This document shows positions 1 to 37,363 of a stretch of 37,363 nt of DNA, in pieces. The notes beneath the pieces were generated by a model. The model was given only the letters and a program-made list of their open reading frames with translations, made no database searches and was not told the DNA's origin. Every line of letters begins with the position of its first letter. Position 1 is the first letter of the stretch. The DNA comes from Acidobacteriota bacterium (GTDB taxonomy: Bacteria > Acidobacteriota > Vicinamibacteria > Vicinamibacterales > CAVVIG01), in assembly GCA_003222395.1 (NCBI GenBank), contig QHWB01000070.1:1-37363 (forward strand), given 5' to 3'. A program made the translations under genes and the position numbers.

Positions 1-2023
1 CGATCCGCAGTTCTGGCTCGACTACTTCACGCGGATCCACGCAGACGCCGCCTGCCTGAGCGCCGGCGGCGTCGTCGCGTACTACCCGACCGCGGTCCCG
101 CTGCATCACCGAAGCGCCTGGATGGGCGATGCGGATCCGTTCGGTCAGCTCTTCGAAGGATGCCGTCGCCGGAACATGGTCGTCATCGCGCGCACCGACC
201 CGCACGCCGCGCATCAGAACGTGTACGACGCGCATCCTGATTGGATCGCCGTCGACGCGAGCGGAGAGAAACGCCGCCACTGGGCGTCCCCTGAGTTGTG
301 GGTGACGTGCGCGCTCGGTCCGTACAACTTCGAGTTCATGACCGCGGTTCACAAAGAGATCGCGTCGCGCTACCGCGTCGACGGCATCTTCGGCAACCGG
401 TGGTCGGGATCGGGCATGTGCTACTGCGAGCACTGCCAGCGTAATTTCCATTCGGCGGCCGGTCTCGATCTGCCGCGGACGACCGATCCGAGGGATCGCG
501 CGCGCCGAGCCTATCTCGCGTGGCAGGAACAGCGGCTCTTCGATCTGTGGCGACTGTGGGATCGCGAGATCCGCGCGATCAACCCGCGCGCGCGGTTCAT
601 CGCCAACGCCGGCGGCGGCGCGCTCAGCCCGCTCGACATGAAGACCGTCGGCGAGATCGCGGACATCCTTTTTGCGGATCGTCAGGCGCGGCGCGGGCTG
701 ATGCCGATCTGGGCGAACGGCAAGAGCGCGAAGGAATACCGCGCCGTGCTCGGCTCGAAACCGGTCGGCGGCATTTTCAGCGTCGGCATCGAAGAGCCGT
801 ATCGCTGGAAGGATTCGGTGCAGGGCGAGGCCGAGCTGCGGATGTGGGTCGCCGAGGGTACCGCCAACGGGATGCGGCCCTGGTTCACGAAATTCTCCGG
901 CGAGCTGTACGACCAGCGATGGCTGCCGATGGTCGAGAAGATTTACGCGTGGCACCACCGCGTCGAGCCCTACCTGCGCAACGAGCGGCCGCTGGCGCGC
1001 GTCGGCCTCGTCTACTCGCAGCAGACCGCGACGTTCTACGGCGGTGACCGCGCGCGCGAACGGGTCGAAGATCACGCGCTCGGGTTCTATCACGCGCTCA
1101 TCGAGGCTCGCGTCCCCTTCGAGATGGTGCACGATCGCCTGCTCGACCGGCAGCGGCTCGAGCCGTTCAAGCTGCTGATCCTGCCCAACGTCGCGTGCCT
1201 CTCGGACCAGCAGTGCGATCAGCTGCGCGCGTTCGTCGCCGGCGGCGGCGGCATTGTCGCGACGTTCGAGACGTCGCTGTACGACGAGGCCGGCGCCCCT
1301 CGCGCCGACTTCGGCCTGTCGGATCTGTTCGGTGCGCGTCGCGCTGGGCCGGTCGAAGGACCGATGCACAATTCGTATCTGCGCCTGCAGCATGCCGGCG
1401 CGTCTGTACCGCGCCATCCGCTGCTCGCGGGCTTCGACGGCGTGCCACGGATCATCAACGGCGTCTGGCGCGTGCCGGTCACGTCAGCCGCGCCGGTCTT
1501 CTCCGCGCCGCTGACGCTGATTCCTTCGTATCCCGATCTGCCGATGGAGATGGTCTACCCGCGCGGCGAACGGCCCGATCTCCCGCAACTGTTCCCGCGC
1601 GAGATCGGCCGCGGGCGCGTCGTCTATTTCCCGTGGGATATCGATCGAGTGTTCTGGGAAGTGCTGTCCGCCGATCACGGCCGGCTGATTGCGAACGCGC
1701 TCGAGTGGGCGACCAGCGAGGAGCGGCCGGTAGCCGTCTCCGGTCCCGGTATCCTCGACGTGACGATCTGGCGACAGAAGGCGTCGATGACCGTGCATCT
1801 CGTCAACCTGACGAACCCGATGATGATGAAAGGCCCTGTTCGCGAGCTGCTGCCAATCGGCGAGCAGCGAGTCCGCGTGCGGATTCCGGAGCGCGAATCG
1901 GTCGCGCGCGTGCATCTGCTCGTCGCCGACCAGACGCCGCGCGTGGAAGCGTCAGCTGGATACGTCGACGTCACCGTGCCGGTGATTACCGACCACGAAG
2001 TCGTCGCGATCGATTTGCGTTAA
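1..2023 (+). CDS. GH42/GHL6-like putative glycoside hydrolase, 5' truncated by window edge
   Basis: The reading frame is open from base 2, and the residues before the first ATG (122) align with the paralogue at 2787-4976 (shared 'GG(V/I)VA(Y/F)YPT' and 'HHRS'), so the true start lies outside the window. The N-terminal part is a TIM-barrel of the GHL6/GH42 type. It contains a Cys at 308-310 and a C-x-C-x2-C cluster at 419-436, matching the zinc-binding cysteines known in GH42 beta-galactosidases. From about 1165 onward the pattern LLILPNV...L..FV..GGGIVATFETSLYDE is typical of the GH42 trimerisation (GATase-like) domain. A C-terminal beta-rich segment follows and ends in 'TDHEVVAIDL', also conserved in the paralogue. 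Substrate is unknown. The position equivalent to the GH42 Asn-Glu acid/base reads Asn-Arg, so classical catalysis is uncertain. Confidence 0.85.
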   Translation, partial: DPQFWLDYFTRIHADAACLSAGGVVAYYPTAVPLHHRSAWMGDADPFGQLFEGCRRRNMVVIARTDPHAAHQNVYDAHPDWIAVDASGEKRRHWASPELWVTCALGPYNFEFMTAVHKEIASRYRVDGIFGNRWSGSGMCYCEHCQRNFHSAAGLDLPRTTDPRDRARRAYLAWQEQRLFDLWRLWDREIRAINPRARFIANAGGGALSPLDMKTVGEIADILFADRQARRGLMPIWANGKSAKEYRAVLGSKPVGGIFSVGIEEPYRWKDSVQGEAELRMWVAEGTANGMRPWFTKFSGELYDQRWLPMVEKIYAWHHRVEPYLRNERPLARVGLVYSQQTATFYGGDRARERVEDHALGFYHALIEARVPFEMVHDRLLDRQRLEPFKLLILPNVACLSDQQCDQLRAFVAGGGGIVATFETSLYDEAGAPRADFGLSDLFGARRAGPVEGPMHNSYLRLQHAGASVPRHPLLAGFDGVPRIINGVWRVPVTSAAPVFSAPLTLIPSYPDLPMEMVYPRGERPDLPQLFPREIGRGRVVYFPWDIDRVFWEVLSADHGRLIANALEWATSEERPVAVSGPGILDVTIWRQKASMTVHLVNLTNPMMMKGPVRELLPIGEQRVRVRIPERESVARVHLLVADQTPRVEASAGYVDVTVPVITDHEVVAIDLR

Positions 2024-2100
2024 CGTCGCTTGTTCGTGGCTTCATGTTCGCGGTCGCGTTCGAGTCCATGTCCTCCGTGCAGGCGCAACTGAGGTGTTTG

Positions 2101-2730
2101 ATGAAGCAACACCACGCACGGCTCTGCAGCGCGGCCGGCCTCGTCATCGTCCTCAACGCCGCCACGACCAGCACAATCGCCGGTCAGCAGCCGCCATCGC
2201 CTGATCCTCCGGTGCAGGGACAGCGGCTCGAAGCGCGCGATGGCGACACGGTAATCCTGGAAGGCGACGCGCGCGTGAACATCGTCCGGCGGCGTGACGG
2301 GCACGTCCGCGCGCTGTTCAACCAGGCGCAGCAGCGGCTGATACTGCTTGTGAGCTATGCCGCAGATGCCGGAACGGTCCGGCAAGTCGTCGACGAGACG
2401 TTCACGTTCCACGCGCTGAACGGCGAGTGGCCACTCGGTGCTCGATGGGAAGGCGATGCCGTTCTCGATCAGTACTCTATGTATGTCGCCCGCGGCCTGC
2501 CGTCCGGCATCGGGTTCACATCGCCTCTCGGCACAGTGCAGCTCTTCGATCGCGTCGACCAGCAGCAGTTGTTCGCCGATCCCGGTGCCGTGGCCGTGCT
2601 CTTCTACCGTGCGTTCGGAGGTGGTGGCGGCGGCGGCCAGTCGTTCGATGACGCTGAACAGGTGCAGATTGCGATGGCGACTCGCAACGCCGGCGCGAAC
2701 GCGCAGCTTCCAGCCGGCGGCCAGTGTTGA
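2101..2730 (+). CDS. Small secreted protein of unknown function
   Basis: A 209-residue protein. I chose the ATG at 2101 because it directly precedes a signal peptide (basic KQHHAR, then a hydrophobic stretch, then A-rich 'TIAG' cleavage region) and has a GAGG motif about 7 bases upstream. An in-frame ATG at 2044 would add an unlikely leader. The mature part begins with a proline-rich spacer (QQPPSPDPP) and continues as a mixed alpha/beta sequence. Near the C terminus is a run of eight glycines at about 2620-2640, followed by 'QSFDDAEQVQIAMATRNAG'. I recognise no family. It sits between two paralogous glycosidase-like genes on the same strand, so it may be co-transcribed, but nothing in its sequence shows a link to sugars. 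Confidence 0.65.
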   Translation: MKQHHARLCSAAGLVIVLNAATTSTIAGQQPPSPDPPVQGQRLEARDGDTVILEGDARVNIVRRRDGHVRALFNQAQQRLILLVSYAADAGTVRQVVDETFTFHALNGEWPLGARWEGDAVLDQYSMYVARGLPSGIGFTSPLGTVQLFDRVDQQQLFADPGAVAVLFYRAFGGGGGGGQSFDDAEQVQIAMATRNAGANAQLPAGGQC

Positions 2731-2786
2731 ATGGCAGGCCGGTTCCGATCGTCATGACGACGCCGGTCTCGTTTCCATGAACGGCC

Positions 2787-4976
2787 ATGATTACACGCCG
2801 CGAATTTCTTACGGCATCGTCGGGATCGCTGATCGTCGCGGCGGTCGGTTCGCGTAACGCGGCCGCTGCCGAGCGTCCGTGGTACGCGACGATGCGGCGC
2901 TGCGGCCAGCTGAATCTCAACGAACGCGATCCGCTCACGCTCGACGTGGCCGCTTGGATCGACTACTGGTCGTCGCTGAAGCTCGACGCCCTGCTCCTCA
3001 ACGGCGGCGGCATCGTCGCGTTCTATCCGACCGACGTGCGCTATCACCACCGCAGCGAGTTCCTCGGATCGCGCGATCTGTTCGGCGAGCTGGCGGCTGC
3101 GACGAAATCGCGAAACATGCGTCTGGTCGCGCGCATGGACTGCAACTACGCGTACGGGGACGCGCTGAATGCCCATCCCGAATGGTTCGAGCGCAATCGC
3201 GACGGATCGCCGCGCCCGCACAACGAATCGACGTGGCTGTACAAGACGTGCATGTTCGGCCCGTATTTCACCGATCAGATGCCGGCGATCTATCGCGAGC
3301 TCAACGGGCGATATCCGATCGACGGCTTTTTCACCAATGGCTGGCCGAGCACCGGCGATCTCGCTGTCTGTCACTGCGAGCGCTGCCACAAGGTGTACCG
3401 CGAGCAGGTCGGCGGTGTGCCGCCCGACCGCACCGATGCGACCAGTCCCCTGTATCGCAAGTACTACGACGCCTACATGAATCGCGTCCTCGACGTGTGG
3501 CGGCGCTGGCAGGCGTCGGTCACCGAGGCACGGCCCGAATCGGTGTACGTCGGCAATCTCGGCGGCGGTATTCGAACCGTCAAGAACGTGAAGCGCCTCG
3601 GCGAGGTGGCGCGCTGGTTCAACGCGGATCACCAGGGGCGCGGCGGCGACACGGTAATCTGGGACTGCGCGCAGCAGGGGCGCGTCGCGCGCGCGGTGAT
3701 GGAAGACCGCACGGTCACCAACGTCACCGGCGCGTACAGCAACAGCCGGCCGACATGGCGTCACGTGGCGAAGGCGCCGGCCGAGACGACGATGTGGATG
3801 GCGCAGACGGCGGCGAGCGGCATGGTACCGTGGTTCCACTGGCTCGGCGGCGCGCCCGAAGACACCCGATGGAAGGAAGTGGGACGAGACTTCTTCGCCT
3901 GGCTCGCCGCGAACGAGCCGCACTTCCGCAACACGCGGTCGGTGGCCGACGTCGCGGTCCTGTACCCGCAGCGGACGATTGCTTTCTATCGATCGGGCAG
4001 CGGACCGAGGGACTGGCGCGGCGCAGAGCGCGCGCAGACGGCGGAATACCTGCAAGGACTGTATTATGCGCTGCTCGAAGGACGATTCTTCTTCGACTTC
4101 GTTCACGAAGACGACCTGCGGACGGAGACGCTCAGCCGGTATCGCGCGCTGCTGATTCCGAACGCGGCGTACGTATCGGATCAGCACTGCCGGCAGATTC
4201 GCGATTACGTCAGCGGCGGCGGATCGCTGCTCGCGACGTTCGAGACCTCGCTCTACAGCGAATGGGGCGATCGGCGATCCGATTTCGCGCTGGCCGATCT
4301 GTTCGGCGCGAGCGCCGACGGAGACACGATCGGTCCGCTCGGCAACAGCTACATGCGGATCGAGCGGCGCCATGCGACGCTCACCGGCTTCGAGGGGACG
4401 GCGCTGCTGCCCGGACCTGAAAACCGGGTGCCGCTGCGCGAGACCGCCGCCGGCGACGCGGTCTCGCTGACGGTGGTGCCGTACTACCCCGCATTCCCAC
4501 CCGAGATGGTGTTTCCGCGCACGCCGCGCACCAATCAACCGGCAGCGCTGTTCCACGATCGCAGTCGATCGCGCGTCGCGTACTTCGCGGGCGACGTCGA
4601 GCGCACGTTCTGGCGCTCGGGCAATCCCGATCTCGGTCTGCTGCTCCAGAACACGGTCCGCTGGCTGCGCGGCGATACGCGGCCGCTGGTCTCGCTCGAC
4701 GGCGACGGCATCGTCGAGACGTTCGCCTGGGAAACCGAACCTGGGTACGCGCTGCACATCCTCAACTACACGAATCCGAACATGACGCGTGGATTCATCC
4801 GCCGCTTCTACGCGATCGGCGCGCAGAAGGCGGCCTTCACGGTGTCACGCGGACGGCGGATCGCCGCGGTCCGCGCGCTGCGGACGGCGCGCGCGCTCCC
4901 CTTCTCGCAGGACGGCGACCTCGTCCGCTTCGAGGTGCCGTCGGTGACCGACTACGAAGTGATCGCGCTCACCTGA
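2787..4976 (+). CDS. Tat-exported GH42/GHL6-like putative glycoside hydrolase
   Basis: A 729-residue paralogue of the truncated gene at the window start. The N terminus (ITRREFLTASSG, then a hydrophobic run and AAAA) is a twin-arginine signal, so it should act outside the cytoplasm. Residues about 30-400 form a TIM-barrel of the GHL6/GH42 type. C155 plus C195-x-C197-x2-C200 correspond to the four-cysteine zinc site of GH42 enzymes. Residues about 450-560 resemble the beta-galactosidase trimerisation domain (LLIPNAAYVSDQHC, GGGSLLATFETSLYSE). The residue after the barrel Asn (TNGW) is Gly where GH42 has the acid/base Glu, so activity cannot be assumed. The stop is followed 14 bases later by the next gene, so the two are probably co-transcribed. 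Alternative reading: a carbohydrate-binding or inactive barrel. Confidence 0.88.
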   Translation: MITRREFLTASSGSLIVAAVGSRNAAAAERPWYATMRRCGQLNLNERDPLTLDVAAWIDYWSSLKLDALLLNGGGIVAFYPTDVRYHHRSEFLGSRDLFGELAAATKSRNMRLVARMDCNYAYGDALNAHPEWFERNRDGSPRPHNESTWLYKTCMFGPYFTDQMPAIYRELNGRYPIDGFFTNGWPSTGDLAVCHCERCHKVYREQVGGVPPDRTDATSPLYRKYYDAYMNRVLDVWRRWQASVTEARPESVYVGNLGGGIRTVKNVKRLGEVARWFNADHQGRGGDTVIWDCAQQGRVARAVMEDRTVTNVTGAYSNSRPTWRHVAKAPAETTMWMAQTAASGMVPWFHWLGGAPEDTRWKEVGRDFFAWLAANEPHFRNTRSVADVAVLYPQRTIAFYRSGSGPRDWRGAERAQTAEYLQGLYYALLEGRFFFDFVHEDDLRTETLSRYRALLIPNAAYVSDQHCRQIRDYVSGGGSLLATFETSLYSEWGDRRSDFALADLFGASADGDTIGPLGNSYMRIERRHATLTGFEGTALLPGPENRVPLRETAAGDAVSLTVVPYYPAFPPEMVFPRTPRTNQPAALFHDRSRSRVAYFAGDVERTFWRSGNPDLGLLLQNTVRWLRGDTRPLVSLDGDGIVETFAWETEPGYALHILNYTNPNMTRGFIRRFYAIGAQKAAFTVSRGRRIAAVRALRTARALPFSQDGDLVRFEVPSVTDYEVIALT

Positions 4977-4990
4977 TCGCTGGAGGACCT

Positions 4991-6463
4991 ATGGATCGGC
5001 GCGCATTTCTCGAGAGCTCGTTGCTGACGGCCGGCGCGGCCGCGCTCGGCCGATGGACGCCGCTTGCCGCCGCGGAGCCCGCGATGATCGGCATCCAGGT
5101 CGGCGCGGTGTCGTTCGTCGACGAAGGCACCGAGAAAGTGCTCGACGGCTTCCGCGAGATGGCGGCGATCAACACGCTGTTCCTCGCGACGTTCACGTAC
5201 GGACGCGGCATCGCGGGCCGTCAGCCGCGCGGCAACCCTCTGCCCGATCACGGCAGGCAGGAATACGACGACAACTACCACGGCGGCAACTTCGCGACGC
5301 CGCATCCGCAGTTCTATCGCAACACGACGATCGCGCCCGAGAAGGCGCCGGACCATCCCGGCTACGACGTGATCGCCGACGTGCTGCCGGCCGCGCATCG
5401 GCGCAGCATGAAAGTGATCTGCTGGTTCGAGGACGTCTTCAACAAGGATGTGCCTGGCCTTGACAAAGCGGTCGAAGTCGACGTGCACGGCAAGCCGACG
5501 GCCCGCGTCTGCATGCGCAACCCGAATACGCGCAGCTTCTGGCTCGGTCTCGTCGAGGATTATCTGCGGTCCTACGACGTCGACGGCTTGATGTGGGGCA
5601 GCGAGCGGCAGGGTCCGCTCGACAACGCGATCGGCGCGAACCACGGCGGACGCGCGAACCCGGCATCGGTCGGCTGTTTCTGCCCGCACTGTCTGGACGC
5701 GGCGCGCAAAGCCGGCATCGATGCGGATCGCGCGCGCAAGGGATACATCGCGCTCGAAACGTGGGTGAACGCGATGCGCGCCGGCCAACGGCCGACCGAC
5801 GGCGCATTCGTCACGTTCTGGCGGACTCTCGTCGAGTATCCCGAAGTGCTCGCCTGGGAGCGGCTCTGGAACGAAGCGCTGCGCGACACCTACCGCGACA
5901 TGTACGGCAAGGCGCACGAGGTTCGGCCCGCCAAGGGGATCGGCTGGCACATCTGGCACAACAACTCGTTCTCGCCGTTCTATCGCGCCGAGCAGGACTA
6001 CGCGGCTTTCAGCGGCTACTCGGACTTTCTGAAAGTCGTCATGTACAACAACTCGGGCGGTCCGCGCATGGCGCAGTACGTCCGCAACGTCAACTCCACG
6101 CTGTTCGCCGATCTGACGCCCGAGCAGACGCTCGAGCTGACGTACAGTCTGCAGCATTACGGAGACGAGAAGCCGCTCGATCGCATCCCGCAGGAAGGTT
6201 TGTCGGCCGACTACGTGCGCCGCGAGACCCGCCGCGCGGTCGCCGGCGTGTCGTCGAAGGTGAAGATCTGGCCCGGCATCGACATCGACATTCCGACCGG
6301 GCCGAAAGAAAAGAAGACGCAGCCCGACGACGTGTATCAGGCGGTGAAGGCGGCGTTCGACGGCGGCGCGCACGGCGTCCTGCTGTCGCGCAAGTACTCC
6401 GAGATGCCGCTGGCGAACCTGCGCGCAGCGGGCCGTGCAGTCCGCGAGTTGAAAGTGGGCTAG
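4991..6463 (+). CDS. Tat-exported TIM-barrel protein, putative glycoside hydrolase
   Basis: 490 residues. The start is supported by GGAGG six bases before the ATG (4981-4985). DRRAFLESSLLTAGAAALG is a Tat signal. The rest reads as a single large TIM-barrel: early 'IGIQVGAVSF', a long loop rich in His/Tyr/Asn (about residues 75-110), 'SYDVDGLMWGSERQG' and, near the end, 'GAHGVLLSRKYSEMPLANL'. It has C174 and C229-x-C231-x2-C234, the same cluster seen in the two preceding proteins, but no trimerisation domain. E202 in WGSER lies near the place where clan-A enzymes carry the acid/base. Hypothetical proteins of this type sit beside sugar oxidoreductases in Acidobacteriota and Planctomycetota. The exact substrate is unknown. 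Confidence 0.82.
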   Translation: MDRRAFLESSLLTAGAAALGRWTPLAAAEPAMIGIQVGAVSFVDEGTEKVLDGFREMAAINTLFLATFTYGRGIAGRQPRGNPLPDHGRQEYDDNYHGGNFATPHPQFYRNTTIAPEKAPDHPGYDVIADVLPAAHRRSMKVICWFEDVFNKDVPGLDKAVEVDVHGKPTARVCMRNPNTRSFWLGLVEDYLRSYDVDGLMWGSERQGPLDNAIGANHGGRANPASVGCFCPHCLDAARKAGIDADRARKGYIALETWVNAMRAGQRPTDGAFVTFWRTLVEYPEVLAWERLWNEALRDTYRDMYGKAHEVRPAKGIGWHIWHNNSFSPFYRAEQDYAAFSGYSDFLKVVMYNNSGGPRMAQYVRNVNSTLFADLTPEQTLELTYSLQHYGDEKPLDRIPQEGLSADYVRRETRRAVAGVSSKVKIWPGIDIDIPTGPKEKKTQPDDVYQAVKAAFDGGAHGVLLSRKYSEMPLANLRAAGRAVRELKVG

Positions 6464-6489
6464 GCGAACCAGCGCCGATCAGGTTCGCC
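6463..6489. terminator. Hairpin between convergent genes
   Basis: GGCGAACC (6463-6470) is the exact reverse complement of GGTTCGCC (6482-6489), giving an 8-bp stem with an 11-base loop that begins at the stop codon of the TIM-barrel gene. It lies in the 68-base gap between convergent genes, where a bidirectional terminator is expected. There is no T-run on either side, so this is not a classical intrinsic terminator. Confidence 0.4.
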
Positions 6490-6531
6490 GGGCGGCCTCG
6501 CGCAGAGCCCGCCCGGTTAGCCTCGCTCAGT

Positions 6532-7554
6532 CTACTGACACGGCGTGTGAAGCTGAATGTTTCCGCCACTCAGGAAACCGATCGCGCTGTAGCCGGTCGA
6601 CAGGGTCAGACTGAACGTGTCGTCGCGACCGGGCTCCCCGTTGTCAGCGACATCCGCCCGGTAAGTGCCAGGCGTTCCGTCGATGTCGGCAGTGCCTTCG
6701 ATGTGGCGCGTCGTGGGGCCGGTCACGCTGTACGCCGTCACGCCGGTTCCTTTCACACGCGGCCCGTTGGCGTGATCGATGTACTGGAGATGCCCCCAGA
6801 AGGCTCCGTTCTTGATCCCACCCGCGACTGCGAAATTTGCCCTTGCGCCGGACGGTGAAATCGATCCGCCACCGGTCACAAAATCGGACCCGGGGCATGG
6901 CGGCGGAGGTGGCGGAGCAGGACAGGCAATATCGGCGTGTGCCGACGCGATGATCACGTCAGCGACGCCCGGCACGGTCACATGAAGCGCGTTGACGGTG
7001 ATGTCGCCAGTGCTGTTGCTCTTCTGCTCGTTGATAATGACCTGGCCGGCACCTAATGGCAGCGCGACGGTCTGGTTTGGTTCGCCACTCACGACGATTG
7101 ACTGGCCGTTGATGGCGAGTCCCACCAGCTCGGAGCTTCCGCTGGCAGACGCGCCTCCGGGCCCGCACACCGCCGTCGCGCGCGCCATCAGAAAGTCGGC
7201 TCCGATCGTATTGCCACCCGCTGTCAGGGCGAGGGCGGCCACCGACGCTTCAGAGCGACTGCGATCGCCCTGGCCCACCGTCGAAGCGTGAGCGACTTCA
7301 GCCGTCACCAGGTTCGGTTCGTTCACCTCCAGCAGAGAAGCTTCCCGGGCTCCTCCCGATTGCGGGAGCGCTCCCGTGTCCGACACGACGATCGTCATGC
7401 CGGTCAGCGGCAGCGTGGCGCGCACGACGGTCGCCTGCCCGCTGAAAATCGCGCCGGAGTCGGCGCGGAGCGCGGCCGGGCCCACCGAGAGTCCGGCCAG
7501 CAACAGGAAGAACACAACCATGAGCCATCGCCGCCGCACAGTGTGTACTCTCAT
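6532..7554 (-). CDS. Choice-of-anchor P / post-COAP-1-like secreted protein
   Basis: 340 residues. The ATG at 7554 is preferred over one six codons upstream because GAGGGGG lies just before it. The N terminus (RVHTVRRRW, then LMVVFFLLLAGLSVG and ALRADSG) is a signal peptide. The first domain (about residues 35-205, starting 'SGAIFSGQATVVRA') resembles the choice-of-anchor P domain. It is followed by a proline spacer (six consecutive Pro) and a 'CPGSDFVTGGGSISPSGARANFAVAGG...GHLQYIDH' domain typical of post-COAP-1 modules, ending 'GGNIQLHTPCQ'. Such proteins are extracellular or surface-anchored and have no defined activity. The gene is alone on its strand, convergent with the glycosidase-like cluster and divergent from the AraC-type regulator. 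Confidence 0.8.
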   Translation of the reverse strand: MRVHTVRRRWLMVVFFLLLAGLSVGPAALRADSGAIFSGQATVVRATLPLTGMTIVVSDTGALPQSGGAREASLLEVNEPNLVTAEVAHASTVGQGDRSRSEASVAALALTAGGNTIGADFLMARATAVCGPGGASASGSSELVGLAINGQSIVVSGEPNQTVALPLGAGQVIINEQKSNSTGDITVNALHVTVPGVADVIIASAHADIACPAPPPPPPCPGSDFVTGGGSISPSGARANFAVAGGIKNGAFWGHLQYIDHANGPRVKGTGVTAYSVTGPTTRHIEGTADIDGTPGTYRADVADNGEPGRDDTFSLTLSTGYSAIGFLSGGNIQLHTPCQ

Positions 7555-8057
7555 ATCACCCCCTCGTAACAACGACGGGTGTCGACAGCAAACTGAAATC
7601 CGTATGTGATCTCAGTCGGGCAGATATGAGTTCCGGTTGCGAGAATTGTGGTGTCCGATCCGTCGTTGCGACTTCGCGCTGGTGCCGCCTGCCTCGAAAC
7701 CGCGCCGCGCGTCGTTTCCTTTCGTGACGTCCGCGATGTCACATCCGTTGATGAGATCCAAGGTCGGACACGTCGGCGTCGGTTTTCGTGACAGGCTCGC
7801 AAGACCAGACCCGGCTCACTGACGCGCGAGTCCGCCAACGCGCTTGTGTGGGCTCGATGTCGTGTCCATCAAGTCCGACACCGGTTAGCCTTAAGTGAAC
7901 TCGCGCGACGAACGTGACGCTGGTGATTCGATTCCATGCACGGCCGCCGACCCGCGGTACCGTCGTTGCTGTCTCAATCAGCCCCCGCCGAAATTCGGCA
8001 GTCGTGAAGAGGAGTTCGGTGCCTCCTCCGAATCGATCGGCCGATGCACACGTCGCT
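7555..8057. other. Divergent intergenic region
   Basis: About 500 bases between the surface-protein gene (-) and the regulator gene (+). I find no convincing coding frame: the open stretches here lack plausible starts and show no recognisable family. It should hold the promoters of both genes, and possibly a 5' extension of the regulator, whose start is uncertain. No strong -35/-10 pair or long palindrome stood out. Confidence 0.4.
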
Positions 8058-8771
8058 ATGCCTCGGCCTCTGATCAATCTGCCCGGCTTGGTTACTGCGG
8101 TGCGGCTCAAGACAGATCTGCTGCGTCACCTCTCGCGACGCTCCGCGGACGAGTGGCCGGAGCACATCAACCGGTTCATCGATGCGATCGCCGCATCAGA
8201 GCTCGAGGACGCGGTTGCGTTGGGAGTGTTGCTGGCCGATCTGACAGCGGAAATTCGAGTACTCCTGGGTCAGGACGCCGTCGCGCAGCCGCTCGATCGC
8301 GAGCAGCCAACCGGGTCACTCGACGCCTTGTCGAGGCGCGACGTTCTTGCGGAATTCCGAGTCGAGGTCGGCGAGCTGCTCGCCGGGCTGAGGCGTGCTC
8401 AGGAGCTCGCGTCGCCGCTGGTCGCGCGAATGCTCTCCTTCATCGAGGAGCGCTACGCCGAGCCACTCACGCTCGACGTCCTTGCCGCCGCATTGGGTCG
8501 ATCGAAGAGGTACCTGGCCACGCTGTTTCGCGATCAGACCGGCCAGACGGTTCACGGCTTCTTGACACAGGTGCGGGTGTACCACGCCGCTTCTCTGATT
8601 CGCGCTGGTGAGAAAATCGAAGCGATCAGTCTTCTCGTCGGGTATCGGAGCAAGAAGAATTTTTACCGCCAGTTCAAAGAGCAACTCGGCGTCACGCCGA
8701 CCGCCTACCGGAGCGCAGCCGTTGGCGTGATGCCGCCGCCCAGGGCCACCCTGCGACCGCCCCTCGCTTGA
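8058..8771 (+). CDS. AraC-family transcriptional regulator
   Basis: 237 residues from the ATG at 8058. The C-terminal ~100 residues (about 122-219) are a full AraC/XylS DNA-binding domain. The first helix-turn-helix lies around 'PLTLDVLAAALGRSKRYLATLF', and the second around 'IEAISLLVGYRSKKNFYRQFKEQLGVTPTAYR', whose ending matches the family signature. The N-terminal part is helical and not a recognisable cupin sensor. The start is ambiguous: a GTG at 8019 has GAGGAG four bases upstream (8008-8013), and the frame stays open to an ATG at 7914. Target genes are unknown. It is divergent from the secreted choice-of-anchor gene and close to the sugar genes, so either could be regulated. Confidence 0.85.
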   Translation: MPRPLINLPGLVTAVRLKTDLLRHLSRRSADEWPEHINRFIDAIAASELEDAVALGVLLADLTAEIRVLLGQDAVAQPLDREQPTGSLDALSRRDVLAEFRVEVGELLAGLRRAQELASPLVARMLSFIEERYAEPLTLDVLAAALGRSKRYLATLFRDQTGQTVHGFLTQVRVYHAASLIRAGEKIEAISLLVGYRSKKNFYRQFKEQLGVTPTAYRSAAVGVMPPPRATLRPPLA

Positions 8772-8863
8772 AACCCTCCCACTCGCCCTCCGCCGCGCGG
8801 GATGGACGACACACGTTGCGCTCCTCGCGGCGTCGCGCTACGCTCACCGGTTGGAGGTGCGCG

Positions 8864-9043
8864 ATGGCCAAACAGCTGCGCTGCGGCGATCTGATGCCCG
8901 GGTGCGACCGTGTGATCGAAGGCAAGGACGAAAAAGAAGTCATGGCCAAGGCGACCGAACACGCGCGGAACGATCACAACATCCGGACGATGACGCCCGA
9001 CCTCGAACAGAAGGTTCGGGGCGCGATCCACGAGAAACCGTAG
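8864..9043 (+). CDS. DUF1059 family small protein
   Basis: 59 residues. The start at 8864 is set by GGAGG at 8853-8857. The sequence begins 'MAKQLRCGDLMPGCDRVIEG', followed by 'KDEKEVMAKATEHARNDHN' and 'MTPDLEQKVRGAIHEK', which is the complete DUF1059 pattern (short cytosolic protein with two conserved Cys near the N terminus and an HA..DH motif). Function is not established for the family. It is convergent with the small membrane-protein gene, whose stop lies only two bases away. Confidence 0.85.
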   Translation: MAKQLRCGDLMPGCDRVIEGKDEKEVMAKATEHARNDHNIRTMTPDLEQKVRGAIHEKP

Positions 9044-9045
9044 CG

Positions 9046-9270
9046 TCAGTGAATCGTTTCCTTCGGCCGTTGGTCGCGCGGTGGAGGAGAGTTGGTTCCA
9101 CGACCCTGAATTGCTAATCGAACGGCGTCGGCGACGACTGCGATGATCACCGCCAGGTAGGGCACGAGCGTCGGAACGCCGAACGCACCCAGCATGTAGA
9201 CGACAAGAAATCCAGCGATGGCGCGGACGGCCCAGCGCTGCAGGCGGCTGTCGGAGCGGCTCAGGGTCAT
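9046..9270 (-). CDS. Small membrane protein, unknown
   Basis: 74 residues. A basic N terminus (SRSDSRLQRWAVR) precedes two close hydrophobic segments ('AIAGFLVVYMLGAFGV' and 'LVPYLAVIIAVVADAVRLAI'), with a polar, proline-rich tail. No Shine-Dalgarno sequence is visible. Instead TAAACT sits six bases before the ATG on the minus strand (9277-9282), which could be a -10 box of a leaderless transcript. I do not recognise a family. The hydrophobic pattern and positive-inside arrangement support a real gene, but the short length leaves doubt. Confidence 0.55.
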   Translation of the reverse strand: MTLSRSDSRLQRWAVRAIAGFLVVYMLGAFGVPTLVPYLAVIIAVVADAVRLAIQGRGTNSPPPRDQRPKETIH

Positions 9271-9346
9271 GCGGTCAGTTTAGTCCTGCGCGAGCTCGGA
9301 TCTTCCATCAGCGACAGGGAGTCGGACTCCCAACGGCGTTCGAGTG

Positions 9347-9374
9347 TTGTTGTGACAAGGGCTACGTCTACAAT
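9347..9374 (+). promoter_or_regulatory. Candidate sigma70-type promoter for leaderless transcript
   Basis: TTGTTG (9347-9352) and TACAAT (9369-9374) are separated by 16 bases and resemble a -35/-10 pair. The GTG start codon of the next gene lies at 9381, about seven bases after the -10, so transcription would begin at or next to the start codon. No Shine-Dalgarno sequence is present in between. Inferred from spacing only. Confidence 0.4.
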
Positions 9375-9380
9375 GGTCCC

Positions 9381-9605
9381 GTGGCTTTCGACGAGGCGTT
9401 CCATGATCTGGTGCGTCGGCGTGCGACGTCTCTGGATCGATATGCGCAGTGGGAATCTACGCACCCTACCGTGCTCGGATCAGCTGCCGCCCTCGAAGCG
9501 ATCGGTGCGCTATACGAGATCCTGCCAACGGCAGTCCGCGAGCGCCCGGTCGACGCGAGCGGCGTTATCTGCCTGCACCGAATCCTGAAACACGTTTCTC
9601 GATGA
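9381..9605 (+). CDS. Small protein coupled to nucleotidyltransferase (possible antitoxin-like partner)
   Basis: 74 residues from a GTG at 9381 ('MAFDEAFHDLVRRRATSLDRYAQWES...'). It is predicted helical and has no signal peptide or metal motif. The stop codon overlaps the ATG of the following nucleotidyltransferase (ATGA at 9602-9605), so the two are translationally coupled. Two-gene units made of a small protein and a MNT/AbiEii-type nucleotidyltransferase are often toxin-antitoxin-like, but I cannot name a family for this partner. It could be a DNA-binding or HEPN-like protein too short to recognise. Confidence 0.65.
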   Translation: MAFDEAFHDLVRRRATSLDRYAQWESTHPTVLGSAAALEAIGALYEILPTAVRERPVDASGVICLHRILKHVSR

Positions 9606-10159
9606 CCGTTCTCGAGCAGGCGCTCGCCGAGATCGTCGCCCTTCTCGAGCGCCTGCAGATCGATTACATGGTGATCGGCGGAATTGCCAATGCGGTGTGG
9701 GGCGAGCCGCGTGCCACCGTCGATGTCGACGTCACGGTCGCAGTTGACGAGGACGCGATCCCGAACACCGTCGACCAAATCAGCCGACGAATTCGGCTCG
9801 CGGTCGCCGACCCAGTGGCCTTTGTCCAGGAGACCCGTGTGCTGCCGCTGGACACGCCGAATGGCGTCCGGATCGACGTCATCTTCGCGCTCCTGCCGTT
9901 CGAAATGGACGCGATTCGGCGCGCGCGCACGATCACGCTCGCCGGACGCGCCGTGCGTGTCGTCACGCCGGAGGATCTCGTGCTGATGAAGATCATTTCC
10001 GAGCGCTCGCGAGATTTGGCCGATGCGGAAGCGCTCACGCGACGCCGGATCCACGACCTTGATCGCGATTATCTCGAGCCGCGGATTCGCGACATGGCCG
10101 CGTTGCTGGAACGGCCGGAGATTCTCGATCGATGGCATCGCTGGGCGGAACGCGGTTAG
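9602..10159 (+). CDS. MNT-fold nucleotidyltransferase (AbiEii-like)
   Basis: 185 residues. After an N-terminal helix comes 'DYMVIGGIANAVWG' and then 'RATVDVDVTV': Gly26-Gly27 and the D41-x-D43 pair are the nucleotidyltransferase signature, with D92 in 'GVRIDVIFA' as the likely third carboxylate. 'VVTPEDLVLMKIISERSRDLADAEAL' is a conserved C-terminal feature of this protein type. It would transfer a nucleotide to a protein, RNA or small molecule. Its translation is coupled to the preceding small gene by a 4-base overlap. The active-site residues are intact. Role as toxin, defence component or stand-alone enzyme cannot be told from sequence. Confidence 0.82.
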   Translation: MTVLEQALAEIVALLERLQIDYMVIGGIANAVWGEPRATVDVDVTVAVDEDAIPNTVDQISRRIRLAVADPVAFVQETRVLPLDTPNGVRIDVIFALLPFEMDAIRRARTITLAGRAVRVVTPEDLVLMKIISERSRDLADAEALTRRRIHDLDRDYLEPRIRDMAALLERPEILDRWHRWAERG

Positions 10160-10242
10160 CCCCAGCGTGATTATTACGATAGCGGATTATTCGAAACCGG
10201 ACATAACCTTACACGATTTTCCGCGAAGCCGATCGGACGATC

Positions 10243-10270
10243 GAATCCCGAATCCCGAATCCCGAATCCC
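10243..10270. repeat. Four tandem copies of GAATCCC
   Basis: Four perfect 7-base units run from 10243 to 10270, between the convergent nucleotidyltransferase and MBL-hydrolase genes. No gene overlaps it. Unit length equals that of the heptamer repeats at 20904 and 34795, although the unit sequence differs. Confidence 0.9.
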
Positions 10271-10287
10271 TGGCCACGCATCGCTCA

Positions 10288-11337
10288 TCACTCCGGCCGC
10301 TCGGCGAGCTGATAGATTCTGCGCGCCGCCGCCGCATCGATCCCGACGCCGCGAATCTGAGGAAATTCTCCTGAGTACGCGGTCACGTCGACGCGCTTCG
10401 CGGCCTCTTCCGCCGACAGACCCTGTTTGCGCGAGGCGTTGACCTGATTGATGACGTCGCGCAGATACTTCTGGAACGCGTCGATCTTGGCCGTGCCCTT
10501 GAACACGACGCCGTGTCCCGGCATCACCGTGTCGAAGTTCAGCGCTTTCAACCGATCGAGCGTCGCAATCCATTCTTCCGGAAACGAATCGCCCATGTAC
10601 GAGATTTGCGATTCCATGAGATCGCCCGTACAGACGATGCGCTCCTTCGGCAGCAGCACGACGACGTCCGTGTCGGTGTGCCCGCGGCCGAGATACAGAA
10701 TCTGAATCTCGCGGCCGCCGCGGAACAGCGTCATCTTCTTGTCGATCGTCACGTTCGGCGGCGTCACCCTGGTCTCTTTCACCTGCTCGAGGTACGCGCG
10801 CGAGTTCGCGGCCTGGCGCTCGAGCGACGCCTTCTGCTGCGGATCCTTTTCTTCCGCGATCCGCTGCTTGAGCGACTCGAGCCGCGCCGGGACCGGCTGC
10901 ACGCTGTTCAAGTACGTGTACTGCTCCATCACGTTGCCGAACTCCCCGAGCAGCCGCCTCCGCGTGTTGTCGTGGCCGATCACCGGAATCGCCGGCGCGA
11001 ACACCTGATTGCCGAACGCGTGATCGTAGTGATAATGCGAATCGACGATGTAGCCGACCGGCTTGTTCGTGACCGCTTTGAGGTCTGCGACGAGCGCGCG
11101 CGCCGCCGCCGGCGTGATCTCCGAATCGACGACCATCGCCTCGTCGTCGTTCACGATGACCGGCGAGTTCGAGCCGACCGTCATCGTCCCCGACGCGGTC
11201 GCGTAGTAGATGCCGTCGACGACTTTCTCGAACCGGTGCGCGCCGCTGACGACGGGTCCTCCGCTCTGCGCCCGCGCGTCGTGCCAGAGCCAGCCGGTGA
11301 TGATCAGGACGAACAGGGCAGCGATCCCCACGCGCAT
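10288..11337 (-). CDS. Secreted MBL-fold metallo-hydrolase
   Basis: 349 residues. The ATG at 11337 has GAGAGGAG upstream on the minus strand with about six bases spacing. A signal peptide (VGIAALFVLIITGWLW, then HDARAQ) leads into a beta-lactamase-fold domain: H101-x-H103-x-D105-H106 is the dinuclear metal motif, with later ligands in 'GRGHTDTD', 'VCTGDLM' and 'MPGHG'. The helical C terminus ('DAFQKYLRDVINQVNASRKQGLSAEEAAKRVD') is seen in exported QPDE/SoxH-like MBL proteins. It is therefore a periplasmic zinc hydrolase of unknown substrate. Its start lies 14 bases after the TonB-receptor stop, so the two are probably one transcript. Confidence 0.88.
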   Translation of the reverse strand: MRVGIAALFVLIITGWLWHDARAQSGGPVVSGAHRFEKVVDGIYYATASGTMTVGSNSPVIVNDDEAMVVDSEITPAAARALVADLKAVTNKPVGYIVDSHYHYDHAFGNQVFAPAIPVIGHDNTRRRLLGEFGNVMEQYTYLNSVQPVPARLESLKQRIAEEKDPQQKASLERQAANSRAYLEQVKETRVTPPNVTIDKKMTLFRGGREIQILYLGRGHTDTDVVVLLPKERIVCTGDLMESQISYMGDSFPEEWIATLDRLKALNFDTVMPGHGVVFKGTAKIDAFQKYLRDVINQVNASRKQGLSAEEAAKRVDVTAYSGEFPQIRGVGIDAAAARRIYQLAERPE

Positions 11338-11351
11338 GCTGCGCTCCTCTC

Positions 11352-14318
11352 TTAGAACGTGATCCCGCCTCCGAAGCGTGCGACTCGAGCAGAGACGATG
11401 CCCGTTGCCAATCCGAACTGTGGGCCGGTCAGGCGGTTGATCGACGTGATGCCGCTCGCGTTGAGCGCGTTGAAGACCTGGAAGTTCAACTCGAAGAATC
11501 GGCCCTGACCGAGCCCGAATCTCTTCGTCGCCTTGATCGCGACTATCTGCACGGTCGGCGCCGTGTATTCGCCGTACTCGCCCATCCGCAGCGTCACCGA
11601 GCCCTGCCGCAGCACGGACGAAGCCGCCGAGAACTGCTGCGTCCGCTGCTCCCGCTCGCCCGACTGCGCGCGGTAGGAAGACGACAACGAAATGTCCAAC
11701 GGGAAGTTGACCGTGCCGCTCGCCCGCGCTTCCCACGTCCACGTGTCGTCGACCGCGAATCGATCGTCGTTGGGGCTCTGCGGCGTGTTTCCGTTGCCGC
11801 CCGAGCTGTTGCCCGTGATCCACCGGTGATTCTTCGTCGTCCAGAACGACGCGGCGCCGGTCCATTTCCTCGAATAGCGCTTCGTGGCCGCCACTTCGAT
11901 GCTGTGGTACGTGTCCGGCCGATCGGTCGGAGCGTTCGCCGCCTTCAGGACGTTGAACGCGGCGCCGACTTCCGAGGCGGGATACGTGTAGATGGTCACA
12001 GGACTGCCGGTGAGGCCGTCGGCGAACGTACCCGCCGCGGGAATCCACGTGTCGTACGGCCGCAGGAACTGAAGGTTGGTGTTGTAGTTGTTCAGAATCC
12101 GGTGATAGACGTAGCCTGCGCTGACGGCCACGTTCGGAATCAGCTCGCGCTCCATCCTCGTGGTGTATTCGGAGGTCGTGTTCTGTTTCAAATCCGGATT
12201 GATCACCGAGTTGATCCCGCCGGTGGCGCTGAGCGGCGTGAGCGACGGCAGCGTCGCGAGGAACTGCGGCGTGACGTCGCAGCTGGTGTCGTTGAACGTG
12301 TCGTTCCTGTACTGCGTGACCAGGCACGGGCCGGTCCACGAATAGGTTTGCGTCGCCTGGCCGTTCGGATTGAACGCGTTCGAGTACAAGTCTCCCATCG
12401 TGTCGCCGAAGATGCCGAACGAGGCTTTGGCGACCGTCTTGCCGTTGCCCGTCAGGTCCCACGCGGCGCCGACTCTGGGCACCGTGTCGACCCAGGTGAG
12501 CACGTCCTGCCTCGGATAGGTGCGCGCCGGGAAGATCGCGCTGAACTGCCCCGCCTCTTTCGTCTGCTCGGGATAGAAATTGCGATACCGCTCCCATCGC
12601 ACGCCGGCGTTCAGCGTCACGCGCCGCAACGTGTAGGTGTCGGTCACATAAACCGCCTGGCCGAGCAGCGTGTTCGTCGACGTCGCGAATGGAAAGTTGT
12701 AGACGACGATTTGCGACGGCGCGCCGCGGCTGAATCGGAGCTGATAGTCGCCGGACGCTTTGTCCTCGAGCACTCTCGTGCCGGCGTTTTCCCAGTCGTC
12801 GGTCGTGCCGATCTTGAACTGGTGCGTCCCGCCGAGGTGCGGCTCCGAAGGAATGTACGTGACGGTCGCTTTGAGCTCGTAGCGGTTCTGCGGCCGATCC
12901 TGCACCGATTCGTTCGGTCCGTACACAAGGTTGTTGCTCAACTCGATGCTGCTCGGATTCCCTTTCACGTCGGTGCCGTCCGGAAATCCGTACTGACTGA
13001 CTTGTGTGGCGGGCTGCGCGATGTAATGGGTGTGATAGCCGCCGTAGCCGTAGATCACGTCGAGGAGCAGGTTGTTGCGCGGAGCGCTCTGCATTTCTCC
13101 TTTCCACGTCTGATCGGGCTGGCGCTGGAACGTCGTCGACGGCAGCGGTCTCAGCTGGCCGGCTCCGCCCATGGTCGAATGATGTTTGACCGCGCTGAAC
13201 TGCGAGGCGATCAGCTTCGTGGTGGGCCGCACCTGATAATTCACCTTCCAATTGAACTGCGGCAGCGACTGCGCCGTCGTGCCGGGCGTCGTGCCGCCGC
13301 AGCTGGCGAACCAGCAGCCGTCGGCGTTCGGCGCCGCAACGAATCCGATCTGCCCTTGCTTGACCGACTGCTGACTGGTTCCTCCGTAGAACCACAGCCT
13401 GTCTCTCACGATGCGGCCGCCGAGATCGAAGTTGTAGTCGTAGAAGCCGGGATCGACGATCGGATTCGGATTGGTAATGCCCTGCGCGGCGAGCTCGGCG
13501 GTCACGTTGTTGCCCTGCCATTTCGGATTCTCGTACGAACCGCGCGCGCTGCCGTGGAACGCGTTGCTGCCCGACTTCATCACCGCGACCTGCGCCACGC
13601 CGGGGAAGGCGATCTCCGCGTTGTTGCCGCTGGTCTTGAACTGCGCTTCCTCGAGCGCGAACGAATTCAGGTAAACGGCCGTGTCGGCGTCGTGAGCGGT
13701 GACCGTGTTGATCCCCTCGATGTCGAGCGTCGCCTGGAGCACGACGCCGTACGTGATGATCGCCGAGCGAGATGCGAGGTTGCTGTCCCCGACGTCCGGT
13801 TTGGTCTGCATGCTGAGACCGGCGGCGAGCGGCAGCATCTCCTGCATCGTCCCGCCCATTGGAATGCTGCGCAGCTGCTCCTGCACGAGGGTCGTCTGGC
13901 CCGCGACGTTCACGGTGTCGACGACAGGACTCAGGCCCGTCACTTGCACCGTTTCCGACAGCGCACCGATCTTCATCATGGCGTCGACTCGGCCCGCGGA
14001 GCCGGTCGTCAGATGCACGTCGGTGCGGACCGACGTCTGAAAGCCCGTCAGCTCGAACGTGACGGTGTATACGCCCGGTGGAAGTTCGAGGACGCGATAG
14101 TCGCCCTCGGCGCCCGTGACCGCGCTCAACTGCGACACCTGGAGCGCGGGACTCTTCAACGTGACCGTGACGCCAGGCATTGCGGCACCGGACTCGTCGG
14201 CCACTCTGCCGACGAGGCTTGCGGATTGCGCCGACTGTCCTGCGGCGAGGCTGGGCGCGAGGCCCATGATCACGACGCCCAATCCCGCGATGATCGTCGA
14301 CGGGCGAACACGCGTCAT
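11352..14318 (-). CDS. TonB-dependent receptor, Oar/SusC-like with carboxypeptidase-regulatory domain
   Basis: 988 residues with an excellent Shine-Dalgarno sequence (AGGAGG, six bases before the ATG). A signal peptide ends at about 'LAAGQSAQ'. Residues about 33-115 form a carboxypeptidase-regulatory-like domain ('GRVADESGAAMPGVTVTL...GDYRVLELPPGVYTVTFEL'), then come the plug ('VQVTGLSPVVDTVNV...LRSIPMGG') and a long beta-barrel ending in an aromatic residue ('ARFGGGITF'), as required for outer-membrane insertion. I see no separate SusD partner, which is usual for acidobacterial Oar-like receptors. It lies downstream of a fucosidase on the same strand, suggesting uptake of released oligosaccharides. 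The ligand itself cannot be read from sequence. Confidence 0.92.
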   Translation of the reverse strand: MTRVRPSTIIAGLGVVIMGLAPSLAAGQSAQSASLVGRVADESGAAMPGVTVTLKSPALQVSQLSAVTGAEGDYRVLELPPGVYTVTFELTGFQTSVRTDVHLTTGSAGRVDAMMKIGALSETVQVTGLSPVVDTVNVAGQTTLVQEQLRSIPMGGTMQEMLPLAAGLSMQTKPDVGDSNLASRSAIITYGVVLQATLDIEGINTVTAHDADTAVYLNSFALEEAQFKTSGNNAEIAFPGVAQVAVMKSGSNAFHGSARGSYENPKWQGNNVTAELAAQGITNPNPIVDPGFYDYNFDLGGRIVRDRLWFYGGTSQQSVKQGQIGFVAAPNADGCWFASCGGTTPGTTAQSLPQFNWKVNYQVRPTTKLIASQFSAVKHHSTMGGAGQLRPLPSTTFQRQPDQTWKGEMQSAPRNNLLLDVIYGYGGYHTHYIAQPATQVSQYGFPDGTDVKGNPSSIELSNNLVYGPNESVQDRPQNRYELKATVTYIPSEPHLGGTHQFKIGTTDDWENAGTRVLEDKASGDYQLRFSRGAPSQIVVYNFPFATSTNTLLGQAVYVTDTYTLRRVTLNAGVRWERYRNFYPEQTKEAGQFSAIFPARTYPRQDVLTWVDTVPRVGAAWDLTGNGKTVAKASFGIFGDTMGDLYSNAFNPNGQATQTYSWTGPCLVTQYRNDTFNDTSCDVTPQFLATLPSLTPLSATGGINSVINPDLKQNTTSEYTTRMERELIPNVAVSAGYVYHRILNNYNTNLQFLRPYDTWIPAAGTFADGLTGSPVTIYTYPASEVGAAFNVLKAANAPTDRPDTYHSIEVAATKRYSRKWTGAASFWTTKNHRWITGNSSGGNGNTPQSPNDDRFAVDDTWTWEARASGTVNFPLDISLSSSYRAQSGEREQRTQQFSAASSVLRQGSVTLRMGEYGEYTAPTVQIVAIKATKRFGLGQGRFFELNFQVFNALNASGITSINRLTGPQFGLATGIVSARVARFGGGITF

Positions 14319-14341
14319 ATGCGTCCTCCTGACTAGATCCG

Positions 14342-14365
14342 GGGGGTTCGCCCCCGCGAACCCCC
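14342..14365. repeat. GC-rich intergenic element with 10-bp stem-loop
   Basis: GGGGGTTCGC (14342-14351) and GCGAACCCCC (14356-14365) form a perfect 10-bp stem with a CCCC loop, only 24-47 bases before the TonB-receptor start. Adjacent sequence up to about 14440 is also extremely GC-rich and contains a GGGGGCCCC block. There is no T-run. It could attenuate transcription between fucosidase and receptor or be a mobile REP-like element. Confidence 0.6.
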
Positions 14366-14485
14366 TACGCCGTCCGCTCGCGGGGGCCCCGATCCCCGCT
14401 CCGCGCCGGCGGGCGCGCCCGTGGCGCTCCTAGCGACGTGCGGCTGCGGACGTCGTCGTTGTCGCGCCCAGTTTGGTTGGCTGGA

Positions 14486-15814
14486 TCACGATTTGGCGTC
14501 GAGATCGAGCGCGACGATCGTGTCGATCGGGTCGACGACCTCCGCCGGCAGCTTGACGACGATGCCGAAATCGTGCTCGGAGAATTCCGCCGCGCGTCCC
14601 GCGCCGAGCAGTCGCGCGGAACGAACCCTGGCCCCGAGCGGCGGGATCAGCAATGCCTTCTCGGGCGCATCGAACACGTGGACGTACACGCGGTTCCCCC
14701 TGCGTGTCGTGACGCCCCACGGTTGCGGCGTCAGCGGCCCGCCGCGCGTGCCGTAGATCGCGTCGCCGTTCTTCGCGAGCCACGCGCCCATCTCGCGAAG
14801 GCGGGTGACGAATTCCGGCTGGATGCGGCCGTTCGGCATCGGCCCGACATTCAGGAGAAAGTTCGCGTTCGAGCCCGCCGCCCGCACGAGGTAACGAATC
14901 AGATCGCGGGTGGACTTGTACCGCCGGTCGGTGATGTTGAATCCCCAGGCGCCGTTCATCGTCTCGCAGGTTTCGAGCGGCAGATCGCCGACCTCCGAGT
15001 CCTTGTTGAAATCGGCCGTCTTGCCGCCCGGCAGATCCTTTTCGAACATCTGGAAGTCTTCGCCCGGAAACGGACGGCGATGGTGGTTGGCGCCGATGAG
15101 CGCCTGCGGCTGCAGCTGATGGATCAGCGCGTACGTGTGGTCGAGCCGCCAGTCGGCATCGGGCCGATCCCACCAGCCGTCGAACCAGATGCCGCCGATG
15201 TCGCCGTAGTTCGTCAACAGCTCGCGCAGCTGGCCATCCATGTAGTCGATGTACCGCGACCACTCGCCCTGCTCCGGCCGGCCGGCGTCACGTCCGGTGC
15301 GCCCGCGCGGAAAGTAATCGGCGTGATGCCAGTCGAGTTGTGAGTAGTAGAAGAACAGTTTCAGCCCCTGCCTGCGACATTCGTCGGCGAGCGCCTTCAG
15401 GACGTCTTTCTTGTACGGCGTGCGCGCGACGACATTGTAGTCGGACACTTTGGAGTCGAACATCGCGAAGCCGTCGTGATGTTTGCTCGTGATGGTGATG
15501 TATTTCATGCCCGCGGCTTTCGCGAGCGCGATCCATTCGGCCGCATCGAAGTCGGTCGGATTGAACAATGCCGGCAGCTTCTCGTAATCGGCCGCCGGAA
15601 TCCGCCGGTTGTTCATCACCCATTCACCGTCGCCGAGCACGCTGTAGACGCCCCAGTGGACAAACAGGCCGAAGCGCGCGTTCTGGAACCACTCGCGAGC
15701 CGCGAGGTTGACGACGCCTGGACGATAGGCCGGCTGCGCGCGAGTGGCGGCGGCAGCCGACAGCGCCACCGCGCACGTTCCGATCAGCAAACGGATGTGT
15801 TGGCCGACGCGCAT
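14486..15814 (-). CDS. Alpha-L-fucosidase, GH29, secreted
   Basis: 442 residues from the ATG at 15814, chosen because GAGGTG sits about six bases before it. An ATG four codons upstream would overlap that site. A signal peptide ends near 'ATRAQPAY'. The catalytic barrel shows the GH29 landmarks 'WFQNARFGLFVHWGVYS', 'ITSKHHDGFAMFDSKVSDYNV' (K111-H-H-D), 'FYYSQLDWHH' and 'GGIWFDGWW', in which D212 is the predicted nucleophile. 'NFLLNVGPMPNGRIQPEF' is also typical. A C-terminal beta domain follows. The enzyme removes alpha-linked L-fucose from glycans in the periplasm or outside. It is followed by a TonB receptor and preceded by a Gfo/Idh/MocA gene, consistent with a glycan utilisation locus. Confidence 0.93.
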   Translation of the reverse strand: MRVGQHIRLLIGTCAVALSAAAATRAQPAYRPGVVNLAAREWFQNARFGLFVHWGVYSVLGDGEWVMNNRRIPAADYEKLPALFNPTDFDAAEWIALAKAAGMKYITITSKHHDGFAMFDSKVSDYNVVARTPYKKDVLKALADECRRQGLKLFFYYSQLDWHHADYFPRGRTGRDAGRPEQGEWSRYIDYMDGQLRELLTNYGDIGGIWFDGWWDRPDADWRLDHTYALIHQLQPQALIGANHHRRPFPGEDFQMFEKDLPGGKTADFNKDSEVGDLPLETCETMNGAWGFNITDRRYKSTRDLIRYLVRAAGSNANFLLNVGPMPNGRIQPEFVTRLREMGAWLAKNGDAIYGTRGGPLTPQPWGVTTRRGNRVYVHVFDAPEKALLIPPLGARVRSARLLGAGRAAEFSEHDFGIVVKLPAEVVDPIDTIVALDLDAKS

Positions 15815-15891
15815 ATCACACCTCATGACACGGGCGCGGCAGACTATATAACGGAGTTGAAGGCGCGAGGGAGGGGCGTTAAGGGTTTCTT

Positions 15892-15923
15892 GAATCCGGC
15901 GCGACCGATGTCGCGCCGGATTC
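15892..15923 (-). terminator. Perfect 14-bp stem-loop downstream of Gfo/Idh/MocA gene
   Basis: GAATCCGGCGCGAC (15892-15905) and GTCGCGCCGGATTC (15910-15923) pair perfectly over 14 bases around a four-base loop. It begins 22 bases after the stop of the minus-strand oxidoreductase and ends about 75 bases before the fucosidase start. The downstream sequence on the minus strand (AAGAAACCC) lacks a U-tract, so termination would be non-canonical. It may instead stabilise the 3' end of the upstream mRNA. Confidence 0.55.
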
Positions 15924-15944
15924 GGGTCTTGGCGTGAACGCGGT

Positions 15945-17420
15945 TTATGTAAACGACTTCGGAATTTCGAACCCCTTCCGGTACTCGCGCGTCAGCAGCC
16001 GGTCCGCGTCCTTGTCGTCGACGAACCGCTCTTTGCTTCCGTCGAACACGAGCGCTCGTCCGACGCGGTACGAGATGTTCGCGAGGTGCGGCAGCGTCGA
16101 CGAGAGATGACCTTCCATGATGTCGCACGCGAGCAGCTTCGGATTGCCCGCGCGGATCGCGTCGATGAAGTTCTGATAGTGCGGATACTCGATCGTCGTG
16201 AGGCCCGTCGGCTCGTCGCCTTCACCGGCATGCGCATCCGATCCCGGACCCTTCTCGTTCTTCGGTCCGAAGTAGGACTGCCATTTCTTCCCTGCTTCTT
16301 CGATCCACAGCCAGCCCTTCGTGCCGTAGAAGAGATTGCCGATCCTCACGCCGGCTTCGTCGTTGGTGAAGCCGCCGCGCGTCCCGAATTCCATCACTGT
16401 TCCATCGGCGTACTCGTACATCGTCGTCTGTTCGTTCGGCGTCTCCTGCGACGACTCTCCCTCGCCGAAGTATCCGCCGACCGAACGAATCTTGACCGGG
16501 TGCTCCTGCTTCTGCAGTCCCCATCGCGCGATGTCGAACTGATGCGGTCCCTGGTTGCCGGTGTCGCCGTTGCCGTAGTCCCAGTGCCAGTGCCAGTTGT
16601 AGTGGAAGCGGTTGCGGTTGAACGGCCGCTTCGGCGCCGGGCCGAGCCACAGGTCGTAGTCGACCTTCGACAAGTACTGCTCGTCGTAGGTCGGTTCATA
16701 CGAGGTCGACGTGACGGTCAGCGCGTACTTTTCGCCGGGCGCCATCGGGCCGTCGGGGTACTTGCCAATCGAAGGGCGCGGCTTGAAGCAGAGGCCGCGC
16801 GCCATATAGACCTTGCCGAGCCCGCCGTCGTGGATCAACTTGATCGCGTCGCGAACGGCCGGCCGGCTTCGATTCATCGTGCCGACCTGCACGATGCGGT
16901 CGTAGCGCGATGCCGCCTCGACCATCCGGCGCCCCTCCCACACGGTGTGCGACGCCGGCTTCTCGACGTACACGTGCTTGCCGGCCTGCAGCGCCCAGAT
17001 GGTGGCCAGCGCGTGCCAGTGGTTCGGCGCGGCGATGACGACGGCGTCGATGTCCTTGTCGTCGAGCACGCGCCGCAAATCCTGCGCGAACTGCGGCTTG
17101 AACGTCGGCACGTCCTCCAGCCGCGGATCGTGGATGCGTTCGGCCGCCAGGTTCGCGTCGATGTCGCAGAGCGTTTTGTGCTCCACGTTCTTGAGGCGCG
17201 CGAACCCGCGCTTCAGCGCGTTGCCCTGACCGCGGATGCCGATGCTGGCGAGCACGACGCGATCGTTGGCGCCGAGAATCCGCCGGCCGACGCTCGGCGC
17301 GGCGCGAAGGCCGGAACCGAACAAATCGCCGCCGACCGCCACACCCGCCGCCGCCGCACCGATCCGTGCCGCGAACTCGCGGCGTGACAATCCATCCCGA
17401 TCGTTGTTGTCGCTCGCCAC
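15945..17420 (-). CDS. Tat-exported Gfo/Idh/MocA oxidoreductase
   Basis: 491 residues from a GTG with GGAGGAGG upstream. The Tat motif LSRREFAA (R13-R14) and hydrophobic stretch indicate export with bound NAD(P). The Rossmann part has 'VLASIGIRGQG' and the sugar-binding signature 'HVYVEKPASHT' (E153-K154-P155). 'APNHWHALAT' is typical of this exported subfamily, and the C-terminal alpha/beta domain includes 'GNGDTGNQGPHQFDIARWGL' with the substrate-proximal His. These enzymes oxidise, reduce or, through a redox cycle, hydrolyse sugars. It lies upstream of the fucosidase on the same strand. Whether it is a dehydrogenase or a glycosidase using transient oxidation is not decidable here. Confidence 0.9.
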   Translation of the reverse strand: MASDNNDRDGLSRREFAARIGAAAAGVAVGGDLFGSGLRAAPSVGRRILGANDRVVLASIGIRGQGNALKRGFARLKNVEHKTLCDIDANLAAERIHDPRLEDVPTFKPQFAQDLRRVLDDKDIDAVVIAAPNHWHALATIWALQAGKHVYVEKPASHTVWEGRRMVEAASRYDRIVQVGTMNRSRPAVRDAIKLIHDGGLGKVYMARGLCFKPRPSIGKYPDGPMAPGEKYALTVTSTSYEPTYDEQYLSKVDYDLWLGPAPKRPFNRNRFHYNWHWHWDYGNGDTGNQGPHQFDIARWGLQKQEHPVKIRSVGGYFGEGESSQETPNEQTTMYEYADGTVMEFGTRGGFTNDEAGVRIGNLFYGTKGWLWIEEAGKKWQSYFGPKNEKGPGSDAHAGEGDEPTGLTTIEYPHYQNFIDAIRAGNPKLLACDIMEGHLSSTLPHLANISYRVGRALVFDGSKERFVDDKDADRLLTREYRKGFEIPKSFT

Positions 17421-17562
17421 AAGGACCTCCTCCCGTTCCGACAGGGTTACAACGTCAAGTTACAGCAGAGTATTCCGCCGAATCAGCGACGCAGCTCCAT
17501 CTCGCAGACACAGAATACCCGAAAGCCGACACAATCGCGCGTGCTACGAGCCTTTATGCGCG

Positions 17563-18603
17563 TCATCGCACGAACTGTTGGTACTCGGATTCGATCCGTT
17601 CCGGCGAGGCTTTCCCGGACACGATCACGATCCGGTACTGGAAAGTCAGGGTGTCTCCCGCCTCGAGCGTCGTGTCGTTCCGCGCTTTGCTGCCGGTGAA
17701 GTCTGCCGATCCGAGCGGATTCGCTGCAAACAGGCCGTAGCCGCGTGCGTGCCAGTACGTCGGGTATCCGGGATTGCCCGGATGATCGAGAATCGCGAGC
17801 GTCACCGGTTCACGATCTACGATCCCGGTCAACATCATCCAGCGCGCGCGCGTTCCCCACACGTCATCGCCGACCTTCCCTTCGCTGCTGCGGTACTCGC
17901 CGGTGATTCCTGTGTTGTCCAGTTTCGGTACGGTCGTTTCGTTTCCGTTGCTGTCGGTGAATACCTCGGGTTCGTTCGATGGATGCTCGAGCGTCCGTGC
18001 GACGCGGATGCCAAAGGCGCCCTCTTTCGTGTCGCCGAAAACGACACGCTTGTCGCGCGCGGTCCACCGTGTGATGCGGTCGATGGCGCGCCAGTCGCCG
18101 CGCGCATGAAAGACGAAGCGCGTCTGCTCCGCCAGAATCACGGAACCGTCGGGCATCACCCAGTCGGCGGTCGCCTCGAGCTCGCCGCGGCCGGCGCCAT
18201 CGACGGTCCGCGTGATCGCGCGGTGCACAATTGTGCCCTTGGTCGGCACTTCGTTGGCTGGCGTTTCATCCGAGTATCCCCAGAAGTCAATTCCGTTCAC
18301 GTCGCCATAGGTAAACCAGGCACCGACCTGGTGAGGATGATCCGTGCGCTCCCTCGGACGCGGTTCGAGCGGAAATCCGCGCGTGACGATCGTGCCGTTC
18401 GCCGCGCGCAGCGGATAGAGCACCGGCTTCTTGATCGTTGCGGGATAGATGTAGGAGGTGAACGGTTTGCCGCCGACGAGAACGTCGACGCGCCGCGCGG
18501 CATCGTTGCGGACGATCGAGACGTCGGACGCGCCGTAACGCGCGCCGACTTCGAACATTGCGCCGATCACCAAGACGACGACCAGCGGTGCGCGATTCAT
18601 CAT
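17563..18603 (-). CDS. PmoA/DUF6807 family secreted protein
   Basis: 346 residues beginning 'MMNRAPLVVVLVIGAMF', a signal peptide. I chose the first of two adjacent ATGs; no clear ribosome site separates them. The body is a beta-rich protein with 'FTSYIYPATIKKPVLYPL', 'RERTDHPHQVGAWFTYGDVNGIDFWGY', 'LTIAILDHPGNPGYPTYWHARGYGLFAANPLG'-like segments and 'LTFQYRIVI', the pattern of the family named methane oxygenase PmoA. These proteins are unrelated to particulate methane monooxygenase and commonly sit in sugar utilisation loci beside Gfo/Idh/MocA and DUF1080 genes. Conserved His and Asp residues (DHPHQ, DHPGN) suggest a binding or catalytic site. Function is unproven. Confidence 0.85.
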   Translation of the reverse strand: MMNRAPLVVVLVIGAMFEVGARYGASDVSIVRNDAARRVDVLVGGKPFTSYIYPATIKKPVLYPLRAANGTIVTRGFPLEPRPRERTDHPHQVGAWFTYGDVNGIDFWGYSDETPANEVPTKGTIVHRAITRTVDGAGRGELEATADWVMPDGSVILAEQTRFVFHARGDWRAIDRITRWTARDKRVVFGDTKEGAFGIRVARTLEHPSNEPEVFTDSNGNETTVPKLDNTGITGEYRSSEGKVGDDVWGTRARWMMLTGIVDREPVTLAILDHPGNPGYPTYWHARGYGLFAANPLGSADFTGSKARNDTTLEAGDTLTFQYRIVIVSGKASPERIESEYQQFVR

Positions 18604-18747
18604 GGCAATACAGGCTCGATGGAGGTCAAATGTTCGGCGAGCAATAGCATGGTGGTCAACGCGTGTCAACGGACTCGGATGATGCGGGCGGATGAGTTGG
18701 TGTCGCTGAATAATTGAAAACTCGTTGTTGCCCGGTCGGGAGGCCAC

Positions 18748-19023
18748 GTGGATCGACGAGATTTTCTGAAGCGCGCCGGCGTTGCTGTCGGGATGACGGC
18801 GGTGCGCAGCCTTGGCGCCGCCGCACAGGAGGTGTCCCTCATCGTCGATTCACCGCGCAATCATCCCGGCCGACTACACGCGGTCGCCCCATCCGCTGCT
18901 CTACTACTTCGAGGTGCATCAACCGGACGCGCCGCGATTTATCCGGGATTCACGGCGGATTTGTCGAACCAGCCGTACTTCCTGGTAAGGACGATAGGCG
19001 CGGAGTCACAAAGTACGAAGTGA
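18748..19023 (+). pseudogene. Frame-disrupted remnant of a Tat-exported protein gene
   Basis: A GTG at 18748 with GGGAGG upstream starts a perfect Tat signal (DRRDFLKRAGVAVG...LGAAAQEVS). The same frame then becomes low-quality sequence. Between about 18851 and 18939 the protein-like text is in frame 2 ('IIPADYTRSPHPLLYYFEVHQPDAPR'). It then returns to frame 1 at 18940 ('IYPGFTADLSNQPYFLVR'). The simplest reading is two compensating indels, or an internal deletion plus indels, in a short decayed gene; an assembly error is also possible. I do not recognise the parent family. The remnant lies between divergent/convergent sugar genes and ends seven bases before the DUF1080 stop. Confidence 0.6.
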
Positions 19024-19029
19024 GAAGTC

Positions 19030-19773
19030 TCAGAATTCTCTAACAGAAATATTCCGGAACTGGACGAGGCTGGGTGGCGCGACCCATGCGCCGCCTTTCT
19101 TTTCGCCGTGGTGCTGCAGCGCGATCGGCCCGCGCGCGTCGATGCCCGGCAACTGCGCGTTGCCGATGACTTCCTCGCCGTTGAGCACGACCGTCAGTCG
19201 ATCGCCGCGCATGGTGATCTCGAACGTATTCCACTGGCCGACGTCGCGATCGGCGTTGCGCTTCGGCGTCACGCCGGCGCGCACGGCGGCCGGCATCGAC
19301 GTATCCGTGCGGTACCCGTACACCTCTCCCGATCCAGTCGGCCAGCACCAGATGTTCACCTGCGACTTGCTCGAGCCGCGCAGGTAGATTCCCGAGTCGG
19401 AGTCGGGCACCGAGAGGCGGATCTCGCGTCCTGTTGCATCCTTCTTGTGCGTGCCATCGAAGCGGATGATTGGCACGGCGGGATTGACGTACGGCGTGCT
19501 CTTGATGCGCCAGTCGACCCTCAGGATGAAGTCGCCGAACGATCGCTCCGACCACAGGCTCTTGTCGCCCCGCGCCTCGCTCTCAGCGTCGTAGTCGATC
19601 ACCCCGTCGACGACCCGCCAATGACCGTTGTCGCCGGCCGGGATCTTCCAGCCAGTCAGGTCGCGTCCGTTGAACAACGACACGAAGTCGGACGCGCCTT
19701 CGCCGCGCGGCGGCAGAACGATGAGGACGACGACCGCGGCGATCGACCGGATGCTGTTTTTTGCGTTCCGCAT
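19030..19773 (-). CDS. DUF1080 (3-keto-disaccharide hydrolase family) protein, secreted
   Basis: 247 residues with an N-terminal signal peptide (RNAKNSIRSIAAVVVLIVLPP, cleavage near GEGAS). The single jelly-roll domain shows the DUF1080 pattern 'FVSLFNGRDLTGWKIP', 'WRVVDGVIDY', 'FGDFILRVDWRIK', 'DSGIYLRGSSKSQVNIWCWPTGSGEVYGYR', 'GQWNTFEITMRGDRLTVVLNGEEVI' and 'GPIALQHHG...QFRNISV'. Members of this fold are glucanase-like lyases/hydrolases, and several act on 3-keto-glycosides produced by sugar 3-dehydrogenases. No Shine-Dalgarno sequence is seen; TAAACT lies seven bases before the ATG. It is divergent from a cytosolic Gfo/Idh/MocA gene 30 bases away, suggesting a shared control region. Confidence 0.9.
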   Translation of the reverse strand: MRNAKNSIRSIAAVVVLIVLPPRGEGASDFVSLFNGRDLTGWKIPAGDNGHWRVVDGVIDYDAESEARGDKSLWSERSFGDFILRVDWRIKSTPYVNPAVPIIRFDGTHKKDATGREIRLSVPDSDSGIYLRGSSKSQVNIWCWPTGSGEVYGYRTDTSMPAAVRAGVTPKRNADRDVGQWNTFEITMRGDRLTVVLNGEEVIGNAQLPGIDARGPIALQHHGEKKGGAWVAPPSLVQFRNISVREF

Positions 19774-19776
19774 GCG

Positions 19777-19794
19777 CGGTAGTTTAGGCTACCG
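19777..19794. promoter_or_regulatory. Inverted repeat in 30-bp divergent promoter region
   Basis: CGGTAG (19777-19782) and CTACCG (19789-19794) form a 6-bp inverted repeat centred in the 30-base gap between the divergent DUF1080 and Gfo/Idh/MocA genes. It is placed where a dimeric regulator could control both genes, or where a hairpin could sit at both mRNA 5' ends. Short, so it may be chance. Confidence 0.3.
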
Positions 19795-19803
19795 GCCGCT
19801 GGA

Positions 19804-20916
19804 ATGCCTACCGGATCCCGAACGCTTGGCGTCGCCGTCTGCGGCGTCGGCTGGTGCGCTTCGCAACACATCTCGGCGTTTCTGCGCAACCCGCGGACGA
19901 CGATCACGTGGCTGTACGCGCGCGACATCGGACGCGCGCGGGCGAACCTCGAGAAGTACGGCATCGCCGTCCCCGACGCGCGGATCGCCACCAGCTATGA
20001 CGAAGTGCTCGCCTCGCCCGACGTGGACATCGTCTCGATCGCGACGCCGAATCATCTGCACGCGGACGAGGCGGTGGCGGCGGCGAACGCCGGCAAGCAC
20101 ATCCTGCTCGAAAAGCCGACGGGGCTCGACGTCGACGAACTGGCGCAGATCGGCGCCGCCGTGCGGCGGGCCGGCGTGCGGACGATCGTCTCCTTCGAGC
20201 TGCGCTACAACCCGTTTCTGAAGTTCGCGCGCTGGCTGCGTTCGGAAGGATGGCTCGGTGGAATTCGCTTCGCGCGCACGCAATACCTGTCACGGGTCAC
20301 CGACTGGTACAGCGGCTGGTCGTGGGTGCGTACACGGAAAAGCGGCCGCAGTCACCTGCTCGCCGCCGGCTGCCACGCCGTCGACGCGCTCCGCTGGTGC
20401 TCCGGCCTCGAGGCGACCGCGGTCAGCGCGTTTCACTCGCACTTCACCGACGGATACGAATGGCCGACGTCGATCGTCGCGAACCTCACGCTCGAGCAAT
20501 CCGCGCTCGGCCACGTGACCAGCTCGACCGACTTCATGCTGCCGTACACATTTGTCGTCGAGATGATGGGCGATCGTGCGACGCTTCGGCAGGATGTGCT
20601 GCAGTGGCTCGATGCGCCGCTCGATCTCGCGGCGCTCGCAGCGGCCAATCCGTTTCCCGACGTGCGGCTCGAAGCCATGGCCGATGAGGGCGGCCGTCCG
20701 GCGATTCGCATCCGCTGCACGATGCCCGATTCGGCCGACGTGTCGCATCACCCGTTCCAGGCCGAAATCGACGAGCTCGTGGCCTGCGTGCTCGACGATC
20801 GCGAAACATCGATCAGCGTGTTCGACGCACAGAAGACCATGGAGGTCTGTCTGGCTGCTGACCGCTCAGCCGAACGCGGAGGAGAACCGGTTGCGCTGCC
20901 CCTGATTGCCGATTGA
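19804..20916 (+). CDS. Cytosolic Gfo/Idh/MocA family oxidoreductase
   Basis: 370 residues without a signal peptide, unlike the two exported relatives in this window. 'LGVAVCGVGWCASQH' (G14-x-G16) binds the dinucleotide. 'HILLEKPTGLDVDEL' carries E103-K104-P105. 'SGRSHLLAAGCHAVDALRWCSG' contains the conserved H191 and D194 of the active site. It should be an NAD(P)-dependent sugar dehydrogenase or ketoreductase acting after uptake. The last four codons and stop (LIAD*) fall inside a heptamer repeat, so the C terminus may have been altered by repeat insertion. The next gene is a TonB receptor on the same strand, 66 bases away. Confidence 0.9.
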   Translation: MPTGSRTLGVAVCGVGWCASQHISAFLRNPRTTITWLYARDIGRARANLEKYGIAVPDARIATSYDEVLASPDVDIVSIATPNHLHADEAVAAANAGKHILLEKPTGLDVDELAQIGAAVRRAGVRTIVSFELRYNPFLKFARWLRSEGWLGGIRFARTQYLSRVTDWYSGWSWVRTRKSGRSHLLAAGCHAVDALRWCSGLEATAVSAFHSHFTDGYEWPTSIVANLTLEQSALGHVTSSTDFMLPYTFVVEMMGDRATLRQDVLQWLDAPLDLAALAAANPFPDVRLEAMADEGGRPAIRIRCTMPDSADVSHHPFQAEIDELVACVLDDRETSISVFDAQKTMEVCLAADRSAERGGEPVALPLIAD

Positions 20917-20930
20917 CGATTGCCGATTGC
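20904..20930. repeat. Heptamer tandem repeat overlapping a stop codon
   Basis: GATTGCC, GATTGAC, GATTGCC and GATTGC follow each other from 20904. The stop codon of the oxidoreductase (TGA, 20914-20916) is supplied by the variant second unit. It has the same GATTGC core and period as the larger array at 34795. Confidence 0.85.
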
Positions 20931-20982
20931 AGGGCTCGCCGACCCCCGGCAGGCTCATACTATCGGCGCGAGGAGGCGAACG

Positions 20983-23823
20983 ATGGCACGCTATGTCGGC
21001 GCAGTTCTTCTCGTCATCCACCTGACAATCACCGCCGCCGCCGCACAGACGGTCAGCGCGACCACGGGCGCCATAGACGGTCGGGTCACCGACAACACCA
21101 ACGCGGTGCTGCCCGGTGTGACGGTGACCGTCAGCGGTCCCGCCATGATGGGCACTCGAATCGCCACGACGAACGAACAGGGCGCGTATCGACTCCCGGC
21201 CGTGCCGCCCGGCGACTACACCGTCGTCTTTACGCTCGACGGATTCGCGCCGCTCACGCGGAAGGAAATCCGCGTCGATCTTGGCTTCACGGCAACCCTC
21301 AACGTGCAGATGTCGGTCGGCGCCGTCGAAGAAAACGTCACCGTCACCGGCGCGTCCCCGGTCGTCGACGCCGCGTCGACGAAGATCACGACGACGTTCG
21401 ACGCGCCGCTGCTGGCGAGCCTGCCAAGCGGCAGCCGCGATTACTGGGCGCTGCTCTCCGAGACGCCCGCCTTGAAGCTGACGCGCGTCGACGTCGGCGG
21501 CAGTGCCGCGGGATCGCAATCGAATTACTACGCCTACGGCACGACCGGCCAGAACCGCCCGATGATCGAGGGGATCAATTCGACGCAAGGAACCGAACGC
21601 TTCGGCAATTACCCGGACATGGGCTCGTTCGAGCAGATCGCCGTGAACGCCGCGGCGCACACCGCCGAGATGGCCGTGCCGGGGATCCAGATGATCTTCA
21701 TCAGCAAGTCGGGCGGCAACACGTATCACGGATCCGCGACGGCGCACTACGAGAACGAGCGGTGGCAATCGTTCAACATCGACGACGACCAGATCGCGCG
21801 CGGCATCACCAGCGGCGGCGGACTGGAGCCGCGCGACGTCAACCGGCTTCACCGCTTCCGCGACACGAGCGCGGATCTGGGCGGATACATCGTCAAGGAT
21901 CGCTTGTGGTGGTACGGAGCAGTGCGCGATTTGGAGACCGAAGTGCGGCTGCCGAACTTCGCGATCAAGCCGTTCGTCACGCGGTTGACGACGTATACGG
22001 GGAAGGCGACCTATACGCTGTCCAAGAATACGAAGCTCGTCGGATACATCGAGCGGAACACGAAACACCAGCCCAATCGACTGGATGCGTTTGCCTTGGG
22101 ATTGACGGGCATCTTCACGTCGGAGGACGCGTCGTTCGATCAATGGTTGTACCCGCGCATCTACAAAGGCGAAGTGAACACGGTCGTCGGCGACGCGCTG
22201 TTCTTCGAGGCTCGCGCCGGCCAGTACGGATTCGATTGGCCCGATACCAACTACACGGCTGCGCCACGGTACGAAGACCTGGGAAACAATCTGGTCTCCG
22301 GCTCCTCGCGGTGGCGCGAGCTCGACATCCGCCGCAACCAGGTGCTCGGATCGGTGAGCTACTTCAGGAATGGCTGGCTCGGCGATCACAACTTCAAGAT
22401 CGGCTGGGAGATTTTCCGCGATACGACCGACCAGACCGAGCGAACCGGATCTTTTGGGGACGTCGTCCAGATTCTTCGCAACGGCAGTCCGCTCGACGTG
22501 TACCTGCTCGGCAACCCGACACGGTCGGTCAACGGGCTGTGGACCTATGGCGCCTACGTGAGCGATGTGTGGCGGCCGACCAGGCGATTGAGTCTCAACG
22601 TCGGTCTGAGATTCGATCGCTATCGAAATTTCCTGCCGGCGCAAGTCCACGAGGCCGATCGATTCAATCCTGTCGCCGCGGTGTTTCCGGCCGTCGACGA
22701 CTTGAATATCTGGAACACCTTCGCGCCGCGCATCGGCGCGACGTTCGATCTCCTGGGAAACGGCAAGACGATGCTCAAGGCGAACTACGGGCGCTACTGG
22801 TGGAATCCTGGCGCCGACTTCAGCGCGACCGCCAATCCCAATCCGCCGGTCTGGCAGCGCCGCCACATGTGGACCGACCTGAACAGCGACCGGGTGTGGC
22901 AGCCGGGCGAAGAAGGACGTTTGATTTCGTCGCTGGGCGGCGTCGCGAGCTCCGCGATCGATCCGAATCTCGAAGACACGCGAACCGAGGAAGTCGCGTC
23001 GTGGATCGAGCGCGAGGTGGCGGCGAACTTCGGCATCCGCGGCGGCTTCGTGTGGCGAACGGAACGGCAACTGTACCAACTGCTGAACGCCAATCAGCCG
23101 TTCGCGGCGTTCAACGTCGCCAGAACGGTCCCCGATCCCGGTCCGGACGGCATCGTCGGCAACCTCGACGACGGTCCGGCGATTGGTGCGTGGAACCTCG
23201 CGGCCGACTACCTGTCGCTGCCGGTCAGGAACGTCCTGATGAACGTGCCGGATGCCACGACCAATTACTACACGTGGGAGATCACCGCGACCAAGCGCAT
23301 GAGCCACGGCTGGTCCGCGATCGCGTCGCTCGCCCGTACCACCAGCTACGCGCAGGCCAACACGTTCTTCGACACCAGCTTCCGCCAGAATCAGCTTCCG
23401 ATCACGCCGAACGATCTGATCAACACCGAGCCCAACGGGCAGGAGAAATCGAGCGATCTCTCGGCCAAGCTGAATGCGTCGTGGCAGGGGCCGTGGGGAT
23501 TGAAGATCAGCCCGATCTACCGGTTCCAGAGCGGCCAGAATTTCGGCCGGACGATCGTCGCGTCGCTCAACTACGGCAACGTGCGCATTCCCGCCGAACC
23601 GCTGAACGCGCGGCGACAGGACAACGTGTCGCTGGTCGACGTGCGAATCGAACGGGTGACGAACGTCCGCAGCGCGCGCCTCTCGCCGTTCATCGACGTC
23701 TACAACCTGACCAATGCGAATCCGATTCAGAACACCAGCTGGAGCTCCGGCAATTCGTTTCTGCGACCGCTCGCGATCGTGCCGCCCCGGGTGTGGCGCA
23801 TTGGCGCAAAGCTCGATTGGTGA
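20983..23823 (+). CDS. TonB-dependent receptor, Oar/SusC-like with carboxypeptidase-regulatory domain
   Basis: 946 residues from the ATG at 20983, selected because AGGAGG precedes it and a signal peptide (ARYVGAVLLVIHLTITAAAAQ) follows. The longer in-frame ATG at 20920 lies inside the heptamer repeat. Residues about 28-110 are a carboxypeptidase-regulatory domain ('GRVTDNTNAVLPGVTVTVSGP...GAYRLPAVPPGDYTVVFTL'). Then come the plug-like segment ('VTVTGASPVVDAASTKITTTF') and a long barrel with 'FGNYPDMGSFEQIAVNAAAHTAEMAVPG', typical of acidobacterial receptors, ending 'VWRIGAKLDW'. The terminal Trp fits an outer-membrane barrel. It probably imports a carbohydrate handled by the adjacent oxidoreductases. 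It differs from the receptor at 11352, so different ligands are likely. Confidence 0.92.
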   Translation: MARYVGAVLLVIHLTITAAAAQTVSATTGAIDGRVTDNTNAVLPGVTVTVSGPAMMGTRIATTNEQGAYRLPAVPPGDYTVVFTLDGFAPLTRKEIRVDLGFTATLNVQMSVGAVEENVTVTGASPVVDAASTKITTTFDAPLLASLPSGSRDYWALLSETPALKLTRVDVGGSAAGSQSNYYAYGTTGQNRPMIEGINSTQGTERFGNYPDMGSFEQIAVNAAAHTAEMAVPGIQMIFISKSGGNTYHGSATAHYENERWQSFNIDDDQIARGITSGGGLEPRDVNRLHRFRDTSADLGGYIVKDRLWWYGAVRDLETEVRLPNFAIKPFVTRLTTYTGKATYTLSKNTKLVGYIERNTKHQPNRLDAFALGLTGIFTSEDASFDQWLYPRIYKGEVNTVVGDALFFEARAGQYGFDWPDTNYTAAPRYEDLGNNLVSGSSRWRELDIRRNQVLGSVSYFRNGWLGDHNFKIGWEIFRDTTDQTERTGSFGDVVQILRNGSPLDVYLLGNPTRSVNGLWTYGAYVSDVWRPTRRLSLNVGLRFDRYRNFLPAQVHEADRFNPVAAVFPAVDDLNIWNTFAPRIGATFDLLGNGKTMLKANYGRYWWNPGADFSATANPNPPVWQRRHMWTDLNSDRVWQPGEEGRLISSLGGVASSAIDPNLEDTRTEEVASWIEREVAANFGIRGGFVWRTERQLYQLLNANQPFAAFNVARTVPDPGPDGIVGNLDDGPAIGAWNLAADYLSLPVRNVLMNVPDATTNYYTWEITATKRMSHGWSAIASLARTTSYAQANTFFDTSFRQNQLPITPNDLINTEPNGQEKSSDLSAKLNASWQGPWGLKISPIYRFQSGQNFGRTIVASLNYGNVRIPAEPLNARRQDNVSLVDVRIERVTNVRSARLSPFIDVYNLTNANPIQNTSWSSGNSFLRPLAIVPPRVWRIGAKLDW

Positions 23824-24026
23824 GCGCCTGCGGCCACGCCGACGGCCGGCGCGCGCGCAGCGCGAAGCCGGGGAGGCGTCACGGATCAAGCGCGTGGGGG
23901 TACAGGCCCCACGCGCAAGTGAAAGAGCGCCTGCGGCCACGCCGACGGCCGGCGCGCGCGCAGCGCGAAGCCGGGGAGGCGTCACGGATCAAGCGCGTGG
24001 GGGTGGGGCCCCACACGCAAGTGAAA
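23822..24026. repeat. 103-bp tandem duplication with internal hairpins
   Basis: Copy 1 (23822-23924) and copy 2 (23925-24026) are nearly identical, both starting GAGCGCCTGCGGCCACGCC and ending GCAAGTGAAA. They differ mainly in the hairpin loop: copy 1 has GCGCGTGGGG (23890-23899) pairing with CCCCACGCGC (23907-23916), while copy 2 has a shorter, mismatched version. The array begins in the TonB-receptor stop codon and ends 14 bases before the next gene start. Short open frames cross it, but none is convincing. Confidence 0.92.
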
Positions 24027-24040
24027 GAGATGAGGACGCT

Positions 24041-25420
24041 ATGGGTGACCGACGTTCACGACGTGATTTTCTCAAGGCCGTCGCCGCGGGCACGGCGATG
24101 ACACCGACGATCCTGCGCGCGCAGGCTCCGTCTGCTGCGCAGCGCGTTTCGGCGAACGACCGGATTCGCCTTGCCGCGATCGGCGCGGGCATTCGCGGCC
24201 AGCAGGACGTGCGCTCGGCGTTGAAGACGTCTGGCATCGAGCTGGTGGCGGTTGCCGACGTCTACGAAGGACGGCTCACGCTCGCGAAAGAGCTCTGGGG
24301 CGCTCACCTCTTCACGACGCGCGACTACAGGGAAGTGTTGTCGCGGCCGGATGTCGATGCCGTCGTCGTCGCGGCGCCGGATCACTGGCACATGCCGATG
24401 ACGATCGACGCGATGAAGGCGGGCAAGGACGTGTACGTCGAGAAGCCGATGGTCCAGCAGCTCGACGAGGGAGCGCGCGTGATCGAGGCCGCGCGGCAGA
24501 CCGGCCGCGTCCTGCAGGTAGGCAGCCAGCACCCGAGCTCCATCGTGTACGCGAAGGCGCGCGAGCTGTTCCGCGCGGGCGCCATCGGGGAGCTGAATCT
24601 CGTCGAGGCGTGGATCAATCGCAACTCGCCGACCGGCGCGTGGCAGTACTCGATTCCGCCCGATGCGTCGCCGCAGACGATCGACTGGGACCGCTTCCTC
24701 GGGCGCGCCCCAAAGCGGCCGTTCGATCCGATCCGCGCGTTCCGCTGGCGCAACTACCGAGAGTACGGCACCGGCATCCCGGGCGATCTGTTCGTCCACC
24801 TGTTCACCGCCATTCATTTCGTGCTCGATGCGTCCGGTCCCACGCGCGCAATCGCGAGCGGCGGCCTCCGGCACTGGCACGACGGCCGCGACGTCCCGGA
24901 TGTCATGCTCGCGATGTACGACTATCCGAAGACGTCGTCGCATCCGGCATTCACCGTCTCGCTGAAAGTCAACTTCGCCGAAGGCGCCGGCGACAACACG
25001 ACGTTTCGTTTCGTCGGTCCCGACGGCGTTCTCACGATCGGCGACAATACGGTGACGCTGTCGCGGCGCCCGCCGGCGAAGGAACCGGGCGAAACGAGCG
25101 AGACGTTCGCGAAGGCGACGCAGCAGGAGTTCCTGAAGGAGTATCGCGCGAAGTACCCCGACGTGCCCGAGCTTCGGCCGCGCAGCGACGAAATGTTCAA
25201 CGCGCCACAGCGGTACAACAGCACCGACGATCATTTCCGAAACTTCTTCGAGGCGATGCGCACGCGGCGCCCGGTCGTCGAAGATGCGGTGTTCGGGCTG
25301 CGCGCGGCCGGTCCCGCGCTGCTGGCGAACGAGAGCTATTTCGAGAACCGCGCGATGCGATGGGATCCGGACAAGATGGTCCGGCTGAAGGCGGATTCCA
25401 CGGCGGAGGACCATCGGTAG
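24041..25420 (+). CDS. Tat-exported Gfo/Idh/MocA oxidoreductase
   Basis: 459 residues from the ATG at 24041, with TGAGGA upstream. SRRDFLK (R7-R8) is an exact Tat motif followed by 'AVAAGTAMTPTILRAQAP'. The Rossmann part shows 'IRLAAIGAGIRGQ', and the sugar-binding signature is 'KDVYVEKPMVQQ' (E134-K135-P136), preceded by 'AAPDHWHMPM'. The C-terminal domain contains 'GTGIPGDLFVHLFTAIHFVLD' and ends 'NESYFENRAMRWDP', a common finish in this exported subfamily. The cofactor would be carried through the Tat system. The next gene (DUF1080) starts 24 bases downstream, a pairing repeatedly seen in 3-keto-sugar loci. Confidence 0.91.
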   Translation: MGDRRSRRDFLKAVAAGTAMTPTILRAQAPSAAQRVSANDRIRLAAIGAGIRGQQDVRSALKTSGIELVAVADVYEGRLTLAKELWGAHLFTTRDYREVLSRPDVDAVVVAAPDHWHMPMTIDAMKAGKDVYVEKPMVQQLDEGARVIEAARQTGRVLQVGSQHPSSIVYAKARELFRAGAIGELNLVEAWINRNSPTGAWQYSIPPDASPQTIDWDRFLGRAPKRPFDPIRAFRWRNYREYGTGIPGDLFVHLFTAIHFVLDASGPTRAIASGGLRHWHDGRDVPDVMLAMYDYPKTSSHPAFTVSLKVNFAEGAGDNTTFRFVGPDGVLTIGDNTVTLSRRPPAKEPGETSETFAKATQQEFLKEYRAKYPDVPELRPRSDEMFNAPQRYNSTDDHFRNFFEAMRTRRPVVEDAVFGLRAAGPALLANESYFENRAMRWDPDKMVRLKADSTAEDHR

Positions 25421-25444
25421 GCGACGCCACCGCGGACGTGTTCC

Positions 25445-26143
25445 ATGCGCACACCAACGATGATCGCCGTCAGCATCATAGTCGTCGCGGGCCTTGCAGC
25501 CGACGACAAGACGATGACGAACACGCTCACCGCGAAAGAGAAGGCCGACGGCTGGCGCCTGCTGTTCGACGGCAGAACGACCGCCGGCTGGCGCGGCTTT
25601 CGGCAGCAACAGATGCCGGCCGGCTGGCGCGTCGTCGACGGCGCGCTGACGCGCGTCGCCGCGGCCACCGACATCGTCACGAACGACGAGTTCGGCGATT
25701 TCGAGCTGACGGTGGACTGGAACCTGGCGTCGAACGGCAACAGCGGCATCTTCTATCGCGTCACCGAAGACGACGATGTCATGTGGCACACGGCGCCCGA
25801 GTATCAGATCATCGACAACGCGTACAACAAGGAGCCGTTGAAACCGGCGCAGCTCGCCGGCGCCAACTACGATCTCGATCCGCCGTCGCGTGACGCGACG
25901 AGGCCGATCGGCTCGTGGAACGCGACGCGGCTGGTGGTCCGCGGTCCGCACGTCGAACACTGGTTGAATGGGGTGAAGGTGGTCGAGTACGAGCTCTGGA
26001 GCGCCGGCTGGGAGCGGCGCGTGCGCGAGAGCAAGTTCAAGGACTTCCCACGCTATGCACGCGCCCGCCGTGGACGCATCGGCCTGCAGGATCACGGCGA
26101 TCGCGTCGCCTTCCGCAATATGAAGATTCGCGAGCTGAAATAA
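25445..26143 (+). CDS. DUF1080 (3-keto-disaccharide hydrolase family) protein
   Basis: 232 residues. A short N-terminal hydrophobic segment (RTPTMIAVSIIVVAGLAAD) suggests export. The jelly-roll domain reads 'GWRLLFDGRTTAGWRGF', 'GWRVVDGALTRV', 'FGDFELTVDWNLASNGNSGIFYRV', 'WHTAPEYQIIDN' and 'GSWNATRLVVRGPHVEHWLNGVKVVEYE', with 'GRIGLQDHGDRVAFRNMKI' at the end, all standard for DUF1080. The PEYQIIDN segment with preceding Glu/Asp residues marks the more common subfamily and differs from the SGEVYGYR-type protein at 19030, so the two are probably not redundant. It follows the exported Gfo/Idh/MocA and likely acts on the same substrate. Confidence 0.91.
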   Translation: MRTPTMIAVSIIVVAGLAADDKTMTNTLTAKEKADGWRLLFDGRTTAGWRGFRQQQMPAGWRVVDGALTRVAAATDIVTNDEFGDFELTVDWNLASNGNSGIFYRVTEDDDVMWHTAPEYQIIDNAYNKEPLKPAQLAGANYDLDPPSRDATRPIGSWNATRLVVRGPHVEHWLNGVKVVEYELWSAGWERRVRESKFKDFPRYARARRGRIGLQDHGDRVAFRNMKIRELK

Positions 26144-26180
26144 CGCCAAGGACACGAAGGACACGCACCTGGAGGCAGCC

Positions 26181-27011
26181 ATGGCGAGCGAGTGTGAAGT
26201 ATCGCGGCGCGCGTTTGTCGCCGGAGTGTCCGCTTTCGTCTTCGGCGCGTGGACCGATCCACCGGCGGTCACGAAGCGCGTCGAGAAGCTGTACAAGATC
26301 GCCGGCTGCAGGCAGCCCAACGATCTTCAGTTCGTCGCGGAGCGGGGCGAAGGGGTCCCCGCGCCGCGCGTCCGGGGGGCAGGGGCCCCCGGAGTAAGCA
26401 ACGCCTTGTGGGTGCTCGATCAGGTCGATCCCAACAAAGCGTTCGAGGTGCGCCCCGAAGACGGCTCGATCATTCAAGAGCTGCAGACCGAATCGATTCA
26501 CGGCAGCGGCATCACGTACGGCAACGGCGCGCTGTGGATCTCGTCGACGAAGATGGCGGATCCGAAGATGCCGCCCCGGACGTTGAAGGTCGATCCGAAG
26601 AGCGGCAAGACGCTGAAGTCGTGGGTGACGCCGGGATCGGGCCTGTACGGAAAAATCACGCCGAAGTCGACGCCGTCCGGCGCGCACGGATTGAAGTGGG
26701 TGGACGGCAAGTACTGGATGGCCGTTCCGGCTTCCGGAAAACTGTTCCTCATGGAACCAGAGACGGGAGAGATCGTTCGATCGATTCCGGCGCCGGGCGT
26801 CCGGACGCATGGCCTCGCGTGGGACAACGGTTTTCTGTGGTGCGTCGAGTCGGACGGACGCGTGATCTACAAGCTCGATCCATCCAACGGCCGAGCGCTC
26901 GAGCGGATCCAGCTGACGCGCGAGGATCCCGAGCCGCACGGCCTCGACATCCACGACGGCGTCTTGTGGTACTGCGACGCCGCGAGCGGTTGGATTTGTC
27001 GGCTCGTCTAG
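26181..27011 (+). CDS. Tat-exported beta-propeller (NHL/SMP-30-like) protein with in-frame GC-rich insert
   Basis: 276 residues with GGAGG upstream. SRRAFVAGVSAFVFGAW is a Tat signal. From residue about 74 the sequence consists of short repeated units ('NALWVLDQVDPNKAFEV', 'GITYGNGALWISSTK', 'HGLKWVDGKYWMAVPASGKLFLM', 'HGLAWDNGFLWCVESDGRVIYKLD', 'HGLDIHDGVLWYCDAASGWICRL'), a six-bladed propeller of the glutamine-cyclotransferase/SMP-30 style. Residues about 54-73 are Gly/Ala/Arg/Pro-rich and encoded by a palindromic GC block (26345-26396), which interrupts the natural join between 'DLQFVAE' and 'ALWVLDQ'. Role unknown. Co-directional with sugar genes. The insert may lie in a surface loop or damage the first blade. 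Confidence 0.8.
   Translation: MASECEVSRRAFVAGVSAFVFGAWTDPPAVTKRVEKLYKIAGCRQPNDLQFVAERGEGVPAPRVRGAGAPGVSNALWVLDQVDPNKAFEVRPEDGSIIQELQTESIHGSGITYGNGALWISSTKMADPKMPPRTLKVDPKSGKTLKSWVTPGSGLYGKITPKSTPSGAHGLKWVDGKYWMAVPASGKLFLMEPETGEIVRSIPAPGVRTHGLAWDNGFLWCVESDGRVIYKLDPSNGRALERIQLTREDPEPHGLDIHDGVLWYCDAASGWICRLV
26345..26396. repeat. GC-rich palindromic block inserted within the propeller coding sequence
   Basis: GGGGTCCCC at 26352-26360, and CCGGGGG (26372-26378) pairing with CCCCCGG (26386-26392) around a seven-base loop, make two adjacent stem-loops. Similar GGGG/CCCC blocks occur intergenically at 14342-14440. Here the block is translated as about 20 unusual residues without a stop. Confidence 0.6.
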
Positions 27012-27121
27012 AGACGTTGTGGATTCCTACTGAACCAACGCTGGACTCAACTGCCCCACCGAGACAATTCGGCTCGGCGCGATCAGCAATCGCGGCGACG
27101 AATCAGCCGCGCGGAGTGGAC

Positions 27122-28387
27122 ATGACTAGACTCACCGGATTCATTGTCTCGAGCCTCTTGTGCCTGCCGATCGCGTCTGCCGCGCAGGAGCCGCCGATCA
27201 CGTTGAGAGCAGACGTCGTCATCGACGGGACCGGCAACACGCTCCGAAACACGAACATCGTCGTGCAGGGCACCAAGATCCAGTCGGTCGGCCAGACCAC
27301 CGCGCAAGGTCCGGTCTACGACCTCCGCGCGCTCACCGTGATGCCCGGCTGGATCGACACGCACGCGCACATCAGCGGCCACTTCGACCGCAAGACCGGG
27401 CGGCTGCCGGAGCAGGGATCCGAAACACCGCAGCAGACGATGCTCTACACGGCGGGGAACGCGTACCGCACGCTGCTCGCCGGCTTCACGGCGGTGCAGA
27501 GTCCCGGCGCCGAAGTCGACAAGGATCTTCGCGACTGGATTGCCGACCGGATTATTCCCGGACCACGCATCCTGACCTCGCTCAGGGCGATTACGGACAA
27601 GACCGGGACACCGGAGCAGATTCGCGCGTTCGTACGAAAGGCCGCGGCCGACGGCGCCGACGTCATCAAGCTGTTCGCCACGTCGAGCATCCGGGACGGC
27701 GGAGAACAGACGATGAGCGATGCGCAGATCCAGGCTGCGTGCAGCGAGGCGCATGCGCGAGGCAAGCGGGCGATGGTGCACGCCCAGGGACCCGAGGGCG
27801 CGAAAGCGGCCATCCTCGCCGGCTGCAACTCGATCGAGCACGGCAACCGGCTGACCAACGAGGTGCTCGACCTGATGGCGCAGCGTCAGGTCTACTTCGA
27901 TCCGAACTTCGGGCTGCTGCTGCACAACTACCTGGAGAACAAGGCGAAGTTCATCGGCCGCGGCAATTACAACGAGCAGGGCTTCAAGTTCATGGAGGAA
28001 GGCATCCCGATCGGGATCGACACATTCAAGCGCGCGCTGACGCGAAAGATTCCGATCGTCTTCGGCACGGACGCTGTCGCCGGTGCGAACGGCCGCAACT
28101 ACGAGGAGTTCGTCTACCGGGTGCGCGACGGCGGACAGCCGCCGATGGACGCGATTCTGGCGGCGACGTCGACCGCTGCGCGATCGCTCGCCCTCGACAA
28201 GACGATCGGCACGATTGCTCCGGGCTTGGACGCCGACATCATCGCGACCGACGGCAACCCGCTCCAGGACATCACGGCCGTGCGGCGCGTGGTCTTCGTG
28301 ATGAAAGGCGGCACGGTCTACAAGAACGTGGCCGGCGCCCGGACTCCAGGAACGAGAACATCATCGGCGGAGTTCAGCCTACGTTGA
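27122..28387 (+). CDS. Secreted amidohydrolase (imidazolonepropionase-like)
   Basis: 421 residues from the ATG at 27122, with GGAG six bases upstream and a signal peptide (TRLTGFIVSSLLCLPIASAAQ). It shows all landmarks of the metal-dependent amidohydrolase fold: N-terminal beta-sandwich 'ADVVIDGTGNTLRNTNIVVQG', 'MPGWIDTHAHISGH' (H81-x-H83), metal-bridging K183 in 'DVIKLFATSS', H220 in 'AMVHAQG', H240 in 'SIEHGNR' and D317 in 'FGTDAVAG'. 'LGTIAPGLDADIIATDGNPL'-type C-terminal text matches the Xaa-Pro dipeptidase/imidazolonepropionase-like secreted subgroup. Substrate may be a peptide, amide or cyclic compound. The link to sugar metabolism is positional only. Confidence 0.92.
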   Translation: MTRLTGFIVSSLLCLPIASAAQEPPITLRADVVIDGTGNTLRNTNIVVQGTKIQSVGQTTAQGPVYDLRALTVMPGWIDTHAHISGHFDRKTGRLPEQGSETPQQTMLYTAGNAYRTLLAGFTAVQSPGAEVDKDLRDWIADRIIPGPRILTSLRAITDKTGTPEQIRAFVRKAAADGADVIKLFATSSIRDGGEQTMSDAQIQAACSEAHARGKRAMVHAQGPEGAKAAILAGCNSIEHGNRLTNEVLDLMAQRQVYFDPNFGLLLHNYLENKAKFIGRGNYNEQGFKFMEEGIPIGIDTFKRALTRKIPIVFGTDAVAGANGRNYEEFVYRVRDGGQPPMDAILAATSTAARSLALDKTIGTIAPGLDADIIATDGNPLQDITAVRRVVFVMKGGTVYKNVAGARTPGTRTSSAEFSLR

Positions 28388-28484
28388 TCGGTCGCATGAA
28401 TCGGTGATGCCGTTGCTCCGCATCGAAAAACAAATGGCGGATTCCGATTGCGAGAAGGCGGACTATTATCCGCGCGCCGGCCAC

Positions 28485-30704
28485 ATGAAGTACACGCGTC
28501 GCGACTTCTTCGAGGCCGCCGGGGCCATCGTCGCCGCGGCGGGGGGCGGCTGCTCGAGACGGCCAGCAACGGCAAACCGCGTTTCGGGCGCTACAGGCGT
28601 GGAGCTGGGCGTCGAGGGCGCCGCGCTGCCGGATTATTCGCACGATCTCGAGCGATACCTCGTCCGACTCGCGAGCGACGCGCGCGCGCGGCGCCAGCAG
28701 GCGATCAACGCGATTTCCACGCCGCAGGGAATCGCGGACCGAGCAAAATTCGTCACCGAACAGGTCTGGAAGATGCTCGGCGGACCTTTGGAGCGGTTTC
28801 CCCTCAATCCTCGCGTCACGGGCACCCTTGACCGACCCGGCTATCGCATCGAGAAGCTGACCTTCGAAAGCCGGCCACGACTCTACGTCACCGCGAACCT
28901 CTATCTGCCGGCCGCGGCTGGACGCCATCCGGCGATCCTCGGGCCACTCGGCCATTCGACGAACGGCAAGGCGTGGCCAAGCTATCAGAGGTTGTTCTCG
29001 AATCTGGCGCGCAAGGGTTACGTGGTCCTGGCCTACGACCCGTTCGGACAGGGCGAGCGCATCGAGTACCCAGGAACACACGCCGGTCGGTCGGCGATCG
29101 GCGGTGGCGGAACGAGCGAGCACGAGTATGCCGGACGCCGTCTTATTCTGCTCGGCGCCAACTTCAGTCTGTTCCGCGTGTGGGACGGCATCCGCGGGAT
29201 CGACTTCCTGCTGACGCGCGCAGAAGTCGATCCCGAGCGGATCGGCTGCTGCGGACAGTCGGGCGGCGGAACGCTGACGCAATTCCTGGCGGCGCTCGAC
29301 AGTCGCATCCGCGTCGCCGTCGTGTCGGAGGGCAACACCGAGAACGTGGCGCATGCCGACGTCGAGCCGCCCGGTTCTGCCGACGATGCGGAGCAGAACA
29401 TCGTGCCGGCGCTCTCTTACGGGATCGATCGTGCGGACTTGCTGTATGCCTTCGCGCCGAAGCCGCTGCTCATGACGGTGACGCTTCACGATGCTGGCCA
29501 CACCTATTCGCCCGAGTACGTCGACAGCTCGCTCGATCTCTTACAGGAGTACAGACGCGCGTACAGCCTGCTGGCGGCCGATGATCGCGTGTCGCTTCAG
29601 GTCACCACCGAACAGCATGGATACGTCTACGAGCTGCGCCGCGCGACCTATGCCTGGTTCAACCGCTGGTTCGAGATGAAGAACACCGACGACGAAGAGG
29701 TCTCACAGGACGTGGAGCCGGACGAGACGCTCTTTGTCACGCCGACAGGGTTCGTCACCACTTCGTTCGGCGGCGAGACGGCGCTGTCGCTGACGCGGCA
29801 GATGGCCGCCGCCGTCCGGAGACCGCCCGCGGCAGGCGCGGACGACATGCGTAAGCGCATTCACGCCGCGCTTGGCATCGAGGCGTCGCGTGGCGAAGCG
29901 CCGGCGAGCCGCGTGCTGGCCACGATTCGCAAGCCCGGCTATCGGGCGGAACAGTTCGAGTTCACGAGCGATCGAGACATTCGTATTCCAGGCTGGCTGC
30001 TCACGCCGGACAAGGCGGGATCATCAACGCCGACCGTGCTCTACGTCGGCGAGGCGGCCGCGTGGAGTTCGGTCGCCGAAGACGGGTTCGCCGAGCAGCT
30101 GTGCAAGAAGGGCGGATGCCGCGTCGCGACGATGGACGTCCGTGGACGCGGCGATTGCGCGATCGCCTATCCGCAGCGCGGTCGGTTCTACTTTTCAAAT
30201 CGCATCTCCAATGAGGCCTACCTGACCTGGTTCACATTGATCCTCGGCCGGCCGCTTCTTGGTGGACAGGTGTACGACACGCTTCGGGCCTTGGACTATC
30301 TCGGATCGCGATCCGACATCGCCGGCGCCGTCTCACTCGTGGGCGACGGACCGCACGGCGTGATCGCGCTCTATGCCGCGGCGCTCGATGAGCGCGTTCG
30401 CGGTGTCGCCCTGCGGCAGACCGTGACGGACTATCGTTCACTCGCCGTCGCCGAGCGCTATACACAGCCGTTCGGGATCTACGCGTACGGACTTCTGCGC
30501 GAATTCGATCTGCCGGAGGTGGCAGGCGCCGTCGGACCGCGCTCGGTGCTGCTGCTTGATCCCGCGACGCCGCTTGGCGAACCGGCCGGCGCTGCGGCTC
30601 GGGATCTCTACAGAGACGTGCCGAACGCCAGCGTGCAAGCCGAAGACGGTGAAGACCCAGTACAGATCTTGGCGGTCTGGACTGGGGGACACGTGTCGAG
30701 ATGA
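28485..30704 (+). CDS. Exported two-domain alpha/beta hydrolase (acetyl-xylan-esterase-like)
   Basis: 739 residues from the ATG at 28485, chosen because a Tat signal follows (YTRRDFFEAAGAIVAAAGGGC). C23 could be lipidated. An in-frame ATG at 28404 would bury this signal. Domain 1 (about residues 110-400) has the esterase nucleophile elbow 'GCCGQSGGG' (S259), 'AYDPFGQGER' and catalytic H378 in 'TEQHGY'. Domain 2 (about 475-730) repeats the fold ('RIPGWLLTP', 'VATMDVRGRGD', 'DTLRALDYLGSRSDI'), but the elbow reads G620-D-G-P-H-G, so the serine is lost. It probably removes acetyl or other ester groups from polysaccharides. Domain 2 is likely structural or substrate-binding. Confidence 0.87.
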   Translation: MKYTRRDFFEAAGAIVAAAGGGCSRRPATANRVSGATGVELGVEGAALPDYSHDLERYLVRLASDARARRQQAINAISTPQGIADRAKFVTEQVWKMLGGPLERFPLNPRVTGTLDRPGYRIEKLTFESRPRLYVTANLYLPAAAGRHPAILGPLGHSTNGKAWPSYQRLFSNLARKGYVVLAYDPFGQGERIEYPGTHAGRSAIGGGGTSEHEYAGRRLILLGANFSLFRVWDGIRGIDFLLTRAEVDPERIGCCGQSGGGTLTQFLAALDSRIRVAVVSEGNTENVAHADVEPPGSADDAEQNIVPALSYGIDRADLLYAFAPKPLLMTVTLHDAGHTYSPEYVDSSLDLLQEYRRAYSLLAADDRVSLQVTTEQHGYVYELRRATYAWFNRWFEMKNTDDEEVSQDVEPDETLFVTPTGFVTTSFGGETALSLTRQMAAAVRRPPAAGADDMRKRIHAALGIEASRGEAPASRVLATIRKPGYRAEQFEFTSDRDIRIPGWLLTPDKAGSSTPTVLYVGEAAAWSSVAEDGFAEQLCKKGGCRVATMDVRGRGDCAIAYPQRGRFYFSNRISNEAYLTWFTLILGRPLLGGQVYDTLRALDYLGSRSDIAGAVSLVGDGPHGVIALYAAALDERVRGVALRQTVTDYRSLAVAERYTQPFGIYAYGLLREFDLPEVAGAVGPRSVLLLDPATPLGEPAGAAARDLYRDVPNASVQAEDGEDPVQILAVWTGGHVSR

Positions 30705-30760
30705 CCAGCGCGGTCACCCGATCGCACGCGCAGCGGCAGCCGCGACGATGACACTCATGC

Positions 30761-30807
30761 TTGCGACGTTCTCTCGATCGTCCTTGCGATGTTTCTCTCG
30801 ATCGTCC
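30761..30807. repeat. Two tandem copies of a 23/24-bp unit
   Basis: 30761-30783 and 30784-30807 both read TTGCGA(C/T)GTT(T)CTCTCGATCGTCC. They lie in the 232-base gap between the convergent esterase and a small secreted-protein gene. The rest of that gap shows no gene or strong terminator hairpin. Confidence 0.7.
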
Positions 30808-30936
30808 CCCGCGCCCGCGGTCTCCCACGACGGTTGGCCACGTCCGTGCGCTCTTGCCGAAGCCTGCGCCATGGAACGACTCCGCCGAGTCGCGACCGTC
30901 GATGATCGCGACACGGCGAGTCGCAACCGGCGGCCG

Positions 30937-31404
30937 TCAGCCGCGGCAGTTGGTAGTCGTGGAATCGATGCTCGAGGTGATATCGCCATTGGCGGTGACG
31001 GTCATGCGAAGCATCTGGATCATGTCCCAGTTGTCGATGGATCCCGGTCCCTTCATCCGCATCTTGATCCGGATCGTGAACTCACCAGCACCTGATGTGG
31101 CCTGGACGTTGAACAGATCGTTCTCGGAGAACGGGTAGTTCGTCGCGGTCACTTGTCCGACGCCGGCTCCCTTCGACACGATCCCGAAGTTGATATGAAG
31201 TCCACCCGCGTTGTCGAATTTGAAGTTTGAGGTGATCGTTTGAAGGCCGTTCATGTCTACCAACTCGTTCGTGCACGTGTTGAGAATCGAAGTAGAGAAG
31301 GGCACCGTCGTCGTAGTGCTCTGCGCCGAAGCGGCTTTCGGCAACGCACAGACGACGACGGCGCACAGAATTCCGATTGAGCGACCGACCTTGGTTGCGA
31401 TCAT
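30937..31404 (-). CDS. Small secreted protein, unknown
   Basis: 155 residues from the ATG at 31404, which has GAGGAG nine bases upstream. An ATG three codons earlier would sit directly on that site. A signal peptide (IATKVGRSIGILCAVVVCALPKAASAQ) is followed by a mature domain of about 128 residues, probably beta-sandwich ('LVDMNGLQTITSNFKFDNAGGLHINFGIVSKGAGVG', 'GEFTIRIKMRMKGPGSIDNWDMIQMLRMTVTANGDITSS'), with one Cys near each end (NTCTNE and TTNCRG) that could form a disulfide. I do not recognise the family. It follows another small secreted-protein gene on the same strand 92 bases away. Confidence 0.72.
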   Translation of the reverse strand: MIATKVGRSIGILCAVVVCALPKAASAQSTTTTVPFSTSILNTCTNELVDMNGLQTITSNFKFDNAGGLHINFGIVSKGAGVGQVTATNYPFSENDLFNVQATSGAGEFTIRIKMRMKGPGSIDNWDMIQMLRMTVTANGDITSSIDSTTTNCRG

Positions 31405-31496
31405 CCTGAACATCTCCTCTGAGTGTGCCGGCAAGAAGCGCGACACGGGTTTACGAGTGCCGTGTTGCGCGGCGAGCGCAAACAGCGTTCACCGCA

Positions 31497-31718
31497 CTAC
31501 GAGCATTCGAGCAAGTCGTACCCAAGCTGTGCCGCGTCTCGAATCGCCTGTGGAAGGGTCGCGTTGTTGATGACGCTTAGCAGCGCACTGCACACCGCCG
31601 TCGTTCCGCCGCCGTGGCCACTGCCTTTCGCCTCGAGCCGCGCCGTGGAAGCCGCGAGCCCCGACGCTAGCATCACGGCCATCGTCACGGCCGCGCCGAA
31701 TCTGCTCATTCGCTTCAC
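31497..31718 (-). CDS. Very small secreted protein, unknown
   Basis: 73 residues from a GTG at 31718, with TAGGAGG four bases upstream. The signal peptide (KRMSRFGAAVTMAVMLASGLAAS) leaves a mature peptide of about 45-50 residues, starting with a Gly/His-rich stretch (KGSGHGGG), then a helix-like segment between two cysteines (VCSALLSVINN... and LLECS at the end). The cysteines could pair. It may be a small surface factor, peptide signal or bacteriocin-like product, but no class signature is visible. A long structured leader (31719-31920) precedes it, and the next secreted gene follows on the same strand. Confidence 0.62.
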   Translation of the reverse strand: MKRMSRFGAAVTMAVMLASGLAASTARLEAKGSGHGGGTTAVCSALLSVINNATLPQAIRDAAQLGYDLLECS

Positions 31719-32093
31719 GCATCCTCCTACTTTGTGAATCGCCGATCGGTGTTCATTCCCGAGACACCGTCGGCGTGGTAGCGACAGGTGCTACGGTCCT
31801 CCTTGAAGACCGTAACGCGGTTTTGTCTGCCGTACGGATGACAATTGTCCTGCGCCTGGGAGAATTCGCGAATAGACCGAAGGTCTGAGGGCGTCGAGAT
31901 CCCACAGGACCTAAGTCCTAGCCAATTTTGTGACGGGTGGCAGAAGAGACTCGAGATCGGACACACGTACTAAAATGACACTCTGAACACCGGCACTCGT
32001 CAGGCCGTTTCGGTGCGCTCGGCGCGCGCGAGCCTTTCAGTTGGTCCTTGCGGGTTTCAAAGATCCCGACATGAATGTCGCGCGGGGACGGGC
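31719..32093 (-). other. Gene-free region with structured leader
   Basis: 375 bases with no convincing gene. The one open frame here (31727-31966) lacks a signal, a family or a ribosome site. The part nearest the secreted-peptide gene is rich in inverted repeats (described separately). The distal part, next to the isomerase stop, contains a 14-base palindrome CGACATGAATGTCG at 32067-32080 (left arm starting near the GAC of 32068) that might be an operator or part of a terminator. Confidence 0.45.
31778..31919 (-). promoter_or_regulatory. Possible structured 5' leader of the small secreted-protein gene
   Basis: In minus-strand reading order: AGGAC/GTCCT (31906-31919, four-base loop), AGACC/GGTCT (31874-31886, three-base loop), the perfect 10-base palindrome GACAATTGTC (31840-31849), TACGGTC/GACCGTA (31792-31814, nine-base loop that contains an AAGGAG-like stretch), and GTAGC/GCTAC (31778-31794), which overlaps the preceding stem so that the two compete. 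This could be a cis-regulatory RNA or a set of operators. It does not match a riboswitch class I know. Confidence 0.4.
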
Positions 32094-32969
32094 TCAAGGC
32101 GTCCGACCCGCGAGGAAGCGGTCGACGCGCGCCGCGACATCTTTCAAGTACATCGCGTCGCCGGCCGGTAATTCCGTCGTGAAGGCACCGCGGTAGCCGA
32201 CGTCGGTGAACGCCCGGTGGACGGCGAGCCAGTCGATGTCGCCTTCGCCGAGGTTCTTCCACGCGAACCGGCCGTTCGCGCGATCGAGCTGGAAATCCTT
32301 CAGGTGCACTTTGGCGATGCGCGCGCCGAGCGCACGGATCCAGTCCTGCGGGTACCCGTAAAACACCACGTTGCCGACGTCGAAATAGGCTTTCAGCCAC
32401 GGCGAATCGACCTCGTCGACGTAGCGCGCGAATTCGAGCGGGCTGAGGAGGAACTTGTTCCACACTTCCTCGACGGCGACGATCACTTTCAGATCCTTCG
32501 CCACCGGCAGCAGCCGTTCACGAATGACCTTCTGCGATCGGGTCCACGCGTCGCGATACGAGGTCGATCCATCGACGACAGCCGGAACGAGGAGAACGGT
32601 GTCGGCGCCCCACGCGGCCGCGTTGCGCAGCGACGTCTCCATCCCGGCGACGCTGCGATTGACGACATCGCGATCGGCGGCCGAGAGCGGGAACCGCCAG
32701 TGATCGGCGTTCATCACCGAATGCACGCGCAGCCCGGTTTTCGCCGACGCCTCGCGAACCTCGGCGACTTCCTCTGCCCGCGACGTCGTCTGCATCTCGA
32801 CCGCATCGAACCCGGCGTCGCGCGCGATCGCGAACCGCCCGGCGTACGCGACATCCTTCGGCAGCATCGTGATGAGAACGGCTTTAGGGCCGACACGCTG
32901 GTCGGCTCCTACGAGTGGTGCGACCGCGCCGGCCGCGAGCGTTTGCAGGAAGGTGCGGCGGTTTATCAC
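32094..32969 (-). CDS. Tat-exported sugar phosphate isomerase/epimerase-like TIM barrel
   Basis: 291 residues starting with GTG at 32969, which overlaps the GMC oxidoreductase stop (GTGA), so translation is coupled. NRRTFLQTLAAGAV is a Tat signal. The xylose-isomerase-like barrel keeps a four-residue metal site: E168 ('VAVEEVWN'), D197 ('YFDVGNV'), H222 ('KVHLKDF') and E266 ('FTTELPAG'). Despite the family name, such exported proteins sit beside 3-keto-sugar enzymes, where related TIM barrels act on keto sugars as epimerases or lyases/hydratases. The pairing with the GMC gene supports action on its oxidised product. This role is inferred. Confidence 0.87.
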   Translation of the reverse strand: MINRRTFLQTLAAGAVAPLVGADQRVGPKAVLITMLPKDVAYAGRFAIARDAGFDAVEMQTTSRAEEVAEVREASAKTGLRVHSVMNADHWRFPLSAADRDVVNRSVAGMETSLRNAAAWGADTVLLVPAVVDGSTSYRDAWTRSQKVIRERLLPVAKDLKVIVAVEEVWNKFLLSPLEFARYVDEVDSPWLKAYFDVGNVVFYGYPQDWIRALGARIAKVHLKDFQLDRANGRFAWKNLGEGDIDWLAVHRAFTDVGYRGAFTTELPAGDAMYLKDVAARVDRFLAGRTP

Positions 32970-34783
32970 ACGTCACCCGTTCGCATGCGCTCTTTGAGCA
33001 GATCCATCGTCCGCCACGCCATGGCGAGGATCGACCAGGTGGTGTTCTGGGTACCGCCACACACGAACGGCGCGGCGTCGGCGAGGTACACGTTCTTCAC
33101 ATCGTGCAGGCGGCACGATGGATCCGTGACCGACGTCTTCGGGTCGCGACCCATGCGAGCCGTCCCGATCTCGTGAATCGACCATCCGGGCGGAAGCGGC
33201 TCGCGCTCGATCTTGATGTCCTCGGCATGCGCCGCCATCAGCATCTCCTCGATCGAGTCGGCCATGTCCTTCGCCATCTTCAGCTCGTTGTCGCCGAACC
33301 GGTAGTCGAAGCGCAGCACCGGGATGCCCCACGCGTCCTTCACGTCGCGATCGAGCATCACGCGGTTCTCTTTTCGCGGCAGCACCTCGCCGAATCCGCC
33401 GAAGCTGATGATCGCGGGATAGTACTTGCGCACGCTCGACTTGAATGACTTCCCGTATCCCGGCATGTCGTGCGCCATGCTCGGGTAGTCGGCGCAGCCG
33501 CCGCCGCCCTGGAAGTGATAGCCGCGAATGAAGTCGGGATGGCGATCCGTGATGTTGCGGAACCGCGGAATGTACGGCGCGACGGGACGGCCGTCGTCGA
33601 GCGTCGTCTCGGTGCCGATTCGCGCCGGGATGTAGCCGCTGCCGCGAATCCCCATGACGTGCTCGCTCAGGTAGCAGCCGAGTAGCCCGGACGAGTTGCC
33701 GAGGCCGTCCGGATACGCGCGCGTTCGGGAATTGAGCAGGATACGGGTCGAATCGAGCGTGCCCGCGCCGAGGACGACGACGCGCGCCGGGAAGTCGAGC
33801 ACCTCGCGCGTGTTCGCGTCGATGACGCGGACGCCCGTCGCGATGTTGGTCGCGTCGTCGATGAGCACCTCGGAAACGATCGAGTACGGACGGATCGTCA
33901 GGTTGCCGGAGTCGCGCGCCGGATAGACGAGCGCCGTCGGCGAGTGAAACGCCGCTCCGATGTTGCAGCCGCGCCCGCAGCGGCCGCGTCCCGCGCACTT
34001 CGCGCGGTACTTGTTGAGCACGCCGTCCGTCGTGACACCCGCGCGCCCCGGAATGTAGTGGCGCCCCATCTTCGCGATCGCGCGCTTGAAGGCGACTTCG
34101 ACGCAATTGAGCTTGTACGGACGCTGGAAGATACCGTCGGGCACCTGCTCGAGCCCTTCCTTCGTCCCCGAGCAGCCGAGCAGCACGTCGACCTTGTCGT
34201 AGTACGGCTTGACGTCGTCGTACGAGATCGGCCAATCGACGTCGAATCCGTCGCGGCTCGCGGCGTTGAACTGCAGCGGACCGTAGCGCAGCGCCCCGCG
34301 ACCCCAGAAATTCGTCCTGCCGCCGAGCACGCGCGCGCGAACCCACGCGTAGGGCGTGCCGGTCGTCGGATGCTGCCGCTCGTCGACGACCCAGTTCCGC
34401 GTGAACGTGTTGCCCGAGTACGACAGCACCTTCTTCGATTTCTCGAACGCGGGATTGTTCCCGTACGGTCGATCGAGGAAGTTGTATTCGGCGACGGCGA
34501 TCGGACGCTCGCCCGGCGGCAGCCGATTGCGCCGCATCGACGCATACGGCCATTCCATCGTTCGATACTCGGTGCGCTCGTCGATCAGCCGGCCCGCTTC
34601 GAGCAACAGCACCTTGATGCCGGCCATCGCGAGCTGATAAGCGGCCATGCCCCCGGCCGCGCCGCTGCCGACGACGATCACGTCCCAGCGATCGGTGCCC
34701 GGTTTGATCGCAGCCGCGAGCCGTCGCGACTCCCCAGCGACGTTGTCGAGATCGAGCGTCAGGGTTCGATCGGTCTGCATCAT
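32966..34783 (-). CDS. GMC-family FAD-dependent sugar oxidoreductase
   Basis: 605 residues from the ATG at 34783; upstream codons lie in a repeat and were not included. 'WDVIVVGSGAAGGMAAYQLA' (G39-x-G41-x2-G44) and 'VLLLEAG' bind FAD. The C-terminal GMC domain ends 'HEIGTARMG...NTTWSILAMAWR', with H537 and N580 as the catalytic pair. A C-x5-C-x3-C stretch (KCAGRGRCGRGC) lies just before 'NIGAAFHSPTAL', a position where related FAD sugar dehydrogenases can bind an iron-sulfur cluster. No signal peptide of its own: co-export with the Tat-signal-bearing small subunit encoded directly upstream is the known arrangement for gluconate/glucoside dehydrogenases. It probably oxidises a sugar hydroxyl, for example at C3. 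An electron-accepting cytochrome is not in the window. Confidence 0.9.
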   Translation of the reverse strand: MMQTDRTLTLDLDNVAGESRRLAAAIKPGTDRWDVIVVGSGAAGGMAAYQLAMAGIKVLLLEAGRLIDERTEYRTMEWPYASMRRNRLPPGERPIAVAEYNFLDRPYGNNPAFEKSKKVLSYSGNTFTRNWVVDERQHPTTGTPYAWVRARVLGGRTNFWGRGALRYGPLQFNAASRDGFDVDWPISYDDVKPYYDKVDVLLGCSGTKEGLEQVPDGIFQRPYKLNCVEVAFKRAIAKMGRHYIPGRAGVTTDGVLNKYRAKCAGRGRCGRGCNIGAAFHSPTALVYPARDSGNLTIRPYSIVSEVLIDDATNIATGVRVIDANTREVLDFPARVVVLGAGTLDSTRILLNSRTRAYPDGLGNSSGLLGCYLSEHVMGIRGSGYIPARIGTETTLDDGRPVAPYIPRFRNITDRHPDFIRGYHFQGGGGCADYPSMAHDMPGYGKSFKSSVRKYYPAIISFGGFGEVLPRKENRVMLDRDVKDAWGIPVLRFDYRFGDNELKMAKDMADSIEEMLMAAHAEDIKIEREPLPPGWSIHEIGTARMGRDPKTSVTDPSCRLHDVKNVYLADAAPFVCGGTQNTTWSILAMAWRTMDLLKERMRTGDV

Positions 34784-34794
34784 GGTCTTTCTGA

Positions 34795-34915
34795 GATTGC
34801 TGATTGCGGATTGCTGATCGCTGATTGAATTGTTGATTGGTTGCGGACTGGACTGCGAAGCAATCAGCAATCAATCAGCGATCAATCAATAATCTGAAAT
34901 CTGAAATCTGCAATT
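34795..34915. repeat. Heptamer repeat array with inverted halves
   Basis: GATTGCT, GATTGCG, GATTGCT, GATCGCT and GATTGAA run from 34795 to 34829. An inverted set follows (CAATCAGCAATC at 34861-34872 is the exact reverse complement of 34795-34806), then TGAAATC units up to the stop codon of the subunit-3 gene. The array fills the gap between two genes of one probable operon and could fold into a long hairpin in the mRNA. Confidence 0.88.
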
Positions 34916-35545
34916 TCATTCGACGCGTTTCTGTCCACACTGCGGGCAATCCTTGCCGTCCTCGGTCTCGCAGCCGACGAATTCGCGCAGGAACTTGTTG
35001 CCCTTGTAGCGCAGCTCCTGGTGGATGCCGATCTCCGACGTGTAATAGCCGCGAATCGTCGCCTGCTTGGCCATCACGAAAAATTCTTCGAGCGCGCTCT
35101 GCGGCGCGATCTCGTTGCGGCTGATGTTGTGGAGGATGGCGTCGGACTGAGCGGCAATGAGCTCGACGAACGGCGTCCTGAAGCGGGCCGTCGCCTCGGC
35201 GTCGAGCGCCGCCACGCCGCCGATCCACCGCAGCATCTGCTCCGGCTCCGACTCGCTGAGCAAGAGGTCGATGTAGTCGGCGACCCGCGCCTGCTTCGCG
35301 CCGGGAGAGCGATCGTCGGCGGGGATGATCATCTCGACGAGCGCCTCGAGCGTCTGGAACTGCGGCGGCGTGAGAACCTTCGGCTGGGGCGCGGCGTTCG
35401 CCTCCTGAATCCGAGCGAACGCGAGCAGCCCTTCATCGGATAACCATGGCAGCGCCGCGACGGTTCCGACGCCTGCGCCGAACGCTTTCAGCGCGGCGCG
35501 GCGGCTGATTTTTCCCTGCTGAGTCTCAGCGTTTTGCACGGCCAC
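34916..35545 (-). CDS. Gluconate 2-dehydrogenase subunit 3-like protein (Tat-exported small subunit)
   Basis: 209 residues from a GTG at 35545, with AGGA upstream. 'KISRRAALKAFGAGVGTVAALPW' is a Tat signal. The helical body ('LTPPQFQTLEALVEMIIPADDRSPGAKQARVADYIDLLLSE' and 'FVMAKQATIRGYYTSEIGIHQELRYKGN') matches the gluconate 2-dehydrogenase subunit 3 family. The C terminus holds C-x8-C-P-Q-C, an unusual cysteine group that might bind a metal. Its job is to escort the FAD-binding large subunit through the Tat pathway and join the complex. The GMC gene directly downstream is that large subunit. The gap of 132 bases is occupied by the heptamer array. Confidence 0.9.
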   Translation of the reverse strand: MAVQNAETQQGKISRRAALKAFGAGVGTVAALPWLSDEGLLAFARIQEANAAPQPKVLTPPQFQTLEALVEMIIPADDRSPGAKQARVADYIDLLLSESEPEQMLRWIGGVAALDAEATARFRTPFVELIAAQSDAILHNISRNEIAPQSALEEFFVMAKQATIRGYYTSEIGIHQELRYKGNKFLREFVGCETEDGKDCPQCGQKRVE

Positions 35546-35570
35546 ATCATCCTGCGGTGGGACGGCGAGA

Positions 35571-35816
35571 TCAAGAAACCTGTTGAGCGCATGCCAATCG
35601 TCCTTTCGTCATAGCGACGAGCAGTAGCGCCGTGCCGAGCCCGATCAGCGCAAGCAGCGTAACCATCGAAATCTGCGCGCGCGGCTCAACGCCGGCGAGC
35701 AGTCCCGCCAGCCAACGCGATACCGTATTGAAAGCGGCGTGGCTGGCGACCGCGGCGATGACGCTGAAGCCGGCGAGGTTGACGCTGAACGTGAGGATCA
35801 CGGACAGGCCGGTCAT
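35571..35816 (-). pseudogene. C-terminal fragment resembling a CPBP intramembrane protease
   Basis: 81 residues. It has two hydrophobic segments ('LSVILTFSVNLAGFSVIAAV' and 'ISMVTLLALIGLGTALLLVAM'), and between them 'SHAAFNTVSRWLAGLL', which resembles the third conserved motif (H-x3-N) of CPBP/Rce1-type membrane proteases. The usual EExxxR and FxxxH motifs that must precede it are absent, and the frame starts only seven bases after the stop of the CRTAC1 gene. It is most simply a truncated remnant. An alternative is a genuine small two-helix membrane protein read with the CRTAC1 transcript. Confidence 0.5.
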
Positions 35817-35823
35817 GATCTGC

Positions 35824-37363
35824 TTATCGCTGTCCAGTGCCGCGACGTAGCGTCAGTACCCGATCACCGCTGACACCGGTCCACCGCTCACGCTGGCCGT
35901 CAGGCCACTGGACGACAACGGCGCTGACGGCCGCCGACGATCCGAGCCCGAAATGCACACGCACGTCGCTTGCCGACAGGTAGCTGCCATCCGTCCTCAC
36001 GCGGCGCCAGAGCGTGGGACGGCCCGATCGCTCGACGCCGACCCAGCTGCCGATGCCGAATCGATTCGCCGGCCGCTCGTCGAGACGCACCTGAATCCAG
36101 TGATTCCGCGCGCCAGTCTGGTTGAGGAGCAGCCGCACCGGCCCGTTGTTGTTCGTGAACACGATGTCGACGTCGCCGTCGTTGTCGATGTCGCCGAATG
36201 CCGCGCCTCTGCTGATCTCGGCGCGTGCGAAGGCAGGACCCGCGGACGCGCTCGTCTCCTCGAAGCGTCCCGTGCCGCTGTTCCGGAAAAGCTGATTCCT
36301 CATCCGGTACGGCGCCGGCTGCCCGCGAAGCGACTCCACGATGTTGACGGCGCCATTGGCGACGAACAGATCCGGCCACCCGTCGTTGTCGTAATCGATC
36401 CAGTCGGTGCCGAAGCCGGTGAACCGCGCGGTCAGCGACGCGAGACCGCTTCGCACCCTCGCGTCCTCGAAGTTGCCGCGGCCGTCGTTCACGTACAGCA
36501 CCGACGTCTCTCCGACGATGTTCGTGACGAACAGATCTTCGTCGCCGTCGAGATCGAAGTCTCCCGACGCGACGCCCATGCTCCCTTCGGGGTTGCCTTC
36601 CGAATTCAACGCCGCGCCGGAGAGCGGTCCTTCGTCGACGAACGTGCCGTCGTGGCGATTGAGCCAGAGCTGATTCGGCGTGCCGTCGTTCGCCACGTAC
36701 GCGTCGAGCCAGCCATCGCCGTTGTAGTCGCCGACGGCCACGCCGAGTCCCGCTCCGTACGCTTTGCTGATGCCAGCCGCCGCCGTGACGTCGACGAAGT
36801 GTCCTCTGCCGTCATTTCGAAACAGCCGCGCGGGAACGGGCCGATAGACGCGCGGACTGCAGTAGTCGCGCGTGCCGACCGGGTCGTTGCACAGCTTGTT
36901 CGCGGCCGCCGTGAAGTCGACGTAGCGAGCGACGAACAGATCCAGATACCCGTCGCGGTCGTAATCGAAGAACGCCGCGCTGGTGCTCCATGCCGAGTCG
37001 CTGATGCCAGCCTGCCTGGTCACGTCGGTGAACGTGCCGTTGCCGTTGTTGTGCAGAAGCGCGATCGAGCCGAACGACGTGACGAGCAGGTCGAGGTAGC
37101 CGTCGTTGTCGTAGTCGCCCACGGCCGCGCCCATGCCGTAGCCGCGAATCCCGGCGCCGGAGCGTTCGGTCACGTCGGTGAAGTGCAGCGTGCGCCGGCT
37201 GTCCGCGCCGATCGTCAGGTCGTTGCGAAAGAGGCGGCTGGTTGGAGCCTCGCGCGCCGGGCTGGGCAGCGCGCCACCCTGAACGAGGAACACGTCGAGG
37301 TCGCCGTCGTTGTCGTAGTCGAAGAGCGCGACGCCGGCGCCCATCATCTCCGGCAGGTAGTAG
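35824..37363 (-). CDS. CRTAC1-family FG-GAP/ASPIC-UnbV protein, 5' truncated by window edge
   Basis: At least 513 residues, open to the window end: codons before the first ATG (37347) read 'YYLPE', the conserved lead into 'MMGAGVALFDYDNDGDLDVF'. Seven calcium-binding loops follow at intervals (DYDNDGDLD, DYDNDGYLD, DYDRDGYLD, DYNGDGWLD, DFDLDGDED, DYDNDGWPD, DIDNDGDVD), forming a beta-propeller of FG-GAP/VCBS repeats. The C terminus is an ASPIC/UnbV domain ('NHWIQVRLDERPANRFGIGSWV...VHFGLGSSAAVSAVVVQWPDGQ'). Such proteins are exported and frequent in Acidobacteriota and Planctomycetota, where they are thought to bind surfaces or polymers. No enzymatic activity is known. Confidence 0.9.
   Translation of the reverse strand, partial: YYLPEMMGAGVALFDYDNDGDLDVFLVQGGALPSPAREAPTSRLFRNDLTIGADSRRTLHFTDVTERSGAGIRGYGMGAAVGDYDNDGYLDLLVTSFGSIALLHNNGNGTFTDVTRQAGISDSAWSTSAAFFDYDRDGYLDLFVARYVDFTAAANKLCNDPVGTRDYCSPRVYRPVPARLFRNDGRGHFVDVTAAAGISKAYGAGLGVAVGDYNGDGWLDAYVANDGTPNQLWLNRHDGTFVDEGPLSGAALNSEGNPEGSMGVASGDFDLDGDEDLFVTNIVGETSVLYVNDGRGNFEDARVRSGLASLTARFTGFGTDWIDYDNDGWPDLFVANGAVNIVESLRGQPAPYRMRNQLFRNSGTGRFEETSASAGPAFARAEISRGAAFGDIDNDGDVDIVFTNNNGPVRLLLNQTGARNHWIQVRLDERPANRFGIGSWVGVERSGRPTLWRRVRTDGSYLSASDVRVHFGLGSSAAVSAVVVQWPDGQRERWTGVSGDRVLTLRRGTGQR

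Follow-up and report, generated by a model that had tools for sequence, protein, structure and literature searches.

A dispersed family of short, GC-rich hairpin repeats is present in some uncultured Acidobacteria, with one copy inside a beta-propeller-like gene of the 37,363-nt stretch of DNA analysed here (the window). The repeat is very probably a non-autonomous mobile palindromic DNA element, with a unit of 63 or 30 nt, that inserts into the genes of these bacteria. Its copies are dispersed among unrelated loci, are present in some orthologues and absent from others, favor one frame and strand, and are modular and often tandem in structure. Genomes and loci are given below by working handles (G and L numbers).

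The inserted unit and its host gene

Features of the window are as follows.

26181..27011, plus strand: host gene, beta-propeller-like; open reading frame of 276 residues with weak Pfam matches only
26337..26399, plus strand: long unit, module A plus module B; 63 nt, codons 53-73, delimited by conservation among copies
26337..26369, plus strand: module A, first stem-loop, from folding and conservation among copies
26370..26399, plus strand: module B, the 30-nt short unit, second stem-loop and tail; elsewhere single or tandem
26372..26395, plus strand: exact 24-nt core used as the search pattern, CCGGGGGGCAGGGGCCCCCGGAGT
14341..14402, minus strand: hairpin pair with a module-A-like first half, outside the element; a possible relative, not a copy of the core

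The host protein matches PF21959 (E 6.9e-6) and PF24684 (E 2.4e-4), neither match reaching the curated cut-off, and by eye its N-terminus has the look of a Tat-type signal. The unit comprises 21 codons, AERGEGVPAPRVRGAGAPGVS, with ends taken from inter-copy conservation and uncertain by about one codon. An earlier note on this DNA had drawn attention to a Gly/Ala/Arg/Pro-rich stretch of the reading frame at 26345-26396; the stretch is real, and the unit is slightly wider, at about 26337-26399. The same note's claim of two adjacent stem-loops is borne out by folding the region as single-stranded DNA, which gave just such a pair at -27.1 kcal/mol against a shuffled mean of -20.1 (z -3.0), with 1 of 200 shuffles folding as well. 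Structure prediction of the host protein, run without an alignment, returned a mean pLDDT of 51 and values near 30 around the insert, and so does not inform the fold there.

The core occurs once in the window (shuffled mean 0.00), where no second copy was found, and an Rfam search of the window at gathering scores gave no match. The note had also seen intergenic look-alikes in the window; this holds insofar as the pair of hairpins at 14341-14402 is similar to the unit's first half, and does not extend to a second core. The 32-nt consensus of module A is found at 4 places in the genome of the window (up to 3 mismatches). Separately, a stretch of 80 bases occurs twice, unchanged, at 23822-24004 of the window with a pitch of 103 nt, each copy ending in a GGGG/CCCC hairpin.

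Alignment with orthologues supports the suggestion that the stretch is an insertion. Three orthologues cover the site (G025, 82% identical to the window protein; G032, 73%; and G009), all three lack the insert, reading QFVPDGLWVLDQ or QFTADGLWILDQ, and the residues are accordingly not common to all orthologues. Between QFV/QFT and LW there are 23 codons in the window and 3 in these genomes, a net insert of 20 codons. A further match, in G010, lacks residues 46-122 including the insert site and has a stop in its front part, and was left out of the tally.

Distribution and build of the repeat

The palindromic block does recur in other coding sequences, as the earlier note had anticipated, both in the window's 7.7-Mb genome and in its relatives. 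BLAST of the 141-nt region against that genome returned 21 places including the query itself, and the core pattern, with as many as 3 mismatches allowed, 20 places, against 0 for the reversed-pattern control. Across the taxonomic family the core (up to 2 mismatches) is present in 8 of 27 genomes, the control being 0 in all 27, and counts per genome are 58 (G017), 15 (G000), 9 (G024), 7 (G011), 7 (G016), 6 (G026), 2 (G014) and 1 (G003). At this threshold there are zero copies in G025, whose label places it in the genus of the richest genome. Class-wide, 10 of 193 genomes carry the core (control 0), including two outside the family with one copy each. In one of these (L325, G091) frame 1 of the long form is open across a displayed stretch of 48 codons, and residues that we take to be a Lon-like P-loop follow; in the other (L326, G098) frame 1 is interrupted by stops. 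Among public genomes the exact core was found in 31 stretches, all 31 in records titled Acidobacteria bacterium, in a scan that may omit records of the window's own genome. These metagenome-assembled genomes belong, we presume, to the class Vicinamibacteria. The exact core was not found in viral contigs, and blastn against plasmids and phages gave no match at E 0.01.

For further analysis we defined 93 insertions, made up of the core places of the genome and family searches plus further cores (up to 3 mismatches) in those loci, with cores no more than 130 nt apart counted as one; four BLAST places without such a core (L012, L017, L021, L025) were excluded. Conservation rises at -35 from the core and fades past about +27, and two sharp left ends define a long form (A+B, 63 nt) and a short form (B, 30 nt), with the consensus built from 29 long and 49 short copies. 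Tandem copies run head-to-tail, with cores 27, 30, 33, 63, 64 or 66 nt apart, a distance divisible by three in 18 of 19 cases.

Some copies lie at the edges of genes. Loci L021 and L025 (G000) have a module-A-like hairpin upstream of apparent start codons, followed by a GC-rich stretch, GGAG and ATG; this is perhaps an intergenic relative or the source of module A. Copies in L109, L113 and L119 stand directly before apparent start codons, and in these and in L012 the repeat's tail reaches the apparent start of the next gene, and seems either to provide the ATG or to adjoin it.

Host genes, filled and empty sites

Pfam matches (E ≤1e-8) were obtained for 43 of 50 hand-chosen host reading frames with frame-1 insertions. 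The hosts, essential genes among them, include GyrB (with insertions at two places), a GyrB paralogue, CarB, an ATP synthase subunit (PF00231, gamma-type), acyl-CoA dehydrogenase, a poly(A) polymerase-like protein, an MgsA AAA ATPase, M20 and S9 peptidases, 2-oxoacid dehydrogenase E2, ETF, a sigma-54 activator, radical SAM, a GIDA-family protein, an RNB exoribonuclease, NADH-oxidoreductase chain 6 and MFS, among others; LeuS was assigned via TIGR00396. Some of the domain matches that run across an element exceed the model by roughly one unit length (+10 in L143, +22 in L010, +23 in L019 and L134), and L137, with three long units, exceeds it by 65. Poorer fits to the unit length are +49 (L014), +20 (L023), +15 (L018), +12 (L125) and +7 (L024). 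Aligned to the CarB host, chain 1bxr, which we take to be E. coli CarB, lacks exactly ten residues, RGAGAPGLGD. Chain 1h3n, presumably the T. thermophilus LeuRS, is 20 residues shorter at each of the two LeuS sites and has residues of its own at both.

Filled and empty states were compared in four genes. The GyrB-paralogue site is filled in 2 of 22 aligned genomes (G000, G017) and empty in 20, fragments L293 and L294 being excluded from the alignment; the two copies share the site and the same long-plus-short build, and are of unlike sequence subtypes. At LeuS site 1 the repeat is present in 3 of 23 aligned genomes (G011, G017, G024) and missing from 20, and at site 2 G011 and G017 have it, and G012 has a diverged copy. 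The GyrB N-terminus is filled in G000 and G017 among 19 genomes with that end, and in G025 has a long stretch unlike the repeat. The GIDA-family protein is filled in 2 of 25 resolved genomes (G024, G016), a set outside which G023 and G013 fall. Insertions are thus sporadic, with some sites reused or inherited. We had considered the sites shared by G017 and G000 to be necessarily independent, a copy-free genome being labelled with the genus of G017. This was dropped, as the marker tree (in which G025 is placed by gyrB only) groups G000 and G017 with support of 0.89, so that common descent of the shared sites is possible.

Other translated palindromes were seen at two of these sites. The leuS gene of G006 (L237, 2215-2289) has a different tandem palindrome, VRGARLQADPADPVRGVRLEADPTD, at a pitch of 39 nt, at the LeuS site filled by the repeat in three genomes. 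The loop of the GIDA-family protein (L327-L354; probably TrmFO, judging by its length) between SRW(D/N)RS and DDGxGDYLNC is hypervariable, and in 8 of 25 genomes it contains in-frame hairpins with arms of at least 7, belonging to several dissimilar repeat types. These comprise the 63/30-nt repeat in G024 and G016, GTCCGGCT/GTCCGCCT-type VRLKPD/VRLQADP in G017, G010 and G025, AQDFSPA in G005, QAFRPA in G012, and in G018 a hairpin with tail AAACAATG that is rather like the 63/30-nt repeat. Codon shuffles of these loops matched the hairpin arm in 0 to 28 of 200 cases.

Frame and strand preference

Flanks were classified with a codon-usage score trained on 78 long reading frames (from the window and loci L107-L160) and applied to 240 nt per side with the element masked, more than 0.03 per codon being taken as coding. 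Both flanks code in one frame in 52 of 93 insertions, with the element read in sense frame 1 (RGAGAPG) in 42, frame 2 in 4, frame 3 in 2, r1 in 4, and r2 and r3 in none. The element itself is open in 93, 26, 72, 93, 85 and 83 of the 93 in frames 1, 2, 3, r1, r2 and r3 respectively. The frame-1 share of 42/52 compares with 20.6% expected from open frames (binomial 2e-20; against frame 3 alone, 7e-9), these probabilities being too small because insertions of common descent, including five same-genus pairs, were counted separately. In the remaining 41 insertions the flanks code in different frames on one strand in 13 (12 sense, 1 antisense), on one side in 23, on facing strands in 2 and on neither side in 3. 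The score misses real cases such as the window gene (L001) and the gyrB N-termini, where the left flank crosses the gene start.

Avoidance of stops accounts for the rarity of frame 2, and by itself fails to account for the near absence of frame 3 and the antisense frames. Either tolerance of the peptide is stricter than it appears or insertion is biased to the sense strand. The earlier note had pictured an intergenic repeat jumping into a gene with the frame preserved; the in-frame insertion stands, and the family is not mainly intergenic, as 52 of 93 insertions lie within a single coding frame.

How copies change

In five same-genus orthologous pairs the third positions of the flanks differ at 297 of 976 sites and those of the element's 12 codons at 5 of 60; for the core alone the count is 2 of 35 (Fisher 0.001). 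Six cross-genus pairs each have 2 third-position changes of 12, and 1-5 at each of positions 1 and 2. Core mismatches in 44 genic insertions (the 42 in frame 1 plus L083 and L107, just below threshold) number 9, 10 and 9 at codon positions 1, 2 and 3, and 16 of the 28 fall in the three loop positions 7-9; in the other 49 insertions they number 18, 20 and 13, a test limited by the selection of copies through core similarity. The even spread over codon positions and the clustering in the loop suggest that the repeat is kept as a nucleic acid hairpin and not as a peptide. Slow change of the element relative to synonymous sites could reflect function or gene conversion rather than plain neutrality, and constraint, gene conversion and recent spread all fit the conservation of the hairpin equally.

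Search for a mover

Among single copies, 24 of them long and 55 short, no signal of a target-site duplication was obtained. The scan covered 756 and 1008 boundary/width combinations, with best z of 2.6 and 2.2 that we took as chance, and old copies could have lost such duplications; GAC/GTC at the two element ends is not concordant. Matches to Y1_Tnp, the sole transposase type searched, are present in 18 of 27 genomes of the family. Within flanks of up to 1.5 kb, shorter where a contig ends, no core was found around any of the 29 Y1_Tnp matches, the closest sequence having 7 mismatches. Two carriers, G011 with 7 copies and G003 with 1, lack any Y1_Tnp match. As a positive control, the Y1_Tnp genes of L203, L207 and L212 were each found to be flanked on either side by a GTAG-tagged hairpin. 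A GTAG-tagged REP-like repeat, GTAGTGTCCGCCTTYAGGCGGACC, occurs (up to 2 mismatches) in 505 copies in G014, 307 in G023 and 1 in the window's genome, and its GTCCGGC form, mostly GTAG-tagged, flanks Y1_Tnp genes on both sides.

The tags and tails of known repeats fit poorly. The repeat does not match a GTAG REP, as no tag stands beside the stem of the consensus, 5' side included, its 3' tail reads GTAA in 29, GTGA in 14 and GTAG in 4 of 93, and it flanks none of the Y1_Tnp genes. Nor does it match a CGTC REP, described by a CGTC tag, an AT-initial stem and a CCA-like tail (PMC3733652): CGTC is at the stem start in only 15 of 93 and overlaps the stem, which does not start with AT. An RPE-4-like tail was likewise discarded, ATGAC standing at the matching position in only 4 of 93.

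Explanations and meaning

We favor a mobile palindrome under strong selection after insertion over a sense-biased insertion process. The unit would be moved as DNA by an enzyme acting in trans; its lengths of 63 and 30 nt, both divisible by three, would keep the reading frame, and copies at tolerant sites of proteins, presumably neutral and in surface loops, would be made as protein, as flexible Gly/Ala/Pro/Arg peptides, and retained, while copies in stop-containing frames of needed genes would be lost. Tolerated copies would be translated and kept because the length preserves the frame and frame 1 is free of stops in 93 of 93. It is conceivable, though improbable, that insertion is instead coupled to transcription or RNA, by reverse transcription or through exposed single strands, which would give the near-exclusive sense orientation; the triplet unit length would then mark a mobile element adapted to a life within genes, one that occupies permissive sites (LeuS, the GIDA-family loop) also used by several unrelated translated palindromes of these bacteria.

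The hairpin might have been recruited, with an RNA or DNA structure that has a job in genes (translation pausing, mRNA stability or DNA binding) and is selected at the nucleotide level. The third-position conservation of the core in the five same-genus pairs (2/35 against 297/976, Fisher 0.001) and the sense orientation of 12 of 13 copies even where the flanks code in different frames on one strand would fit. However, the hosts are functionally unrelated, most aligned orthologues do without the element, G025 is free of copies (up to 2 mismatches) despite its genus label, and gene conversion or recent spread would yield equal conservation, and we regard recruitment as unlikely. We give a similarly low probability to the reading that a RAYT (Y1 tyrosine transposase) mobilizes the repeat, which would then be an ordinary REP unusually prone to enter genes. 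REP-like size and hairpin and the Y1_Tnp matches in 18 of 27 family genomes point that way, yet the 5' GTAG tag is missing beside the stem and the 3' tail is GTAG in just 4 of 93, no Y1_Tnp locus has the element although another GTAG-tagged hairpin flanks Y1_Tnp in L203, L207 and L212, two carriers (G011, G003) have no Y1_Tnp match, and REPs are described as mainly intergenic in PMC3733652. Far less credible still is the idea that hypervariable Gly/Ala-rich loops arose by slippage or convergence and merely look like a repeat: some GIDA-family loops (G020, G007) are truly simple repeats, but the nucleotides of the 24-nt core are the same, or almost the same, across unrelated genes and genera with a control of 0, which already refutes it. 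Assembly artefact or contamination has a negligible chance of explaining the family; the named carrier records are all titled MAG, but separate assemblies carry the repeat (prefixes MNEX, JACPZV, JACPZW, MELA, MEKT, MELC) and sites in leuS, E2 and other genes recur in different genomes, with differing sequence.

Selfish palindromes that lie in frame within genes are most familiar from Rickettsia. Under the favored reading of a mobile palindrome, the presence of the repeat in gyrB, carB and leuS of Acidobacteria, one carrier genome being as large as 7.7 Mb, suggests that protein change by palindromes is not tied to genome decay. In these Acidobacteria, protein inserts of 10 or 21 residues may be pieces of mobile DNA. 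The near-exclusive use of one sense frame offers a direct handle on the movement of such elements, and many filled and empty sites are available for experiments.

Comparison with known elements

Our literature search, whose coverage left out most subscription papers, found no description of translated palindromes in Acidobacteria. The repeat shares with MITEs a short, apparently non-autonomous and dispersed nature and a capacity for in-frame fusion; it differs in that no target duplication was found.

According to PMC3733652, REPs lie mostly between genes, with intragenic cases known inside reading frames such as uvrA, recB and tRNA synthetases. Like GTAG/CGTC REPs, the Acidobacteria repeat forms hairpins in the range of 20-40 nt and occurs singly and in groups, some inside reading frames. 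Unlike them, it has no tags or nearby RAYT, its stem does not start with AT, it is more genic than intergenic, and its tandems are head-to-tail.

Rickettsia palindromic elements (RPEs) are described as palindromic repeats in unrelated genes, fused in frame (PMC10969869, PMC2229807, PMC3767692, PMC3733652), with a length of 105-146 bp and a target duplication marked with a question mark (PMC2229807); RPE-4 and RPE-6 are called REP-like (PMC3733652), RPE-4, RPE-6 and RPE-7 carry an ATGAC motif (PMC3767692), and an exposed position is reported in part of this literature for some inserts. Shared with RPEs are the palindromic form, the unrelated loci, the in-frame position in genes with empty orthologues, and the matter of target duplication, uncertain in RPEs and not found for our repeat. 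In contrast, the Acidobacteria repeat is 30 or 63 nt long, GC-rich, present in a 7.7-Mb genome and near-exclusively in a single sense frame, and the named RPE families have Rickettsiales hosts against 31 of 31 Acidobacteria records here. The earlier note had called the insert akin to Rickettsia palindromic elements, which is apt for its behavior (palindromic, in frame, with empty orthologue sites) and not as a statement of kinship. The Acidobacteria repeat is RPE-like in behavior and is set apart from the named RPE families by its host and unit size, with no kinship implied.
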